Origin: Streptomyces gardneri
GTDB lineage: Bacteria > Actinomycetota > Actinomycetes > Streptomycetales > Streptomycetaceae
Reading direction: 5' to 3'
Length of the DNA: 64,000 nucleotides
NCBI RefSeq assembly: GCF_006539185.1
Contig: NZ_BJMN01000003.1
Location: 1-64,000 of the forward strand
Part shown: one piece after another, positions 1 to 64,000 of the stretch
How the letters are laid out: every line of letters begins with the position of its first letter
Position numbering within the stretch: the stretch's first letter is position 1
Program-made: the position numbers and the translations under genes
The notes under the pieces: generated by a model
What the model was told of the DNA's origin: nothing
The model's database searches: none
The model's input: the letters and a program-made list of their open reading frames with translations, nothing else

Positions 1-85
1 GAGCCGAGCCGAGCCGAGCCGAGCCGAGCCGAGCCGAGCCGAGCCGAGCCGAGCCGAGCCGAGCCGAGCCGAGACGAGACGAGAC
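1..85. repeat. GAGCC pentanucleotide array
   Basis: Fourteen perfect tandem copies of GAGCC are followed by three copies of the variant GAGAC. The array is cut by the window edge, so its true length is unknown. It lies just beyond the stop codon of the VOC gene and is non-coding as far as can be seen. Such simple repeats expand and contract by slippage. Confidence 0.95.
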
Positions 86-99
86 GGTCTGAACGGGGG

Positions 100-540
100 T
101 CAGTTCAACTGCTCGGCCAGTCCGACGACGATGCCCTCGGGTCCACGGACGTAGCAGAGCCGGTAGTTGTCCTCGTACTGGGCCAGCTCGCCGACGAGTT
201 CGGCGCCGTGGGCGCGCAGGCGGGCGACGACGTCCTCGATGTCGTCGACGGCGAACATGACGCGACGGATGCCGAGCGTGTTCGCCGGAGCGTCCTTCGG
301 CCCGGCACCGACCGCCTTCGGCGTGTGGAACATCGCCAGCTCGATCCGTCCGTGGCCGTCCGGCGTCCGCAGCGTGGCGACGTCCTGCCGGACGTCGTCG
401 ATCCCGATGACCCGCTCGACCCAGCGTCCCTCGACGGGCATCCTGCCCTCCAGCTCCATGCCGAGTTCGACGAAGAACGCGATGACGGCGTCGAGGTCGT
501 CGACGACGATGAGGACGTTGTCCATCCGCCGGATCGTCAT
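100..540 (-). CDS. VOC (glyoxalase/bleomycin-resistance fold) protein
   Basis: A 146-aa cytoplasmic protein of the vicinal-oxygen-chelate superfamily. It has two beta-alpha-beta-beta-beta modules: the first begins MTIRRMDNVLIVVDDLDAVIAFF and the second LGIRRVMFAVDDIEDVVARLRAHG (both described here only in part; residues about 1-55 and 75-146). Family members are metal-dependent lyases, isomerases, dioxygenases or drug-binding proteins, and the substrate cannot be told from sequence. I chose the ATG at 540 because GAGGAG lies just upstream; an open extension to 585 has no such site. It is a single gene with no functional neighbour. Confidence 0.85.
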   Translation of the reverse strand: MTIRRMDNVLIVVDDLDAVIAFFVELGMELEGRMPVEGRWVERVIGIDDVRQDVATLRTPDGHGRIELAMFHTPKAVGAGPKDAPANTLGIRRVMFAVDDIEDVVARLRAHGAELVGELAQYEDNYRLCYVRGPEGIVVGLAEQLN

Positions 541-640
541 GGTGTGTCTCCTCGGGTAGGGGTGTACGAGCCACGATGGCCGCACACGCCGGGGAAACGG
601 GGCCGACGGGCCGCTTCCCTCCGAGAACCGACCGAACCGA

Positions 641-700
641 CGAGAGCCGACGAGAGCCGACGAGAGCCGATGAGAGCGGAGGAGAGCCGACGAGAGCCGC
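641..700. repeat. Decamer tandem repeat CGAGAGCCGA
   Basis: Six consecutive 10-bp units of CGAGAGCCGA. The first three are identical and the rest carry one or two changes. The array lies in the non-coding stretch upstream of the VOC gene. Its core, GAGCC-like, resembles the array at 1-85, which suggests local slippage-prone sequence and not a protein-binding array. Confidence 0.85.
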
Positions 701-725
701 TCGACAACGGCAGCGGAAAAGGAGC

Positions 726-756
726 GGGTCCGGGGGCGTAGCCTGCCCCCGGACCC
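726..756 (-). terminator. Hairpin downstream of the permuted tRNA pair
   Basis: A perfect 12-bp inverted repeat (GGGTCCGGGGGC and its complement) with a 7-nt loop. On the minus strand it lies about 60 nt beyond the last tRNA half and before the VOC gene. It therefore probably ends the transcript of the permuted tRNA unit. No U-tract is present, as is usual for Streptomyces. Confidence 0.65.
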
Positions 757-815
757 TGTCGATGCCGCTCACATCACACGCCGGCACACTTGAGGACCCG
801 GGTCATTCGTCATTG

Positions 816-884
816 CGTCGCGTCCTGCCGTTGGACCACCGCCGATCGAGCTCGGCGGACCAGATTCGAACTGGCATTTCGACG
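816..884 (-). tRNA. Circularly permuted tRNA-like gene B
   Basis: Read on the minus strand, the 3' half comes first: anticodon-stem strand CGTCG (884-880), variable loop AAAT, T-arm GCCAG-TTCGAAT-CTGGT (875-859) and 3' acceptor CCGCCGA (858-852). A 6-nt spacer (851-846) follows. The 5' half comes next: acceptor TCGGCGG (845-839), TG, D-arm GTCC-AACGGCA-GGAC (836-822), G26 and anticodon-stem strand CGACG (820-816). Joining the halves in tRNA order gives a full cloverleaf: acceptor 7/7 pairs, D-stem 4/4, anticodon stem 5/5, T-stem 5/5 with one G-U. The invariant nucleotides U8, A14, G18G19, A21 and T54-T55-C56 are present, and A15 and U48 form the expected Levitt pair across the two halves. CCA is not encoded. 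The anticodon loop cannot be assigned: neither flank supplies a 7-nt loop with U33. Confidence 0.85.
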
Positions 885-960
885 CACCAGGGCCCGGGCC
901 CGGTCGATCCGGCGATGAGCGGCGCATGCTGAGTCTGGAGCAATAGTCTGAGATTGACCG

Positions 961-1034
961 CGGTCTGCCTCTGCCTGCTTGGGCCATCCCGGCAGGAAGT
1001 GCCGGGAGGAGGACTCGAACCTCCACTGGAACCG
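961..1034 (-). tRNA. Circularly permuted tRNA-like gene A
   Basis: Same reversed layout as gene B, lying upstream of it on the minus strand. The 3' half is anticodon-stem strand CGGTT (1034-1030), variable loop CCAGT, T-arm GGAGG-TTCGAGT-CCTCC (1024-1008) and acceptor TCCCGGC (1007-1001). A 7-nt spacer (1000-994, including discriminator A) follows. The 5' half is acceptor GCCGGGA (993-987), TG, a D-arm starting GCCC (984-981) with G18G19 in its loop, A26 and anticodon-stem strand GACCG (965-961). Acceptor pairing is 7/7, T-stem 5/5 and anticodon stem 5/5 with one G-U. The D-stem is three pairs plus a C-A mismatch, which is weaker than in gene B. A15 and U48 again pair across halves. U33 is again missing from every simple join, so anticodon identity is unresolved. 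Confidence 0.8.
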
Positions 1035-1080
1035 CGGATGTCACGACAAGGCTCAGCTTCAGCTTTGCGCTCCTCGCGCA

Positions 1081-1105
1081 CCCCGGCCGCATGCCGCGAC
1101 CGGGG
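1081..1105 (-). terminator. Hairpin between the upstream gene and the permuted tRNA pair
   Basis: Inverted repeat with CCCCGG and CCGGGG arms and further pairing inside, starting 17 nt after the stop codon of the minus-strand gene at 1122-1856. It most likely ends that gene's transcript and separates it from the tRNA-like pair that follows. Confidence 0.5.
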
Positions 1106-1121
1106 AGTCTGTGTGTCCCGG

Positions 1122-1856
1122 CTACCCGAAGAGGTAGCCGAAGACGGCGTCGCCGACCCGCTGGTCGGTGACCTCGGCGCTGTTCGCCTCCTCGCGGGCG
1201 AACTTCACCGCCTGCTGGAGCTTCTCCACCCGCTCAAGCAGCTCGTTGACCCGCCGGGCCGGCAGCGCGCCCGAGAACTTCACCGTGGTCCAGTAACCGA
1301 CCGGCACGTCCTCGTAGTACACGTCGACCTGCGCCGGGTGCTTGTCCGTCGCCTCCGCCTTGACGTGGTTGCGCGGCACCTTCTTCGTCCGGACTGTGCG
1401 GACGACCTCGGTCTTCCACGCGTCGGTGGACGGGTCCTGCGTCCACGACTCGGCGGCGTCGAGGACGGGAAGCTTGCGGACGAAGGTGTTGATGTCCGTC
1501 AGCTGCTTCTCCAGGAACAGGAGATAGGCGACGGGCACCTGCCCCACGAGCACGCGTCCGTCGACGGTGATGTCGGCGCGCGCCGCGCAGTTCGCCCAGT
1601 CCTTGGTGGCCGTCACATCGAAGAGCCGGGTCAGCGCCCGCGCGGTGTCCCGCAGCACGTCCTCGGCCTTCACCTGCACGAGCGTCGACTCGGGCGGCAG
1701 CTGCTCACCCTCCTCGTCCTTCGGCTGGTAGGTACGGGAGATCCCGGCGAGCAACGCGGGCTTCTGCAGACCGTGATGCGCCGTCGTCAGGTCCTGGTGA
1801 GCCCGGGACTTGACGCCCTTCTCCACTGCGATGATCTGATTGAGTTTCGTTGCCAC
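1122..1856 (-). CDS. Conserved actinobacterial protein of unknown function
   Basis: A 244-aa soluble protein starting VATKLNQIIAVEKGVK at a GTG with AAGG eight to twelve bases upstream. It has no signal peptide or membrane segment. The composition is mixed alpha and beta, with a Lys/Arg-rich stretch (VRTKKVPRNHVKAEATDKH) near residue 155 and a helical C-terminus (LLERVEKLQQAVKFAREEA, then a short tail). I recognise the type as a widespread Streptomyces hypothetical family but know no function for it. It precedes the permuted tRNA pair on the same strand, separated by a hairpin, so a functional link is possible but unproven. Confidence 0.85.
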   Translation of the reverse strand: MATKLNQIIAVEKGVKSRAHQDLTTAHHGLQKPALLAGISRTYQPKDEEGEQLPPESTLVQVKAEDVLRDTARALTRLFDVTATKDWANCAARADITVDGRVLVGQVPVAYLLFLEKQLTDINTFVRKLPVLDAAESWTQDPSTDAWKTEVVRTVRTKKVPRNHVKAEATDKHPAQVDVYYEDVPVGYWTTVKFSGALPARRVNELLERVEKLQQAVKFAREEANSAEVTDQRVGDAVFGYLFG

Positions 1857-2025
1857 GTCGGCGACCTTAGTGCGGCGGACGATGCCGTATCGAATGATTT
1901 TCTGCCCGGAGGTCTCTCCGGGTCGGAGCCTCTCTGAGCTGCGCGGATGGGGCCGGCCGGGGTATGCGATCATGCGGAGGCCCCGCAAGAGGGGCAGAGA
2001 ACGCACGGGGTTTGAGGGGTAGTTC

Positions 2026-3111
2026 GTGGACAAGGGTGGGGAGCGCGGCGGTTCGTCCGTACCGGACGAGGCATGGGAGGAGTTCCTGCGCAGCGCGGCC
2101 GACGGTGCGGGGGACGCGCCGACGGAGCCGTCGGCGCGGGCCCGCGAGGTGGCGGGCCGGCTGGGGACGGAGCCCGCGGAGCCGACGCCGTGGCGTGCGC
2201 ACACTCCCGCCCGGCCGCGGCGGAAGAAGGGCTGGTACGTCGCCGGCTTCGTGGCCTCGCTGGCCCTCCTGGTCGTGGCGGTGGACCCAGGGGGCATCGT
2301 CGGCTGGTCCGACGGCAAGGGCCCGGCGGGGGAGCCCCTGGCACAGGAGTCGCAGCGACCGCGGGAGGCACCGGCCGACGAGCCGGGCGGGCGGGCCACA
2401 CTCGCCGACCCCTTCCGGGGGTCCCCTGCGGCGCGCTGGGCGAACGGCTCGGCGGGGATCACCGTCCCGGCCGCCAAGGCGACCGGGTGGATGACGGAGG
2501 CGGAGGTGCGGCAGGCGCTCGCACGGACACGCGACTTCCTCGCGGCGTCCAACCTGGATCGGACCGTGCTGCGAGGTGGACGTCCGGAGAAGGCGATCAC
2601 CTTGATGAACCCGGAGCAGGAGAGTGCCAGGACCTTCGTGTCGACCGCGCTGAGCGCACCCGACGAGGACAACGACCCGCTGGTGCTCTTCAGCCGTTTC
2701 GACCCGGCGCAGGCGCGCCTGGTCGGGGACGTGGTGAAGGCCCGCGGACGGATCACGTTCCGGGAGGGGAAGCGCGGGGCCCTCGAGGTGACGGCCGACG
2801 TCACCTACGTGTACCCGGTCGCACCGGCGGGCGGCGGCGACGAGGTCGTGCGCACCATCGTGCGGCGGGAGACGGTGGTCAGCTGGGACGACCCGGAGAA
2901 GGTGATCACCAAGGCAGGAACGTTCAGTCTTCTCTCGTACAAGACCGACATGACCAACGGCGGTTGCGGCGAGACGAACGGATTCTTCAGGCCGGTGTTC
3001 GGCGGCGGTTCGGACTCCGGAACGGACGAGGACCGGAAGGTCGATCCGTACGACCGCAGCAAGGCGATGGGGAAGGCGCACGGGGGCTGCGGGACCGCGA
3101 CACGGTCGTAG
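2026..3111 (+). CDS. Membrane-anchored hypothetical protein
   Basis: A 361-aa protein. An acidic cytoplasmic N-terminus (residues 1-65, including WEEFLRSAADGAG) is followed by one transmembrane segment (about 70-86, YVAGFVASLALLVVAV) and a large extracellular domain of about 270 residues. The extracellular part contains FVSTALSAPDEDNDPLVLFSR-type sequence and ends in a Gly/Cys-containing tail (GGCGTATRS). The first 30 residues resemble the N-termini of Streptomyces SCO-type single-pass hypotheticals. No enzyme motif is visible. GTG start at 2026; divergent from the gene at 1122-1856. Confidence 0.8.
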   Translation: MDKGGERGGSSVPDEAWEEFLRSAADGAGDAPTEPSARAREVAGRLGTEPAEPTPWRAHTPARPRRKKGWYVAGFVASLALLVVAVDPGGIVGWSDGKGPAGEPLAQESQRPREAPADEPGGRATLADPFRGSPAARWANGSAGITVPAAKATGWMTEAEVRQALARTRDFLAASNLDRTVLRGGRPEKAITLMNPEQESARTFVSTALSAPDEDNDPLVLFSRFDPAQARLVGDVVKARGRITFREGKRGALEVTADVTYVYPVAPAGGGDEVVRTIVRRETVVSWDDPEKVITKAGTFSLLSYKTDMTNGGCGETNGFFRPVFGGGSDSGTDEDRKVDPYDRSKAMGKAHGGCGTATRS

Positions 3112-3224
3112 CCGGAGCGGACGCGCCATGGCGTGACAGGAAGGCCGGCAGGCCTCGGGTGCCCCTTTGCCGGTTCGGCAACAGAAGTGGCGTGACCGGG
3201 GAACGGTCGGCGACCGTGGGGCGC

Positions 3225-3905
3225 ATGACCGAAGACATCACAGCGAAATCGCCGAGCTCGGACATCTTCTCTGCCGGTGACGGATACCTCGGAGACCCGG
3301 CGGTGCGGGCGGAATGGGACAACCGGTACGCCGACCGCGGGCAACTGTGGAGCGGGCAGCCCAACGGCGCACTCGTGGCCGAGGTCGCCGGGCTCACCCC
3401 CGGGCGGGTGCTCGACGTCGGTTGCGGCGAGGGCGCGGACGCCGTCTGGCTGGCGCGCGGCGGCTGGGACGTGACCGCACTCGAGGTCTCGGGCGTGGCG
3501 CTGGAACGGGCGACCGGGCATGCGCGGGACGCCGACGTCGACGTCCGCTGGGTGCACGCCGCGCTGACGGAGGCGGGGCTCGCGCCGGCCTCCTTCGACC
3601 TGGTCTCCGCGCAGTACCCGGCCCTGCTGCGTACCCCCGAGGCCGCGGCCGAGCGGGCGCTGCTCGCGGCCGTCGCGCCCGGTGGGGTGCTGCTGCTCGT
3701 CCACCACGCGGGGATGGAGGCCCGGGACGCGGACGAGAGCGGCTTCGACCCGGCCGACTACGTCTGGCCGTCGATGGTCACCGCGCAGCTCACCGACGAC
3801 TGGGTGGTGGAGGTGGACGAGCAGCGGCCGCGCGTCGCCCCCGACGGCGGCGCCGGCGCGCACCACACCGACGACGTGGTGCTGCGGGCCCGCCGACTGC
3901 GCTGA
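3225..3905 (+). CDS. Class I SAM-dependent methyltransferase
   Basis: A 226-aa cytoplasmic enzyme expected to transfer a methyl group from S-adenosylmethionine to an unknown acceptor. Motif I, VLDVGCGEGADAVWLA (residues about 63-78), is the SAM-binding loop. VTALEVSGVALERA follows as motif II with the acidic residue, and FDLVSAQYPALL as motif IV. The protein resembles small tellurite-resistance/thiopurine-type methyltransferases with the N-terminal pattern EWDNRYADRGQLWSGQPN. The ATG at 3225 is the first start after the upstream gene and gives the family's usual length. Confidence 0.88.
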   Translation: MTEDITAKSPSSDIFSAGDGYLGDPAVRAEWDNRYADRGQLWSGQPNGALVAEVAGLTPGRVLDVGCGEGADAVWLARGGWDVTALEVSGVALERATGHARDADVDVRWVHAALTEAGLAPASFDLVSAQYPALLRTPEAAAERALLAAVAPGGVLLLVHHAGMEARDADESGFDPADYVWPSMVTAQLTDDWVVEVDEQRPRVAPDGGAGAHHTDDVVLRARRLR

Positions 3906-3957
3906 GCGCCCGGGGTTCGCCGGGCACCCGTGGTGGCCGCAGGGGCGATCGGTGATC

Positions 3958-4494
3958 TCAGTACGTGTGTCCCACGTGCGCGAGGGCCTGCTTCAGGAGC
4001 ACCCCGCGGCCGCCCGGCATCTCGCTCTGCACCGCGGGGGAGGCCGCCTCCTGCGGGCTGAACCAGACCAGGTCCAGGGCGTCCTGGCGGGGGCGGCAGT
4101 CGCCGGCCACGGGCACGATGTAGGCCAGGGACACCGCGTGCTGGCGCGGGTCGTGGTAGGGGGTGATGCCTGCCGTCGGGAAGTACTCGGCGACGGTGAA
4201 GGGCTGCAGTGAGGCGGGGACACGCGGCAGCGCCACCGGACCGAGGTCCTTCTCCAGGTGGCGGAGGAGCGCGTCGCGGACTCTCTCGTGCTGCATCACA
4301 CGGCCGGACACCAGGGTCCGGCTGATGGTCCCGTCCGCGCCGATCCGCAGGAGCAGCCCGATGCTCGTGACCTCGCCGCTGTCGTCCACGCGCACGGGCA
4401 CGGCTTCGACGTACAGGATCGGCATCTGGGCCCGGGCCGTGTTCAGCTCGTCCGTGGTCAGCCAGCCGGGCGTGGTCTCAGTCATGTCAGACAT
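3958..4494 (-). CDS. NUDIX-like DUF4916 family protein
   Basis: A 178-aa cytoplasmic protein with a NUDIX-type fold: a first beta-strand region PILYVEAVPVRVDDSGE, a partly matching Nudix-box helix RVRDALLRHLEKDLGP, and a C-terminal segment DALDLVWFSPQEAA. The canonical GX5EX7REUXEEXGU box is only partly conserved, so catalytic activity on nucleoside diphosphate-type substrates is uncertain. ATG at 4494, with a second ATG nine bases later as an alternative start. It converges with the methyltransferase gene. Confidence 0.75.
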   Translation of the reverse strand: MSDMTETTPGWLTTDELNTARAQMPILYVEAVPVRVDDSGEVTSIGLLLRIGADGTISRTLVSGRVMQHERVRDALLRHLEKDLGPVALPRVPASLQPFTVAEYFPTAGITPYHDPRQHAVSLAYIVPVAGDCRPRQDALDLVWFSPQEAASPAVQSEMPGGRGVLLKQALAHVGHTY

Positions 4495-4647
4495 CGCTTG
4501 ATCATACTTACCTGACGGCCTTTCGGCCCAGATCGCGTGTCTGCCAGCCGGGTGGGAATCCGCATCGTCCGCGGCCGTGCACGTACTCGGACGGAACTGA
4601 GTATCAGGACTCTGACGGGTGTTCGGGCGGGCCGGAACACTGGAGCC

Positions 4648-5040
4648 ATGAGCACAGGACAGCAGAGAAGAACCTTCCAGGTGTGGGCCGGCGTGGCGTT
4701 GGCGGCGGTGGCGATGGCGGCGTGGGCCGCCTGGCTGGGCTGGGACCAGCACCGCGATGTGCACCCCGACGGTTCGACCACCGGCCCGTACGAGGCGTGG
4801 CAGGTGGTCGGCCTTGGGCTGACGCTGCTGGCTCCGGTCTGCTGGGCGGCGTTCCGGGGGTACGCCGTGGCCGGGGTGGTCGGCACGACCGCGGGCCTGA
4901 CCGTTGCCGCCTTCTACGACTGGTCGGACGACGCCAGCGGCCTCTTCGTGATCGGCACGATTCTGGTGATGATCGGGACCCTGGCCGTCACGAGTGCCGT
5001 CGCGCTCCTGGCCACCGCCTTGAAGCGCAAAGGCGAGTGA
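4648..5040 (+). CDS. Small four-helix membrane protein
   Basis: A 130-aa integral membrane protein with about four transmembrane helices: residues 12-32, 52-70, 72-90 and 98-123. A charged loop, DQHRDVHPDGSTTGPYEAW, lies between helices 1 and 2, and the tail is basic (LKRKGE). No transport or enzyme motif is visible. It lies 56 bases upstream of the next gene on the same strand, so the two may be cotranscribed. Confidence 0.8.
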   Translation: MSTGQQRRTFQVWAGVALAAVAMAAWAAWLGWDQHRDVHPDGSTTGPYEAWQVVGLGLTLLAPVCWAAFRGYAVAGVVGTTAGLTVAAFYDWSDDASGLFVIGTILVMIGTLAVTSAVALLATALKRKGE

Positions 5041-5095
5041 CATCATGACCGGCGGGAACGTCGTCGTCCGGCGACGCGAGGAAGGGTGACCGAGC

Positions 5096-5764
5096 GTGGC
5101 CGAGGGCCGGATGACGTACAACGTGCGGTACGGGACGTCCTGGCCGGTCGTCGTCCGTCGAGGCGACGGCGCGGGCCGCGAAGGGGACATCGCGATCGGG
5201 CTGCTCTGCCGCGTGTCGGACGGCCGGGGCGAGGCCGCGGACTCCTCCGCCCGCACCTTCGACGTCGTCGGTGAGGGGCAGACCGCGATAGCCCGGGTGA
5301 CGACCGAACAGACCGGCTCGCGCATCAGCGGACGCCCGGCCGTCTACCGCGTCGACGACCCGTACGGCGCCCCGCTCGGCCGGATCACCTACCGGCGCGG
5401 ACGCGCTCTGCGCGGCGCCCGCGCGCGCTGGACCGTCGAGTCGGTGACCGGACAGTCGGTGCGCGGCTTCCGCGGGCGCCTGTTCTGGTGGGCGGTGTGG
5501 TGGCCCGTCGGCCTGCCCGTGAGCCTGCTGTGGCTGATCCTGTCCCTGCTGGGCGAGGGCGACGATGCCTTCGGCAAGCCGCGCAGGGTGATCTGGCGCG
5601 ACTCCTCACGCCGGGCGCACCTCGTCTTCCGAGGGGTCGCGGACGAGTACCGCGTCCTCGACGGGAGTTGGGACCCCAGGCTGGTGGCCGCGCTGCTCGG
5701 ACTCCACCAGTCGTACGACCCGTCGGAAGGCAGCGGCGCGAACGGCTGGTACGCCTCGTCCTGA
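5096..5764 (+). CDS. Hypothetical protein with a hydrophobic hairpin
   Basis: A 222-aa protein with a soluble beta-rich N-terminal domain (residues 1-120). A hydrophobic, Trp-rich stretch follows (about 126-152, LFWWAVWWPVGLPVSLLWLI) that could form one long or two short membrane helices, then a charged C-terminus. I do not recognise the family. GTG start at 5096. Its position 56 bases after the small membrane protein gene suggests an operon. Confidence 0.75.
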   Translation: MAEGRMTYNVRYGTSWPVVVRRGDGAGREGDIAIGLLCRVSDGRGEAADSSARTFDVVGEGQTAIARVTTEQTGSRISGRPAVYRVDDPYGAPLGRITYRRGRALRGARARWTVESVTGQSVRGFRGRLFWWAVWWPVGLPVSLLWLILSLLGEGDDAFGKPRRVIWRDSSRRAHLVFRGVADEYRVLDGSWDPRLVAALLGLHQSYDPSEGSGANGWYASS

Positions 5765-5825
5765 GGCCGCGGTCGAGGAGGACGCGTGGGTCGGTCCTGA
5801 ATCCCGCAATGCAGGTGGTGGCGTG

Positions 5826-6045
5826 ACCCCGTGCGCATCGGGCTCCGGCGCGGACTGGCGCTACGGCGCCCACGGACCGAACCCCTTCATCTCCTTCGCG
5901 GCGTACCCCGTCCCCGCGACGACCCCCTGCTCCGAGTGGAGTCCTTGAGTGGTGGGCCTCCCGGCGCGGACGCAGGCTGGCGTACGCCGACCTCGCCGGA
6001 CATGCGGTGGGCGGCCACGCCCTCGTGCCCCGGCACCCCGAGTGA
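5826..6045 (+). pseudogene. Gene remnants, two disrupted coding pieces
   Basis: Two short open stretches have the strong GC-rich third-position bias of real Streptomyces genes but no start or partner. The first (5826-5948) reads about 40 codons with WRYGAHGPNPFISFAAY and ends in TGA. The second (about 5949-6045, another frame) reads about 32 codons ending LVPRHPE. They look like the decayed 3' end of one or two genes upstream of the hydrolase pair. The family is not recognised. Confidence 0.4.
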
Positions 6046-6072
6046 CCGGGGCCGTCCGAGAGACGGGATGAC

Positions 6073-7710
6073 ATGGCGGAACAGATCACCGGCCCGGACG
6101 ACCTGCCGTCCGGGCACGGGACCGGCAGGACCGTACGGCGCCGGACGGCGCGACACACCCCCCTAACGGGGCGCCCCCACCGAGCGCGCACCAGGACGGC
6201 GCTCGTCGCGGCCGGCCTGGCCGTACTCGGCGCGCTCGGCCCCACACCGAGCAGCGCCCTGGCACCCTCCGCGGAGGGGCCCCGGCCGGAACACCCGGCT
6301 CGGTTCGTGCCCGGTCCGTGCCCGGAGACACCGGAGCCGATCCCCGGGCAGTGCGGCTTCCTTGAGGTGCCCGAGAACCGCTCCCGCAAGCACACCCGGA
6401 CCATCCGGACGACCGTCGCGATCATCCCGGCCACGTCGGCGAAGCCCGCCGGGGACCCGGTCGTCTTCATGGAGGGCGGTCCCGGCGGCGACGCGATCGG
6501 GGCCATCCCCTTCCTGATCGCCTCCCAGGTGAACCGGGACCGCGACCTGATCGTCATGACCCAGCGCGGCGCCCTCTACTCACAGCCGAACCTCGCCTGC
6601 CCGGAGATGGACCGGTTCAACGCGTCCGCCGTCGGCATGCCCTACGACGCGCCGTCCACCGGGCGAGGGCTGGTGCGCGCGGCGAAGGAGTGCAGGGACC
6701 GCCTGACGGCCGAGGGAGCCGACCTCAGCGCCTACAACACCACCGAGAACGCCGCGGACTTCGCCGCCCTGCGCAAGGCCCTGGGCATCAAGAAGTGGAA
6801 CGTCTACGGCTACTCCTACGGCACCGACCTGGGCCTCACCTACCTGCGCCGGCACCCCCAGGGCATCCGCTCGCTGGCGATCGACTCCGTCGTGCCGCCG
6901 CAGATCGTGAGCCTGCCGTGGGCCTGGGACAGTGCCCAGGAGGGGATCAACGCGATCTTCGCGGCCTGTGAGGCCCAGCCCGCCTGCAAGGCCCGCTACC
7001 CGGACCTCTCCCGCACGCTCACGGAGCAGGTCCGGCGGCTGGAGGCGAACCCCCTGAAGCTGACCGTGCCGCCGCCCGGTGGCGGAACCCCGGTGAAGGT
7101 CGTCCTCGACGGCGGCACGCTGGTGAACCTGCTGGTCACCAACGGCCGACTGGTCCCGTCCGCCGACGTCCCCGCGGCGCTCTACGAACTCGCCGCCGGC
7201 AATCCGGAACGCCTCGCCCGGGCCCAGGCCGCCGGCGCGACGCCCGCCATCGGCGAGTTCGCCCACGGACTCACGCACTCGGTGGCCTGCGCCGAGTGGG
7301 CCCCGGGCTACTCGAAGCGGGATGTGCTGAAGGCGGGCCGGCGGGCCTTCCCCGGCTGGCCGGACTCCGTGCTGGCCCACGCGCCGCAGCTGCCCTTCGA
7401 GCACGACCTGTGCCGCGCCTGGAACGTCCCGGACCGCACCGAGGTCCAGCGGGTGGCCACCCACAGCAAGGTGCCCACGCTCATCATCACCGGGACCTTC
7501 GACGCGAAGACCGGCGCGAGCTGGGGGCCGTTCGCCGGCCGCACGCTGCCCCGCTCCACCGCCGTGGTCATTCCCGGGATCACCCACTGGGTGGTGCCCC
7601 AGGAACCCTGCGCCGCTTCGGTCCTGCGCTCCTTCCTGACCCGGCCGACCGCGCCCGACACCCGATGCGTCGCAGGTGTCGTGCCCAAGCCGTTCACCAT
7701 CATCCCCTGA
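6073..7710 (+). CDS. Secreted alpha/beta hydrolase, tripeptidyl-aminopeptidase-like
   Basis: A 545-aa exported serine hydrolase of the S33 (proline/tripeptidyl aminopeptidase, SlpD/Tap-like) type. A long basic N-terminus precedes a hydrophobic signal segment (about residues 42-58). The nucleophile elbow is GYSYG with Ser248. The likely acid is Asp477 in GTFDAKT and the likely base is His505 in GITHWV. An oxyanion motif, EGGPGG, is present near residue 136. Paired cysteines are typical of the extracellular Streptomyces family. The next gene is a paralogue starting 15 bases downstream, so the two form an operon. The substrate is presumably peptides released by other secreted proteases. Confidence 0.88.
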   Translation: MAEQITGPDDLPSGHGTGRTVRRRTARHTPLTGRPHRARTRTALVAAGLAVLGALGPTPSSALAPSAEGPRPEHPARFVPGPCPETPEPIPGQCGFLEVPENRSRKHTRTIRTTVAIIPATSAKPAGDPVVFMEGGPGGDAIGAIPFLIASQVNRDRDLIVMTQRGALYSQPNLACPEMDRFNASAVGMPYDAPSTGRGLVRAAKECRDRLTAEGADLSAYNTTENAADFAALRKALGIKKWNVYGYSYGTDLGLTYLRRHPQGIRSLAIDSVVPPQIVSLPWAWDSAQEGINAIFAACEAQPACKARYPDLSRTLTEQVRRLEANPLKLTVPPPGGGTPVKVVLDGGTLVNLLVTNGRLVPSADVPAALYELAAGNPERLARAQAAGATPAIGEFAHGLTHSVACAEWAPGYSKRDVLKAGRRAFPGWPDSVLAHAPQLPFEHDLCRAWNVPDRTEVQRVATHSKVPTLIITGTFDAKTGASWGPFAGRTLPRSTAVVIPGITHWVVPQEPCAASVLRSFLTRPTAPDTRCVAGVVPKPFTIIP

Positions 7711-7725
7711 CCCGGAGGACGCACG

Positions 7726-9348
7726 ATGTCCCCAAGAACGACCCCGCGCCGGAGCACTGCGCGACGGCTCCCGGCAACGCTGGCCGGAGCCACGGCCGGA
7801 GCCCTCGTCGTCGGCCTGGCCGCGATCCCCGCACACGCCGAAACCGGCACCGGCGGCCCGATCGGCACGGTCGCCCGTACGGTGGGCGACGCCCACTTCG
7901 AACCGGGCCCCTGCCCCAGGACGGCGGACCCGATCCCCGATCTCGCGCGCGCCCGCTGCGGCACCCTCACCGTGCCCGAGAAGCGCCGGCCCAAGGGACC
8001 CAAGGGGCCCAAGGAGCCCAGGGGTCACGGCGGACGCAAGATCACCCTCGCCGTCGCGATCATGCCCGCGGAGAGCAGCAGGCCGTCGCCCGACCCGATC
8101 GTGTGGCTCGCCGGCGGTCCCGGCGACGACGCGGTGTCCGAGATCCCGATGGCGCTGGCCGGCGACCTGAACCGGGACCGCGACGTGATCTTCATGTCCC
8201 AGCGCGGCACCTACTCGGCCGACCCGGTGCTCACCTGTCCCGACATCGACGAGTTCAACGCCCGCGCCCTCGGGCTCGTCTCCAACGCGCCGTCGACCGC
8301 CCGCCTGCACGTCGAGGCGACCCGGGCCTGCCGGGACCGGGTGGACGGAACGGGGGCCGACCGCAGCGCCTACAACGACATCGAGAGCTCGGCCGACTAC
8401 GACGCCCTGCGAAAGACGCTGGGGGTCAAGAAGTGGAACGTCTTCGGCATCTCCTACGGCACCCACCTGGCGCTCAACTACATGCGCCTCCACCCGAAGG
8501 GCATCCGGTCGGTCGGCATCGACGGCGTCCTGCCGCCGTCCCTGGGCGGCGGGGCCGTGACCTGGAAGGCCGCGCGAGAGGGTTTCGACGGCCTGTTCAA
8601 GGCCTGCGCGGAGCAGGCCGCCTGCAACACCCGCTACCCGAACCTGAAGGCCACCTTCCTCCGCCTCGTCAGTGAGCTGGAGGCCAATCCGCTCACCGTC
8701 ACCGTCACGGTCCCGGTCCACCCGGAGCCGGTGAAGGTCGTGCTGGACGGGAGCCAGCTCGTCACCTGGCTGACGTTCGCCAGCCACCTGGCGGAGGGAG
8801 TGCCGCGCTCCATCGACGAACTGGCCCACGGCAACGGGCAGCGCATCGCCGAGCAGCTCGCGGGCGGCAAGTACAGCCCGCAGGCCATCGGAAGGGTCGC
8901 CCACGGGCTGGTCTACGGCGTCTTCTGCAGCCAGTGGACCCCGTACGAGAGCCGGGCCGACATCATCCGGGGCGGACGCCGCGCGTTCCCGTCGTTCCCC
9001 CGCTCGATGCTGGCCAACGCGCCGCAGCTCGCCTGGCTCCACGACGACTGCCGCGCCTGGGACGTCCCCCCGGCGCCTCCCTGGATCAGGGACGTGACCC
9101 ACAGCGACATCCCGACCCTCGCCCTGTCCGGCGGCTTCGACGCCCAGACGGCGCCCAGCAACGGGGCCTACGTGGCCCGTACGCTGAGCCGGTCCCACGC
9201 CGTCACGGTCCCCTACGTGGCCCATGTGGTCTTCGCCGACTCGCAGTGCGCGCAGACCATCACCACCTCGTTCTTCGCCGACCCGGCCCGCCCGGACACC
9301 CGCTGCCTGGCGGGCCTCCAGCCGCCGCAGTTCGAGATCGCGCCGTAG
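7726..9348 (+). CDS. Secreted alpha/beta hydrolase, paralogue of the preceding gene
   Basis: A 540-aa exported S33-type hydrolase, similar along its whole length to the gene just upstream, so the pair arose by tandem duplication. A signal segment (about residues 15-38, ending AHA) is followed by AGGPGDD at the oxyanion position. The nucleophile is Ser243 in GISYG, the acid Asp472 in GGFDAQT and the base His500 in VAHVV. It differs from its partner by an inserted Lys/Pro/Gly-rich run near residue 87 (RPKGPKGPKEPRGHG). A strong terminator follows. Confidence 0.88.
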   Translation: MSPRTTPRRSTARRLPATLAGATAGALVVGLAAIPAHAETGTGGPIGTVARTVGDAHFEPGPCPRTADPIPDLARARCGTLTVPEKRRPKGPKGPKEPRGHGGRKITLAVAIMPAESSRPSPDPIVWLAGGPGDDAVSEIPMALAGDLNRDRDVIFMSQRGTYSADPVLTCPDIDEFNARALGLVSNAPSTARLHVEATRACRDRVDGTGADRSAYNDIESSADYDALRKTLGVKKWNVFGISYGTHLALNYMRLHPKGIRSVGIDGVLPPSLGGGAVTWKAAREGFDGLFKACAEQAACNTRYPNLKATFLRLVSELEANPLTVTVTVPVHPEPVKVVLDGSQLVTWLTFASHLAEGVPRSIDELAHGNGQRIAEQLAGGKYSPQAIGRVAHGLVYGVFCSQWTPYESRADIIRGGRRAFPSFPRSMLANAPQLAWLHDDCRAWDVPPAPPWIRDVTHSDIPTLALSGGFDAQTAPSNGAYVARTLSRSHAVTVPYVAHVVFADSQCAQTITTSFFADPARPDTRCLAGLQPPQFEIAP

Positions 9349-9376
9349 ACACGCTCGACCGCACCGGAGACACCCC

Positions 9377-9420
9377 ACCGCCCGGCCCCCCGCTCGCATC
9401 GGAGCGGGGGGCCGGGCGGT
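9377..9420 (+). terminator. Terminator after the hydrolase pair
   Basis: A perfect 19-bp GC-rich inverted repeat (9377-9395 with 9402-9420) around a 6-nt loop, starting 28 bases past the stop codon of the second hydrolase. One of the strongest hairpins in the window. Confidence 0.9.
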
Positions 9421-9721
9421 CGATGAGACACCACCTCGGCGACGATGGCATGGGTCCTGTGAAGCCGTCAGGCCGCGCCGGGCGTCCGGCGGTTCATCCG
9501 CCGAGGTGGTGAAGGCGCAGTCACCGCGCTCGTACGCCTCGAAGACGCCGTGAAAGAAAGGGGGCGCCTTCCACGCGGGAACACCCGCGCGCTCCGGTCT
9601 CGCCGGGGCGGGGCAGCGTCGTGGCCCGGTCGGCGTTTCGAGCTCCGGCCGGCATGGGCGGGCGTACGAGCCCGCGCGTCCGGTCCGCGCGACGAAGCGC
9701 GGGCGCGCGCCCATACTGAGG
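9421..9721. other. Intergenic stretch with a spaced inverted repeat
   Basis: This 300-bp region holds no convincing gene. A perfect 13-bp inverted repeat, CACCACCTCGGCG, occurs at 9429-9441 and 9499-9511 with 57 bases between. A minus-strand stretch near 9490-9560 (reading VFEAYERGDCAFTTSADE) has coding-like composition and may be a gene remnant. A TACTGA box at about 9715 sits just before the next gene's first ATG and could be its -10 element. Confidence 0.45.
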
Positions 9722-11839
9722 ATGACGGCAGCCGACCAGGGCTGCGTAGGTACCGGAATCGCGGTGGCGATGGAGCAGGTGCCCTTCGACGAGATGACCA
9801 CCGGCGCGGCCCGGGACGCGGGCGGCTGGCTGGGGGCCCTGCCGGTCGCCGTGGTCGCCACAGGCGCGGACGGGGCGATCGTCCGCTGGGACCACGCGGC
9901 GGAGGACCTGCTCGGCTACACCCCGCACGAGGTGCTCGGCCGGCACATCTCCGACCTGCTGCACCCGGGTGCGGACCGCAGTCTCGGCCGGTCGCTGTGG
10001 GAGGGCGCCGCCACCGGGCGCGGGGTCATGGGAATGGTGACCGCCTGGCACAGGGAGGGACGCCCGCTGGACCTGGAGATCTGGGCGTGCCCGGTGCCGG
10101 CCCGCCACCGCGGCGGGACGACGGTGCTGGTGTTCGCCGCGGAGGCGGAGGCCGCACGACGGATCCGCGGGTCGTCGGTGGTGTGGGACGGACTGTTCTC
10201 CCGCTCCCCGGTCGGCATCGCCGTTCTCGACACCCAGCTGCGTTTCCTCCGCGTCAACCCGGCGCTGGAGGCGATGAACGGCCTGTCACAGGCCGCCCAC
10301 ATCGGGCGCCGCCTCGTCGAGATCCTGCCCGACGTCAACGCAGCGGACATGGAACGCGCGATGCGCCGGGCCCTGGACGAGGGAAGGCCTGTGGTGGATT
10401 CCCGCCGTACGGGCCGCACGCCGGCCGACCCGGACCACGACCACGTGTGGTCGGGGTCGTACGTCCGGCTGGAGGACGCCGACGGACGTCCGATCGGGCT
10501 GGCCGCCACCCTGATCGACATCACCGCCCAGCAGCAGGCGCAGCTCGAAGCCGAGGCGGGCCGGCGCCATCTCGCCCTCGTGAACGAGGCCACGCTGAAG
10601 ATCGGCACCAGCCTGGACCTGGAACGCACCGCACAGGAGCTCGCCGACGTCGCCGTGCCCGAGCTCGCGGACGTCGTCACCGTCGACGTCCTGGAGTCAC
10701 TGGCAGCCGGCGGCGAACTCGGGGCCGGCCTGGTGGGCGGCGCCACGCTGCGCCGGGTGGCCAAGGCCCCGCTGACGGGATCGTCCGTCACGGCGGTCCT
10801 CGCCCCACTGGGACGCACACTGGTCTTTCCCGCCAACGCGCCGTACACCCGGGCACTCGGCGAGCGCCGCCCCTTCGTCGTGGGCGAGTTCGACGAGGAG
10901 TCCATCGCGCCGGCGGCCGGCCACTCCAGCGCCCCCGCCGAGCTGCTGGGGCTGGGAGTGCACTCGTTCATGATGACCCCGCTGCTCGCCCGGGGCGTGG
11001 TGCTGGGCCTCGCCACCTTCTACCGGACCCGTGCCGTCGGCCCCTTCACCAAGGGGGAGATCGACCTCGCCGGTGACCTGGCGGCGCGCGCCGCGGTCTG
11101 CGTGGACAACGCGCGCCTCTACCGCCGTGAACACGACACGGCCGCCGTGCTGCAGCGCAGCATGCTGCCGCAGCACATCACCCCTCCACCCGGGATCGAG
11201 GTCGCCCACCGCTACCTGCCCGCCAGCGACGTCAACGAGGTCGGCGGCGACTGGTACGACGTCATCGCCCTGGAGGACGGCAGGGCCGTGCTCGTCATCG
11301 GCGACGTGATGGGGCACGGCACCGCGGCAGCCGCGGTGATGGGGCGGCTCTCCGCGACCGTCAGGGCCCTCGCGCGCCTCGACCTCTCGCCCGAGGACAT
11401 GCTCTACCAGCTGGAGGCCGCCCTGCACGATCTCGCCGAGCCGATGCTGGCGACCTTCCTGTGCATCGTGGTCGACCCGGCCACCGGCCGCTGCCGTATC
11501 ACTCGTGCCGGCCATCCACCTCCTGTGGCCGTCTCTCCTGACGGCGTCGTCCGCCTGCTCGACGTACCGCCGGGTCTGCCGCTGGGAGTCGGTGGCATCC
11601 CCTTCACGACCACCGAGGTCACCCTGCCCCTCGGCAGCCTCCTCGTCCTGTACACCGACGGCCTGGTCGAGTCCCGAAGCAGCGACATCGACGCCCGCCT
11701 CACCGAGCTGACCGACCTGCTCGCCGATCCCGGCCCGTCCCTGCCCGCCCTCTGCGACCGCCTGCTCACCCACCTCGTACCGGCCTCCGCGGACGACGAC
11801 ATCGCTCTTCTCGTCGCCCGCGTCAACACCGCGGCCTGA
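9722..11839 (+). CDS. PAS-PAS-GAF-PP2C (SpoIIE/RsbU-type) phosphatase
   Basis: A 705-aa cytoplasmic signalling protein expected to dephosphorylate a phospho-serine anti-anti-sigma factor in a stress or development switch. Domains in order: PAS 1 (about residues 35-140, VVATGADGAIVRWDHAAEDLLGY), PAS 2 (about 155-275, SPVGIAVLDTQLRFLRVNPAL), GAF (about 285-465) and a PP2C domain (about 475-700). Metal-binding motifs GGDWYD, VIGDVMGHG and DDIALLV are intact. There is no kinase (RsbW-like) domain, unlike some Streptomyces relatives. ATG codons at 9722, 9770 and 9794 are in frame. The first lies so near a possible -10 box that translation may be leaderless, or may start at a later ATG. Confidence 0.9.
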   Translation: MTAADQGCVGTGIAVAMEQVPFDEMTTGAARDAGGWLGALPVAVVATGADGAIVRWDHAAEDLLGYTPHEVLGRHISDLLHPGADRSLGRSLWEGAATGRGVMGMVTAWHREGRPLDLEIWACPVPARHRGGTTVLVFAAEAEAARRIRGSSVVWDGLFSRSPVGIAVLDTQLRFLRVNPALEAMNGLSQAAHIGRRLVEILPDVNAADMERAMRRALDEGRPVVDSRRTGRTPADPDHDHVWSGSYVRLEDADGRPIGLAATLIDITAQQQAQLEAEAGRRHLALVNEATLKIGTSLDLERTAQELADVAVPELADVVTVDVLESLAAGGELGAGLVGGATLRRVAKAPLTGSSVTAVLAPLGRTLVFPANAPYTRALGERRPFVVGEFDEESIAPAAGHSSAPAELLGLGVHSFMMTPLLARGVVLGLATFYRTRAVGPFTKGEIDLAGDLAARAAVCVDNARLYRREHDTAAVLQRSMLPQHITPPPGIEVAHRYLPASDVNEVGGDWYDVIALEDGRAVLVIGDVMGHGTAAAAVMGRLSATVRALARLDLSPEDMLYQLEAALHDLAEPMLATFLCIVVDPATGRCRITRAGHPPPVAVSPDGVVRLLDVPPGLPLGVGGIPFTTTEVTLPLGSLLVLYTDGLVESRSSDIDARLTELTDLLADPGPSLPALCDRLLTHLVPASADDDIALLVARVNTAA

Positions 11840-12029
11840 GAGCGACGGGACGGTCACCGGCCGTCGGCGCCGGAGCTTCCCGCTCCCCGCCGTGAATGTG
11901 CGAAGCCCTCTGCCGAATGCTGCAATGGAATCAGGACCGGCTCCGGCCGCGTCGCGTCCTTGGACATGCGACGGGGACGTGGACGGGGTCGGGCTCGGTC
12001 ATGTCCTCCCGAAGGTGTCTGGAGCGGTG

Positions 12030-12488
12030 ATGAGCAACGAATTCCAGGACATGGGGCCGGTCGACTTCGTGGTCATCGAGTTCCCGGGCAATCGGATGAC
12101 GGGCAAGGCGCTGGCCCTTGTCCTCGACCTGGTCGACAGAGGCATCGTCCGTGTTCTCGACCTCACGTTCGTCCGGAAGGACACCGACGGCAGCGTCGTC
12201 GCCATGGAACTGCGGGATCTCGACGACGACGGGGAGCTGGACCTGTCCGTGTTCGAGGGCTCCTCGTCCGGACTCCTCGGGCAGGACGACATCGACGAGG
12301 CGGGGATGGCCCTCGAACCGGGCAATTCGGCCGGCATCCTGGTCTACGAGAACGTCTGGGCCGCCCCCCTCGCGCGGGAGCTGCGGCGCGGCGGTGCACA
12401 GCTCGTGGCCGGCGGACGTATCCCCGTACAGGCGCTCCTGGCCTCGCTGGACGCCGTGGAGGCGGAGGGCGGCAGCGCCGCTGCCTGA
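12030..12488 (+). CDS. DUF6325 family protein
   Basis: A 152-aa cytoplasmic protein beginning MSNEFQDMGPVDFVVIEFPG. This family typically adjoins a SHOCT protein gene, as here. The mixed alpha/beta sequence includes ALALVLDLVDRGIVRVLDLTFVRKD (described in part) and ALEPGNSAGILVYENVWA, resembling proteins annotated as membrane-stress or DUF1269-like. The function is unknown. In-frame GTG at 12027 and ATG at 12030 are adjacent, with GGAGCG a few bases upstream. Next gene 57 bases downstream. Confidence 0.85.
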   Translation: MSNEFQDMGPVDFVVIEFPGNRMTGKALALVLDLVDRGIVRVLDLTFVRKDTDGSVVAMELRDLDDDGELDLSVFEGSSSGLLGQDDIDEAGMALEPGNSAGILVYENVWAAPLARELRRGGAQLVAGGRIPVQALLASLDAVEAEGGSAAA

Positions 12489-12545
12489 CGTCTCCGGACT
12501 GCCGAGTAAACCGATCCACTCGAACAGCGGCCAAGGAGGGACGAC

Positions 12546-12836
12546 ATGCCAGGACTTCTTCGAGGCGTGGCGCGTACGGCAGTGGTGGCAGGGACGGCGA
12601 CCGCCGTCTCCAACAGGGTCTCGCGACGGCAGGCGGGCCGTTGGGCCCAGCAGGAATCGGCCCAGACGGAACGGTACGCACCGCCACCGGCCGAGCCGCC
12701 CCCGCCCGCCGCCCCGCCGGCCACCGACATGAGCAGCAAGATCGAGCAGCTCAAGGAGCTGGGAGAGCTGAAGGAGCAAGGCATCCTGACCGAGGAGGAG
12801 TTCGCGGCGCAGAAGAGCAAGATCCTCGGCTCCTGA
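12546..12836 (+). CDS. SHOCT domain protein
   Basis: A 96-aa protein. The N-terminal part (residues 1-45) is basic with a short hydrophobic stretch. A Pro/Ala-rich linker (46-60) leads to a C-terminal SHOCT helix pair (about 62-96, IEQLKELGELKEQGILTEEE), a short oligomerisation or binding module. AAGGAGGG lies six bases before the ATG. It is probably cotranscribed with the DUF6325 gene, a common pairing in Streptomyces whose role is not established. Confidence 0.9.
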   Translation: MPGLLRGVARTAVVAGTATAVSNRVSRRQAGRWAQQESAQTERYAPPPAEPPPPAAPPATDMSSKIEQLKELGELKEQGILTEEEFAAQKSKILGS

Positions 12837-12898
12837 CCCGGTCGACGACGGCTCCGTCGTCGCGCATCTCGGTCGCGCACCCGCTGGCCGGGAATGAG

Positions 12899-13783
12899 TC
12901 AGCGGCGTGAGGTGAGGATGCTGAGGACGTTGGCGCCGACGACGGCTCCGATGGCCGCCCCCTCGGTCCAGCCGAGGCCCTGGCCGAGCCCGATCCAGCC
13001 GACCAGGGCCGCGAGCACGGGGTTGACGCTCATGAACAGGCCGAAGGCGGCGGCCGGTACATGGCGCAGGGTGAACAGGTCCACCAGGTACGGCACTGCC
13101 GAGGCGAGGACGCCGGCCGCCACGGCGTACCCGAGGGACGCGGCTGTCGGCGGGTGGCGCAGTACGACGTAGAGCCCGACCGGCAGGAACATCACGGCGG
13201 ACAGCAGCGCGGCGGCCGCGCTGCCCTGTGCGCCGGGGACACGGCTGCCCACCGTCCGGTTGAGCAGGATGTACGACGCCCAGCAGACGGCCCCGAGCAG
13301 ACCGAAGCCCATCCCGACGTAGTCGGTCGAGGGCTGCGGGCGCATGAGGGTGACGACCCCGGCCGCCGCCATCAGGGCGCACAGCGCGTCGACCCGGCGG
13401 CGGGTGGCGGCCAGGGCGATGGCGAGCGGGCCGAGGAACTCGAGGGTCACGGCGAGCCCGAGGCCGACGCGGTCGATCGCGGTGTACAGGGAGAGGTTCA
13501 TCGTGCCGAAGACGACCGCGAGCAGAATGACGGGCCGCCACTGCCACCAGGTGAAGCTCCGCAGCGCGGGCCGGCCGACGACCAGCAGCACGGCGGCCGC
13601 GACGTACTGGCGGACCGCGACGACCCCGACGGGGCCGAGGACGGGGAAGGCGAGCGAGCCGGTCGCGGCGCCGATCTGATTGGACATGCCGCTGCCGAGC
13701 ATGGCGGCCACACCGGCCGGGGAGGTGCGGTGCGTCGGCTCGGTGTGCGTCGCCGGGGCGGGCCCGGCCGGGGCTGTGTGCAT
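12899..13783 (-). CDS. EamA (drug/metabolite transporter) family exporter
   Basis: A 294-aa inner-membrane protein of the DMT superfamily, with ten predicted transmembrane helices in two EamA repeats. The first spans about residues 25-145 and the second about 155-290, the latter ending in a typical GAVVGANVLSIL helix. Members export amino acids, metabolites or drugs. The substrate here is unknown, but the divergently transcribed LysR gene next door probably controls it. Confidence 0.88.
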   Translation of the reverse strand: MHTAPAGPAPATHTEPTHRTSPAGVAAMLGSGMSNQIGAATGSLAFPVLGPVGVVAVRQYVAAAVLLVVGRPALRSFTWWQWRPVILLAVVFGTMNLSLYTAIDRVGLGLAVTLEFLGPLAIALAATRRRVDALCALMAAAGVVTLMRPQPSTDYVGMGFGLLGAVCWASYILLNRTVGSRVPGAQGSAAAALLSAVMFLPVGLYVVLRHPPTAASLGYAVAAGVLASAVPYLVDLFTLRHVPAAAFGLFMSVNPVLAALVGWIGLGQGLGWTEGAAIGAVVGANVLSILTSRR

Positions 13784-13852
13784 GGGCTGATCGTGGCGCC
13801 GGACCGTCCTTGCACAAAATGCATGTGCGCATCGGATCTATACGCTGAAGTC
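13784..13852. promoter_or_regulatory. Divergent LysR/EamA control region
   Basis: A 69-bp gap between the divergent genes. It contains TGCAC-AAAATGCAT-GTGCG (13811-13829), an imperfect dyad of the T-N11-A kind bound by LysR proteins. The AT-rich core stands out from the GC-rich surroundings. It probably carries both promoters and the operator of the LysR gene. Confidence 0.55.
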
Positions 13853-14707
13853 ATGGATGTGGACCTGCGGCAGCTGCGCTGTCTCGTCGCGATCGTCGAC
13901 GAGGGCACCTTCACCGACGCCGCGCTGGCGCTCGGCGTCTCGCAGGCCGCGGTCTCGCGGACCCTGGCGTCACTCGAACGAGCCCTCGGCGTACGGCTGT
14001 TGCGGCGCACCTCCCGGTCGGTGACGCCGACGGCCGCCGGGGTGCGGGTGGTGACGCACGCGAGGCGGGTGCTCGCGGAGGCGGACGAGCTGGTCCGGGA
14101 GGCGACAGCGGGGCAGCACGTCCTGCGGATCGGTTACGCCTGGTCGGCCCTCGGCCGCCACACCCCGGCCTTCCAGCGCCGGTGGGCCGCGGCGCATCCG
14201 GGGACCGAGCTCCACCTGGTCCGGGTCAACTCGGCGACCGCCGGGCTCGCGGAGGGCTCGTGCGACCTGGCCGTGCTGCGCAGACCGCTGGAGGACCGCC
14301 GCTTCGACTCGGCGATCGTGGGGCTCGAACGACGCCTGTGCGCGATGGCTGCCGACGACCCGCTGGCCAGGCGCCGGTCGCTGCGTCTCGCGGACCTGAG
14401 CGGTCACACCCTGCTGATCGACCGGCGCACCGGCACCACGACGCCGGAGCTGTGGCCGCCGGACTCCCGGCCGGCGACCGAGGAGACGTACGACGTGGAC
14501 GACTGGCTCACGGCGATCTCTACGGGTCGCCGCATGGGCATGAGCGCGGAGGCCACCGCCAGCCAGTACCGCAGGCCCGGTGTGGTGTACCGCCCGGTGC
14601 GCGATGCCGAACCGGTCGCGGTGCGGCTTGCCTGGTGGCGCGACGATCCGCACCCGGCGGCGCAGCACGTGATCGAACTGCTCACCGCCCTCTACCGCGA
14701 GGCCTGA
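13853..14707 (+). CDS. LysR family transcriptional regulator
   Basis: A 284-aa DNA-binding regulator. The N-terminal winged helix-turn-helix (residues 4-62) is canonical: LRQLRCLVAIVDEGTFTDAA, then the recognition helix SQAAVSRTLASLERAL. A linker helix follows, then a type-2 periplasmic-binding-like effector domain (about 90-284). It is divergent from the EamA exporter and presumably activates it in response to a small ligand. The ATG at 13853 gives the family's normal length. Confidence 0.92.
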   Translation: MDVDLRQLRCLVAIVDEGTFTDAALALGVSQAAVSRTLASLERALGVRLLRRTSRSVTPTAAGVRVVTHARRVLAEADELVREATAGQHVLRIGYAWSALGRHTPAFQRRWAAAHPGTELHLVRVNSATAGLAEGSCDLAVLRRPLEDRRFDSAIVGLERRLCAMAADDPLARRRSLRLADLSGHTLLIDRRTGTTTPELWPPDSRPATEETYDVDDWLTAISTGRRMGMSAEATASQYRRPGVVYRPVRDAEPVAVRLAWWRDDPHPAAQHVIELLTALYREA

Positions 14708-14720
14708 CGCGACCCCGGCC

Positions 14721-14805
14721 GCGGTCCACGAGTGACGCGGACGCGGTCCACGAGTGACGTGGCCACGGCCCGTGAGTGGCCCGGCCGCAGTCCGCGTGTG
14801 ACGCG
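14721..14805. repeat. Degenerate tandem repeat near the bet operon
   Basis: A 17-bp unit, GCGGTCCACGAGTGACG, occurs exactly at 14721-14737 and 14743-14759 (22-bp period). Two further decayed copies run to about 14805. It lies between the LysR gene and the start of the betaine operon and could sit in its leader. No known operator matches it. Confidence 0.7.
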
Positions 14806-14986
14806 GGCCGCCCGGCTCCGCCTGCCCGACGCGATGGCGCCTATGCCCCTGTCTGTGCCCGTTTCCGGAGTGACGCAGGACACTCTCCGTCATGCATTGC
14901 GCATGGATCCCGGGAGGCAGGGCAGGCGGCGGGTTCGCCGGTCCGACCGGCAGGGGGATCCATGGGAACGGAAGGCAAGACGCGAC

Positions 14987-16495
14987 GTGACGGCAGCACT
15001 ACAGACCATCCATGTGGGCGGAGAATGGCGCTCGGCCCTGACCGGGGCCACGCGCGAGATCATCGACCCCGTCGACGCGACCGCCTTCGCGGTCGTGGCG
15101 GAGGGTGACGTCCAGGACACCGACGACGCCGTGGCCGCGGCGCGAGCCGCTTTCGATGACGGGGCCTGGCCGCGTACGCCGGTCGCCGAGCGCGCCGCCC
15201 TGCTGCGCCGGGTCGCCGCTCTGCTGGAGCGGGACCGCGAGCGGATCGGGGCCCTGGAGAGCCAGGACGCGGGCAAGACGCTGGAGGAGGGCCGCGTCGA
15301 CGTCGACTGCGTCCGTGACGCCTTCCTGTACTTCGCCGACCTCGTGGCGAACGAGAGCGGCGGGCGGGTCGTCGACGCCGGTTCGGACGAGATCCGCAGT
15401 GTCGTCGTGCACGAACCGGTCGGGGTCTGCGCCCTGATCACACCGTGGAACTACCCGCTGCTCCAGGCCAGTTGGAAGATCGCACCGGCCCTCGCCGCCG
15501 GCAACACGTTCGTGGTCAAGCCCAGCGAGATCACCCCGCTGACCACCGTCGTGCTGATCGAACTGCTCCTGGAAGCGGGTCTGCCGCTCGGCGCGGCCAA
15601 CATCGTCACCGGTCCCGGCGCCACGGTCGGGGCCCGGCTCGCCGAACATCCCGATGTCGACCTCGTGTCGTTCACCGGCGGCCTGGCCAGCGGTACGAAG
15701 GTGGCGAGGGCGGCAGCCGACAGCGTGAAGAAGGTCGCCCTCGAACTGGGCGGCAAGAACCCCAACGTCGTCTTCGCCGACGCCTGTTCGACGCCCGACG
15801 GGTTCGACACCGCCGTCGACCAGGCGCTCAACGCCGCCTTCATCCACAGCGGCCAGGTCTGCTCCGCCGGATCGCGCCTCATCGTCGAGGATTCGCTGCG
15901 CGAACGCTTCGTCGCCGAACTCGCCCGCCGGGCCGGACTGATCCGCCTCGGCCGAGGCACCGACGAGGGCGTCGAATGCGGGCCGCTGGTCTCCGCGGCC
16001 CAGCTGGCGAGGACCGAGGAGTACGTGGCCTCCGCCCTCGGCGAGGGCGCGGTCCTGCGCGCGGGCGGCGAGAAGCCGGCCGGCCCCGGCTACTTCTACC
16101 GGCCCACGGTCCTGGACCGGTGCCACCGCCGTATGCGGGTCGTGCGGGAGGAGGTCTTCGGCCCCGTCCTCACCGTGGAGACCTTCCGCACCGAGGAGGA
16201 GGCCGTCGCCCTCGCCAACGACACCGAGTACGGCCTCGCCGGAGCGGTGTGGAGCTCCGACGAGGACCGCGCCCGGCGGGTCGCGGCCCGGCTGCGCCAC
16301 GGCACCGTCTGGATCAACGACTTCCACCCCTACCTGCCGCAGGCGGAATGGGGAGGCTTCGGAAAGTCCGGCATCGGCCGCGAGCTGGGCCCCAGCGGTC
16401 TCGCCGAGTACCGCGAGGCCAAGCACATCTACCAGAACCTCGCTCCGCGCCCCGTGCGCTGGTTCGCGGGCACGGCGGCGAAGGACCAGGCATGA
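14987..16495 (+). CDS. betB: Betaine aldehyde dehydrogenase
   Basis: A 502-aa cytoplasmic NAD(P)-dependent aldehyde dehydrogenase, expected to oxidise betaine aldehyde to glycine betaine. Key ALDH motifs are intact: the PWNYPLLQ cofactor-pocket segment, VKPSEITPL, the catalytic Glu in LELGGKNP and the nucleophile Cys in HSGQVCSAGSR. PVFGPVLTVE-type and NDTEYGLAGAVW segments occur near the C-terminus. The GTG at 14987 follows GGAAGG and gives the family's usual N-terminus (TIHVGGEWRSA). Its last codon overlaps the start of the choline dehydrogenase gene (ATGA), showing translational coupling. The assignment to betaine rests partly on the neighbours. Confidence 0.88.
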   Translation: MTAALQTIHVGGEWRSALTGATREIIDPVDATAFAVVAEGDVQDTDDAVAAARAAFDDGAWPRTPVAERAALLRRVAALLERDRERIGALESQDAGKTLEEGRVDVDCVRDAFLYFADLVANESGGRVVDAGSDEIRSVVVHEPVGVCALITPWNYPLLQASWKIAPALAAGNTFVVKPSEITPLTTVVLIELLLEAGLPLGAANIVTGPGATVGARLAEHPDVDLVSFTGGLASGTKVARAAADSVKKVALELGGKNPNVVFADACSTPDGFDTAVDQALNAAFIHSGQVCSAGSRLIVEDSLRERFVAELARRAGLIRLGRGTDEGVECGPLVSAAQLARTEEYVASALGEGAVLRAGGEKPAGPGYFYRPTVLDRCHRRMRVVREEVFGPVLTVETFRTEEEAVALANDTEYGLAGAVWSSDEDRARRVAARLRHGTVWINDFHPYLPQAEWGGFGKSGIGRELGPSGLAEYREAKHIYQNLAPRPVRWFAGTAAKDQA

Positions 16496-18018
16496 ACGAC
16501 CAGCACATGTACGACTACGTCATCGTCGGCGGCGGCACCGCGGGCTCGGTGATCGCGTCCCGGCTGACCGAGGACCCGGACGTCACCGTCGCCGTCATCG
16601 AGGGCGGCCCCAGTGACGTCGGCCGCGACGACGTCCTCACCCTGCGCCGCTGGATGGGCCTGCTCGGCGGTGAGCTGGACTACGACTACCCCACCACCGA
16701 GCAGCCGCGCGGCAACTCGTACATCCGGCACAGCCGGGCGCGAGTCCTCGGCGGCTGCTCCTCGCACAACACCCTCATCGCGTTCAAGCCCCTTCCCTCC
16801 GACTGGGACGAGTGGGCCGAGGCCGGTGCCGAGGGGTGGGACGCGGCGGCCATGGACCCCTACTTCGCCCGGCTGCGCAACAACATCGTCCCTGTCGACG
16901 AGGCCGACCGGAACGCGATAGCCCGGGACTTCGTCGACGCCGCCCGGACCACGCTCGGTGTTCCGCACGTCGAGGGCTTCAACCGGCAGCCCTTCCACGA
17001 GGGCGTTGGCTTCTTCGACCTCGCCTACCACCCCGAGAACAACAAGAGGTCGTCCGCGTCCGTCGCCTATCTGCACCCGTTCCTGGACCGGCCGAACCTG
17101 CACATCGCCCTGGAGACCTGGGCGTTCCGGCTGGAGCTGGAGGGCACCCGCGCCACCGGTGTGCACGTCCGCACCAAGGAGGGCGAAGAGCACGTCGTAC
17201 GCGCCCGGCGCGAGGTCCTGGTCTGCGCGGGCGCCGTGGACACCCCGCGCCTGCTGCTGCACTCGGGCATCGGGCCGCGTGCCGACCTGGAGAAGCTCGG
17301 CATCCCCGTCGCGCACGACCTGCCGGGCGTGGGGGAGAACCTGCTCGACCACCCCGAGTCGGTCATCGTGTGGGAGACGCACGGCCCGATCCCGGAGAAC
17401 TCCGCGATGGACTCCGACGCCGGGCTCTTCGTACGACGGGACCCGGAGTCCAAGGGGCCGGACCTGATGTTCCACTTCTACCAGATCCCCTTCACCGACA
17501 ACCCGGAGCGGATCGGCTACGAACGGCCCCCGCACGGTGTGTCGATGACACCGAACATCCCCAAGCCGCGCAGCCGCGGCCGGCTCTACCTGACGAGCGC
17601 CGACCCCGAGGTCAAGCCCGCGCTCGACTTCCGGTACTTCACCGACGAGGACGACTACGACGGCCGGACCCTGGTCGACGGGATCCGGATCGCCCGGCAG
17701 ATCGCGGCGAGCGAGCCGCTGGCCGGATGGCTGAAGCGCGAGGTGTGCCCCGGGCCCGAGGTCACCTCGGACGAGGAACTCAGCGCGTACGCCCGCCATG
17801 TCGCGCACACCGTCTACCACCCGGCGGGCACCTGCCGCATGGGGGCCGTGGACGACGAACTCGCCGTCGTCGCACCCGACCTGAGGATCCGGGGACTCGA
17901 CAACATCCGGATCGCCGACGCGTCCGTCTTCCCGACCATGACCGCCGTCAACCCCATGATCGGCGTCCTCATGGTCGGCGAGAAATGCGTGGACCTGCTG
18001 GGAGGCACCCGACGATGA
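16492..18018 (+). CDS. betA: Choline dehydrogenase (GMC oxidoreductase)
   Basis: A 508-aa FAD enzyme of the glucose-methanol-choline family. The N-terminal ADP-binding motif is [19 protein letters not shown] (residues about 7-25). The GMC signatures [10 protein letters not shown] (about 84-93) and [15 protein letters not shown] are present. The C-terminal [13 protein letters not shown] holds the catalytic His, followed by [12 protein letters not shown]. It should oxidise choline to betaine aldehyde, the substrate of the upstream dehydrogenase. The ATGA overlaps at both ends place it firmly in the operon. Confidence 0.88.
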
Positions 18019-19085
18019 ACGGCCTGACGCAGGACACCGCCGAACCCGTCTTCTCCGTACGCGAGCTGTGGAAGGTCTTCGGCCCGAAGGCCGACCGCGT
18101 GCCCTCCGACGAGGCACTCGCCTCCCTCGACGCCGCCGAGCTGCGTGAGCGGACCGGTTGCACCGCCGCCGTCCGGGACGTCTCCTTCGACGTCCGCAAG
18201 GGCGAGGTCTTCGTCGTCATGGGCCTCTCGGGCTCCGGCAAGTCGACGCTCGTCCGCTGCCTGACCCGGCTCATCGAGCCGACCTCGGGACGGATCTCCA
18301 TCGACGGCGAGGACGTGCTGTCCATGGACGCCGGCCGGCTCCGCGAGCTGCGCAGGCACCGGGCGGCCATGGTCTTCCAGCACTTCGGGCTGCTGCCGCA
18401 CCGGACGGTGCTCGACAACGTGGCCTACGGGCTCGAGATCCAGGGCGTGGCGCGCGGCGAACGACGCGAGCGGGCGGCGGAGTTCGTCACCAAGGTCGGC
18501 CTCGACGGCATGGAGCACCGCAGGCCGAGCCAGTTGTCCGGCGGCCAGCAGCAGCGGGTCGGACTCGCCCGCGCCCTCGCGGTGGACCCCGAAGTCCTGC
18601 TGTTCGACGAGCCGTTCAGTGCGCTGGACCCGCTCATCCGCCGCGACATGCAGGAGGAGGTCGTACGCCTGCACCGGGAGGAGGGACGCACGATGGTCTT
18701 CATCACCCACGACCTGAGCGAGGCGCTGAAGCTCGGCGACCGCATCGCGCTGATGCGCGACGGCCGCGTCGTCCAGCTGGGCACGCCCGAGGAGATCGTG
18801 GGCGCCCCCGCCGACGAGTACGTCAGGGACTTCGTCCGCGACGTACCGCGCGAGCAGGTGCTCACCGTCCGCTCGGCGATGCGCCCCGCGGTCGCCGACG
18901 AGTGCGAGACCGGCCCCGCGCTCGCCCCCGGCGCCACCGTCCACGAGGCCATCGAGGCCGTCGCCCGCACGGGCGAGAACGCGCGGGTCGTCGAGGACGG
19001 CCGCTGCCTCGGCGTCGTCGACCGGGCGGGACTCCTCGGTGTCGTCGCCGGGATCCCGGCCGCGACGGGGAAGGCGGTGGCCTGA
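18015..19085 (+). CDS. proV: Glycine betaine/choline ABC transporter ATPase
   Basis: A 356-aa ATPase that energises osmoprotectant import. Walker A is GLSGSGKST (about residues 75-83), the Q-loop VFQHFG, the ABC signature LSGGQQQR, Walker [14 protein letters not shown] and the H-loop ITHD. An N-terminal extension with [11 protein letters not shown] before the first strand is typical of ProV/OpuAA proteins. After residue 275 there is a degenerate CBS-like regulatory region ([14 protein letters not shown]). The start overlaps the betA stop by ATGA. OpuAA is an equally valid name. Confidence 0.9.
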
Positions 19086-19186
19086 TGCACTCCCATACGA
19101 CCTGGCCGCCGCCGGGCGGCACGACGGGCACCACCGTCCCGGGGCGCCCGACCGGCGCTCCCGGCCAGGGGCGGTGGGGCCGATGA
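19085..19186 (+). CDS. 33-aa small ORF overlapping both neighbours
   Basis: A 34-codon frame (MHSHTTWPP..., Gly/Pro/Thr-rich, ending GRWGR) that begins inside the ATPase stop (TGATG) and ends across the permease start (ATGA). It exactly fills the gap between the two genes. No domain is recognisable. It may be a translated coupling ORF that hands ribosomes from the ATPase to the permease gene, or an N-terminal relic of the permease. Coding status is uncertain. Confidence 0.45.
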   Translation: MHSHTTWPPPGGTTGTTVPGRPTGAPGQGRWGR

Positions 19187-21156
19187 CCGCCACCGCCACT
19201 CCTGTCACTCCGGGCTCCACGACCGCCGTTGCCCCCGGGCCCGGTGCGCTGCGCTCCCTCGCGTGCCATCGCGGCCGACTGATCGGAGCAGGCGCGGTCG
19301 TCGCGCTCGTGCTCGGCGCCGTACTCCTGGGCGGCGGCAGCTGGCCCGCTTCGCTCTCCGTCGATCTGTCCGGGCCGCTGGACCGCACCAGTGACTGGAT
19401 CATCGACAACCGCGACGGCCACCCGCTGTTCCTCTACTTCCTCGGGCACGTCAGCAACGTCGTGGTCGTGTCCGTCCGCGCCGTGTACCTGGTCCTGCTC
19501 GCACTCGGCTGGGCCGGCGTCACCGCCGCCGCCGGGCTCGTCGCCTGGCGTGTCGCGGGCGTGCGGCTCGCTCTGACCTCCGTCGCCGCCTTCGCCGTGT
19601 GCGGACTGCTCGGCATGTGGGTGCCCACCCTGCAGACGCTCGCCCTGATGGCGGTCGCCGTCGCCGCGTCCGTACTGCTCGGGGGACTCCTCGGCCTCGC
19701 CGCCGGACTGTCGGACCGCATGCACCGGATCCTGCGGCCGGTCCTCGACACCATGCAGGTGCTGCCGGCCTTCGCGTATCTCCTGCCCGTCGTCCTGGTC
19801 TTCGGCATCGGCGTACCCGCGGCCGTCCTCGCGACCGTCGTCTACGCCGCCCCGCCCATGGCCCGTCTCACCGCGCTCGGGCTGCGCGGCGCGGACGCCG
19901 GCGTCATGGAGGCCGCCGCGTCCCTCGGCGCCACCGGCCGGCAGCGGCTGCTGACGGCCCGGCTGCCACTGGCCCGCAAGGAACTCCTGCTCGGCGTCAA
20001 CCAGGCCATCATGATGGCCCTCGGCATGGCCGTGATCGCGTCCGTCATCGGCGCGGGAGGCCTCGGCGACCGCGTCTACCAGGCACTGGGCTCCGTCGAC
20101 GTCGGTGCCGCGCTCGCCGCCGGCGTGCCGATCGTGCTGCTCGCCGTCGTCCTGGACCGGGTCACCGCCGCCGCCGGGGAGCGGCTCGGCACGGCTCCGG
20201 CCCGCCGGGCCGGACTCGGCTGGGCCGTCGCTCTCGCGGCGACCTCCGCCGTCGCCGTCGCGGGCCGCCTGTCCGACCGGCTCGCCTGGCCCCCCTCCTG
20301 GACGGTCGACATCGCCGGACCCGTCAACGGGGCGGTCGACTGGATGACCGCCCACCTCTACTCCGGTGTCCCCCTCGTCGGGGGGACCGCCGACTGGGCG
20401 GGACGCTTCACCACCTGGGTCCTCAACCCCCTGCGCGACGGCCTCCAATGGCTGCCCTGGTGGGCGGTTCTGCTGACCGTCGGCGCACTCGCCCTGCTCA
20501 TCGGCACCTGGCGCACCGCCGCGACCGCCGTCCTCGCGATGGCGGCGATCGGCGTGCTCGGTGTCTGGGACCCGGCGCTCGACACGCTGTCCCAGGTCCT
20601 GGCCGCCGTCGCCGTGACGCTGCTGCTCGGCGTCGCCCTCGGGGTCGCCGCGGCCCGCAGCAGCCGAACGGGACGCGCGCTGCGTCCGGTTCTCGACGTC
20701 TTCCAGACGATGCCGCAGTTCGTGTATCTGATCCCCGTCGTCGCCCTGTTCGGTGTGGGCCGCGCCCCGGCGGTCGCGGCCGCCGTGGTCTACGCGCTGC
20801 CCGCGGTGGTGCGGATCACCGCCCAGGGGCTGAGCGCGGTGGACCCGTCCGCGCTGGAGTCCTCGCGCTCCCTGGGCGCGACCGGGCGGCAGCAGCTCTT
20901 CCACGTACAACTGCCATTGGCCCGGCCCGCGCTGCTCCTCGCCGTCAACCAGGGCGTGGTCCTGGTCCTCGCCGTCGTCGTCATCGGCGGCCTCGTGGGC
21001 GGTGGCGCACTCGGGTACGACGCGGTCTTCGGCCTCGCCCAGGGCGACCTCGCGACCGGCCTGGTCGCCGGTGCCGCGATCGTCTGCCTCGGCCTGATGC
21101 TCGACCGCGTCACCCAGCCGACGGAACGCCGCGGCCTCACCGGAAAGGGGGCCTGA
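19183..21156 (+). CDS. proW: Fused double permease of the betaine ABC transporter
   Basis: A 657-aa membrane protein made of two complete ProW-like permease units in tandem. Unit 1 spans about residues 20-330 and unit 2 about 345-657. Each starts with a membrane helix and a WPxSWTVDIxGP-type segment (LSVDLSGPLDRTSDWI in the first, WTVDIAGPVNGAVDWM in the second). Each carries a BPD inner-membrane core with an EAA loop: MEAAASLGATGRQRL in unit 1 and LESSRSLGATGRQQL in unit 2. Typical ProW has one unit and works as a homodimer, so this fusion likely forms the pore alone. Confidence 0.9.
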   Translation: MTATATPVTPGSTTAVAPGPGALRSLACHRGRLIGAGAVVALVLGAVLLGGGSWPASLSVDLSGPLDRTSDWIIDNRDGHPLFLYFLGHVSNVVVVSVRAVYLVLLALGWAGVTAAAGLVAWRVAGVRLALTSVAAFAVCGLLGMWVPTLQTLALMAVAVAASVLLGGLLGLAAGLSDRMHRILRPVLDTMQVLPAFAYLLPVVLVFGIGVPAAVLATVVYAAPPMARLTALGLRGADAGVMEAAASLGATGRQRLLTARLPLARKELLLGVNQAIMMALGMAVIASVIGAGGLGDRVYQALGSVDVGAALAAGVPIVLLAVVLDRVTAAAGERLGTAPARRAGLGWAVALAATSAVAVAGRLSDRLAWPPSWTVDIAGPVNGAVDWMTAHLYSGVPLVGGTADWAGRFTTWVLNPLRDGLQWLPWWAVLLTVGALALLIGTWRTAATAVLAMAAIGVLGVWDPALDTLSQVLAAVAVTLLLGVALGVAAARSSRTGRALRPVLDVFQTMPQFVYLIPVVALFGVGRAPAVAAAVVYALPAVVRITAQGLSAVDPSALESSRSLGATGRQQLFHVQLPLARPALLLAVNQGVVLVLAVVVIGGLVGGGALGYDAVFGLAQGDLATGLVAGAAIVCLGLMLDRVTQPTERRGLTGKGA

Positions 21157-21157
21157 G

Positions 21158-22120
21158 ATGACCCGTACACGCATCGCCGCACTCGTCACCGCGGCCGCCC
21201 TGGCGGCCGGCCTCACCGGTTGCGGCGCCGCCGACATGACCCGGCAGGCGTCCCCGTACGCCGACGCGAAGAGCTCCCGCACGGTGACCCTCTCCACGCA
21301 GTCGTGGGTGGGCGCGCAGGCCAACGTCGCCGTCGCCCAGTATCTGCTGGAGCACGAGCTCGGCTACCGGGTGGACACCGTCCAGATCGACGAGGTCCCC
21401 GCCTGGGACGCGCTCAGCCAGGGCCGGGTGGACGCCATCCTGGAGGACTGGGGCCACCCGGAGCAGGAGAAGCGGTACATCGACGACAAGGGGACGATCG
21501 CCCGGGCCGGAGACCTCGGGGTGACCGGCCACATCGGCTGGTACGTGCCGACGTACTTCGCCGAGCGACACCCGGACGTCACCGACTGGCGGAACCTGAA
21601 CAAGTACGCCGACGAGTTCCGCACCGCGGAGAGCGGCGGCAAGGGCCAGCTGCTGGACGGCTCCCCGTCCTACGTCACGAACGACAAGGCACTCGTGAAC
21701 AGCCTGGACCTCGACTACCAGGTCGTGTTCGCGGGCTCCGAGGCGGCGCAGATCACGCAGATCAAGCAGTTCGCCAAGGAGAAGAAGCCGTTCCTGACCT
21801 ACTGGTACAAGCCCCAGTGGCTGTTCGAGAAGGTCCCCATGACGGAGGTGAAGCTGCCCGCCTACAAGGAGGGCTGCGACGCCGACCCGGAGAAGGTGGC
21901 CTGCGCGTATCCGCACACGCCGCTGCAGAAGTTCCTCAACACCCGCTTCGCCGACGGAGGCGGTGACGCCGCCGCCTTCCTGAAGAAGTTCCGCTGGACG
22001 ACCGAGGACCAGAACGAGGTCGCCCTGATGATCGCGGAGCAGAAGCTGTCGCCGCAGGAGGCGGCGGGGCGCTGGGTGAAGGAGAACGAGACCACCTGGC
22101 GGGCATGGCTCCCGTCCTGA
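21158..22120 (+). CDS. proX: Glycine betaine-binding lipoprotein
   Basis: A 320-aa extracytoplasmic binding protein. The signal peptide ends in the lipobox LTGCG, giving acylated Cys at about residue 22. The mature part is an OpuAC-type fold, with SQSWVGAQANVAVAQYLLE-like and VDAILEDWGHPE sequence. Trp and Tyr residues (WYVPTYFAE, TYWYKPQWLF) are suited to the aromatic box that holds quaternary amines. It begins one base after the permease stop, as the last gene of the operon, and a hairpin follows. Confidence 0.9.
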   Translation: MTRTRIAALVTAAALAAGLTGCGAADMTRQASPYADAKSSRTVTLSTQSWVGAQANVAVAQYLLEHELGYRVDTVQIDEVPAWDALSQGRVDAILEDWGHPEQEKRYIDDKGTIARAGDLGVTGHIGWYVPTYFAERHPDVTDWRNLNKYADEFRTAESGGKGQLLDGSPSYVTNDKALVNSLDLDYQVVFAGSEAAQITQIKQFAKEKKPFLTYWYKPQWLFEKVPMTEVKLPAYKEGCDADPEKVACAYPHTPLQKFLNTRFADGGGDAAAFLKKFRWTTEDQNEVALMIAEQKLSPQEAAGRWVKENETTWRAWLPS

Positions 22121-22124
22121 CACC

Positions 22125-22163
22125 GGTGCGGCGGCCCGGACACGCACCCCGGTCCGCCGCACC
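22125..22163 (+). terminator. Terminator of the betaine operon
   Basis: A 10-bp perfect inverted repeat (GGTGCGGCGG at 22125-22134, complement at 22154-22163) with further partial pairing inside. It starts four bases after the proX stop codon. Confidence 0.75.
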
Positions 22164-22193
22164 CTCCCACCGTCCGGCCCCGCCCTCCACGCC

Positions 22194-23426
22194 TCATTCC
22201 GCGCCCCGCAGCTCCCGCGAGGCGCGCCGGCGGCGGGCGTAGAGGCGGCCGACGGGTTCGGCGCTCAGTCCGTGCAGCACGATGCTGACCATGACCGTGA
22301 TCACCATCACCCGGGAGATGAAGTCACCGCCGCCGGCGGCGGGCAGCTCGATCGCGGCGAGCAGGCCGAAGACCACCGTGGTCGCTCCTCGGGGCCCCAT
22401 CCACCCGAGGAACAGCCGGTCGGCCAGGGGCAGCTCCGTACCGATCAGCGCGAGCATCACGGGCACCAGGCGCACCAGGGTGACGGCGAGGACGGCGTAG
22501 AAGATGACGGAGAGGTGGAAACCGTCCCAGAACTCGTCGTTGACCATCTGGCCGAAGAGGAACCACAGGGCGAGCGTCAGCAGTGTCGACAGGTCGTCGG
22601 TCATCTGCACGGCGTCCTCCGGAAGATGACGCAGCGCCGGTGCGATGCAGACACCGGCCACGAAGGACGCGACGAAGCCGTTGCCGCCCAGGGACACGGA
22701 CAGGGTGTACGCGGCGATCGGCACGCTCAGCACCGCGAGCCGCGTCGCGGCGGGCAGTGTCCAGCCCTTCGCCCAGGACCGGCGCAGCAGCCGTCCGGCC
22801 AGCCAGCCGACGAGCGAACCCGCTCCGACCGCCCAGCCCGCCGCTCCGACGGCGGTGAGGAGGGCCTCGGCGTAGTCGCCGCCGGCCGTGCGGGACGCGG
22901 CGGCGCCGGCGACGCAGAGCAGGAAGACCGGTGAGATGACGCCGTCGTTCAGACCGCCCTCGACGTTCAGTACGTCCCGGAGGCGAGCGGGCACGCGCCT
23001 GTCCCTGACCAGGGCACCGGCGAGCGCCAGATCGAGAGGGACGACGACGGTCGCCAGTACCGCCAGGACCCATCCGGGCTGGTCGGGGAAGAACGCGAGA
23101 GAGATCAGAAAGGCGGCGCCCAGGGTCAGCGGCAGCGCGACCCCCAGGAGGCGGGCGACGATGTTCCGCTCCCGGCGGATCACGCCGGCCGGCACCTCGG
23201 TCGCGTCGACGAAGAGCAGCAGGGCGACGATGAACTCCACCGTGCGTTCGAGGCCGCCGAGGTCGCCGAAGTCGAAGGCGAGCGGCGGGTCCGAACCGCT
23301 GGTGAGGGCGATGCCCGCCAGCATCATGGCGATCGGCGCGGTGATGCTCCATCGCGCGAGCCGGTACGACAGGACGCACCACATGAACAGAATGCCCGCG
23401 ATGACGGTGCCGGCAGACAAGACCAT
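22194..23426 (-). CDS. Cation/proton antiporter (CPA1 type)
   Basis: A 410-aa membrane protein with about eleven to twelve helices, of the Na+/H+ exchanger family. The FVDATEVPAG segment (helix 3-4) and the acidic helix pair NVEGGLNDGVISPVFLL hold the conserved Glu/Asp for ion exchange; MGPRGATTVVFGLL is the late conserved helix. An open frame extends to a GTG at 23516, but the extra 30 residues look non-membrane and the first helix begins directly after the ATG at 23426, so I prefer that start. Lying beside the betaine operon, it may share an osmotic or ionic stress role. Confidence 0.85.
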   Translation of the reverse strand: MVLSAGTVIAGILFMWCVLSYRLARWSITAPIAMMLAGIALTSGSDPPLAFDFGDLGGLERTVEFIVALLLFVDATEVPAGVIRRERNIVARLLGVALPLTLGAAFLISLAFFPDQPGWVLAVLATVVVPLDLALAGALVRDRRVPARLRDVLNVEGGLNDGVISPVFLLCVAGAAASRTAGGDYAEALLTAVGAAGWAVGAGSLVGWLAGRLLRRSWAKGWTLPAATRLAVLSVPIAAYTLSVSLGGNGFVASFVAGVCIAPALRHLPEDAVQMTDDLSTLLTLALWFLFGQMVNDEFWDGFHLSVIFYAVLAVTLVRLVPVMLALIGTELPLADRLFLGWMGPRGATTVVFGLLAAIELPAAGGGDFISRVMVITVMVSIVLHGLSAEPVGRLYARRRRASRELRGAE

Positions 23427-23554
23427 CCGCGCTTTCGGAGGGGTTTTCTGACAGACGCAGCGTAAGGCGGGGCCGGCGCCGACACCCGCGAGCACGCCGA
23501 CGGCGGCTCCGCTCACCCTCTGTCAGCGGCTGCGCGCCCTCCGTCGGAGCTTCG

Positions 23555-24631
23555 TCAGTGCTGCCGCTCGGACGGCGCTCCGGCTCCCTGATGGGTCCCG
23601 ACGGGTACGGGCGGGGCCGTGGTGCCGAAGGTGCGCCGATAGGCGGCGGGCGAGGTGCCGAAGGCCGTACGCATATGGGCGCGCAGCGAGTTCCCGGAGC
23701 CGAGGCCCGCGCGGTGGGCGACGAGGTCGATGGGCAGGTCGGTGGTCTCCAGCAGCTGCTTGGCCAGTTCCAGACGCTGCGCCGTGAGCCACTGCACGGG
23801 GGTCATGCCGACCTCGTCGCGGAAGCGGCGGGTGAAGGAGCGAAGGCTCATCCGCGCGTGCTCGGCGAGCCGGGCGAGGGTGAGCGGTTCCCCCAGGTGC
23901 TCCAGGGCCCAGGCACGGGTGGCCGTGGTGCTGGCCAGGGTGGGCTCGGGGACGGGCCGGTCGATGAACTGGGCCTGTCCTCCGTCCCGCCACGGCGGCA
24001 CGACGCACATGCGGGCCGCGCGGTTCGCCGCCGCCGCACCGTGGTCGCGGCGGATCATGTGCAGGCACAGGTCGACACCCGCGGCCACGCCCGCGGAGGT
24101 CAGCACGTCGCCGTCGTCCACGAAGAGCACGTCCTCGTCGACCTTGACCCGTGGGTAGGCCCGGCGGAACTCCGGCGCCAGGTTCCAGTGCGTGGTGGCC
24201 GGCCGGCCGTCGAGCAGTCCGGCGGCGGCCAGCACGTAGGACCCGGTGCAGATGGACACCAGACGGGTGCCGGGCCGGATGCCGGCGATGGCCGCGGCGA
24301 CCTCGGGCGGGAGCGGGCCGCCGTGCCCGAGCTCCGGCATGGCGTGCGTGGGCGGGAGTACGACCGTGTCGGCGGCGGCCAGAGCCTCGGGACCGGCCGC
24401 GGGCTGCACGGTGAACCCGGCGTCGCTGAGGACGGGGGCGCCGTCGGCCGTACAGATCGTGACCTCGTACAGGGGGCGGCCCTCCGCGTCCTCGACGCAG
24501 CCGAAGACCCGGGAGGGGATGCCGAGCTCGAACGGCGGCACTCCGGGCAGCGCGAGCACGGCGACCCGGTGCGGTGTCACCCGCGGCTCCTCGTGGCTGT
24601 CCGGCGTCGTCCGGCCGACCGTTTCTCTCAT
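23555..24631 (-). CDS. GlxA-type AraC regulator (DJ-1/PfpI plus HTH)
   Basis: A 358-aa transcriptional regulator. The N-terminal DJ-1/PfpI-like domain (about residues 20-190) carries the nucleophile-elbow Cys in VSICTGSYVLAAAGLL, as in GlxA proteins. The C-terminal AraC double HTH (about 235-335) includes LARLAEHARMSLRSFTRRFRDE in part and the second motif LPIDLVAHRAGLGSGNSLR. It is divergent from the quinone oxidoreductase gene, which it may control. Confidence 0.9.
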   Translation of the reverse strand: MRETVGRTTPDSHEEPRVTPHRVAVLALPGVPPFELGIPSRVFGCVEDAEGRPLYEVTICTADGAPVLSDAGFTVQPAAGPEALAAADTVVLPPTHAMPELGHGGPLPPEVAAAIAGIRPGTRLVSICTGSYVLAAAGLLDGRPATTHWNLAPEFRRAYPRVKVDEDVLFVDDGDVLTSAGVAAGVDLCLHMIRRDHGAAAANRAARMCVVPPWRDGGQAQFIDRPVPEPTLASTTATRAWALEHLGEPLTLARLAEHARMSLRSFTRRFRDEVGMTPVQWLTAQRLELAKQLLETTDLPIDLVAHRAGLGSGNSLRAHMRTAFGTSPAAYRRTFGTTAPPVPVGTHQGAGAPSERQH

Positions 24632-24757
24632 GGCCAGATCCTGTCACATGCTGGCCGGACGGCCAATACCGTGGGAGGCCGGCGCACCGGATCGTGGACT
24701 CATCGCCGCCGGAGGAGTTCCGGGGCACGAGGATCGAGACGGAAACGAGGCGGACAC

Positions 24758-25681
24758 ATGCGTGCGGTGGTCGTGGAGCAGTGGGGCGGACCCGAGAACC
24801 TGGTGGAGCGCGAGGTGGAGCGCCCCACGCCCGGTCTGAACGAGGTCCTGGTGCGGGTCCACGCGGCCGGGGTGAACCCCGTGGACTGGAAGACCCGCGC
24901 GGGCGGGGCCCTCATCGAGTGGGGCGCCGTCCCGGCCGTCGGGTGGGACGTGTCCGGCACGGTGGAGGCCGTGGGGCCCGGCGTGGGGATCTTCCGCCCC
25001 GGCGACGAGGTCTTCGGCATGCCGCTCTTCCCCCGGCAGGCCGGCGGGTACGCCGAGTACGTCGTGGCCCCGGCCCGGCACCTCGCCCCCAAGCCCGCCT
25101 CGCTCACCCATGTGGAGGCCGCGGCGCTGCCACTGGCCGCGCTCACCGCCTGGCAGGCCCTCGTCGACACCGCGGACGTCCGCCCCGGGGAGCGGGTGCT
25201 GGTGCACGCCGCGGCCGGAGGGGTGGGGCACCTCGCCGTACAGATCGCCAAGGCGCGCGGCGCGTACGTCATCGGGACCGCGAGCGCCGCCAAGCACGAC
25301 CTGCTGAGGGAGCTGGGCGCGGACGAGGTGATCGACTACCGCGAGCACCGCTTCGAGGACGTCGTCACGGGAGTGGACGTCGTCCTCGACGGCCTCGGCG
25401 GGGAGACGGCCGAGCGCTCCCTCACGGTGCTCCGTGAGGGCGGCAGGCTGATCACCCTGCCGGGACCGGACGACGTCCCCGCCGCCCCGGACGGCGTGCT
25501 GGCGGCCTGGGTCCTGGTCGAACCCGACCACCTCGGCCTGCGGGAGATCGCGGCCCTCGTGGAGCAGGGGCGGCTGAGGCCGGTGGTCGACACCGTCCTG
25601 CCGCTCGCCGAGGCCGCGAAGGCCCATGAGATCGGCGAACGGGGCCGCACCACCGGGAAGATCGTCCTGACGGTCGCCTGA
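24758..25681 (+). CDS. NADP-dependent quinone oxidoreductase (zinc-free MDR family)
   Basis: A 307-aa cytoplasmic medium-chain reductase. A GroES-like N-terminal domain (residues about 1-115, [18 protein letters not shown]) is followed by a Rossmann domain with [19 protein letters not shown] (about 146-164). The catalytic and structural zinc ligands of alcohol dehydrogenases are absent, which fits quinone/enone reductases. The ATG at 24758 follows GGAAACGAGG. It is divergent from the GlxA-type regulator gene. Confidence 0.9.
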
Positions 25682-25937
25682 CCGGTCGGCGTGGACACGG
25701 CGCCGGTGGGCGACGGCGGTACCGCCCTCGCCCTCGGCGCACGACTCCTTTCCGCCCGCTGTGGAGAGGGGCGATGCCCGGCCTCCGGTGGTGGCCCCGG
25801 GCGAGTGGGCGCAGGGTGGGACGTGTGTGTGCGGGGCGGCGAGGACAGCCGCCCCGCTGTCGCGCGCCCGCCCGCACCCGAGGCCCCCCGATCGAGGGGC
25901 GCGTTACCGCCCGACGCGAGGAAAGGCAGTACGAGCG

Positions 25938-27458
25938 ATGACCGACAGCCGACCCGCCACCACGACCGATTCCGGTGCCCCGGTGGAGAGCGACGAACAC
26001 TCGCTCACCGTGGGCCCGGGTGGTCCGATCCTGATGCAGGACGCCTACCTGATCGAGCAGATGGCGCAGTTCAACCGCGAACGGATCCCGGAGCGCCAGC
26101 CGCACGCCAAGGGCAGCGGCGCGTTCGGCCGTTTCGAGGTCACCCACGACGTCAGCGGCTACACCAAGGCGGCGCTGTTCCAGCCCGGCACCCGCACCGA
26201 TCTGGTCGCCCGCTTCTCCACCGTCGCCGGCGAGCGCGGCAGCCCGGACACCTGGCGCGACCCGCGCGGCTTCGCGGTGAAGTTCTACACCAGCGAAGGC
26301 AACTACGACATGGTCGGCAACAACACGCCGGTGTTCTTCGTCAAGGACCCCATGAAGTTCCAGCACTTCATCAGGTCCCAGAAGCGCCGCGCGGACAACA
26401 ACCTGCGCGACCACGACATGCAGTGGGACTTCTGGACGCTCTCCCCGGAGTCCGCCCACCAGGTCACCTGGCTGATGGGGGACCGTGGCATCCCGCGCTC
26501 CTGGCGCCACATGAACGGCTACACGTCCCACACCTACATGTGGATCAACGAGTCCGGCGAGCGGTTCTGGGTGAAGTACCACTTCAAGACCGATCAGGGC
26601 ATCGAGTTCTTCACCCAGCACGAGGCCGACCAGATGGCGGCCGTCGACACGGACTACCACACGCGCGACCTCTTCGAGCACATCCGCGACGGCGACTTCC
26701 CGAGCTGGACCCTGCACGTGCAGGTCATGCCGTACGAGAAGGCCGCGGAGTACCGGTTCAACCCCTTCGACCTCACCAAGGTCTGGCCGCACGGGGACTA
26801 CCCGCTCATCCCGGTGGGCCGCATGACGCTCGACCGCAACCCGACCGACAACCACGCCGAGATCGAGCAGGCCGCCTTCCAGCCCAACAACCTCGTCCCC
26901 GGCATCGGACCCAGCCCCGACCGGATGCTGCTGGCCCGGCTGTTCTCGTACGCGGACGCCCACCGCCACCGCATCGGCGGCAACTACCAGCAGCTGCCCG
27001 TGAACGCGCCCGTCGTCGACGTCCACACGTACTCGAAGGACGGCGCGATGGCCTACCGCAAGACGACGGACCCGGTCTACGCCCCGAACTCCAAGGGCGG
27101 CCCGGCCGCCGACACCGCCCGCCACGGGACTCCGCCCAGCTGGGCGGCGGACGGCGAGATCACCCGGGCGGCCTACGTCTCCCACGCCGAGGACGACGAC
27201 TGGGGCCAGCCCGGCACTCTCGTGCGCGAGGTCCTGGACGACGAGGCCCGCGACCGCCTGGTGGACAACGTCGTCGGCCACCTTCTCAACGGCGTCACCG
27301 AGCCCGTCCTGGAGCGTGCCTTCGCCTACTGGACGAACATCGACGGGACCCTCGGCAAGCGCATCGCCCAGGGCGTCCGGACCAAGGCCGACGAGAAGGA
27401 TCCCAAGGCGGCCGAACAGGGCAACCCGGCGCGCCGTTCCATGCAACGGAAGGCCTGA
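25938..27458 (+). CDS. katA: Monofunctional haem catalase, small-subunit type
   Basis: A 506-aa cytoplasmic catalase decomposing hydrogen peroxide. The distal His is His56 ([11 protein letters not shown]), the distal Asn is Asn129 ([11 protein letters not shown]) and the proximal haem-ligand Tyr is Tyr338 ([12 protein letters not shown]). The length matches small-subunit clade catalases and no C-terminal flavodoxin-like domain is present. AGGAAAGG lies upstream of the ATG. It is monocistronic, with a strong hairpin after it. The symbol is given by family; Streptomyces carry several catalases. Confidence 0.93.
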
Positions 27459-27530
27459 CGGAACCCGTCGCGGCGTCCGGCCGCGTATCCCGGCCGGTCG
27501 AACGCGACGGCCGCCGGAGCGGTGACGACT

Positions 27531-27570
27531 CCGCCGAAGGCGCCCGGGTGCTCCCGCGCGCCTTCGGCGG
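27531..27570 (+). terminator. Terminator after the catalase gene
   Basis: A perfect 13-bp inverted repeat (CCGCCGAAGGCGC at 27531-27543 with its complement at 27558-27570) and a 14-nt loop. It can also serve the convergent minus-strand gene that ends at 27646. Confidence 0.8.
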
Positions 27571-27645
27571 CCGTCCGTTCCGACACCACAGGTGCGGGAA
27601 GGCCAGCGCCGGATCCGTCCAGGCCGATCGCCGCATGGCCGTGTC

Positions 27646-28242
27646 TCAGGCCGGGTGCCAGTCGGGTCGGCGGCCGCTGAGGCCGATCACGCGGTCGAGC
27701 AGGGGAGCGCCGTCCGGTACCGCGACGACGGGGCCGAAGAACCCGTCGTCGGAGGCGTCGTCGGTCGGAGTCAGCAGAGCCTCGGAAACTCGTAGCTCCT
27801 CCTCGCTCACCTCGTACGCCTGACCGGTGGCCCGCGCCAGGTCCCAGCCGTGGATCAGCAGCTCGTCGAGCGCGATCCGCCCCATGACGGCGGCCGGCAG
27901 GTCGATCCCGCCCGCCTGTGTGTCCCCCTCCCAGGCGCCCGGCTCGCGCCAGGCGGCGGCCAGTTCGTCCAGCACCTTCGGCAGGGCCGCCCGCCAGTCG
28001 TCCGCGAGCACCGGACGGGACGAGCCGGGCGGTGTGCCGGTCGTCGGCCCGACCTGCTTGCGAGCCGCGTCGCAAAAGGCGACGCCGAGCCCGGTGAGAT
28101 GGCCGAGCAGTTCCCGTACCGCGTACTCGGGGCAGGGCGTCGGGTCGTCGAGCCGCGCGTCGTCGACGCCCTCCGCGAGCCGGGCGACGCGCTCCGCGGC
28201 CGCTCCGAGATCGATCGGTTCCGTGAGTGACGTGTTCTCCAT
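27646..28242 (-). CDS. TIGR03086-type DinB-like (mycothiol-dependent fold) protein
   Basis: A 198-aa cytoplasmic four-helix-bundle protein of the actinobacterial TIGR03086 metal-binding family. The conserved N-terminal PTPCPEYAVRELLGHLTG (about residues 34-51) and the later LDELLIHGWDLARATGQ contain the His residues that would bind metal. Relatives include mycothiol-dependent maleylpyruvate isomerase, but most members have no known reaction. The ATG at 28242 was preferred because upstream sequence in the open frame does not match the family. Confidence 0.85.
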   Translation of the reverse strand: MENTSLTEPIDLGAAAERVARLAEGVDDARLDDPTPCPEYAVRELLGHLTGLGVAFCDAARKQVGPTTGTPPGSSRPVLADDWRAALPKVLDELAAAWREPGAWEGDTQAGGIDLPAAVMGRIALDELLIHGWDLARATGQAYEVSEEELRVSEALLTPTDDASDDGFFGPVVAVPDGAPLLDRVIGLSGRRPDWHPA

Positions 28243-28336
28243 GCAGGGCAGACCGCTGGGCCGCCGGAAACTCATCGGTCGATACGGTGCGATCCTCGCG
28301 GAGAGCGAAGGCGGCCGGGCTTCCGGCACGCCTGCC

Positions 28337-28717
28337 TCAGGTGGCGACGGACAGCAGGTCCACCACGAAGACCAGGGTCGAACCCGCAGGGATCAACGGC
28401 GAGGGCGACTGCTTGCCGTAGCCGAGACGCGGGGGAACGATGATCTCGCGCCGACCGCCGACCTTCATCCCCCGCACCCCCCGGTCCCAGCCCTTGATGA
28501 CCCTGCCGCCGCCCAGGGCGAACTTGAACGGCTGGCCCCGGTCCCAGGAGGCGTCGAACTCCTTGCCGGACTCGAACGTGACGCCGACGTAGTGAACCCG
28601 GACGACCGTGCCCGGCTTCGCCTCGGCTCCGTCCCCGACGACCAGGTCCCGAACGGTCAGCTCCGTCGGAGCGTCCCCCTCCGGAACGTTGACCTCGGGT
28701 TTCGTCGGTTCACTCAT
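28337..28717 (-). CDS. FKBP-type peptidyl-prolyl isomerase
   Basis: A 126-aa cytoplasmic FKBP with a single domain. VRVHYVGVTFESGKEFDASW, the binding-pocket loop, leads to FALGGGRVIKGWDRGVRGMKVG with the key Trp, then PRLGYG and the final strand STLVFVVDLLSV. It accelerates proline cis-trans isomerisation during folding. The ATG at 28717 fits the family N-terminus (MSEPTKPEV); the longer open frame adds an unrelated leader. Confidence 0.93.
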   Translation of the reverse strand: MSEPTKPEVNVPEGDAPTELTVRDLVVGDGAEAKPGTVVRVHYVGVTFESGKEFDASWDRGQPFKFALGGGRVIKGWDRGVRGMKVGGRREIIVPPRLGYGKQSPSPLIPAGSTLVFVVDLLSVAT

Positions 28718-28833
28718 CGCAGCCTCATCACTCTCCGCCGGAAGCCCGGGCACAGCACTGCCGGACACAGGGAGCATAGGCAATCCGGCCGAGCACGGCG
28801 CTCGGCCGGTATCGGGTGGGGCACACTGGCGGC

Positions 28834-30060
28834 GTGCGCATCGTGATGATGACGGCGGGGTCGCGGGGCGACGTCGCGCCGTTCACGGGTCTGGGTGCCG
28901 GTCTCGTACGGGCCGGGCATGAGGTGACGCTGGCCGCGCACGGGGTGTTCGAGCCGCTGGTGGCAGGGTCGGGGGTGCGGTTCCGTCCGCTGCCGATCGA
29001 CCCCCGTGCCGAGCTGCACTCCGCGCGGGGCCGACGGCTGAATGACGCCAGGACCGGCGCGGGAAAGCTCGTACGGCTGGCGTCCATGGCCCGGGGAGCG
29101 GCCGACGAGATGACGGCGGCGCTGGTGGACGTGGCGCGGGAGGGTGAGGTCCTGCTGGTCAGCGGGTCGCTGGGGCCGCTCGGGTACGCCATCGCCGATG
29201 GCCTGTCGGTGCCCGCCCTGGGGCTGCACCTTCAGCCGCTGCATCCGACCGGGGAGTTCCCCGCTCCGGTCCTGGGGGCGAGGTCCCTGGGCGCGGTGGG
29301 GAACCGGCTGAGCGGACGGGTCGTCATGACGTCGGTGGAGGTGCTGTTCTCCGACGCCGTACGGTCACTGGGGCGGCGGCACGGGCTCGTGACGGCGGGC
29401 AGGTTCCGGACTCGGCGTGTGCGGCCGGTGCTTCACGGCTACAGCGAGCTCGTCGTCCCCCGGCCCCGGGACTGGCCTGCCGGCCTTGAGGTGTCCGGGT
29501 ACTGGTGGCCGCACGAGACCGGGCAGCTGTCCCGGGAACTGGAGGACTTCCTCGCCGCCGGGCCCCGACCGGTCTTCGTCGGCCTGGGCAGCGCCACCGT
29601 TCCTGATCCCGAGCGCGTGAGCCGCGAGATCGTCACCGCGCTGCGCGCGGCGAAGGTGCGGGGGATCGTCCAGCGGGGCTGGGCAGGACTGGGTGCCGTG
29701 GGCGACGACATCCTGACCGTCGACGAAGTACCGCATTCCTTGCTGTTCCCGCGGACGGCCGCCGTCGTCCACCACGCGGGGGCGGGCACGACCGGCGCCG
29801 TCCTGCGGGCCGGGGTGCCGAGCGTTCCGGTGCCGGTCCAGTTCGACGCGGCGTTCTGGGCGTCCCGGCTGACCGCGCTGGGCACCGCGCCCGGGGTGGT
29901 GCCGCTGCGCCGTCTCACCTCCGGGGCCCTGGCCGGGGCCCTGCACCGGGCCACGACGGACGAATCCCACTGTGTGCGTGCCCGCGCGCTGGCCGACCGC
30001 CTGGCCGCGGAGGACGGGGTCGCGCCGGTGCTCGCCGCGCTCGACCGACTGTCGCGCTGA
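28834..30060 (+). CDS. GT1-family glycosyltransferase
   Basis: A 408-aa cytoplasmic enzyme resembling sterol/macrolide glycosyltransferases that move a sugar from an activated nucleotide to a lipid or drug. The N-terminal acceptor domain begins VRIVMMTAGSRGDVAPFTGLG. The C-terminal donor domain has VFVGLGSATVPD and the signature VHHAGAGTTGAVLRAGVPSVPVP (in part), where His-His and the following Gly-rich loop bind the nucleotide. The GTG at 28834 lies very close to a CACACT -10-like box, so translation may be leaderless. The last eight codons are tandemly duplicated past the stop. Confidence 0.9.
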   Translation: MRIVMMTAGSRGDVAPFTGLGAGLVRAGHEVTLAAHGVFEPLVAGSGVRFRPLPIDPRAELHSARGRRLNDARTGAGKLVRLASMARGAADEMTAALVDVAREGEVLLVSGSLGPLGYAIADGLSVPALGLHLQPLHPTGEFPAPVLGARSLGAVGNRLSGRVVMTSVEVLFSDAVRSLGRRHGLVTAGRFRTRRVRPVLHGYSELVVPRPRDWPAGLEVSGYWWPHETGQLSRELEDFLAAGPRPVFVGLGSATVPDPERVSREIVTALRAAKVRGIVQRGWAGLGAVGDDILTVDEVPHSLLFPRTAAVVHHAGAGTTGAVLRAGVPSVPVPVQFDAAFWASRLTALGTAPGVVPLRRLTSGALAGALHRATTDESHCVRARALADRLAAEDGVAPVLAALDRLSR

Positions 30061-30108
30061 CCGCTCGACCGACTGTCGCGCTGAGCGCTCGACCGGCCGT
30101 CGCTCTGA
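30037..30108 (+). repeat. 24-bp tandem repeat over the glycosyltransferase stop codon
   Basis: Three consecutive 24-bp units (30037-30060, 30061-30084, 30085-30108). The first two differ by one base and the third is diverged. The unit is eight codons and ends in TGA, so every copy encodes xLDRxSx-stop in the same frame. Only the first belongs to the gene, unless stops are read through. Confidence 0.9.
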
Positions 30109-30215
30109 CCGCTCGCCCCCTGACGCGCTTTCGGCTCGCCTCCCGAATTGACCGCTGACCCACCGTATTTGTGCGTTGTGGGCACGGTCTTTCTGCCCGG
30201 CCACCGCCTGATTCA

Positions 30216-30259
30216 TTGACAGGTCCAGGCCATCTTCGCCACTCTTGAGAGCGCTCTCA
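30216..30259 (+). promoter_or_regulatory. Promoter and LacI-type operator of the glucanase gene
   Basis: A perfect -35 hexamer TTGACA (30216-30221) is followed, 18 bases on, by a weak -10-like CACTCT. A perfect 14-bp palindrome, TGAGAGCGCTCTCA (30246-30259), sits over the expected start of transcription. It closely resembles the TGGGAGCGCTCCCA operator known for the cellobiose regulator CebR in Streptomyces, so repression by a CebR-like LacI protein is likely. Confidence 0.75.
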
Positions 30260-30306
30260 CGAGCTCACGTCCCCCAGCACGGAGTCCCCACCTCCGAGGA
30301 GCCCTC

Positions 30307-31521
30307 ATGTCCCCACGGCACAGGCGCACCCGCATCCGGCTCATCCCCCTGGCCGCCGCCGCGCTGATCGGCGCCACCGTCACCGTCGTCGGAGCCTCCG
30401 ACCCGGACCCGGCCTCCGCCGCCGTCCCCGCGACGATCCCGCTCACCTTCACGAACAACTCGGCCCGTGGCGAGCAGGTCTACGTCTACAACCTCGGCAC
30501 CGAGCTCTCGACCGGCCGGCAGGGGTGGGCGGACGCCAACGGCACCTTCCACCCGTGGCCGGCCGGGGGCTCCACGCCCGTGCCCGCACCCGACGCCGCC
30601 ATCACCGGCCCGGCCACCGGCCGCTCGATCACCATCCGGATGCCGAAGTTCTCGGGCCGGATCTACTTCAGCTACGGCCAGAAGCTGGTCTTCAAACTGG
30701 CGACGGGCGGCCTGGTCCAGCCCGCGGTGCAGAACCCCAGCGATCCCAACAGGAACATCCTGTTCAACTGGTCCGAGTACACCCTCAACGACTCGGGCCT
30801 GTGGATCAACAGCACCCAGGTCGACATGGTCTCCGCGCCGTACGCCGTCGGCGTCAAGCGCCCCGACGGCACCGTCGCGAACACGGGCCGCCTCAAGCCG
30901 GGCGGCTACCGCGGCTTCTACGACGCACTGCGCGGCCAGCCCGGAGGCTGGGCCAACCTCATCCAGACCCGCGCCGACGGCACCGTGCTGCGCGCCCTGG
31001 CCCCGGGCCACGGCATCGAGGCCGGCGCGCTGCCCTCGGGGGTGATGAACGACTACATCAACCGCGTCTGGACCAAGTACGCCACCTCGACCCTGACCGT
31101 GACGCCCTTCGCGAACCAACCTTCGGTGAAGTACCACGGCCGGGTCTCGGGCAACGTCATGAACTTCACCAACAGCGCGGGGGCCGTCGTCACCTCCTTC
31201 CAGAAGCCCGACTCCGACAGCGTCTTCGGCTGCTACAAGCTCCTCGACGCCCCGAACGACCAGGTGCGCGGCCCCATCTCCCGCACGCTCTGCGCGGGTT
31301 ACAACCGCTCCACCCTGCTCACCAACCCGAACCAGCCGGACACCTCGTCGGCCGGCTTCTACAAGGACGCGGTGACCAACCACTACTCCCGCAAGATCCA
31401 CGCCCAGATGGCCGACGGCAAGGCGTACGGCTTCGCCTTCGACGACGTCGGCGCACACGAGTCCCTGGTGCACGACGGCGATCCGCGACAGGCCTACATC
31501 ACGCTGGACCCGTTCGACTAG
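30307..31521 (+). CDS. Secreted GH64 beta-1,3-glucanase
   Basis: A 404-aa exported enzyme of glycoside hydrolase family 64, which cleaves beta-1,3-glucans such as laminarin and fungal wall glucan to oligosaccharides. A basic N-terminus and hydrophobic signal (residues 1-39, ending ASA) precede the catalytic region. Recognisable segments are PLTFTNNSARGEQVYVYNLG (thaumatin-like), GRIYFSYGQKLVF and SKIHAQ-type C-terminal sequence (YSRKIHAQMADGKAYGFAFDD). No carbohydrate-binding module is attached. The palindromic operator upstream suggests induction by cello- or laminari-oligosaccharides. Confidence 0.88.
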   Translation: MSPRHRRTRIRLIPLAAAALIGATVTVVGASDPDPASAAVPATIPLTFTNNSARGEQVYVYNLGTELSTGRQGWADANGTFHPWPAGGSTPVPAPDAAITGPATGRSITIRMPKFSGRIYFSYGQKLVFKLATGGLVQPAVQNPSDPNRNILFNWSEYTLNDSGLWINSTQVDMVSAPYAVGVKRPDGTVANTGRLKPGGYRGFYDALRGQPGGWANLIQTRADGTVLRALAPGHGIEAGALPSGVMNDYINRVWTKYATSTLTVTPFANQPSVKYHGRVSGNVMNFTNSAGAVVTSFQKPDSDSVFGCYKLLDAPNDQVRGPISRTLCAGYNRSTLLTNPNQPDTSSAGFYKDAVTNHYSRKIHAQMADGKAYGFAFDDVGAHESLVHDGDPRQAYITLDPFD

Positions 31522-31552
31522 GCCCACCTCTGACGTGACCCGCAGACCAAGG

Positions 31553-31593
31553 CTCCGGCCCTGCACCGAGCTTGCCTCGGTTCAGGGCCGGAG
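31553..31593. terminator. Bidirectional terminator between glucanase and RHS genes
   Basis: An 18-bp inverted repeat with one mismatch (31553-31570 with 31576-31593) and a 5-nt loop fills the 82-bp gap between the two convergent genes. It can serve both. Confidence 0.85.
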
Positions 31594-31603
31594 TCGTCCT
31601 CGG

Positions 31604-34600
31604 TCAGCGGAAGCTCCAGCCGAACTCCACGCCCGCCGACACCCGTGGGCCTCCGATTCCCCAGGACATCCCGGTGCCGCCGGTGAGCGAGCCGTCGCGG
31701 GTCGACGTCGTGAGGGAGCCGTCGAGTCCGATGCCCAGGTGGCCGGTGGTCGCCGAGAGGTCTTTGCTGATGGTCAGCGTCCCGGGCGGGTCGATGTCGC
31801 CCTCGCTGCCCTTGACGGTCTTCGCGACGCTGACGCCCGGCAGTCCCCAGCCGCCCGACAACTTCACGGAGACGCTTCCGCCAGGTCCGGCGGAGTCATG
31901 GCCGCTGCAGTACTCGAAGCCGAAGCCGACGATGATGAGCGAGACGGAGAAGGACGTGCACTCCATGATGCTTCCCTGCATGTTCCGACGGGCGGCCTCG
32001 CGCTGCTCGGCGGCCTCGCGGGCGCGCCGCTGCTTCTCGGCCTCCTGCCGGGCCTCCCGGTCGCGGTTGCGCGTGGCGGCGCAGCCCACGGCGTAGGCCG
32101 ACGCCCGCTCGGAGCAGAGGTCCATGCTCCCGAAGATGCCGGACTTCCTGTCCAGAGGGCTGTCGCAGCGCAGCGGCCCGAGGCAGCGGTGCCCGTCCCT
32201 CGACGACGGAGGCACGTTCTCGATCCTCAGCGGCGGGCGGGTCAGACCGGAAATGATGCAGCGGGCACCGCCGGGAGCGTCGACCAGCGCGCAGATCATC
32301 AAGCCGGTGCTGTCGTTGAAGCTGGCCGGATTGTTGTTCGAGTAGGCGAAGCCGTTCAGGGACTGCGGGTCCATCGGATTGACCATCGGGTCGACCGACA
32401 GGAACTTGCCGGTCCCGGGGTCGTAGTCGCGGGCGCCGAGCCGCGTGAGCCCGGTGACGGCGTCCTCGGTACCGCCGACGAAGCCACGGCGGCCCGGCAG
32501 CGCAGGCTGCGCGGCGTCCGGCCCGGCGGCGGCCTGCCGGGGAAGTCCGAACGGGTCGAGCCTCCGGCGGGTCGGCGCCAGGCTCGCCGCGTCGACGGCG
32601 AGGGTGCCCGTCCCGTGCAGATCGCTGACCTGGTAGCTGACGCGCGCGCCCACCCGGACCGCGATCGTGCGGTCCTTGCCGTCCGCGTAGTAACGGGTCC
32701 CGCGCAGCCGGCCGTCGGCGTCCGCTCGCAGTTCGCCGATCGGCAGGTGGAGGGAACGCCCGCCGGCATCCCGCGTGATCAACCGGACCCCTTCGGTGTC
32801 GTAGACGTACGAGGTCGTCCGCCCGTCCTGTTCCACGGAGGCCAAGCGGTCCTCCACGTCCCACGTGAGCTCTTGGGGCGTGCCGGAAGGGCCCGGCCGC
32901 AGCGTGGTGGCTCCGGTGGGGCTGTACGCGTAGACCTGCGTCTGCTCGTCGAGGGCCCCGGAACCGGAACCCGAGCCCGTGGCCGCCGTTCCCGAGGGAC
33001 CGGTCGTGGTCACCGACCGGACGGTGTGCGGCTGGGCCGAACCCGGCTCCGGGTAGTGGTAGGTCCGGACCGTGTCGGCCGCGCCGGCGAGACCGTGCCG
33101 GGTCTCGGTGCGCCGGTTGCCCGCCGGGTCGTAGGTGAAGCCGGCCCAGTAGGGCGCGGGCCCGCCGACGGTGCTTCCCGGTGCACCCTGGCAGTCCCCG
33201 GACGGCGTCCACGCCTCCTTCGTGCGCCGAAGGTGGTCATGGGCGAAGCACTGGGTGTCCAGGCCGTCCGGGGCGTCGCTGCGGATCCGGGTCACGTTGC
33301 CGATCGGGTCGTACCCGTAGGTCGTCTCGTCGACCTTGAGCGAACCGCTCTCCCGCTCCGTCAGCGTGCGCTCGATCCTGCGCGTGCCGGGCTCGTAGTA
33401 CGTGCTCTGCCACAGCGAGGCGCCCTCCGTGCCCTGCGACAGCCGGGCGGGCTCCCCGAACGCCGTGTAGTGCATGTTCGTGACGTACTCGCCGGCCGAC
33501 GAGGTCAGCGACTTGAGGAGACCGAGCGCGTCGTAGCGGTACACCAGGCTCTCCGCCGGCAGGTCGCCGACCCGGGGCAGGCGCCTGCCGGCCAGGCTGC
33601 CATCGGGGTTGTAGGCGGTGACCGTCTCGTAGCTGCGCGGCAGGCCCGCCTCGGCCTCGGGCAGGGTCAGCACCGTGCCGGTGGTCCGGTTCCCGGCGTC
33701 GTACCCGGTCACGAGCGTGCGGTAGGCACCGTCGTCGGTGTGGCGGACGGAGGAGGCGAGCAGGCCCTTGAGGGGGCGCCCGCTCGCATCGGGGACGGTG
33801 TCGTACGTCCACTCCGCGAGCAGCGGTCCGGTCTCCGAGCCGGAACGGACGGCGGTCCGCCGGCCCAGGGCGTCGTAGGAGTGGACGGTCGTCTTCCCGC
33901 GCGAGTCGGTGCGGGTGCGCAGCTGCCCGGCGGCGTCGTAGGTCATCCGGGTGGTGCCCTTGTCCGGGTCGTGGGTCTCGACGCGGTTGCCGGCCAGGTC
34001 GTACACGTACCGCAGGATGTTGCCCCCGGCGTCGGTGACCGTCTCGGTCTCGCCGCCCTTGGTGTAGGTGTAGGCGGTGGCGTCGTGGGCGCCGAGCGGC
34101 TCGGCGCCGTGGAACTGCCGCAGCTGGGTGGTGCGGCCCCTGGCGTCGGTGTACGTGGACGTGGTGGTGCCGCCGCTCGGCGGGACGACCTCCGTGTGGT
34201 CCCCGTGGTGGCGGGTGACGGTCCGCCACTCGCGGCCGGGAGTCCTGGCGACCGAGGCGGTCACCCGCTCGGCGCCGTCGTACTCGGTGAGCACCTGTGA
34301 CGGCACCGCGATGGGGTCGGCCTCGACCAGGTCGGGGCCGTGCTGTCCGGTCGTGTTGTACGGCTTGTTGGTGAGCACGACGAGCCCGCGCGAGTCGTAC
34401 CGGGTGTCGGTGACGACCCGGCCGCCGCCCCAGGCCGGCTTCTGCGTCTGACGAGGCCGCAGCAGACCGTCGAACAGGGCGACCTCGGAGGTGTAGTCCC
34501 CGGAGCCGACGAGCTTCTCCGTGGTGACGGCGCTCGCCCCGTCCTTGCGCAGGAGGTACCGGAACCGCGTGTGCGGTTCCTCGGAGGCCTTGGCCCGGCC

Positions 34601-37600
34601 CGGTTTCCACACCGAGGTCAGCCGGCCCAGCGGGTCGTGCGACAGATCGGTGCGGCGGCCGTTGGCATCGGTCACGGTCTGCGGCTCGCCCCACTCGACC
34701 CGCAGGTCGGTGGTGGTCGTGTGGCCCAGCGGATCGGTGACGGTGGTGCTGAGCGCCGGTCCGGTCGCCGGCGTATGGACGGTGGTGGTCCGCCGGCCGA
34801 GCGCGTCGGTCGTCTCCACCGCCCGGCCGTGGACGTCGTACCGGGCCTGCTCTTTGACGGCGTACTCGGGAACACCGTCGCGGTACGACACGACCCGCTC
34901 GGTCCTGGTCGGGTCACCGGCGGTCGGCGGGGCACCGAACGCGCCTCCGTCGAAGAAGGTGCGCTCGTCCGACACGGCGTGCTCGGGGTAGCGGGCGGGC
35001 GTACCGCACGAGACGGCCACCGTCTCGGTACGGCTCACCGGCGACAGCAGCCAGCTCGTGGTGTTGCGGGCGTAACTCGTGCGCACACAGCGGTCGTCGG
35101 TGGCCGTCGCGGTGTCCCCGAGGTCGTCGGTCTCGGAGACCAGACCGTGCTCGTCGTAGCGGGTGTGCCGCTCGGCACGCCGCCACCGGCCCTCGTCGAG
35201 CGCCGTCTTGGTGACCACCCGGCTCGGCCGGACCATCACGGCGGTCCGGCTGCCGAGGCTCGCGGTCTGCTTGCGCCAGGCGTCCGTGATGACGTCGGTG
35301 ACCACCGGCCCGCCCGGCCCCCGGCGGGTGATCTCCCCGCGGAGGAAGCCCTGGAGGCCTTCGGAGTCCTCGACCAGGCGGCCGTCCGTGTCCTCCAGCT
35401 GCACGGGTGGCTTGGTGCCCCCGGCCGGGTCGAGCCGGTCTCCGTGCATGCCCCGGAAGTAGCGGAACTCCTTCTCCGTGCGCGCCACGCCCGGATCGGT
35501 CGGGTCCCCCTTGCGCTCCAGCACCCTGCCGTAGCCCCGCCACTGGGACCACGTCCGGCGCTCCCGCGGGATCAGTTCGTTGTCGTTGTAGCGCCACGCG
35601 CCGCCGTCGAGGTAGTCGTAGGTGGTCACCTGACTCGGCGCGCCCTCGGCCCGGTCCGTCTGCACGACTTGTGAGACGACGTACTTGTGGAACCAGTCGT
35701 CCCGCGCCTGTCCCTGCTCGTGCGCCCAGTGGACCGGGAAGCAGCGCAGCGTGTTGGTCTCGGCGGTGGGCAGGGCCGAGGCCCGGCAGTTCGCCGGCGC
35801 GTAACCGAGACTCAGCACACCGCCGGCCTCGTTGTGCACCGCGTGGAGGCGGAACTTGTTCAGCGGCGGAAGTCCGTCGGGGCTGGAGTCGACGCGGTTG
35901 GGCAGCGCCTCGCCGTGGAACTCGACGGGCGGCACGCTCGTGCGTCCGCCCGCCAGCCCCGTGTGCGTGACGTCGCTCAGCCACAGTGCCGGGCTGGTCC
36001 TGTCACCCGGAAGCGGGAAGAGGTGATTCAGCGACCACGAGTCGACGTCGGAGTAGCCGGAGTCGCCGCGGACCTGGGTGGTGACCTTGGCGAGCCGCTT
36101 GGTGGTCCAGAAGGTGGGCGCGTACTTCTCCGGGCATGCCGCGGCCGTCGCCGCACAGTCCTGGTCCCAGGGCACGTCGGGATAGCTCTGCGGAGTGTGC
36201 TGCGCGCAGTCCGCCTGCGGTGCGCACCGGTCGGCCGACTCGAAGAGGACGCGGGCGGGGGCGGGTCCCTCCACGCCCTCCCTGGTGCCGTACTCGACCC
36301 GCTCCAGCTGACCGCCCCTGGTGTACTCGGCCTTCGCCTTGGCCATGTTCAGGCCGTAGGAGTTGGTCTCCTTGCCGTAGTGGTACGAGATCGTGCCGCC
36401 GTGCCGGTCGACGACGTGGTCGAGGTTCCAGCGCCACGCCCGCGGGCACCACGAGGAGGCGAACGTGCCGGTGTGGCAGGGCTCACCCGCGTCGTTGCCG
36501 AACACCGGGACCGTCCACGTGGACCGGCGCTCCGGGCGGGACCCGAAGAAGTACTGGGTGCCGTCCGCCGTGGTCACCTTCCAGTGCTCGCCGAACTTGT
36601 CGTCGTTGGAGGCACCGGTGAGCAGCTCGATCCTGGAGCCGTCGTCGTCCTTCGGCCGCCACGCGCCCGACCCGTCGTGGACGAACTCGGTCGCGCGGCC
36701 GCCGTTCACCATCGACACATGGTGGTCACCGGCCCAGCACAGGTCGCCGGTCTTCTTGCGCTCGTCGCTGATGTCGTGGGAGCAGGAGGCGAACGACCGC
36801 GTGATGTAACCGGGCCAGAGGTCCCACCCTTCGCCGATCCAGGACGGCTGGTTGTTGGAGGCGGCGACCCGTCCGTCGACCGCGCCGGTCGAGTAGCTCA
36901 GCGAGACCGTGGGCTGGAGGCCGCCCGGGACCGGCGGAACGCGCATCGGGTAGGTCCAGCCGAACGTCCCGCTGTTCGTCGAGACCTGCCAAGTCGCCGA
37001 CGGCGACAGGGGAGTGGCCTTGTAGTCGCCGGTCGCCCCCTCAGGGGTCGCCGCCAGCGCGAACCGGGTGGAGGGCCCGGAGAGGTCCAGCCGCGCCGCG
37101 ACCCGGCCCGCCGCGAGGTCGTTGCGGGTGGGGACCGGTGTCAGAGTGCGGCACTCCGCGCGTCGCGGGGTCCGGGCCGCGCAGGGCGGGAGGGCGGCCA
37201 GCCGGAGCCGGGCGGCCCAGTCCCCGCCGAAGGCATGACGGAACGAGGAGTAGTCCACTTCCACGGCCACCGAGGCGGAGTCGCTCCCGCGGTCTGCCGC
37301 GCGCAGGTCGAACAGCAGGGCGGCGGGCAGTCCGGCGTCGACGGCCGACTCACGGGGGAGCACCGTGACGCCGACCTCGGAGGGCGAAGGGGCGTCGAGC
37401 GCGGGGTCCACCTGGCCGATCCACACCGGAGTCCGGCCCGCGTGGACGAGGCCGGGCAGGCCGTCCGACGACCAGGCCGGCAGATCCACGTCCGCGGCCT
37501 CGGCCGCGGGCCAGGCCACCGGCGGAGTGCCCCTCTGCTGGGCGGCGGCGGCCGGATCCGGCGCGATCGGCCGCACTTTCACCGGGGTGACCTCGACCGG

Positions 37601-37774
37601 CGCGTCGTACTGCACGGGGCTGGGCGTTCCCCGTCGAGCCCTGTCCGGCAACAGCTGACCGGCATCCGCCGGCAGGGCGGCGAGCAGGGAGCTCAGCAAC
37701 ACGGCGGCCAGAACGGTCGCGCGGGCACGGTGCCGTGTCCGCGGCCTGCGTCGCATCGCAACGGCCCGGTCCAT
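31604..37774 (-). CDS. Giant secreted RHS/YD-repeat protein
   Basis: A 2056-aa exported protein. The signal peptide spans residues about 15-38 (ATVLAAVLLSSLLAALPADA). An N-terminal SpvB-like region (about 60-800) includes GGLQPTVSLSYSTGAVDGR and GEGWDLWPGYITRSFASC. Many YD/RHS repeats follow (about 900-1750; for example YDAAGQLRTRTDSRGKT, YDALGRRTAV). The RHS core is near 1785 (YDPGTGKFLSVDPM, then NPASFNDSTG). After it comes a roughly 240-residue tail with a charged helix rich in Arg/Glu/Ala (RNRDREARQEAEKQRR), a hydrophobic stretch and a Gly/Ser-rich beta region ending GVEFGWSFR. In polymorphic toxins this position holds the toxin, but I recognise none. GGAGAA precedes the ATG. It follows the LamG gene by 79 bases, likely as an operon. 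Confidence 0.9.
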   Translation of the reverse strand: MDRAVAMRRRPRTRHRARATVLAAVLLSSLLAALPADAGQLLPDRARRGTPSPVQYDAPVEVTPVKVRPIAPDPAAAAQQRGTPPVAWPAAEAADVDLPAWSSDGLPGLVHAGRTPVWIGQVDPALDAPSPSEVGVTVLPRESAVDAGLPAALLFDLRAADRGSDSASVAVEVDYSSFRHAFGGDWAARLRLAALPPCAARTPRRAECRTLTPVPTRNDLAAGRVAARLDLSGPSTRFALAATPEGATGDYKATPLSPSATWQVSTNSGTFGWTYPMRVPPVPGGLQPTVSLSYSTGAVDGRVAASNNQPSWIGEGWDLWPGYITRSFASCSHDISDERKKTGDLCWAGDHHVSMVNGGRATEFVHDGSGAWRPKDDDGSRIELLTGASNDDKFGEHWKVTTADGTQYFFGSRPERRSTWTVPVFGNDAGEPCHTGTFASSWCPRAWRWNLDHVVDRHGGTISYHYGKETNSYGLNMAKAKAEYTRGGQLERVEYGTREGVEGPAPARVLFESADRCAPQADCAQHTPQSYPDVPWDQDCAATAAACPEKYAPTFWTTKRLAKVTTQVRGDSGYSDVDSWSLNHLFPLPGDRTSPALWLSDVTHTGLAGGRTSVPPVEFHGEALPNRVDSSPDGLPPLNKFRLHAVHNEAGGVLSLGYAPANCRASALPTAETNTLRCFPVHWAHEQGQARDDWFHKYVVSQVVQTDRAEGAPSQVTTYDYLDGGAWRYNDNELIPRERRTWSQWRGYGRVLERKGDPTDPGVARTEKEFRYFRGMHGDRLDPAGGTKPPVQLEDTDGRLVEDSEGLQGFLRGEITRRGPGGPVVTDVITDAWRKQTASLGSRTAVMVRPSRVVTKTALDEGRWRRAERHTRYDEHGLVSETDDLGDTATATDDRCVRTSYARNTTSWLLSPVSRTETVAVSCGTPARYPEHAVSDERTFFDGGAFGAPPTAGDPTRTERVVSYRDGVPEYAVKEQARYDVHGRAVETTDALGRRTTTVHTPATGPALSTTVTDPLGHTTTTDLRVEWGEPQTVTDANGRRTDLSHDPLGRLTSVWKPGRAKASEEPHTRFRYLLRKDGASAVTTEKLVGSGDYTSEVALFDGLLRPRQTQKPAWGGGRVVTDTRYDSRGLVVLTNKPYNTTGQHGPDLVEADPIAVPSQVLTEYDGAERVTASVARTPGREWRTVTRHHGDHTEVVPPSGGTTTSTYTDARGRTTQLRQFHGAEPLGAHDATAYTYTKGGETETVTDAGGNILRYVYDLAGNRVETHDPDKGTTRMTYDAAGQLRTRTDSRGKTTVHSYDALGRRTAVRSGSETGPLLAEWTYDTVPDASGRPLKGLLASSVRHTDDGAYRTLVTGYDAGNRTTGTVLTLPEAEAGLPRSYETVTAYNPDGSLAGRRLPRVGDLPAESLVYRYDALGLLKSLTSSAGEYVTNMHYTAFGEPARLSQGTEGASLWQSTYYEPGTRRIERTLTERESGSLKVDETTYGYDPIGNVTRIRSDAPDGLDTQCFAHDHLRRTKEAWTPSGDCQGAPGSTVGGPAPYWAGFTYDPAGNRRTETRHGLAGAADTVRTYHYPEPGSAQPHTVRSVTTTGPSGTAATGSGSGSGALDEQTQVYAYSPTGATTLRPGPSGTPQELTWDVEDRLASVEQDGRTTSYVYDTEGVRLITRDAGGRSLHLPIGELRADADGRLRGTRYYADGKDRTIAVRVGARVSYQVSDLHGTGTLAVDAASLAPTRRRLDPFGLPRQAAAGPDAAQPALPGRRGFVGGTEDAVTGLTRLGARDYDPGTGKFLSVDPMVNPMDPQSLNGFAYSNNNPASFNDSTGLMICALVDAPGGARCIISGLTRPPLRIENVPPSSRDGHRCLGPLRCDSPLDRKSGIFGSMDLCSERASAYAVGCAATRNRDREARQEAEKQRRAREAAEQREAARRNMQGSIMECTSFSVSLIIVGFGFEYCSGHDSAGPGGSVSVKLSGGWGLPGVSVAKTVKGSEGDIDPPGTLTISKDLSATTGHLGIGLDGSLTTSTRDGSLTGGTGMSWGIGGPRVSAGVEFGWSFR

Positions 37775-37853
37775 CGCAGTTCTCCGATCCAGCGTGTGCG
37801 GCCAAGGTCAGTGGCCATCGGTCATCAGTCGGGTGGTCCGGGCGGTGGGGTGT

Positions 37854-40800
37854 TCAGAGCCGGCGCAGCAGGTGCCCCAGCGACATGTCGACGGTCTGGC
37901 CTTCGCACGACGCGTCGGTCGAATCGAAGCGCTCCCCGGTGGAGGTCACCCGGCAGCGTCTGAGCTCGTAGCCCGTCTCGTCGGGCAGTGCCCGCGTACG
38001 GATCCATCCGAGCAGCCGGACCTGCCGGGCCCCCTCGCAGTCCGCGGCGAGGGAACTGAACGCGTCCACGCCGTCCAGGCAGGCGTACAACGGTCGGGTG
38101 TCGGGCCGTTCGACCAAGGAGAGGACACCGATGCGGCCCTCCGCCCGATAGCCGGAGGGGACACCGCCCACGCTGCTCCAGTGGTCGCCCGGCCGGTCCG
38201 GTTGTACGTGGCGCACCAGCGGTGCGTACGCCCGCACATGGCCCAGGAGGAACTCGGTCTCCTGGCCCTCGCATCCGGGGTGCCAGGAGTCGAAGTGCTC
38301 GCCGGCCGTGGTGCGGCACCGGTACAGCGCCACGGTCGCCTCGCCGGCCGGCGCGTTCCGGTACACGGGGCCGAGGACGGCCAGACGACGGTGTCCCTCG
38401 CACCGGGCGTCGACGGAGGTGAACTGGTCCTCACCCGTCAGACAGGAGTAGAGGAGAGTGGTGTCCGGCGCGCCCGCCGGTGCGAACCAGCCGAGCTCGT
38501 GCTCCATGTGGTAGCCGGGCGGAGCGAGACCGCCGCTGCCCGGGCCACCGGTGGTGACGTGCTCGCCGTTGTGTCCGAGGTAGCGGTTCAGCCCGTCGCG
38601 GGCGAAGGGCCGGCCCTCCTGGGGGTCCGCGGCCTCTTCCGCGATCTGACCCGGGGTACGCACCCCGGAGTGCACCCGGACGTCGTCGACCGATCCGGCC
38701 CAGTGCTCCGCCGCGGCTCCGCGCTCCTTGGCCCGGCCGATCCGCAAGGCTCCCGAGGCGTGGTGCCGGTGCTCACCGTCACGCCCCACCGCCTGGAGCG
38801 TGCCGTTCACGTACAACCGCAGCTCCCCGGCCGAGGCGTCGTACACCCCGGCGAGGTGGGTCCACTCGCTCGACACCGCCCCGGCCGGGGCGGAGGCCTC
38901 GTACCGTACGGGGTCGTCGGCGTCGGACCCGGCGATGGTGAACGCCCAACGCCGGCGCGGTCCGTCGTAGCCGAGCTGGAAGCCGCTGACACGGTCCCCG
39001 TCCTGGCTCACCGCGGTCATCGGGGCCGTGGCCTGCCCGCTCGGCCGGACCCGCGCGCTGACCGTGAAGCTTCCGTCCGTGCGCACCGCCGGTCCGGCGG
39101 TGCCGACGTGGTCGTCGACGCCGTCGAGCGCCACCGCGCTGCCGCCGCCGTGCCCGGGAGCCCACGCCGCACCGCCCTGCGGCTCGCCGTGCCGGCGCAT
39201 GCCTGAGGAGTCCGCGGCGCTGTCGGCGGTGTTCTCCTCGAACGTCCAGCGTCCTTCCTCGACGGACGTTCCGGTGGCGAGCGCGTGGATGTCGCTGTCG
39301 ACCGCGACCCGGTCTCCGGTGTGTACCCGGCCGTCGCTCAGCACCCGGTCGTAGAGCCGGACCTCGTCCAGCGCGCCGGGCCAGGGGTCGACCGGCGCAC
39401 CGTTGAACCGGCCGCGGCCGATCTGTACCTGTCCGCTCGCGTGCCACGGGGAGCGGTGCTCGGCCTGCCCGGCGAACCGGCCGTCGACGTAGAGCTTGAT
39501 CAGCTGTTCGCCCGCGTCGTACACCCCGGCGAGATGGGTCCACACACCCGCGCGCACGGGGATGTCCGAGGACACCCGGTCGCCGCCGAAGTGGTCCGTG
39601 TCCGACACCGGGACGGTGAAGGCCCACTGCCGGGTGTCGCTGCGGTACTGCAGGTAGAACCCGCTGGCGCGGACACCGTCCTGGCTGACCGCCGTCCGCC
39701 AGGGCCCGTCGAGCCGGTCCAGCCTCACCCAGGCGGCGACGGAGAAGCTGCCTCCGGTGTGCACGGTGGACCGCTCGCCCATGGCGACATGGCCGGTGAG
39801 GCCGTCGAAGCGTACGGCGTCCCCCTGCCGCCCGGTGGTCCAGCCCGTCGGGCCGGGCGTGAGGGTCCCGTCCGCTCCCGATCCGACGGCGTCCGGGACC
39901 GTGGTGGCGGACAGCCGCCCGTCCATCCGCCAATGGTGCACCGGTGGGAAGCGGGTGGTGCGGACGAGGAAGTGGTACGTCGTCGGGCGGCTTTCGTTGC
40001 CCGCGCGGTCCACACCGACGACGTACAGGTCGTGCGGCTCGCCCCGGCCGGGCGTCACCTCCACCACGGCCTTTCCGTCGACCACCGCGACCTCCCGCGT
40101 CGGGGGAGTGACCAGGCCGTACCGGAAGCGCACGATGTCCGGATCGCCGTCCGTCGACAGCGTGAAGCCGCCGGTCCGGCCCACGCCGCCGCCCAGCTCG
40201 TCGGGCGGGTACACGGCGGAGGTGACCACCGGCTGCTTCCGGGGCGCGGTCTGGTCGACCGTCAGGTCGCACCACGGGGACCAGGGACCGTGCACCCGGC
40301 CGTCCCAGCCGCGTACCCGCCAGCCGACCCTGCTGCCGTCCGTGAACGTCCCGGGCGGGATCGTCACCGAGAACGGCGTACCGGACTCCTGCATCACGGT
40401 CGTACGGGAGTCCACCCGGTGATCACCGCGCACCCACCACTCGAACTCCGCGGCCAGCGGCCCCCGGTCGGGATCCGCCACGGTGGCCCACAGGACGGGG
40501 GTGGCGCTCCGCGTGTACGGCTCGTGGGGCTGCAGCCCGCAGCCGAGGTCTCCGGCGGACAGCCGCTCCGGCGGGTCGGGGAAGGAGTTGTAGGTGACGA
40601 TCAGCGACGGGTCGGTGCGGAACTTCTTCCAGGCGTACCTGTCTCCCTCGTCCTCGGCCCGCAGCATCAGGGTCACGAACGACGCGCCGCCCACGGCGTC
40701 GACCGCCGCCGGGGTGACGTCGAAGCCGATCCAGTTGGCCGGGCAGGACGCCGAGTAGCCGTGCGCGACGTGTTGGGTGCCCAGATTCCGGATGCCGGGC

Positions 40801-41963
40801 GGCTGGTTCTCCCAGGTCGTCCACGGTTCGACGACACCGGTCTGCCACAACTCGACGCCCCGGGGCGAGCACGAGGGCGCGTAGGACTCGAAGACGTTGA
40901 ACTCCGCCCGCACCACCTGCTTCCCGGCCAGCGCCCGGAGGTCGTACTGGAAGAACGACCGGGCGAGCACCGTCGGGCGCTCCCACGTGCTGTACCCCAC
41001 CTTGGCGATGCCGTCGCCGTCCCCGAGCCAGTACGACTGGTTCCGGTATCCCTCCGGCACGCCGTAGACCAGCGCCCAGCCGCCCGGGCCGGACGACCAC
41101 TCGGGGTCGATGGTGACCGGGAACCGGGTGTGCGGGTCGGAGAGCAGCTTCCTGTCGGGGAAGAGAGTGAGGGTCGTATCGGTCACCTTCACCGGCATCG
41201 TCGCCCGATGGCCGGCGGCGGCCTTGCCGGGTGCGTGCGGGCCGGCGAGATCGTCTTCCGTCGCGTCCCACATCTGCGGCGCGGGCGCGCGGAGCACCGG
41301 ACGGCCGCTCCTGTCGGCGGCGGTGAGGTTCCCGGCCGCGTCGGTGGTGACGGCGAGCCCCTCGGTCCGCAGGCCGAAGCGGAGCTCCGCCAATGCCGGA
41401 TTGCTCGCCGCCGACCGGTCACGCACGACGAGCACGTGGGAGAACCCGTCCGTGGTCGCCCGGACGCCGAGGTCCACGCCGGGCAGGACAGCCCGGTACG
41501 TGGCGGTGTCCCCGGTCAGTTCGGGCCGGGGCAGTGGCTTCGGCCAGCTCAGCTCCAGCCGTCCGCCGCCGGCCTCGTAGCGGACGAGCGGGGCGGTGCC
41601 ACCGCCTGAGAAGGCGAGAGCGGCGGTGGTTCCCAGCGGCGCGACCGATCCGTCGGGTCCGGCGCGCAGGGTGGTGTCGAGATCGCGCCAGCCGGATGCG
41701 TCGCGGGCGCGGACCGGCCGGAGGTGCTGTTCGAGGGTGAAGGTTCCGTCCGGATTGGCGAAGACCTGCCCTGTCGTCGTGCGTTCGGCGACGACTTCCG
41801 CCCGTCGACCGGTCGACCGGGCCGATGCCGACGCCGAGGTGGCCGTCGCTTCCACGGTGGGACGGCCATCCGCCGCCGAGTTAGCGGGCAAGGACTCCGG
41901 ACCGACGAGAAGGACCAGTGCCAGCAGGAGCGCATGGGTGAGACCCAGCCGAACCGTGACCAT
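37854..41963 (-). CDS. Giant secreted DNRLRE/LamG protein with C-terminal Cys repeats
   Basis: A 1369-aa exported protein. The signal peptide is residues 1-29 (HALLLALVLLVGPE). A DNRLRE-type domain lies near 300-460 (RSFFQYDLRALAGKQVVRAE). Two LamG-like jelly rolls follow: about 675-850 (FSVAAWVRLDRLDGPW) and about 905-1090 (FTVSARVRPSG). The C-terminus (about 1200-1369) has four repeats of the form CxxxxxxxFxSxxxxCEG. LamG and DNRLRE domains bind glycans or support surface adhesion. I chose the ATG at 41963 because AGGAGG lies seven bases upstream; the longer frame to 41999 does not have this. The RHS gene follows on the same strand, a pairing often seen in Streptomyces. Confidence 0.9.
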   Translation of the reverse strand: MVTVRLGLTHALLLALVLLVGPESLPANSAADGRPTVEATATSASASARSTGRRAEVVAERTTTGQVFANPDGTFTLEQHLRPVRARDASGWRDLDTTLRAGPDGSVAPLGTTAALAFSGGGTAPLVRYEAGGGRLELSWPKPLPRPELTGDTATYRAVLPGVDLGVRATTDGFSHVLVVRDRSAASNPALAELRFGLRTEGLAVTTDAAGNLTAADRSGRPVLRAPAPQMWDATEDDLAGPHAPGKAAAGHRATMPVKVTDTTLTLFPDRKLLSDPHTRFPVTIDPEWSSGPGGWALVYGVPEGYRNQSYWLGDGDGIAKVGYSTWERPTVLARSFFQYDLRALAGKQVVRAEFNVFESYAPSCSPRGVELWQTGVVEPWTTWENQPPGIRNLGTQHVAHGYSASCPANWIGFDVTPAAVDAVGGASFVTLMLRAEDEGDRYAWKKFRTDPSLIVTYNSFPDPPERLSAGDLGCGLQPHEPYTRSATPVLWATVADPDRGPLAAEFEWWVRGDHRVDSRTTVMQESGTPFSVTIPPGTFTDGSRVGWRVRGWDGRVHGPWSPWCDLTVDQTAPRKQPVVTSAVYPPDELGGGVGRTGGFTLSTDGDPDIVRFRYGLVTPPTREVAVVDGKAVVEVTPGRGEPHDLYVVGVDRAGNESRPTTYHFLVRTTRFPPVHHWRMDGRLSATTVPDAVGSGADGTLTPGPTGWTTGRQGDAVRFDGLTGHVAMGERSTVHTGGSFSVAAWVRLDRLDGPWRTAVSQDGVRASGFYLQYRSDTRQWAFTVPVSDTDHFGGDRVSSDIPVRAGVWTHLAGVYDAGEQLIKLYVDGRFAGQAEHRSPWHASGQVQIGRGRFNGAPVDPWPGALDEVRLYDRVLSDGRVHTGDRVAVDSDIHALATGTSVEEGRWTFEENTADSAADSSGMRRHGEPQGGAAWAPGHGGGSAVALDGVDDHVGTAGPAVRTDGSFTVSARVRPSGQATAPMTAVSQDGDRVSGFQLGYDGPRRRWAFTIAGSDADDPVRYEASAPAGAVSSEWTHLAGVYDASAGELRLYVNGTLQAVGRDGEHRHHASGALRIGRAKERGAAAEHWAGSVDDVRVHSGVRTPGQIAEEAADPQEGRPFARDGLNRYLGHNGEHVTTGGPGSGGLAPPGYHMEHELGWFAPAGAPDTTLLYSCLTGEDQFTSVDARCEGHRRLAVLGPVYRNAPAGEATVALYRCRTTAGEHFDSWHPGCEGQETEFLLGHVRAYAPLVRHVQPDRPGDHWSSVGGVPSGYRAEGRIGVLSLVERPDTRPLYACLDGVDAFSSLAADCEGARQVRLLGWIRTRALPDETGYELRRCRVTSTGERFDSTDASCEGQTVDMSLGHLLRRL

Positions 41964-42096
41964 GCCGAACCCTCCTGCCGCTCGAACTGCCTCGAACATT
42001 GTTGTGACGACTCGTCACGCAACGTAACAGAGGCAGGTCGCAGGTGGGGACATCGTCTCCGAAACCACTCATTTCGGCGAACATGGTGGAGCGTTC

Positions 42097-42128
42097 GCCG
42101 GGGCCGGCCGGCTGGGTCCGGCCCCGGC
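42097..42128 (-). terminator. Terminator after the collagenase gene
   Basis: A perfect 11-bp inverted repeat (GCCGGGGCCGG at 42097-42107 with its complement at 42118-42128) beginning nine bases past the collagenase stop codon on the minus strand. Confidence 0.8.
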
Positions 42129-42136
42129 GTACCGGA

Positions 42137-44470
42137 TTACCTGGACTGCGTGGAGAGGCTCACACCGCTGAAGTCCTGTGCGGCGGCGAGGCTGAAGTAG
42201 ACCCAGCCGGACGGCGGGTTGTCGATCGTCAGGGTCTCGCCGTTGCCGGCGTTGGTGGACTTGGCCTGGTAGCTGCCGGTGGTGGCCCAGCTGCTGCCGC
42301 CGTAGTACAGGTCGGCGTTGCCGGTGCCGCCGCTGCTGGTGATGGTCAGCTGCTTGACGCCGGCGGGCAGGTACACGAAGTGGTAGCTGTAGTTGCCGGC
42401 GGCGGCCGCGAGATTGTCCCGGCGACAGTTCTTGTCGAACTGACGGGGGTCGCTGATGGTGCAGAGCGGGGCGGACGCGGTCGCGGCGGCGTCCGGCAGC
42501 GGACCGCAGTCGGCGGTCGCGCAGGTGGTCGTCAGCCAGGTCGCGAAGTCCGCGTCGTAGCGGGTGCCGATGGTCTGCTTGAGGAAGGTGCGGGCCCCGG
42601 TCCAGTCACCGGCGCGGTACTTGTTGAGCACGGTCTCGACGTCGGCGGGGTGCGCCTGGAGCATGTAGCGGACCGCGAGGAAGCCCCAGCGGTAGACCCG
42701 GTTCGAGTTGACCTCGGGGTCCTCGTCCTGGCCGTAGACGGTGTCGAACAGGTCGCTGAGCTTGTACGTGTTCTTGCGGGCCTCGGCGATCGCGTCGGCG
42801 TTGCGCTCGCCCCGGTAGCCGAACGAGATGTTCTCGGCGATGCCCTCGACCCACCAGATGGTCGGCGTGGTCATGCCCGCCTCGAAGTCGCCGTGCATGT
42901 TGAAGCGGCCGTCGAGGTAGTGGGTGTACTCGTGGTTGAGGTTCCAGATCTGGAAGTCCGGGCGCAGCCAGTGGGCCTCGTGGGCGATGAAGCGGGCCTG
43001 GTTGCCGGCGGCGGCCGGGTTGCCCTCCTCGTACATGCCGCCGTTGTCGACGTCGATGTTGTAGATGGCCCAGGCGTACAGCGCGTACTGGGTGTAGTCG
43101 TCGAAGACGACGACCTCCAGGTTGGTGTTCACGTCACCGGGGATCGCGCCCTTGTCGCCGATGATCCGGTGGAAGTAGGCGTCCTGGTTGACCAGGCTGG
43201 TACAGGTGCTCGCCAGCTGACCGGGGGACATGTCCTGGGCGCGGATCTTCAGGCCCGGGGTGCACGTGTGCTGGATCGGCAGGATCGCCGGGAGCACGCG
43301 GTCGCCCAGGTCGCAGATGCCGTAGGCCGCGCAGTTGTTCCTGTCGTACTGGCGCGTGTACCAGCCCAGGTTCATGGTGATCGGCGCGGTGGGGCCGACG
43401 TTCGGGTAGCGGTTGATCAGGTCCTTCAGCAGCGGCCGGAGCCGGTCCTTGAGCTCGGGGACGTCGAGGCCGTGGCCGAGGTGGCGGCCGACGTTGCTGA
43501 CGACGTCCAGGCGGTTCAGCTGCGCGCTGTTGCGCGTGATGAAGCCGGCCCAGGTGTCGAGGATGGTGGGGTCGGCCTTGAGGGCGGCCCGCCAGCCGCG
43601 GCCGTCGTCCTTGGCCTTGAAGCCGTTCTCGACGACCCACTCGACGTGCTGCATGGCGAGGTTCATCTGGCCGGGCCAGGTGCCGTCGTAGCCGCCGAGC
43701 ATCCACTTGACGACGCCGGCGTACCGGCCGGCCGTGTGGGTGCTGTCGATCAACGTGACGACCTCGTTGAGGATCTCGCCGTTGGCGTCGGTGACGTCCT
43801 TGCTGCGCGGGGAGGCGAAGAAGGCGTCCAGGGCGCCGCGCGCCGCGCTGTCGAGCGCCGTGCCGTAGTCACCGACGACGTCCGCGTTGTTGTCCTGCAC
43901 GTAGTAACCGGCGCGCAGGAAGAGGACCAACTGGCCGATGGAGGCACTGTTGGTGCCGGCGTACGTGGCGGAGGCGTCGCGCAGCGCGTTGGCGACGGTC
44001 ACCATCTGGGCCTCGTGGAAGGCCTTGCGCGCGTTCTCCCCGGTGAGGCCGAACAGCGGGTAGGTGCAGTTGATCCGGGGGAGAGCCTTGAGCTGCTGGA
44101 CGAGGGCGCTGCCCGTGGCGTTGACGACCCCGCCGAGGTCGGGGCACTCGTCGGCGGCGGCGGCCGAGGACTGCTTGCCGACCTTGACGGACGCGACCTT
44201 CGGGGCGGGTGCCGGGCCCGATTCCTCGGTGCTGTCCTGCGCGGAGATACGGAAGCGGGAGCTGTTGCTCATCGCGTCGGGCGACTTGGGCACCGGGATC
44301 GACCGCGGCGCCGAGGCCGCGGCTCCCGATGAGTTCGTACGGGCCGGGGTCGTGGCGCCGGCGGAGGCGGCCTGGGCCTGCGGCGCGAACAGGCCGAGCG
44401 CGATGAACACGGCTGCGCCGAGCGCGGGAAGTCTGCGCGCGTTGGCTCTCGATATCCGGAACGGGTGCAT
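42137..44470 (-). CDS. Secreted M9 microbial collagenase
   Basis: A 777-aa exported zinc metalloprotease of family M9. The signal peptide is residues 1-34 (ending APQAQA). The M9 N-terminal activator domain is about 110-400. The catalytic domain contains HEYTH (513-517), with both His as zinc ligands and Glu as the base, and a downstream WWVEGIAENIS whose Glu is the likely third ligand. A C-terminal pre-peptidase (PPC) beta-sandwich (about 680-777, YSYHFVYLPAGVKQL) binds substrate. GGAGG lies upstream of the ATG at 44470. It should digest collagen-like material outside the cell. Single gene, with its own terminator. Confidence 0.92.
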   Translation of the reverse strand: MHPFRISRANARRLPALGAAVFIALGLFAPQAQAASAGATTPARTNSSGAAASAPRSIPVPKSPDAMSNSSRFRISAQDSTEESGPAPAPKVASVKVGKQSSAAAADECPDLGGVVNATGSALVQQLKALPRINCTYPLFGLTGENARKAFHEAQMVTVANALRDASATYAGTNSASIGQLVLFLRAGYYVQDNNADVVGDYGTALDSAARGALDAFFASPRSKDVTDANGEILNEVVTLIDSTHTAGRYAGVVKWMLGGYDGTWPGQMNLAMQHVEWVVENGFKAKDDGRGWRAALKADPTILDTWAGFITRNSAQLNRLDVVSNVGRHLGHGLDVPELKDRLRPLLKDLINRYPNVGPTAPITMNLGWYTRQYDRNNCAAYGICDLGDRVLPAILPIQHTCTPGLKIRAQDMSPGQLASTCTSLVNQDAYFHRIIGDKGAIPGDVNTNLEVVVFDDYTQYALYAWAIYNIDVDNGGMYEEGNPAAAGNQARFIAHEAHWLRPDFQIWNLNHEYTHYLDGRFNMHGDFEAGMTTPTIWWVEGIAENISFGYRGERNADAIAEARKNTYKLSDLFDTVYGQDEDPEVNSNRVYRWGFLAVRYMLQAHPADVETVLNKYRAGDWTGARTFLKQTIGTRYDADFATWLTTTCATADCGPLPDAAATASAPLCTISDPRQFDKNCRRDNLAAAAGNYSYHFVYLPAGVKQLTITSSGGTGNADLYYGGSSWATTGSYQAKSTNAGNGETLTIDNPPSGWVYFSLAAAQDFSGVSLSTQSR

Positions 44471-44657
44471 CTGTGGGGGCCTCCGGGGCCGTTGTGGCCG
44501 CGCTGGGACGCGCGGCCAATGATGTGTGACATGTAAAATTGCACAAGTCCTCGCCCGGTGGAAGCCTTCCGGCCAGATTGATCGGCCCCTACGACTGCAA
44601 GTTGGGCGTTCCCCCTGCCGGAGCCCCGTGGCGCGCGCCGTAGATTCCCGGGGCCGA

Positions 44658-45168
44658 TCAGCGTGTGAAGGCGGCCCGGGTGGCGGTGTGTTCGGCCCGG
44701 GCTGCCACGCGTGCAGCGAACCGGCGCAACAGGTGCTCACCCGACCGGCTGAGCGGGGCGTCCTCCAGGAAGCGCACACCCCAGGTCGTGGACCCCAGGC
44801 GGAACGCCTGCTGCGGGCGTCCTTCGCAGTCGGCCAGGGTGGCGGCGCCGGCGGGCGGTGGGAACCGTTCGCCTGCCGGGCGCAGCTCGACCGGGAGAGG
44901 GTCGCACTTCGCGAAGAGCGGGTCGGTGTCGGCGGCGGAAGTCGGTACGACGGCCCGGTGCTTGGTCGGCGTGGTGGAACCCGAGTCCGCGGCGACGGCC
45001 TCCGGCCCCGCCAGCACCCAGGACGTTGACACCCTCGACGCCCGTCAGGTCAGGGGTGAGTGCCCCGTCGTCCTCCGGCGCGTCGGGCCGGATGGTCAGT
45101 CCGGCTTCGGCGAGTGCAGCGCTCACGTCGACCCGGGTCTCCGTCGCCGGGTCCCGCACCACGACCAC
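44658..45168 (-). pseudogene. Frameshifted gene remnant, family not recognised
   Basis: Two overlapping minus-strand frames have strong coding bias and look like one gene broken by a frameshift near 45010-45030. The upstream piece starts at GTG 45168 (VVVVRDPATETRVDV) and runs through LTGVEGVNVLGAG. The downstream piece continues VLAGPEAVAADSGS to the TGA at 44658, containing TLADCEGRPQQAFRLGST and a helical tail. Intact length would be about 165 residues. The downstream part alone, from a GTG at 45032, could still encode 124 residues. Confidence 0.4.
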
Positions 45169-45178
45169 CGACCATCGC

Positions 45179-45292
45179 CTACTCGTCGCATTCGAGCCAC
45201 TTGGGGCGATCGCGGCAGGGCCCCTGTGAGCCGAACACCGCGAGCGGCGCGCAGGGGCCTCCTGGCCGGCCTTCCGTCGCGTCGAGAGCCAC
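45179..45292 (-). pseudogene. Short coding-like remnant
   Basis: A 37-codon minus-strand frame with GC-rich third positions (VALDATEGRPGG..., ending CRDRPKWLECDE-stop) lies just upstream of the frameshifted remnant. It has four Cys/Trp-containing positions typical of a small secreted or metal-binding tail, but no start signal of its own. It is probably the 3' end of another decayed gene. Confidence 0.3.
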
Positions 45293-45912
45293 TCCTCCGC
45301 GCCGGGTCGGTGCGAGCAGTCAAACAGGCTTCACATCGAAGAGGCGATTGGACTGAGGCACGGAATGAGGCCCTCGCGGGCGGCTGACGTACAGAGAATC
45401 ATCCAAGAGGTAAATCTGCGAGTAGGGGGCACATCTGCGAGGAGCAATACGGATTGGATCTCGCGGATGCGTTCGTGTGCTGGGCGGTCCGACGGTTCGG
45501 CTGCAGGCCGAAGGTCCGGCCTCGACGAGGGGCAGCAGCCCGATTGCGATCAGGGCGACCGGCCTATCGGGACGCACTCTCCTGGTACCCGGTGCGTGAT
45601 CTTAGACATGAGTCCGCATGTGCGGCACCGATTGCTGTGAAGTCCGCTGATCTGCAATTTCCTGGAACCCTTTCCGTGCGGGGAACGGGATCAGCGGGGA
45701 AGGGTGTTGAGGCCCAGGTCAGGGCAGTGATGGGCCGGGCAGGAGAGGGCGAGGTCGGGACCCCTTCATGGAATGAGCAAGGGGAATTCGTCCATTCGGC
45801 TGGTGGATGCGACGCATGGTCCGGAAGGAAATTTTCTTTCCGGTAGCGTCGATCGAGACGCAGGTCACAGAAGTGACGACTGTTCGTTTCCGGCTTGGTG
45901 AGGCGTGTTTCC
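45293..45912. other. Gene-poor region upstream of the molbindin gene
   Basis: About 620 bases with no convincing gene. Base composition is less GC-rich than the neighbours, with several AT-rich patches (for example 45400-45460 and 45830-45842), which suggests foreign or decayed DNA or a regulatory leader. A hairpin at 45821-45843 is listed separately. Confidence 0.5.
45821..45843 (+). promoter_or_regulatory. AT-rich hairpin in the molbindin leader
   Basis: CCGGAAGGAAA-AT-TTTCTTTCCGG forms an 11-bp stem with one G-U pair, 70 bases before the molbindin ATG. The two-base loop suggests that as DNA it acts as a palindromic protein-binding site. It could be a ModE-like operator or a terminator of an upstream remnant; no family match is claimed. 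Confidence 0.4.
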
Positions 45913-46335
45913 ATGACCCTCCTGTCCATTCGCAACCAGCTCCCCGGCACCGTCACCGCCGTCACCACGGGTGAGGCCATGGCGTCTGTGAAGGTGCGCC
46001 TGGACGGCGGTCAGAACATCACCGCCGCCATCACCGCCGACGCGGTCAAGGACCTGGGCCTGGCCGAGGGTTCCGCGGTCAAGGCACTGGTGAAGTCCAC
46101 CGAGGTCGCCCTCGCGACCGGCCCGGTGGAGGGCATCTCCATCCGCAACCAGCTCGCGGGTTCCGTCACCGAGGTGGCGACCGGTGGGGCCATGGGCTCG
46201 GTGAAGGTCTCCGTGGAGGGCGGCGGGCTGACCGCCGCGATCACCAAGGACGCCGTCGAGGACCTCGGCCTGAAGGCCGGCTCCTCCGTCGTCGCCCTGA
46301 TCAAGTCGACCGAGATCTCGCTTGCTTCCGCCTGA
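45913..46335 (+). CDS. mop: Molbindin: two-Mop-domain molybdate-binding protein
   Basis: A 140-aa cytoplasmic protein made of two tandem Mop/TOBE domains (residues about 4-70 and 74-138). Each starts SIRNQLPGTVT or SIRNQLAGSVT and ends VKALVKSTEVALA or VVALIKSTEISLA. Molbindins oligomerise and bind molybdate or tungstate at subunit interfaces, buffering the intracellular pool. GAGG lies ten bases upstream of the ATG at 45913. Convergent with the modA gene. Confidence 0.92.
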   Translation: MTLLSIRNQLPGTVTAVTTGEAMASVKVRLDGGQNITAAITADAVKDLGLAEGSAVKALVKSTEVALATGPVEGISIRNQLAGSVTEVATGGAMGSVKVSVEGGGLTAAITKDAVEDLGLKAGSSVVALIKSTEISLASA

Positions 46336-46361
46336 TTGCTCTCGCGCTGGTGAACCGGGCG

Positions 46362-46541
46362 TCAGGACCAGAGCTGACGTCGGTGCCAGCCGTCCGGCTC
46401 CCGCTCGTACCGGAGCCGGACATGGACGCGGGGCGCGGCGGCCTGCCAGAACTCGACGACGTCGGGCACGACCGTGTGCCGGCCGAGTTCTCCGGCATGA
46501 GGCTCTCCCAGTCTCCGGGCGTTGGTGTCGGGGCAATCAGA
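46362..46541 (-). pseudogene. 3' fragment of a pyridoxamine 5'-phosphate oxidase-type gene
   Basis: A 59-codon minus-strand remnant without a start. Its sequence VVPDVVEFWQAAAPRVHVRL, continuing RYEREPDGWHRRQLW, matches the C-terminal signature of pyridoxamine/pyridoxal phosphate oxidases (EFWQ...R..R.RY...GW....L), the part that binds FMN phosphate and the pyridoxal ring. Everything upstream of 46541 is gone. It lies between mop and the modA terminator. Confidence 0.7.
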
Positions 46542-46594
46542 GGACTACGACCGTCGCCTCGGCCGGGTGGCGATGAGAGGGAGAAGACATAGGG

Positions 46595-46635
46595 GCGAGG
46601 GGCTGCCCGTTCCCCCGGGACGGGCAGCCCCTCGC
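46595..46635 (-). terminator. Terminator after modA
   Basis: A perfect 16-bp inverted repeat (46595-46610 with 46620-46635) and a 9-nt loop, starting 23 bases beyond the modA stop on the minus strand. It ends transcription before any modB gene could follow. Confidence 0.9.
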
Positions 46636-46657
46636 GTCCTGAGTGATCCCGGATCCG

Positions 46658-47473
46658 CTACGGCTTCTGGAAGCCGGCGTCCTGGAGGATCTTCTGGCCC
46701 TCGGGCGAGGACAGCCAGGCGACGAAGGCGGCGGCGGCCTCGGCGTTCTTGGAGTCCTTGATCGTGGCGGCCGGGTACTTCGCGATGGCGTTCTGGCCGT
46801 CGGGGATCTCGACGGCGTCGACCTTGTCCTTGGCGCTCTCGGCGTCGGTCTTGTAGACGAGACCGGCGTCGGCCTCGCCGAGCTCGACCTTGCTGAGGAC
46901 GGCGCGCACGTTGGGCTCCTGGGAGACCGGCTTCACCGTGACCTTCTGGGCGTCGAGGACCTGCTTGCTGTACTTGCCGGCCGGCACCTCGGGCGCGGCA
47001 AGCACGACCTTGAGCTTGGTGTCGGCGAGGTCCTTGAGCTCGTCGACCTTGTGCGGGTTGCCTTCGCCGGTGGCGATGACGAGCCGGTTCTTGGCGATGA
47101 TCGCGGGGGTGCCCGTGTCGGCCTTGACCTTGTCCATGCTCTTGGTGTCGGCGGTGACCAGGACGTCGGCGGGGGAGCCCTGGGCGACCTGGGCCACGAG
47201 CTCCTGCGAGCCGGCGAAGGAGAAGGTGATCTTCGTACCCGGGTGGGACTTCTCGTAGGCGGCACCGGCGGTCTTGAAGACGTTGGTGAGGGAGGCCGCG
47301 GCGAGAACCGTCAGGTTCGCCTTGGGTGCGGCGCTCGCGGAGCCGGAGGCGGTGGACCCGCCGGTGTCCTTCTTGGTGTCGTCGCTCGAACACGCCGACA
47401 GCGGGACGAGCAGGGCGGCGGTGAGGGCGGCGGCGGCCGTGCGGCGTCTGACGGGGGTGAGGATGGTGGACAT
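46658..47473 (-). CDS. modA: Molybdate-binding lipoprotein ModA
   Basis: A 271-aa extracytoplasmic binding protein. The signal peptide ends at lipobox LSACS (Cys about residue 28). A Ser/Thr/Ala-rich linker follows, then the ModA fold: LTVLAAASLTNVFKTAG with oxyanion-binding Ser residues, TFSFAGSQELVAQVAQGSPADV (in part) and the second-lobe ADAGLVYKTDA. It should capture molybdate for an ABC importer. Unusually, no modB permease or modC ATPase is nearby; a strong terminator follows directly. Confidence 0.93.
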   Translation of the reverse strand: MSTILTPVRRRTAAAALTAALLVPLSACSSDDTKKDTGGSTASGSASAAPKANLTVLAAASLTNVFKTAGAAYEKSHPGTKITFSFAGSQELVAQVAQGSPADVLVTADTKSMDKVKADTGTPAIIAKNRLVIATGEGNPHKVDELKDLADTKLKVVLAAPEVPAGKYSKQVLDAQKVTVKPVSQEPNVRAVLSKVELGEADAGLVYKTDAESAKDKVDAVEIPDGQNAIAKYPAATIKDSKNAEAAAAFVAWLSSPEGQKILQDAGFQKP

Positions 47474-47567
47474 GAGGGTCTGATTCTCCTTGGGGACGAA
47501 CGGAAAGTGCGGTGGGAGGCCTGCCGCGCCGACGGCCGATGTTCCTGCGGTACTGCGTGAGGGATGG

Positions 47568-47957
47568 TCAGGTGCGGTCGATGTGCACGCTGGTCGATTT
47601 CACGCGGGCGGTGGCCTGCATACCGACTTCCAGTCCCAGCTCCTCCACGGCTTCACGGGTGAGGAGGGAGACCAGGCGATGCGGTCCGGCCTGGATGGTG
47701 ACCTGCGCCGCGATGTCGCCGAGCTTGATCCCCGTGACGATGCCCGGGAAGGCGTTGCGCGCCGAGGTGTACGACGCGTCGTCGTCGCCGCTCTGGGCGA
47801 TCTCGGTGGAGAACGCCGCGAGCGACTTGCCGTCGATGACACGCCGGCCGCTCTCGTCCCGGTGGGTCGAGACCCTGCCTGCGTCCGCCCAGCGCCGCGC
47901 GGTGTCCGGGCTCACGCCCAGCAGCCGTGCGGCCTGCCCGATGGTGTAGGACTGCAT
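47568..47957 (-). CDS. HTH-TOBE molybdate-responsive regulator
   Basis: A 129-aa cytoplasmic protein. The N-terminal MerR/excisionase-type HTH (residues 1-52, YTIGQAARLLGVSPDTARRW) is fused to one TOBE/Mop domain (about 62-128, FPGIVTGIKLGDIAAQVTIQ). It combines DNA binding with molybdate sensing in a layout different from classic ModE. It probably controls modA, 95 bases downstream on the same strand, and perhaps mop. The promoter spacing implies leaderless translation from the ATG at 47957; an in-frame GTG lies nine bases earlier. Confidence 0.88.
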   Translation of the reverse strand: MQSYTIGQAARLLGVSPDTARRWADAGRVSTHRDESGRRVIDGKSLAAFSTEIAQSGDDDASYTSARNAFPGIVTGIKLGDIAAQVTIQAGPHRLVSLLTREAVEELGLEVGMQATARVKSTSVHIDRT

Positions 47958-47964
47958 GTGCGAC

Positions 47965-47994
47965 ACCGTAGGCCGCTCAGGCTCTCATCTGCAA
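47965..47994 (-). promoter_or_regulatory. Promoter of the HTH-TOBE/modA unit
   Basis: On the minus strand TTGCAG (47994-47989) and TACGGT (47970-47965) are 18 bases apart, a good match to the Streptomyces vegetative -35 and -10 elements. Transcription would start at about the ATG at 47957. Confidence 0.6.
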
Positions 47995-48159
47995 CAAGCC
48001 CGTAGGACTCTCCATGGCGAATGAGAGCGTAGTTGGAGAAAGGGACGAGGGGAGAGGTCTCGCGTCTCGCCGGTCGCGTCGGCGGGTCGCTGCAACAGCT
48101 GCGGCGCCACTTTCCTCCAGTCGTGACGCCCGCCCCCTGGGGGATCATCTAAGGGGCAT

Positions 48160-48214
48160 TTCGCTTCATCGTCTTCGCACCTACGATGGCTGAACTCGCA
48201 TTCACCTCGTGAAT
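48160..48214 (+). promoter_or_regulatory. Promoter and palindromic operator before a broken oxidase gene
   Basis: TTCGCT (48160-48165) and TACGAT (48182-48187), 16 bases apart, form a plausible promoter. Just downstream CATTCAC-CTC-GTGAATG (48199-48215) is a perfect 7-bp palindrome, typical of a repressor operator. The control elements survive although the gene behind them is destroyed. Confidence 0.5.
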
Positions 48215-48256
48215 GTGAGGAGCGGGTCTGGCCCGTGCGTAAGCAAGGAGTCCCGT

Positions 48257-48501
48257 ATGCAGGTCGATCATCTTCTCCGCCTGGTCCGGCCAGCGCGCTG
48301 GTCGTGGGGATCGAGGAGGTCTACCCGCACTGCCCCAAGTCGCTCCTGCGCAGCGGAGCCTGGAAGCAGGAGCAGTGGCTGCCGGCGGACGCCCAGCCGA
48401 CCTCCGCCGAGGTGACGCTGGCCCAGCTGCGGATGCCGGAGCTGACGATCGACGACATCGAGCAGGCGGAGGCGGATTCGCTGAAGTACCGGTACGAGTG
48501 A
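48257..48501 (+). pseudogene. Internally deleted PPOX-type flavin oxidase gene
   Basis: An intact start (AGGAG, seven bases, ATG at 48257) and a few codons (MQVDHLLRLV) run out of frame into the C-terminal end of an FMN split-barrel protein. That end, about 48290-48501, reads ALVVGIEEVYPHCPKSLLRS, then the tail ELTIDDIEQAEADSLKYRYE. The family is normally about 200 residues, so roughly 130 internal codons are missing and the two ends no longer share a frame. Confidence 0.75.
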
Positions 48502-48645
48502 CGGGCCTAGCGGCGCTTGCGGAACCACCGGACCAGCTGGGCGCGGAGTCTTCACAGGTGCACGGCGTGGGCGGTGAGCCGGACGGCGCGTCCGGGAAAT
48601 CCCCCGGGCGGCGACCGGAAACACCGAGGCCCGACACTGGGCGCC

Positions 48646-49869
48646 ATGCCGCCCACGACGCATGCAACCCCCTCAGCGCCCGCCGGGCCTGCGCAGCTAC
48701 ATCCTCGGGCCGCCCAGGCGGTGACGTGGGCCGAGGCAAGGATGCTGGCGTACGGAGCGGCGCGGCCGATCGTGAGCCGGTCCGTCCCGCTCCATGACGC
48801 CGCGGGTCTGACGCTCGCCGAGGACCTGCGTACCCTCCGCCCCGTCCCGGCTTTCGACACGGCGGCCATGGACGGCTTCGCCGTGTCCGGCCCGGGGCCG
48901 TGGCGGATTCGGGGCATCACGCGGGCCGGGACGGCGTGGCGGGGGACGCTGGGCGCGGGCGACGGCGTGGAGATCTCCACCGGAGCCCTGGTGCCGTCAG
49001 GGGCGGTCGCGGTTCTGCCGAAGGAGCTGGCGTCGTTCGCCGACGGTCGGGTGCGCGGGCCCGAGCAGCCGGAAGGTCGGCACATCCGGCGCACGGGCGA
49101 GGACGCCGCCGCGGGCGACCGCCTCGCGCCGGGCGGAACGCGCATCGGCCCGGCACTGATCGGACTTGCCGCTGCCTGCGGCCACGACACCCTGCCGGTC
49201 CGTCCACGTCCGCGTGTCGGCCTGCTGGTCAGCGGTGACGAACTCGACCTCTCGGGCGTCCCGCGGTCTGGTCGGGTCCGCGACGCGCTCGGGCCGCTGA
49301 TCCCCGCCCTGGTGGCCGAAATCGGTGGCGAGACGGTGTCATCGCGGCACGTCCCGGACCTGCCGGCGGGCGGCCTCGCCGCAGCCGTGCACGCGCGACA
49401 CGACGCCGAGGTCGTCGTGGTCACCGGCTCGACCTCCGTAGGAGACACCGACCAGCTCCGACGGCTCCTCGCCGACGCCGGAGCCCGCCTGGTCATCGAC
49501 ACCGTCGCCTGCCGCCCGGGCCATCCCATGCTGCTCGCCCTGCTCCGCACCGGGCGCTGGGTGGTGGGACTACCCGGCAATCCGTACGCGGCCCTGGTCG
49601 CCGCCCGCACCCTCCTCGGCCCTCTGATCGCCGGACTGTCGGGGCGCCCCCTCGCGCCCCTCCCTCACCTGCCGGTCCGGGGCCGGGCGCAGATGTCGCC
49701 CGGGCTCACCCGTGTGGTCCCCGTCTCCTGGGCCGGTGGCGAGGCCTGCATCGTCGGCGGTCACGGGGCGGCCTTCCTCCGAGGCGCCGCCGTGGCCGAC
49801 GCCCTGGCTGCGCTTCCGCCGGGCTGGATGGACGGGGACCCGGCGCCCCTGCTGCTCCAGGGCGGTTGA
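48646..49869 (+). CDS. moeA: Molybdopterin molybdenumtransferase MoeA
   Basis: A 407-aa cytoplasmic enzyme that inserts molybdate into adenylylated molybdopterin. MoeA domain features are present: RPVPAFDTAAMDGFAV (about residues 66-81), a beta-barrel with VEISTGALVPSGAVAVLPKE, and the MPT-binding domain GLLVSGDEL, VVVTGSTSVGDTD and LPGNPYAALVA. The C-terminal domain IV is present but short. Glycine in the usual GGxS motif is partly changed (TGSTSVG). A GACACT box ten bases before the ATG suggests leaderless translation. Fits the molybdenum theme of the region. Confidence 0.9.
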   Translation: MPPTTHATPSAPAGPAQLHPRAAQAVTWAEARMLAYGAARPIVSRSVPLHDAAGLTLAEDLRTLRPVPAFDTAAMDGFAVSGPGPWRIRGITRAGTAWRGTLGAGDGVEISTGALVPSGAVAVLPKELASFADGRVRGPEQPEGRHIRRTGEDAAAGDRLAPGGTRIGPALIGLAAACGHDTLPVRPRPRVGLLVSGDELDLSGVPRSGRVRDALGPLIPALVAEIGGETVSSRHVPDLPAGGLAAAVHARHDAEVVVVTGSTSVGDTDQLRRLLADAGARLVIDTVACRPGHPMLLALLRTGRWVVGLPGNPYAALVAARTLLGPLIAGLSGRPLAPLPHLPVRGRAQMSPGLTRVVPVSWAGGEACIVGGHGAAFLRGAAVADALAALPPGWMDGDPAPLLLQGG

Positions 49870-49908
49870 AGACGCCCGTCAGAGGGGGCGAAGGCGCCGG
49901 GCGACGGG

Positions 49909-50370
49909 TCAGCCCTTCGCGGCCTCCTCGATGAGCGCACGGATCCGCAAGGGCATCTCCTCGTAGAGCGAGATGGCCGTACTGGTCCGCACCACACCAG
50001 GCGCAGAGAGAATCCGACTGGTGACGCGGTGGAGGTCGGCGGTGTCGCGGGCGACCACCTTCACCAGCAGGTCCGCCTCTCCCGTGGTGGCATGCATCTC
50101 GATCACTTCGGGGAGGGATCGGAGGATCTCCACCGCGCGCGGCGTACTGGTCTGGCTGACCGCGATGGACACGAAGGCGACCAGCCCGCGGCCGAGAAGG
50201 GCTGGATCGACACGACGGGTGAACTCACGGAGTGCTCCCGACTGCTGCATGCGCTGCAAGCGGGAACTCAAGGTGTTACGGGCGATCCCCAGCCGCCTGG
50301 CGAGCGCCAAGGCCGTGGCGTCCGGCTCGTCGTCGAGAGCCAGGAGGATCCGTGCATCAAGACTGTCCAT
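49909..50370 (-). CDS. Lrp/AsnC family regulator
   Basis: A 153-aa DNA-binding protein. The N-terminal HTH (residues 1-55, ALARRLGIARNTLSSRLQRM) and C-terminal RAM ligand domain (about 65-140, FVSIAVSQTSTPRAVEILRS, then ATTGEADLLVKVVARD) are complete. Such proteins sense amino acids and control their transport or metabolism. It is divergent from the YitT-like gene, separated by 279 bp, and may regulate it. Confidence 0.92.
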   Translation of the reverse strand: MDSLDARILLALDDEPDATALALARRLGIARNTLSSRLQRMQQSGALREFTRRVDPALLGRGLVAFVSIAVSQTSTPRAVEILRSLPEVIEMHATTGEADLLVKVVARDTADLHRVTSRILSAPGVVRTSTAISLYEEMPLRIRALIEEAAKG

Positions 50371-50649
50371 CTGAGCATTCTGCCTCCAATCTCACCCTTC
50401 ATGCTTCACTATGCTCAACCCGAGGGATGAGCATTTGCGCTTGTGCAGCCCACTTCTGCAATCTGGCGACATGCGCCAGTCCAACTCAACGCGTCGAGTC
50501 CCCCAACATCCCGCACCCCCTGCACGCTCCGGGCGGCAGGTCGTCCCGTGCGCGAGGCAGCCCAGGAACAGCCAGACGGCCTTCGCCGGCGGCAGCCTCA
50601 ACGACCGGGTTCTGCGCATACCCACCGGTGCCCAGAGCGGAGCCGCCCG

Positions 50650-51285
50650 ATGAGCACTGCAGCCATCGACACCCCGCCCCCCAGCGCCGCCGTACGGCAC
50701 AGCCCTGCCGAGAACATCGTGGGAATCCTCGTAGGAACGCTGGTCGCCTCCCTCGGGCTCTTCCTGATCAACAGCGCCGGCGCGGTCACCGGAGGCACGG
50801 CCGGACTCGTACTCCTGCTTGCCCAGGTGCTGCACTGGCCCTTCGCCGTCATCTTCGCCGTGGTGAACCTTCCGTTCGCCGTGCTGGCCTGGACGCGAAA
50901 GGGATGGTCGTTCGTGGCGAGTTCCGTGATCTCCGTATCGCTGTTCTCCACGTTCTCCCTCCTGCACCCCAAGTTCATCGAAGCGGCTCACGTCAATCCG
51001 CTCTACGCCGTCCTCGTGGGCAATCTCGCCGCGGGCATCGGCATCCTCATCGTCTTCCGGCACCACTCGAGCCTCGGCGGGTTCAACGTCGTCGCGCTCC
51101 TGTGCCAGGACCGCCTGGGATGGCGAGCCGGATACGTACTACTGGGCCTCGATGCCACCGTCGTCGCGCTTTCCGCTCTCACGGCACCGCTCCATACCGT
51201 TCTCCTCTCTGCTGCGGGCGTCGCGATTCTCAACGTGGTCCTGGTGATGAACCATCGCCCCGGCCGCTACCCGGCTGCGCTCTGA
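50650..51285 (+). CDS. YitT family membrane protein
   Basis: A 211-aa integral membrane protein with about six helices, of the YitT/YczE-like (DUF161) type. The first helix has IVGILVGTLVASLGLFLINS, followed by the conserved GAVTGGTAGLVLLLAQ loop-helix. A later segment, SLGGFNVVALLCQDR, echoes it as an internal repeat. Transport of an amino acid or metabolite is plausible given the divergent Lrp regulator, but no substrate is known. Confidence 0.8.
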   Translation: MSTAAIDTPPPSAAVRHSPAENIVGILVGTLVASLGLFLINSAGAVTGGTAGLVLLLAQVLHWPFAVIFAVVNLPFAVLAWTRKGWSFVASSVISVSLFSTFSLLHPKFIEAAHVNPLYAVLVGNLAAGIGILIVFRHHSSLGGFNVVALLCQDRLGWRAGYVLLGLDATVVALSALTAPLHTVLLSAAGVAILNVVLVMNHRPGRYPAAL

Positions 51286-51360
51286 AAGATCGAAGGGCGC
51301 CGGCCGCTGGTATGCGTTGCAAGCTCCTATCCGACCCTTCGTACGGGTGAGCGCCTGTCC

Positions 51361-52185
51361 TCAGCTCTTGTGCAGGAACTCCCGCGCTCCGCGAAGTCGG
51401 GTACTCAGCCGTTTCTGCGTGGCGCGGCTGTCGAGGCGTACGTCGAGAGCTCCGGGCAGCCGGCTGTCTGCCCGGCGGCCGGCCGGAAGAAGGGCTGGGC
51501 CGAGTCCGTCCCGTCGGGCGAGGAGCACGCCGAGGGAGTAGCGGCTGACAGCGTCGGCGCCGGCCAGGTGGAAGACACCAGCGGCCTCGGAGGCAGCCAG
51601 TTCCCACAGAGCGGCTGCCAGGTCCTTGACGTGGACGGGGCAGCGGATGTCGTCCGTGAACAGGACGCCTTCGCGTGTTCCGGTGGCGAGTTCGTGCACG
51701 ATCTTCTCGTGGACGGATCCGCCGTCGCCGATGATCAGGGACGTGCGGGCGACGACCGCGGTGGGGTGCAGGAGACGTACCACCGTTTCGGCGGTGGCCT
51801 TCGCGGCCCCGTACGGGGTGATCGGGTCCGGGAGTGCCGACTCGTCGTAGTGCACGTCGGCCCCGGAGAAGACCGCGTCGCTGGAGACGTGCACCAGCCG
51901 GATGCCCCGCCGCGCCGTCGCCTCGGCCAGGCGGACGGACCCGTCGGCGGTGACCGTCCAGTCGGCGTCGCCGCTGGAGGCGTTGATCACCACGTCGGGC
52001 GCCACCACGTCGAGGATCGTCTCGATCTGCTCGATGTCGCGGAGGTCCAGGCGGTGCCACGAGGCATCAGGGAGTTCGCCGGGACGGGAGTTGAAGGTCG
52101 CGGCCGTGGGGCGGCCCGCGGAGATCGCCTGCCGTACCAGCTCGGTCCCCAGGAACCCGCTGGCTCCGATGATGAGCGCCGTCAT
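51361..52185 (-). CDS. RmlD-like sugar-nucleotide reductase
   Basis: A 274-aa cytoplasmic extended short-chain dehydrogenase related to dTDP-4-dehydrorhamnose reductase. The Rossmann motif is ALIIGASGFLGTELV (residues 3-17). VNASSGDADW precedes the conserved VSSDAVFSGAD. The catalytic Tyr-Lys pair is YGAAKATAE (about 126-134). Rhamnose genes rmlABC are not nearby, so the true substrate may differ. Single gene. Confidence 0.82.
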   Translation of the reverse strand: MTALIIGASGFLGTELVRQAISAGRPTAATFNSRPGELPDASWHRLDLRDIEQIETILDVVAPDVVINASSGDADWTVTADGSVRLAEATARRGIRLVHVSSDAVFSGADVHYDESALPDPITPYGAAKATAETVVRLLHPTAVVARTSLIIGDGGSVHEKIVHELATGTREGVLFTDDIRCPVHVKDLAAALWELAASEAAGVFHLAGADAVSRYSLGVLLARRDGLGPALLPAGRRADSRLPGALDVRLDSRATQKRLSTRLRGAREFLHKS

Positions 52186-52363
52186 GCCGGTCCACGCTAG
52201 CGCAGCCGTGTGCGGAACGCGCCAGAGCAGGGAGGCAGGAGGGGGCGGGGCGGATCTCCCTCACTGCAAGGCGTCGCCCGTCCGCGGTTGCCCCGCGAGC
52301 TCTCCGGTTGTCGGCGATTCCGTCCCGTACATCGTCACCGGCGCTCCGTGTCTTGGTTGATAC

Positions 52364-52384
52364 CTTTCACTTGTCGAGTGAAAG
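52364..52384 (+). promoter_or_regulatory. Operator upstream of the DeoR/LacI regulator
   Basis: CTTTCACT-TGTCG-AGTGAAAG, a perfect 8-bp inverted repeat with a 5-base spacer, 35 bases before the regulator's GTG. Its half-site CTTTCRCT recurs in the palindrome at 53550-53580, so it is probably the autoregulatory site of this regulator. Confidence 0.7.
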
Positions 52385-52419
52385 CAAACGGCTTCGCTCA
52401 CGACGAGAGGGGCCCGTGA

Positions 52420-53511
52420 GTGCTGGCTGAAGAGCGGCGTGAGGTGCTCCTGCGCTTGGTCGAGCGTCGGGGAGCGGTCAAGGTGAAGGACGTCGCGGAA
52501 GAGATGGGGGTCTCCGCGGTCACCGTGCGCCAGGACGTCCGGGAGCTCGCCGGTCGGGGGCTGGTCGTCCGCGTGCACGGAGGAGTCATGTCGCTGACCG
52601 CGGCGCAGACGGCCGATGTGGCCGGCCCCGCCGCCCCCCGGCCCGCGACGCGGCATGGGGATGCCTTCGGGCTGATCGTTCCGCCGGGCGCGTATTACTA
52701 CCCCGAGATCATCCGAGGGGTGCAGGACGCGGCGCGCATGCACGGCGTTCGCATCGTGCTCGCGGTTTCCGGTGAGACGCTCGCGGACAACCAGGAGCAG
52801 GTGCGACGGCTGACCGCGGCGGGTGTCGACGGTCTGCTGTTGATGCCGCGCGCAGGCCTCGAGCCCGTGGACCTGGCCGAGGAGTGGCTGGCCGGGCTCG
52901 ACATACCGGTCGTTCTCGTGGACCGCAGGGCCGGTGCGTGGGCCGGGCAGCTGGAGCAGGTCGCGTCGGATCACGCCCACGGCGCGGGCCTGGCCGTGCG
53001 GCACCTCGCCGAGCTGGGGCACGAGCGGATCGCTCTGGTGGCCCGGGCGGAGAGCCCCAACACTCCTTTGATCCGCGAGGGTTATGCGGCGACCTGCCGG
53101 GCCTTGGGGTTGAAGGCAGGCCCGGAGTACGGCATCGATCCGACCGACGGGCCGATGGCGGCCCCGTGGTTCGAGGAGCTCGCGCAGGTGGTCGAGGCAG
53201 GTGAGGTCCGGGCCGCTCTGGTCCACAACGATCTCGATGCCGTCGCCCTGGTCGGCCTCCTTCAGGCGCGCGGTCTGCGCGTTCCCGAGGATCTGGCCAT
53301 CGTGACGTACGACGACGAGGTCGCGGAGCTCAGCGATGTGCCGCTCACGGCTGTGGCGCCGCCCAAGAGGGCGGTGGGGGCATGGGCGGTGGACCTGATG
53401 CGGCGGCGACTCGCCGAGCCGAACGCACCCCTGGCCGAGCTGCTGCTCCGCCCCGAGCTGCGCGTACGGGACTCGAGCGGGGCTTCCCCTGCATCGGGCC
53501 GACGCGCGTAG
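52420..53511 (+). CDS. Chimeric DeoR-HTH/LacI-type sugar regulator
   Basis: A 363-aa transcription factor. The N-terminal DeoR-type winged helix (residues 2-57, VKDVAEEMGVSAVTVRQDVR, then GLVVRVHGG) is fused to a LacI/GalR-type periplasmic-binding effector domain (about 85-350, FGLIVPPGAYYYPEIIRGVQ; later RIALVARAESPNTPLIREGY and AIVTYDDEVAEL). It should bind a sugar or oligosaccharide and repress the ABC importer operon downstream. Matching palindromes lie before this gene and before the importer. GTG start with GAGAGGGG upstream. Confidence 0.9.
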   Translation: MLAEERREVLLRLVERRGAVKVKDVAEEMGVSAVTVRQDVRELAGRGLVVRVHGGVMSLTAAQTADVAGPAAPRPATRHGDAFGLIVPPGAYYYPEIIRGVQDAARMHGVRIVLAVSGETLADNQEQVRRLTAAGVDGLLLMPRAGLEPVDLAEEWLAGLDIPVVLVDRRAGAWAGQLEQVASDHAHGAGLAVRHLAELGHERIALVARAESPNTPLIREGYAATCRALGLKAGPEYGIDPTDGPMAAPWFEELAQVVEAGEVRAALVHNDLDAVALVGLLQARGLRVPEDLAIVTYDDEVAELSDVPLTAVAPPKRAVGAWAVDLMRRRLAEPNAPLAELLLRPELRVRDSSGASPASGRRA

Positions 53512-53549
53512 AGACCGGCGGGGGAGAGCGGTGCCATGTGAAAACGCTT

Positions 53550-53580
53550 GCTTTCGCTTTCTTTCGAATGAAGCGAAAGC
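53550..53580 (+). promoter_or_regulatory. Operator upstream of the sugar importer operon
   Basis: GCTTTCGCTT and AAGCGAAAGC form a perfect 10-bp inverted repeat with an 11-base spacer that itself contains CTTTCGAATGAAG-type symmetry. The half-site matches the one before the regulator gene. A nearby GAAAACGCTTGCTTTC adds another partial dyad. The likely promoter lies here, 67 bases before the binding-protein start. Confidence 0.7.
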
Positions 53581-53646
53581 ATTGACGAAGCATATTTACT
53601 GACGAATGATTCCGGTCAACGCCCCAGCGAACGATCGGTGCCCATC

Positions 53647-54957
53647 ATGCTTCGCAGAACCACGGCTGCCCTGGCCTGCTCCGTCACAGCTCTCGCCCTG
53701 CTCGCCACCGCCTGCGGCGGCGAGGCGGACCAGGGCGCTCTCCCGGCCCCCGGGAAGACGGGAGAGGTCACCTTCTGGTCCTTCGTGAAGGGCTCGGACA
53801 AGGTGGCTGCGGCCTTCAACCGCAGCCACCCGGACATCAAGGTGACGTTCGAGACGGTTCCGTCGGGCCAGGAGTACTACTCCAAGCTCACCAACGCGGT
53901 GAAGGCCGGCACCGCGCCGGACGTCGCGGTGGTCGAGTACCCGCACCTTCCGGAGTTCGCCGCCCAGGGCAAGATCGAGGACCTGAGCGGCTCCCTCGGC
54001 CCGGTGGTGAAGGAGCGGTTCCCCGAGGCGGCGCGGCAGCTGGTGAACCTCGGTGACAGGACCTGGGCCGTCCCGCGTGACGCGGCGCCCCTGATGATGA
54101 TGTACCGCAAGGACTTCTTCACCCGGCACAAGATCGACGTCCCCACGACGTGGGACGCGTACCGGAACATGACCGAGCAGGTGAAGAAGGCCGACCCCGC
54201 CGCCCGAGGCGGCGTCCTGTACACCGACAACCCCGGGCTCCTGAGCGCGCTCTCCTGGCAGGCCGGCGGCCAGTGGTTCTCGGCCGGGAAGGACTCCTGG
54301 AAGGTCACCGTCGACGACGCCCCGTCGAAGAAGGTCGCCGCCTACTGGGGCGACCTCGCCCGCAAGGACCTCGTCCGTCCGCTCAGCCAGCTGGACCCCT
54401 TCTGGACCAGCGTCCAGAAGGGCCGGACCGTCGCGTATGTCTGCGCCAGCTGGTGCGCCGGAGCCCACCAGGCGACCGTCCCCGACCAGAAGGGCAAATG
54501 GGCCGTCGCGTCCGTGCCCACCTGGGACGGAAAGCCGGCCTCGGCCATGTACGGAGGCTCGTCCTTCGTGATCCCGAAGGGGGCCGACAACAGCGGTGCC
54601 GCGGCCGAGTTCATCAAGTGGATCACCACTGACCCCGAGGGCATGAAGGCATGGGTGTCGTCCGGCACCAGCAGCATGTTCCCCGCCGATCCGAAGCTCG
54701 TGCCGGTCACGAAGGCGGCCTTCGCGACGGACTACTTCGGCGGGCAGGACATCTACTCCCTCATGTCGCGGTCCTACGACGCCATCAGGCCCGGCTGGAC
54801 GTGGGGCCCGGTCATGGGTGCCACCAACACGGCCATCGTGGACCAGCTCCCCAAGGTCGCCGACGGCACGGTGACCCTGCCCGGAGTCCTCTCCACCGCC
54901 GAGCAGGCCACGGTCGCGCAGATGAAGCAGCGCGGCCTGACGGTCACCGCCCCGTAG
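53647..54957 (+). CDS. Sugar ABC transporter binding lipoprotein
   Basis: A 436-aa extracytoplasmic solute-binding protein of the family 1 (MalE-like) type. The signal peptide ends in lipobox LATACG (Cys about residue 23). The mature protein contains EVTFWSFVKGSDKVAAAFN, VKAGTAPDVAVVEYPHLPEF and YGGSSFVIPKGADNSGAAAE. It delivers an oligosaccharide to the two permeases downstream. An in-frame GTG nine bases earlier is an alternative start. A 208-bp repeat-rich gap separates it from the first permease gene. Confidence 0.92.
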   Translation: MLRRTTAALACSVTALALLATACGGEADQGALPAPGKTGEVTFWSFVKGSDKVAAAFNRSHPDIKVTFETVPSGQEYYSKLTNAVKAGTAPDVAVVEYPHLPEFAAQGKIEDLSGSLGPVVKERFPEAARQLVNLGDRTWAVPRDAAPLMMMYRKDFFTRHKIDVPTTWDAYRNMTEQVKKADPAARGGVLYTDNPGLLSALSWQAGGQWFSAGKDSWKVTVDDAPSKKVAAYWGDLARKDLVRPLSQLDPFWTSVQKGRTVAYVCASWCAGAHQATVPDQKGKWAVASVPTWDGKPASAMYGGSSFVIPKGADNSGAAAEFIKWITTDPEGMKAWVSSGTSSMFPADPKLVPVTKAAFATDYFGGQDIYSLMSRSYDAIRPGWTWGPVMGATNTAIVDQLPKVADGTVTLPGVLSTAEQATVAQMKQRGLTVTAP

Positions 54958-55090
54958 AGGGCCGGAGCCCCGAGCCCGTAGGAGCCCGGAGCCCGCTGGA
55001 GCCCGGAGCCCACAGCCCCGAGGCCCGTAGGAGCCCCCAGCCCCCAGCCCCCAGCCCCCAGCCCACAGCCCGGAGCCCACAGCCCTGAGC
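54958..55090. repeat. GAGCCC/CAGCCC low-complexity repeat inside the importer operon
   Basis: About 130 bases composed of imperfect hexa- and heptanucleotide units such as GAGCCCG, CCCAGCC and GGAGCCC. The motif resembles the GAGCC array at 1-85. It separates the binding-protein gene from the permeases. As RNA it would be C-rich and poorly structured, and it may tune permease expression relative to the binding protein or simply be slippage-grown spacer. Confidence 0.85.
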
Positions 55091-55165
55091 GTCGGCCCCG
55101 CCCGCCCGCGCGGCGGGCCGGCCCCCGGCTCCCTCCCGCACCCGCCCCACCCAAGGAAGGCCGGT

Positions 55166-56062
55166 ATGGCAAGCCCATCCGCCCGAGGACAGCGCCGGAC
55201 CGCCGCACTGCTCCTCACACCGTTCTTCGGCCTGTTCGCGGCCGTCACCCTCGCCCCGCTGCTGTACGCGGCATGGCTGAGCCTGTTCACCACCCGCACC
55301 TCCGGCCTCGGGTTCGGCGGCACCGAGAACGTCTTCACCGGGCTGGGCAACTACGCCCGCGCGCTGTCCGACGAGGCGTTCCGTGACGGGTTCCTCGTCA
55401 TCGCCGCGTACTGCGCGATCTACATCCCCGTGATGATCGGCGGATCGCTGGTCCTGGCCCTGTTGCTCGACTCGGGTCTGGCCAAGGCCAGGTCCTTCTT
55501 CCAGCTGGCGCTGTTTCTGCCCCATGCGGTGCCGGGCCTGATCGCCGCGCTGATCTGGGTGTACCTCTACACCCCCGGCCTGAGCCCGGTGATCGACCTC
55601 CTGGAGTCCGGCGGCATCGGCATCAACTTCCTGTCGGTCGACAACGCCGTTTTCTCCGCGGCCAACATCGCCGTCTGGGAATGGACCGGCTACAACATGG
55701 TCATCTTCTACGCGGCTCTCCAGGCGGTGCCCCGCGAGACGCTGGACGCCGCGAAGGTCGACGGCGCGGGCGCCGTGCGGACGGCGCTTTCCATCAAGGT
55801 TCCGATGATCGGCCCCGCGATAGCGCTCGCCGTCCTCTTCACCGTCATCGGCTCGATCCAGCTCTTCACCGAGCCGAAGGTCATCTACAACGCCTCCAGC
55901 GCGATCGGCAGCAGCTGGACCCCCAACATGTACGTCCAGACGGCGGCCTTCCAGAACAACGACTTCGGCCTGGCGGCAGCCGCCTCACTGCTGATCGCCC
56001 TGTTCGCCGCCGTGCTGTCGTTCGCCGTCACCCGTATCTCACGCCGCGGGAGCAAGTCGTGA
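55166..56062 (+). CDS. Sugar ABC permease, MalF type
   Basis: A 298-aa membrane protein with six helices. LLLTPFFGLFAAVTLAPLLY is the first helix, and the EAA loop that contacts the ATPase is ETLDAAKVDGAGAVRTALSI (about residues 193-212). It pairs with the next gene's product; the two coding regions overlap by GTGA. No ATPase gene is present; Streptomyces sugar importers commonly share the ATPase MsiK encoded elsewhere. Confidence 0.92.
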   Translation: MASPSARGQRRTAALLLTPFFGLFAAVTLAPLLYAAWLSLFTTRTSGLGFGGTENVFTGLGNYARALSDEAFRDGFLVIAAYCAIYIPVMIGGSLVLALLLDSGLAKARSFFQLALFLPHAVPGLIAALIWVYLYTPGLSPVIDLLESGGIGINFLSVDNAVFSAANIAVWEWTGYNMVIFYAALQAVPRETLDAAKVDGAGAVRTALSIKVPMIGPAIALAVLFTVIGSIQLFTEPKVIYNASSAIGSSWTPNMYVQTAAFQNNDFGLAAAASLLIALFAAVLSFAVTRISRRGSKS

Positions 56063-57024
56063 CCAAGTCCTCCACAGCCGACGCTCCGGCTCGCACACCC
56101 GTGACGCCGTCGCCGTCGCCGCCGTCGTCGTCCGGCCCTCGTCCGGCGCCTCGCGGACGCAGGCGTCCCGTCAAGTCCCCGTCCGTGCTTCTGTCCAAGG
56201 CCGGCGTCACGGCGATGCTGGGCCTCGCCACGCTCTACACCCTGCTGCCGCTGACCTGGCTGCTCCTGTCCTCCACCAAGAGCCGCGAGGACCTGTTCGG
56301 CACGAACGGCTTCGCACTCGGCGGCGAGACCCACCTCGCCGCCAACCTGAGCCACCTGTTCGCCGCCGACGGCGGAGTGTACGTGCGCTGGCTGATCAAC
56401 ACGGTGCTGTACGCCGGTGTGGGCGCCCTCCTGGCATCGGTGTTCGGCGTCGCCGCCGGCTACGCGTTCGACAAGCTCACGTTTCCCGGCAAGGAGCGCC
56501 TGTTCTCGCTCGTGCTCCTCGGCGTGATGGTGCCCGGCACGGCGATGGCGATCCCGCTGTACCTGCTCGCCGCCAAGGCCGGGCTGGTGAACACCTTCTG
56601 GGGCGTCTTCATCCCAGGGCTCGTCTTCCCGTTCGGCGTGTACCTGGCACGGGTCTTCAGCGCGTCCTATGTGCCGGACGAGGTCCTGGAAGCGGCACGG
56701 ATGGACGGGGCCAGCGAGTTCCGGACCTTCTGCCGCATCGCCTTCCCGATGATCGCACCCGGCTTCGTGACCATCTTCCTCTTCCAGTTCACCCAGATCT
56801 GGAACAGCTTCTTCCTGCCCCTGGTCATGCTCTCCGACCAGGACCTGTACCCGGTCAACCTCGGGCTGTACGTCTGGTACTCGTCCGCGCTCACGCAAGG
56901 CCATCCCGAGGACTACCTGCTCGCCGTCGTCGGCTCGCTCGTCGCCGTGGCTCCGCTGATCGCGGTCTTCCTCATGCTGCAGCGGTTCTGGAAGTCCGGC
57001 ATGACGGCCGGCGCCGTCAAGTAG
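56059..57024 (+). CDS. Sugar ABC permease, MalG type
   Basis: A 321-aa membrane protein. A long Pro/Ser-rich N-terminal tail (residues 1-45) precedes six helices. The EAA loop is EVLEAARMDGASEFRTFCRI and the last helix LIAVFLMLQRFW. It forms the heterodimeric pore with the preceding permease. GTG start overlapping the previous stop codon. Confidence 0.92.
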   Translation: MTKSSTADAPARTPVTPSPSPPSSSGPRPAPRGRRRPVKSPSVLLSKAGVTAMLGLATLYTLLPLTWLLLSSTKSREDLFGTNGFALGGETHLAANLSHLFAADGGVYVRWLINTVLYAGVGALLASVFGVAAGYAFDKLTFPGKERLFSLVLLGVMVPGTAMAIPLYLLAAKAGLVNTFWGVFIPGLVFPFGVYLARVFSASYVPDEVLEAARMDGASEFRTFCRIAFPMIAPGFVTIFLFQFTQIWNSFFLPLVMLSDQDLYPVNLGLYVWYSSALTQGHPEDYLLAVVGSLVAVAPLIAVFLMLQRFWKSGMTAGAVK

Positions 57025-57048
57025 GCGGCCAACGTGAGGAATTCACCC

Positions 57049-58062
57049 ATGCTTCCGACCTCGACCACCCGCCCCCGCGCCCTCTTCGCCATGGGCCGTC
57101 ACCACCGGGACACGATGTTCCCGCCCTCCGCGGTCCAGCGCCTGAGCACGTACGTCGACATCGACCCCGCACACGTCGCCGAGGACTTCACCGAAGAACC
57201 GGCCTTGGAAGACGTGGAGATCCTGATCACTTCCTGGGGCTGTCCCGTCCTCGACGAGGAGGTGCTGGCGCGGGCGCCGGCGCTGAAGGCCGTCGTCCAC
57301 GCGGCGGGCAGCGTCAAGCACCATGTGACCCAGGCCTGTTGGGACCGCGGCCTGACGGTCTCCTCGGCCGCGGCGGCCAACGCCGTCCCCGTCGCCGAGT
57401 ACACCGTCGCCGCGATCCTCTTCGCCAACAAGCGGGTCCTGGAGATCGGCGGCCTCTACCGCGACCACCGCTCTCCCCTCGACTGGTCCCGGCACTTCCC
57501 CGGGTTCGGCAACTACCACCGGACCGTGGGAGTGGTCGGAGCGTCGCTCGTCGGGCGCAAGGTGCTCGAACTGCTGCGGCCGTACGACATCGACGTCCTC
57601 CTCGCCGACCCGCACGTCAGCACGTTGCGGGCAGCGGCCATGGGCGTCCGGCGGGTGGAACTCGACGAACTGGTCAGCGCCTCGGACGTCGTCTCCCTGC
57701 ACGCACCCGCGCTGCCCGAGACCCGTCACCTGATGGACGCGCGCCGGCTCTCGCTGATGCGTGACGGCGCCACGCTGGTCAACACGGCTCGCGGCTCCCT
57801 CGTCGACACCGAGGCCCTCACCGCCGAAGCCGCGAGCGGCCGCATCCACGCGGTCATCGACGTCACCGAACCCGAAGTACTCCCCGCCGGGTCACCGCTC
57901 TACTCCCTGCCCAACGTCCTGCTCACCCCCCATATCGCCGGCTCGCTCGGCGGCGAACTCCACCGGATCACCGGCAGCGCCCTCGACGAGATCGAGCGCT
58001 ACTGCGCCGGAGAACCGTTCGCCCACGCCGTGCACCACGCCGCCCTCGCGACCTCGGCCTGA
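57049..58062 (+). CDS. D-isomer-specific 2-hydroxyacid dehydrogenase
   Basis: A 337-aa cytoplasmic NAD(P)-dependent oxidoreductase. The N-terminal catalytic domain contains GSVKHHVTQACWDRGLTV. The Rossmann domain is TVGVVGASLVGRKVLELLRP (the third Gly of GxGxxG is replaced by a GAS pattern). The catalytic residues are Arg in NTARGSLVD, Glu in DVTEPEVL and His in TPHIAGS. In this locus it may reduce or oxidise a sugar-derived hydroxyacid. AGGA lies upstream of the ATG at 57049, 24 bases after the permease stop. Confidence 0.9.
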   Translation: MLPTSTTRPRALFAMGRHHRDTMFPPSAVQRLSTYVDIDPAHVAEDFTEEPALEDVEILITSWGCPVLDEEVLARAPALKAVVHAAGSVKHHVTQACWDRGLTVSSAAAANAVPVAEYTVAAILFANKRVLEIGGLYRDHRSPLDWSRHFPGFGNYHRTVGVVGASLVGRKVLELLRPYDIDVLLADPHVSTLRAAAMGVRRVELDELVSASDVVSLHAPALPETRHLMDARRLSLMRDGATLVNTARGSLVDTEALTAEAASGRIHAVIDVTEPEVLPAGSPLYSLPNVLLTPHIAGSLGGELHRITGSALDEIERYCAGEPFAHAVHHAALATSA

Positions 58063-58188
58063 CAGCTCCGGCCGGTCCCGGACGACGCCGATCCGGGAAC
58101 CGGCCGGTCCCCGCCGTGCTCCCCGCAGCACGGCGTTCGCTCCTCCGCGCTCTGTGTCCCCGCACAACGAACAATGGAGTCTCCCCCC

Positions 58189-60213
58189 ATGCAGCACTCT
58201 CGACCGGTGGGCAGGCGTCAGCTGCTCATGACAGGCGGCGCCCTCGGGCTCGCCGCCGCAGCGGCCCCGCTGCTCACGGCACCGGCGCAGGCCACCTCCC
58301 GCCAACCCTGCACCCGCATCACCGACCTCGGTCCCGGCATCGAGCAGTTCGCGCTCATGAGTGCGCTCCAGGTCGGCGACACCGTCTACATCGGCTCCCG
58401 CAACCTCGAACCGACTCGCGTGCTCGCCTTCCACCTCCCGACCCGCAAGGTGGTGTCCCAGACAGTCCTCGGCACGGGACACTCGATCCAGGCGCTCGCC
58501 GTCGACCCCACCGGCAGGTACCTGTACGCGGGCATCCTGGCGAAGGGCGACGAGGGCAGGCCGAACCTCTTCCGCTGGGACCTGACCACCCCGGAGAATC
58601 CCGCCGTGGGCATCGGCCGGACCGAGGACCGCGACATCCGGGATCTCGCCGTCGCCCCCGACGGCACCGTGTACGCGGTCGGCGGGATCCCAGGGAAGGC
58701 ACCCGCGCTGTGGATGTACGACCCGGGCACCGGCAAGGTGACCAAGCTCGGCGTCCCCGACCCGAAGGCCACGCTGGCGAGGGCCGTCGCCGCCACCGAC
58801 ACGACCGTCTTCTTCGGAGCCGGCAGCACTCTGGCCGGCGGTGACGGAGCGAGCAAGGCGTCGCTGTACGCGTACGACCGGGCCGCGGGCACGTTCGGCA
58901 ACGTCACCCCACCGGAGATGGAGAAGGACCCGAGTCTGCGCGACCTCGTCGTCCTCGGCGACCGACTCGTGGTCAGCACCTCGGGATCGACCGAGCCCGC
59001 CAAGCTGGCCGTGATGGACCTCGCCGACCTCTCCTCGTACAGCGTGACGACCACCAGCGGCAAGGTCGTCAAGAACCTGACCGCGAACGGCGACACGGTC
59101 CACTTCGCCACCGACACGGGCCTGTACTCCTACTCGACGGCGACCAAGGTCATCAGCCCCGTCGGGTTCGACGGCGACCTCGGCGAGATATGGGGCCTCG
59201 ACCACGTCGGAGGCACCTTGACCGTCGTCTCGGGATACGGCTTCGTCGGCGAGATCGACCTGGCCACCGGTCGCTCCGTCGTCACCGACCTCGGCCAGGC
59301 GGGCGCGCCGGTCGTCCCGCAGACCACGATGGGCATCGCCGCCGACCACCGGTACGTCTACGTCGGGGGCAACAACGGCATCGCCCGGCACGACCTGCGC
59401 AACGGCACGGTGCTCAACCTCCGCGCGCCCGGCGAGGCGAAGGACGCGGAAGTGCTGAACGGAGTGCTCTACACCGGCCAGTACAGCTCGCAGGGCATGT
59501 GGACGTACGACCCCACGAAGGGCGGGCAGCCCCACCAGCTCGCGGCCTTCCCCAGCGAACAGAACCGTCCGCTCGACGTCTGCTACGACGCCGTCAACGA
59601 ACTCCTGCTGGTCGGCGTCCAGTCCGACACCGAGGGCGGCGGCTCCCTGTGGACCTACGCGCCCGGGACGGGCAAGAAGGCCGCGTACATCAATCCGGTC
59701 GACGGGAACCAGCTGGTGCGGGCCGTCGCCACCCGGGACGGCGTCGCGTACCTCGGCGGCGACAACCCCACCACGCAGGGACCGCGTGGCACCCTCGTCG
59801 CCTTCGACCCGGTCGCCGGACGTGAGCTGTGGCGCATCGATCTCCCCGCCGCCCTGACCACGGGCACCGCCGCGCTGGCGGTGCGCGGCCGCCACCTGTA
59901 CGGACTCACCAGGAAGGGCGGCTTCTTCGTCGTCGACCTCACCGTCCGCCGGGTGATCCACACCGCCGACCACCGTGCCGTCTGTCCCGGCTTCGCGGCC
60001 ATGGTCACCAGCCGAGGCGTGGTCTATGGCGTCTCCGACACCACCCTCTTCCGCTTCGACCCCAGGACCTTCGCCGTCAGCACCGTGGTGGCCGGGATCA
60101 ACGGCGCCTGGTACAGCGGTCCGCACGTCACCGCCGACCACCGCGGCCGGCTGTACACGATGCGCGGCCACAACCTCGTCCGCGTCGAAGACAGGCCGGT
60201 GAGCGGATCATGA
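58189..60213 (+). CDS. Tat-exported beta-propeller protein
   Basis: A 674-aa secreted protein. A twin-arginine signal (GRRQLLMTGGALGLAAAAA, residues about 8-26) ends AQA near 38. The rest is built of repeated four-strand blades of the PQQ/YVTN type, for example IQALAVDPTGRYLYAGIL, IRDLAVAPDGTVYAVGGI and TMGIAADHRYVYVGGNN. Tat export suggests that folding or cofactor loading occurs before secretion. No catalytic motif is certain; some polysaccharide lyases are beta-propellers. Its stop overlaps the start of the lyase gene by ATGA, linking the two functionally. Confidence 0.82.
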   Translation: MQHSRPVGRRQLLMTGGALGLAAAAAPLLTAPAQATSRQPCTRITDLGPGIEQFALMSALQVGDTVYIGSRNLEPTRVLAFHLPTRKVVSQTVLGTGHSIQALAVDPTGRYLYAGILAKGDEGRPNLFRWDLTTPENPAVGIGRTEDRDIRDLAVAPDGTVYAVGGIPGKAPALWMYDPGTGKVTKLGVPDPKATLARAVAATDTTVFFGAGSTLAGGDGASKASLYAYDRAAGTFGNVTPPEMEKDPSLRDLVVLGDRLVVSTSGSTEPAKLAVMDLADLSSYSVTTTSGKVVKNLTANGDTVHFATDTGLYSYSTATKVISPVGFDGDLGEIWGLDHVGGTLTVVSGYGFVGEIDLATGRSVVTDLGQAGAPVVPQTTMGIAADHRYVYVGGNNGIARHDLRNGTVLNLRAPGEAKDAEVLNGVLYTGQYSSQGMWTYDPTKGGQPHQLAAFPSEQNRPLDVCYDAVNELLLVGVQSDTEGGGSLWTYAPGTGKKAAYINPVDGNQLVRAVATRDGVAYLGGDNPTTQGPRGTLVAFDPVAGRELWRIDLPAALTTGTAALAVRGRHLYGLTRKGGFFVVDLTVRRVIHTADHRAVCPGFAAMVTSRGVVYGVSDTTLFRFDPRTFAVSTVVAGINGAWYSGPHVTADHRGRLYTMRGHNLVRVEDRPVSGS

Positions 60214-61073
60214 AGACGTCGACGAGGCGGTCCGTGACGGCCGCGGCGATGGCGGGAGCACTCACCCTGGCGTGCCTGACCGCCGCGCAGGCGGGGCAGA
60301 ACAGCGAGGACCGGGCCGCTTCGGGCCCGTCGTGCGCCGCCGCCGACGGCCCTTCGCCCCTGCTGACCATCGACTACAGGAACGGCAGGCTGAATTCCGG
60401 CATCCCGGACCTGACCACGACGCACGCGACGGCCGCCGACGCGTCGTACGTCGTCCCGTCCGGTGCGGACCACGCCGTCGCCCACAAGGTGACCCTGGGC
60501 GATCCCGGGTACGTCTCCGACGGAGCCCCGCGCAGCGAGAGCGCCACGAACGACGTCCACGAGGGGAAGTTCGTCGTGGGCGACGAGCAGCGGTACGAGT
60601 TCAGCGTGCTGCTGAACGACTGGCAGCCCTTCCGGCCCGGGGACTCGGAGAGCGGCGACATCATCTTCCAGGGGAAGCACGCCGGCGGGAACCTTCCGTC
60701 CTTCTACCTCATGGCCAAGCGGAACAGCATCGCCTTCCGCTCGCCGACCCTCGACCTCCAGTCCACCGTGGTCGACGACTTCCGCCCGCACATCGACCAG
60801 TGGATGCACTTCCGCGTGGACGTGCGCTGGACGGACGACATGACCGGCTACTACAAGGTCTCCACCCGGATGCCGGGCAGCTCGCAGTTCACGCTCCGGC
60901 AGACGTACGAGAACGTGAAGACCTTCCACCCCGTGAACCCGGCCGACTTCGGCTACCTGAAGTGGGGCCTCTACCGCCCCGGCCAGTCGCCGACGAAGGG
61001 AGACGTACCGACGCGGATCGTCCACCACGACGACATCCGCATCCTGGACCTTTCCCAGCCCTCCGGGCGATGA
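60210..61073 (+). CDS. Secreted heparin-lyase-I-like polysaccharide lyase
   Basis: A 287-aa exported protein. The signal peptide is residues 1-30 (ending AAQA). The beta-jelly-roll fold of the heparin lyase I/PL20-like family is suggested by EQRYEFSVLLNDWQPFRPGD, ESGDIIFQGKH, QWMHFRVDVRWTDDMTGYYK and GYLKWGLYRPGQ. Members cleave uronic-acid-containing chains such as heparin or glucuronan by beta-elimination. Catalytic residues cannot be assigned with certainty. It is translationally coupled to the beta-propeller gene, and a strong terminator follows. Confidence 0.78.
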   Translation: MKTSTRRSVTAAAMAGALTLACLTAAQAGQNSEDRAASGPSCAAADGPSPLLTIDYRNGRLNSGIPDLTTTHATAADASYVVPSGADHAVAHKVTLGDPGYVSDGAPRSESATNDVHEGKFVVGDEQRYEFSVLLNDWQPFRPGDSESGDIIFQGKHAGGNLPSFYLMAKRNSIAFRSPTLDLQSTVVDDFRPHIDQWMHFRVDVRWTDDMTGYYKVSTRMPGSSQFTLRQTYENVKTFHPVNPADFGYLKWGLYRPGQSPTKGDVPTRIVHHDDIRILDLSQPSGR

Positions 61074-61095
61074 GCCCTGGCGATCTCTGACCGGC

Positions 61096-61140
61096 CCGCG
61101 CGCCGCCCCGGCCGCCACTGAAGGCCGGGGCGGCGCGCGG
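61096..61140 (+). terminator. Terminator after the lyase gene
   Basis: A perfect 18-bp GC-rich inverted repeat (61096-61113 with 61123-61140) and a 9-nt loop, starting 22 bases past the lyase stop. It marks the end of the importer-lyase transcript. Confidence 0.9.
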
Positions 61141-61196
61141 CTCTCGCCCTCTTTCCCTTCCCTGAGGGGAACGCCCTCTTCAACTGAGAGTGAATC

Positions 61197-62129
61197 GTGA
61201 GACATGTCATCGCCCTCGACGTGGGTGGCACCGGAATGAAGGCGGCTCTTGTCGGCCTGGACGGGGCGCTGTTGTACGGGACGCGGCGGGCCACCGGGCG
61301 GGAGCGGGGGCCCGCCGCCGTCGTGGAGTCGATCCTCGGCTTCGCGAAGGACCTGCGCGTCCACGGACAGACGCACTTCGGCCTGGCGGCGGAGGCCGTG
61401 GGGGTCGCCGTGCCCGGCATCGTCGACACGGAGCGGGGCGTCGCCGTCCACTCCGCCGAGCTCGGCTGGCGGAACGTCCCGCTGCGGGGGCTGCTCGGCC
61501 ACCGGCTCGGGCGGATCCCTGTCGCCCTCGGGCACGACGTACGCACCCGCGGCCTGGCCGAGGGCCGCGTCGGCGCGGGCCGGGGCACCGGTCGGTTCCT
61601 GTTCGTGTCACTCGGCACCGGAATCGCCGGTGCGATCGGCATGGACGACGGAATCGAGGCCGGTGCCCACGGCTGCGCCGGCGAGATCGGCCACATCGTC
61701 GTACGCCCCGGCGGCCCCGCGTGCGGTTGCGGCGGGCGCGGTTGTCTGGAGGCCGTGGCCTCCGCCGCCGCGGTCGGTCGTGCCTGGTCCACCGCCGGCG
61801 GCGAGCGGACCGCCGACGCCGCCGACTGCGCCCGGGCCGTCGAGGCGGGCGACGAGGCCGCGTCCGGAGTGTGGCGAGAGGCGGTGGACGCCCTCGCGGA
61901 CGGCCTGGTCACCGCGCTCACGGTCCTGGATCCCCGCACCCTGGTCATCGGAGGCGAACTCGCCGGGGCCGGCGACACCTTGTTCACACCTCTCCGCACG
62001 GCGGTCGGGGAACGTGTCACGTTCCAGAAGCTGCCCGCGATCGTCCCGGCGGCCCTCGGCGACGCCGCCGGCTGTGTGGGCGCGGGGCTGCTCGCCCGGG
62101 ACCTGCTGGCCGCGGCGGCAGCCGGCTGA
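61197..62129 (+). CDS. ROK family sugar kinase
   Basis: A 310-aa cytoplasmic kinase expected to phosphorylate an imported monosaccharide. The ATP-binding motif is LDVGGTGMKAAL (residues 7-18). The zinc-binding ROK signature lies in AGEIGHIVVRPGGPACGCGG, continuing RGCLE (CxCGxxGC). There is no N-terminal HTH, so it is an enzyme and not a repressor. GTG start. It lies after the terminator and may have its own promoter. Confidence 0.92.
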   Translation: MRHVIALDVGGTGMKAALVGLDGALLYGTRRATGRERGPAAVVESILGFAKDLRVHGQTHFGLAAEAVGVAVPGIVDTERGVAVHSAELGWRNVPLRGLLGHRLGRIPVALGHDVRTRGLAEGRVGAGRGTGRFLFVSLGTGIAGAIGMDDGIEAGAHGCAGEIGHIVVRPGGPACGCGGRGCLEAVASAAAVGRAWSTAGGERTADAADCARAVEAGDEAASGVWREAVDALADGLVTALTVLDPRTLVIGGELAGAGDTLFTPLRTAVGERVTFQKLPAIVPAALGDAAGCVGAGLLARDLLAAAAAG

Positions 62130-62296
62130 CGGCCGTCGCCCTGACCTGGCGATCACCGGGATCGGCGGTGCGGGGGCCATGTCCGTCTCACGAACACCGC
62201 CGTCCGTCGCGGGTCTACAGCGGGCACCGGCCGGATACCTAGTGTCGTTCCCGAACCCGGCCGTACTCCGAACGGCCAGGACGGTGGAGGAAGACA

Positions 62297-63067
62297 GTGA
62301 CGATGACGTGGGAAACGGCCGACCTCACGGCCCTGGCCGGCCATTACGGCGAGCACGGGTACGTGCTCGTCAAGGGGTTGCTCAGTAGGGAGGAAGCGGC
62401 CGCCTACCGCCAGTGCGCCCACGATGCGCTGGCCACCCTGGACGACGACGAGAACGCGACGTGGGACTCGGCGGCCGGCATCGCGGCCGGAACACCGACC
62501 CGGCTGCAGCACCTGCACGACGTGCAGTTCCACGCCGCCGCGTTCTCCCGGCTGCTGACGGACGAGCGCTTCACCCGTGTCGCCGCGGCGGTGCTGGGCG
62601 GGCCGAACGTACAGCTGCATCACACCAAGCTGTTCGTGAAGCCGCCGGAGAACGGGTCTCCGTTTCCTCCGCACCAGGACCACCCGTTCTTCCCGCACAC
62701 CCACCACCGCGTCGGTGCCGCGATCTTTCACCTGGACGACGCTCCGGAGGAGAAGGGCTGCGTGCGGATCGTGCCGGGCAGCCACCGGCAGGGGCCTCTG
62801 GAGCATGTGGAGGAGGGCGGCCATCACCTTCCCGACGTCCCGTTCGACGCGACCGTGCCGCTTCCCGCCGAGGCCGGTGACGTGCTCTTCTTCTCCTACT
62901 TGACCGTCCATGCCTCCGGCGTCAACCTCAGCGGAGAGGCTCGCACCACCTGGCTGGTGCAGTTCCGGGACCCGGCGGATCCGCCGGCGATCCGGGCGCA
63001 CGACCACTCACTCGGACAGGGCATGATGCTGGCCGGCGTCGACCCCACGGGCAGGAGAACCGGTTGA
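62297..63067 (+). CDS. Phytanoyl-CoA dioxygenase-family protein
   Basis: A 256-aa Fe(II)/2-oxoglutarate-dependent oxygenase. The metal triad is His126 and Asp128 (PPHQDHPFF) with His205 (TVHASGVN). Arg216 is the likely 2-oxoglutarate ligand. PGSHRQGPL is the usual family loop. The substrate is unknown; members hydroxylate lipids, amino acids or natural products. GGTGGAGGAAG lies before the GTG at 62297. The AraC gene overlaps its stop codon. Confidence 0.9.
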   Translation: MTMTWETADLTALAGHYGEHGYVLVKGLLSREEAAAYRQCAHDALATLDDDENATWDSAAGIAAGTPTRLQHLHDVQFHAAAFSRLLTDERFTRVAAAVLGGPNVQLHHTKLFVKPPENGSPFPPHQDHPFFPHTHHRVGAAIFHLDDAPEEKGCVRIVPGSHRQGPLEHVEEGGHHLPDVPFDATVPLPAEAGDVLFFSYLTVHASGVNLSGEARTTWLVQFRDPADPPAIRAHDHSLGQGMMLAGVDPTGRRTG

Positions 63068-63969
63068 ACCTGGAGAATGTGGCGCATGCCGGCTCGCTCA
63101 CCGAGCTGAGCGGTGTGCTGCAGACCTGCCAGGCCGGGGCCTTCCAGGTCGACTTCTTCAGCTGGGGCTTCTATCCGACGTCGCCCTGGCGCAACTACTG
63201 GCACCGGCACTCCTTCTACGAGGTCTGCCTCGCCTACAGCGGCGCCGGGCGGTTCAGCACCGGCGCGGAGCACCACGACGTCGGTGCCGGTGATGTCTTC
63301 CTCGCCCGGCCCGGTGACGTGCACGAGATCGAGTCGAGTCATACGGACCCCCTGGGCATCGCCTTCTGGAGCTTCGCTCTGCGGGCCGGGCAGGACGGCC
63401 CGAGTCCCGGAGAACGGGGCTGGTGGTCGGGGCTCACCGACACCACGAGGCCGACGGTGTCACGGCGCATCGGTTCGCTGGCGTCCCTGGTCACCGCACT
63501 CGCGGAGCATGCGGCTCCGGTGCGGTCGGGATACGAGTCGGTACTCTCCGGCCTCGGGGCCGCACTCGTGGTGGACACCGCGCGAGCCTTCGCGGCCGAG
63601 GACGACCTGTGTACGCGATCCCCTGCGGCGACCCGGTTGTCGCCCGAGGTGGCGGCGATGCAGCGCTACCTGGCCGACAACCTGTCCCGGCCCGTGACGG
63701 TCCGGGACGTCGCGGCCGCCGTCCACCTGTCGGCACGCCATGCCGAAAGGCTGTTCCGGCACGAGACCGGTGGCTCGCTGATGGCGACCCTGCGGCGGAT
63801 GCGGCTCGATCTGGGCGCGGCCCTGCTCCTCGACTCCGGCCCCTCGGTGACGGAAGTGGCCCAAGCCTGCGGTTATGCCGACGTCCGCGCCTTCAGCACC
63901 GCTTTCCGCCGCACGCACGGGCATGCGCCACTGGTGCACCGTGCCCTCCAGGGCACGCTGCACCTGTGA
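63064..63969 (+). CDS. AraC family regulator
   Basis: A 301-aa regulator. The N-terminal cupin (about residues 25-110, YWHRHSFYEVCLAYSGAGRF, with HDVGAGDVFLARPGDVHEIE) senses a ligand. The C-terminal double HTH (about 195-295) has VTVRDVAAAVHLSARHAERL and the second motif SVTEVAQACGYADVRAFSTA. It starts at TTG 63064, supported by AGGAG upstream and a TTGA overlap with the dioxygenase stop. It probably controls the dioxygenase or the neighbouring sugar genes. Confidence 0.92.
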   Translation: MNLENVAHAGSLTELSGVLQTCQAGAFQVDFFSWGFYPTSPWRNYWHRHSFYEVCLAYSGAGRFSTGAEHHDVGAGDVFLARPGDVHEIESSHTDPLGIAFWSFALRAGQDGPSPGERGWWSGLTDTTRPTVSRRIGSLASLVTALAEHAAPVRSGYESVLSGLGAALVVDTARAFAAEDDLCTRSPAATRLSPEVAAMQRYLADNLSRPVTVRDVAAAVHLSARHAERLFRHETGGSLMATLRRMRLDLGAALLLDSGPSVTEVAQACGYADVRAFSTAFRRTHGHAPLVHRALQGTLHL

Positions 63970-64000
63970 CGACGCCGGCGGCGGGAGCCACCGGTTCTCA

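Follow-up and report, generated by a model that had tools for sequence, protein, structure and literature searches.

A permuted tRNA-shaped domain in Streptomyces gardneri as one of two heads of a predicted noncoding RNA linked to DUF7873 genes

Positions 816-884 (minus strand) of Streptomyces gardneri contig NZ_BJMN01000003.1 are best read as the second of two permuted tRNA-shaped heads of a predicted RNA of ~370 nt, which together with DUF7873 likely forms a particle whose heads dock enzymes that recognise the tRNA elbow and acceptor. We give this reading a probability of about 0.58. No tRNA is encoded at 816-884, because a covarying helix, P3, extends past the anticodon-like stem and U33 is not kept. 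Sequence comparison established both heads, the helices that carry them (P2 and P3), their covariation and, in both Streptomycetaceae and phages, their close linkage to DUF7873. The window, meaning the whole stretch of DNA that was analysed, comprises 64,000 nt and begins at contig base 1. Short tandem repeats, (gagcc)n and (gacgagagcc)n, are located at 1-85 and at about 640-700, at the contig end and near a glyoxalase gene.

The domain at 816-884, designated head B, is read on the minus strand from 884 to 816 in the order anticodon-like stem, T-arm, acceptor strand, 6-nt loop, acceptor strand, T8-G9, D-arm and anticodon-like stem. The anticodon-like stem (884-880 with 820-816, CGTCG/CGACG) forms 5/5 pairs, the T-arm (875-859, GCCAG-TTCGAAT-CTGGT) forms 5/5 pairs with one G-U, and the acceptor (858-852 with 845-839, CCGCCGA/TCGGCGG) forms 7/7 pairs closed by the 6-nt loop GCTCGA (851-846). 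The D-arm (836-822) has a 4/4 stem, GTCC/GGAC, and the loop AACGGCA, with A14, A15, G18G19 and A21. The original prediction had described these stems at the same pair counts, along with the tRNA positions T8, A14, A15, G18G19, A21 and TTC, and every pair and listed element was found in the sequence at 884-816. A covariance-model search, which it had proposed for the permuted order, matched head B at 117.7 bits with model R1, and a conserved alignment and covariation further supported the domain. Chance had been considered an unlikely source of the pattern, and a chance fold was ruled out by dinucleotide shuffles and covariation. The proposed coordinates hold for head B but cover it alone, as the RNA is ~5 times longer and has a second head.

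The predicted structured noncoding RNA spans 720-1088 on the minus strand, with approximate ends, and all parts described here lie on that strand. It is supported by conserved blocks and by a minimum free energy of -188.5 kcal/mol (z -3.78), which none of 100 shuffles equalled; the window sequence folded alone reproduced P1, P2, head A, P3, head B and the terminator hairpin. The P1 hairpin, GCGC-GAGGA-GCGC (1067-1079), is helix 1 of alignment A4 and was 78.9% paired. The 5' strand of P2 (1043-1064, edges approximate) is hexanucleotide-periodic and (RYTGAA)n-like, a periodicity judged by eye, and is supported by the head-A alignments and the fold. Its 3' strand (928-952) carries the conserved CTCAGACTATTGCTCCAGACTCAGC and is supported by conserved blocks and the head-A alignments. 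Head A, the other permuted tRNA-like domain (about 958-1037), lies ~70 nt upstream of head B and was identified by R1 (42 bits at 949-1032), a sub-threshold match to YrlA and covariation. Its T-arm (1024-1008) has a T-stem of 5/5 pairs, its acceptor (1007-1001 with 993-987) has 7/7 pairs, its D-arm (984-967) is class-II-like with three pairs and a C13.A22 mismatch, and an anticodon-like stem is formed by the two edges of the head. The 5' strand of P3 (893-901, GGGCCCGGG) is preceded by the conserved ATCGACC (908-902), and the 3' strand (794-802, CCCGGGTCC) is followed by TCAAG, where relatives have TTAAACG or TCAAG; both strands are supported by covariation. The two heads sit on separate helices, P2 and P3, in one RNA of ~370 nt. 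The predicted 3' end is a terminator-like hairpin (726-756), which rests on a terminator scan and on conservation of the hairpin in the Streptomyces alignment. The scan found one terminator compared to 0.6 in shuffles (sd 0.9), and because these counts are close the scan is weak alone.

At gathering cut-offs, no Rfam family claimed the locus. Four weak Rfam matches were identified within 600-1200. YrlA (Y RNA-like), at 23.3 bits compared to a cut-off of 69, covers head A. The other three, Scr4115, RT-13 and P5, coincide with or adjoin the terminator hairpin and the P1 region, and we regard them as chance matches. A tRNA-Ala called by ARAGORN at 999-1087 (minus strand) was rejected, as the T-arm of head A had been taken for that of a normal tRNA and RF00005 had no match there. 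Misreading of this type may recur in phage records, for example the tRNA-Sup of Klebsiella phage FBKp24 (L170 4018-4097). A type III toxin-antitoxin system, in which a repeat RNA lies beside a protein gene, was considered because the P2 strand is hexamer-periodic; the DUF7873 proteins scanned were significant in Pfam for PF25283 only. A literature search gave no description of this RNA among the matches listed, the abstract openings and the text passages covered.

Covariation was assessed with alignment A3, of 41 diverse head-B domains, and alignment A4, of 22 head-A domains; the sequences were picked by a scanner that required most stem pairs, but not P2, P3 or the outer pairs. In the head-B domain (33 pairs, including the anticodon-like stem), 91.6% of cells were paired compared to 64.3% in shuffles, with 344 double-change cells compared to 102.9. 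The original prediction had named compensatory changes between the halves as a check; the covariation score of the domain was 0.730, compared to 0.226 in shuffles (sd 0.013), and none of 500 shuffles scored as high. When partners were slid, pairing was 38-48%. RNAalifold predicted 28 pairs on A3, 27 of them with double changes, and all seven acceptor positions were paired in 41/41 domains. The anticodon-like stem was the weakest (72.7% paired), which we think is due in part to register shifts with the variable loop. Beyond it, P3 contributed nine pairs with 87.2% of cells paired and double changes at all nine. The head-A domain was 89.0% paired compared to 76.4% in shuffles, and its score of 0.369, compared to 0.147, was matched by 0/500 shuffles. 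The elbow bases TTC, A58, G18G19 and T8 were invariant and the acceptor stems covaried freely, a combination that fits recognition of shape rather than of amino-acid identity.

The heads are closely linked to DUF7873 genes. A strict module was found ≤900 nt downstream of DUF7873, on the same strand, in 146 of the 160 loci that had at least 250 nt downstream, a set in which not all loci are independent and some are present twice. The opposite strand (0/160), upstream stretches (0/157) and dinucleotide shuffles (0/800) yielded none. Of the 14 loci that lacked a strict module, eight were recovered by the covariance model at ≥52 bits (L045, L127, L130, L136, L137, L140, L141 and L169, where L140 and L141 are one sequence present twice), and six scored below 40 bits with that model (L133, L146, L152, L165, L166 and L168). 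All 30 Streptomyces loci examined carried head B with 16/16 stem pairs and its T-arm 176-303 nt past the DUF7873 stop; head A was absent from five (L014, L019, L022, L029 and L038), and conserved blocks were present between and around the heads. Among named Streptomyces DUF7873 loci (best 80 of 532), some of which were used in training the model, 80/80 had a full-length head-B match downstream on the same strand at 92-127 bits.

Tandem identical tRNA genes can mimic the module, as at L003, and in this genome R1 scored 48.4 bits at C27:17340-17421, where RF00005 places two tRNAs. Since these tandems reach 48.4 bits and Y RNAs reach 54.3 bits with R1, scores under about 55 need positional support, and 13 of the 44 DUF7873 loci scored with R1 fell below ~55 bits and rely on position. 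Tandem tRNA genes were rejected as the source of the pattern studied here, as no tRNA match flanks the heads in the window and the flanks covary as P2 and P3. The mimicry nevertheless suggests a possible evolutionary origin of the heads. The adjacent tRNA genes at G000:C27:17310-17460 also produced the genome's top listed YrlA match, at 38.4 bits, and are a source of false positives.

Co-occurrence was assessed in three overlapping genome samples, with stricter filters for searches over 40 genomes. A profile search matched DUF7873 in 33/61 Streptomyces genomes, 32 of them strongly; G043, with a 92-residue match (E 9.8e-4), was left out of the strong set. Full-length R1 matches (68-126 bits) were present in 32/32 of the strong genomes and 0/29 of the others. 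Of 121 Streptomycetaceae genomes, 75 had DUF7873, and R1 (E 1e-9) was found in 73 of these 75 and in 0/46 without DUF7873. The two exceptions were G229, whose locus L045 scored 52.2 bits, and G469, with a 64-residue DUF7873 match. Across 396 genomes of the phylum, DUF7873 was present in seven, and R1 (E 1e-9) was present in 6/7 of these and 0/389 others. Of the 14 control genomes, Deinobacterium chartae alone matched DUF7873, and it alone had TROVE.

DUF7873 relatives were also identified in 73 phage records (Vibrio 29, Gordonia 12, Rhizobium 12, Klebsiella 7, Serratia 6, Arthrobacter 3, Pseudanabaena 2, Rhodococcus 1 and Microcoleus 1), 4 plasmid records and 29 viral contigs; loci were examined from 14 of the phage and two of the plasmid records. 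The RNA and DUF7873 occur as a pair in phages whose hosts are actinobacteria, cyanobacteria or rhizobia. Large tRNA arrays surround the DUF7873 gene in at least four phages: Arthrobacter phage Mimi, Gordonia phage GodonK, Rhodococcus phage NiceHouse and Rhizobium phage TM21B. A strict module followed DUF7873 on the same strand in Mimi, GodonK, NiceHouse, Fryberger, Pam2, RHph_Y1_11 and Nonomuraea, and likewise in RHph_TM21B, RHph_TM16 and the two Klebsiella phages examined. The two Vibrio phages examined had a weaker module, and the Microcoleus phage had no trusted module (R1 30.7 bits, 2 kb away). GodonK also has a tmRNA match (RF00023, 90.3 bits, L156 3381-3909) that is partly annotated as tRNA-His. 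In Pam2 (L159 6857-7075), heads A and B share the acceptor stem CTCGCCC/GGGCGAG, as might result from duplication of one head.

An encoded N-CCA follows the 3' strand of the acceptor in 23/46 non-redundant phage heads (A 13/23, B 10/23), while CCA occurred at other loop offsets in 12/549. Before redundancy removal, 20/91 bacterial A heads and 1/119 bacterial B heads had CCA at this position. The non-redundant bacterial set (A 0/10, B 1/24) hides the CCA of those 20 A heads. A73 was present in 27/33 non-redundant A heads and T at -1 in 24/46 phage heads, and acceptor loops were 6-10 nt long in 23/24 non-redundant bacterial B heads.

The DUF7873 (PF25283) gene lies just upstream of the RNA at 1125-1853 on the minus strand (243 codons, the start codon excluded), and its product is the predicted RNA-binding partner. 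The protein matched PF25283 at 401.8 bits (cut-off 27) as a full-length member of a family for which Pfam states no function and to which at least 7471 proteins belong among the best 7999 candidates scored. The best AlphaFold2 model had a pLDDT of 89.8 and a pTM of 0.64. Foldseek and VIA-align searches with this model gave no TROVE-like or other clear fold among the matches listed, and a PDB sequence search gave nothing better than E 0.44. An NCBIfam scan returned no match, PHROGs had no family for three of four DUF7873 proteins and nothing better than E 0.014 for the remaining one, and a literature search on the name DUF7873 returned no match. Nine residues were invariant in 16 divergent members (N88, P107, P129, L131, W137, S194, A219, A223 and N224). 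To us these do not resemble a catalytic set, and DUF7873 is therefore probably a structural or RNA-binding protein.

Of the original prediction, the permuted order and the tRNA shape were borne out, and the two halves do covary; its interpretation as a permuted tRNA gene was not supported, given P3, the lack of a conserved U33 and the linkage of a two-head ~370-nt RNA to DUF7873. A genuine circularly permuted tRNA gene, whose halves are excised and ligated into a functional tRNA, would account for a 3' half encoded first, for all tRNA stems and tertiary positions on rejoining, and for the encoded CCA of 23/46 non-redundant phage heads. In known permuted pre-tRNAs, according to the parts of PMC3978253 drawn on here, the junction is re-ligated to give a continuous tRNA. 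The junction in head B does not give an anticodon loop with U33, since the anticodon-like stem runs into the covarying P3 and position 33 is T in just 11/41 head-B domains. Both heads also belong to one ~370-nt fold, and 66 tRNA matches above the Rfam cut-off are present elsewhere in the genome, making such a gene highly improbable. A two-piece RNA like permuted tmRNA, with acceptor loops cut open by RNase P and RNase Z and amino acids charged onto the heads, is also unlikely, albeit less so. The CCA at its exact position in phage heads and in some bacterial A heads, A73, and T at -1 are all in its favour, and permuted tmRNA functions unligated in two pieces (portions of PMC3978253). Against it are the scarcity of CCA in bacterial B heads and in non-redundant bacterial heads overall (1/34), the short loops of bacterial B heads, and acceptor bases that vary freely. 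Furthermore, a tmRNA (RF00023) search of 600-1200 up to E 1 returned no match, and an ordinary tmRNA (166.1 bits) is located elsewhere in the genome on contig C32. An informal look at reading frames in 7 loci found none of ≥20 codons in L155, and the longest frames in L009 and L016 were partly alike, as homologous GC-rich DNA would be.

If the RNA were a divergent bacterial Y RNA acting in trans with Ro60 (Rsr), this would explain the permuted tRNA-mimic module on a stem, which is present here, and YrlA was the one functional hint among the four weak Rfam matches. TROVE matches (about 60 model positions, above the cut-off) occur in 38/61 Streptomyces genomes, yet TROVE was found in 21/32 DUF7873-positive and 17/29 negative genomes (p 0.61), indicating no association, and this genome has no TROVE match, beside the RNA or elsewhere. 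Bacterial Y RNA is described in the sections of PMC8394870 used here as one tRNA-like domain of 90-150 nt; the RNA studied here has two heads and ~370 nt, and is not a single module with a base stem formed from the RNA 5' and 3' ends. RF02553 did not reach its gathering score (23.3 bits compared to 69, head A only), although this test is weak because YrlA-like RNAs beside Streptomyces TROVE genes also miss the cut-off. In regions L191-L196, which were chosen for partial R1 hits beside TROVE, one-headed YrlA-like RNAs were present in 6/6, with two per region in four, and all scored 29.3-54.9 bits. Such RNAs adjoin TROVE genes as separate loci, while TROVE loci L171-L174 had no Y RNA match. We consider a Y RNA in trans very unlikely. 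It is quite unlikely, too, that phages carry the RNA with their tRNA arrays as a decoy against nucleases or toxins that attack tRNA. Several phage copies do lie within tRNA arrays, and a competitive-inhibitor role has been proposed for the YrlA domain (PMC7790460, as far as the excerpts used here extend), but the heads have no anticodon loop to lure an anticodon nuclease, and presence in 75/121 sampled Streptomycetaceae genomes suggests a cellular role. Finally, the RNA might be a regulatory part of the DUF7873 mRNA, either its 3' UTR or its leader, as it usually lies ≤500 nt downstream of the gene on the same strand. However, it is on the opposite strand in L136 and upstream of the gene in L137, and in cyanophage Pam2 a terminator-like site separates gene and RNA (none was found between them in the related L169). 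The RNA is therefore separable from the protein gene and not just a 3' UTR, leaving this explanation with a very slight chance.

The preferred reading is a two-headed RNA that likely works with DUF7873, the two together forming an unrecognised particle that borrows the tRNA shape. We infer that the RNA would be transcribed as a predicted noncoding RNA of ~370 nt with heads A and B, that DUF7873 would bind its P2/P3 core, and that the heads would dock tRNA enzymes. Candidates are RNase P, RNase Z, the CCA-adding enzyme, TruB, Dus and PNPase, drawn from tRNA and Y RNA biology. In Streptomyces, a short loop closes the acceptor of head B, which is also the arrangement in Y RNA. The encoded CCA hints at a possible opening of the heads by RNase P and 3' processing, above all in phages. 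A tentative extension, which we regard as possible but doubtful, is that this would be a third tRNA-shaped ribonucleoprotein beside tmRNA-SmpB and Ro60-Y RNA. Here, RNase P and 3' processing would cut the heads of the DUF7873-held RNA into CCA-ended, unligated tRNA tops with two acceptor ends per particle; phages would use the copy in their tRNA arrays to seize control of tRNA maturation or surveillance in the host, and in Streptomycetaceae it would have been retained as a cellular machine.

Such an RNA-protein system would be common to Streptomycetaceae chromosomes and to phages of at least three host phyla (Actinomycetota, Cyanobacteriota and Pseudomonadota). It would give the uncharacterised DUF7873 its first functional lead, extend bacterial tRNA mimicry past Ro60-Y RNA and tmRNA, and account for some of the unannotated gaps that follow DUF7873 genes within the tRNA arrays of phages. 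A further lesson is that bacterial sequences with tRNA parts in permuted order are not necessarily tRNA genes.

Four known systems resemble this RNA in part. Like the large structured phage RNAs GOLLD and ROOL, which are often near tRNA islands (passages of PMC12286853), it occurs in phages, but it has a linked protein gene and tRNA-like heads, and neither family matched at Rfam gathering scores in the window or in 11 other DUF7873 loci. Permuted tRNA genes of algae and archaea share the 3' half placed before the 5' half and the short intervening loop, whereas here the stem continues as P3 within a long RNA, with no anticodon loop or U33. Permuted two-piece tmRNA shares the permuted gene, a potentially cuttable acceptor loop and, in half of non-redundant phage heads, the CCA; this RNA differs in its two heads, the lack of a tmRNA match beside an ordinary tmRNA elsewhere, and a tag frame that was not recognised in the informal look at 7 loci. 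The bacterial precedent, which was absent from an original prediction that cited algae and archaea, is the tRNA-mimic domain of bacterial Y RNA, whose permuted topology is the same as that of the heads in the text of PMC11472068 and PMC8394870 available to us. In those same portions, YrlA (RF02553), with Ro60/Rsr, has a permuted tRNA-mimic module of D, T and acceptor arms on a stem; the RNA described here bears two such heads on ~370 nt and is linked to DUF7873, not TROVE.
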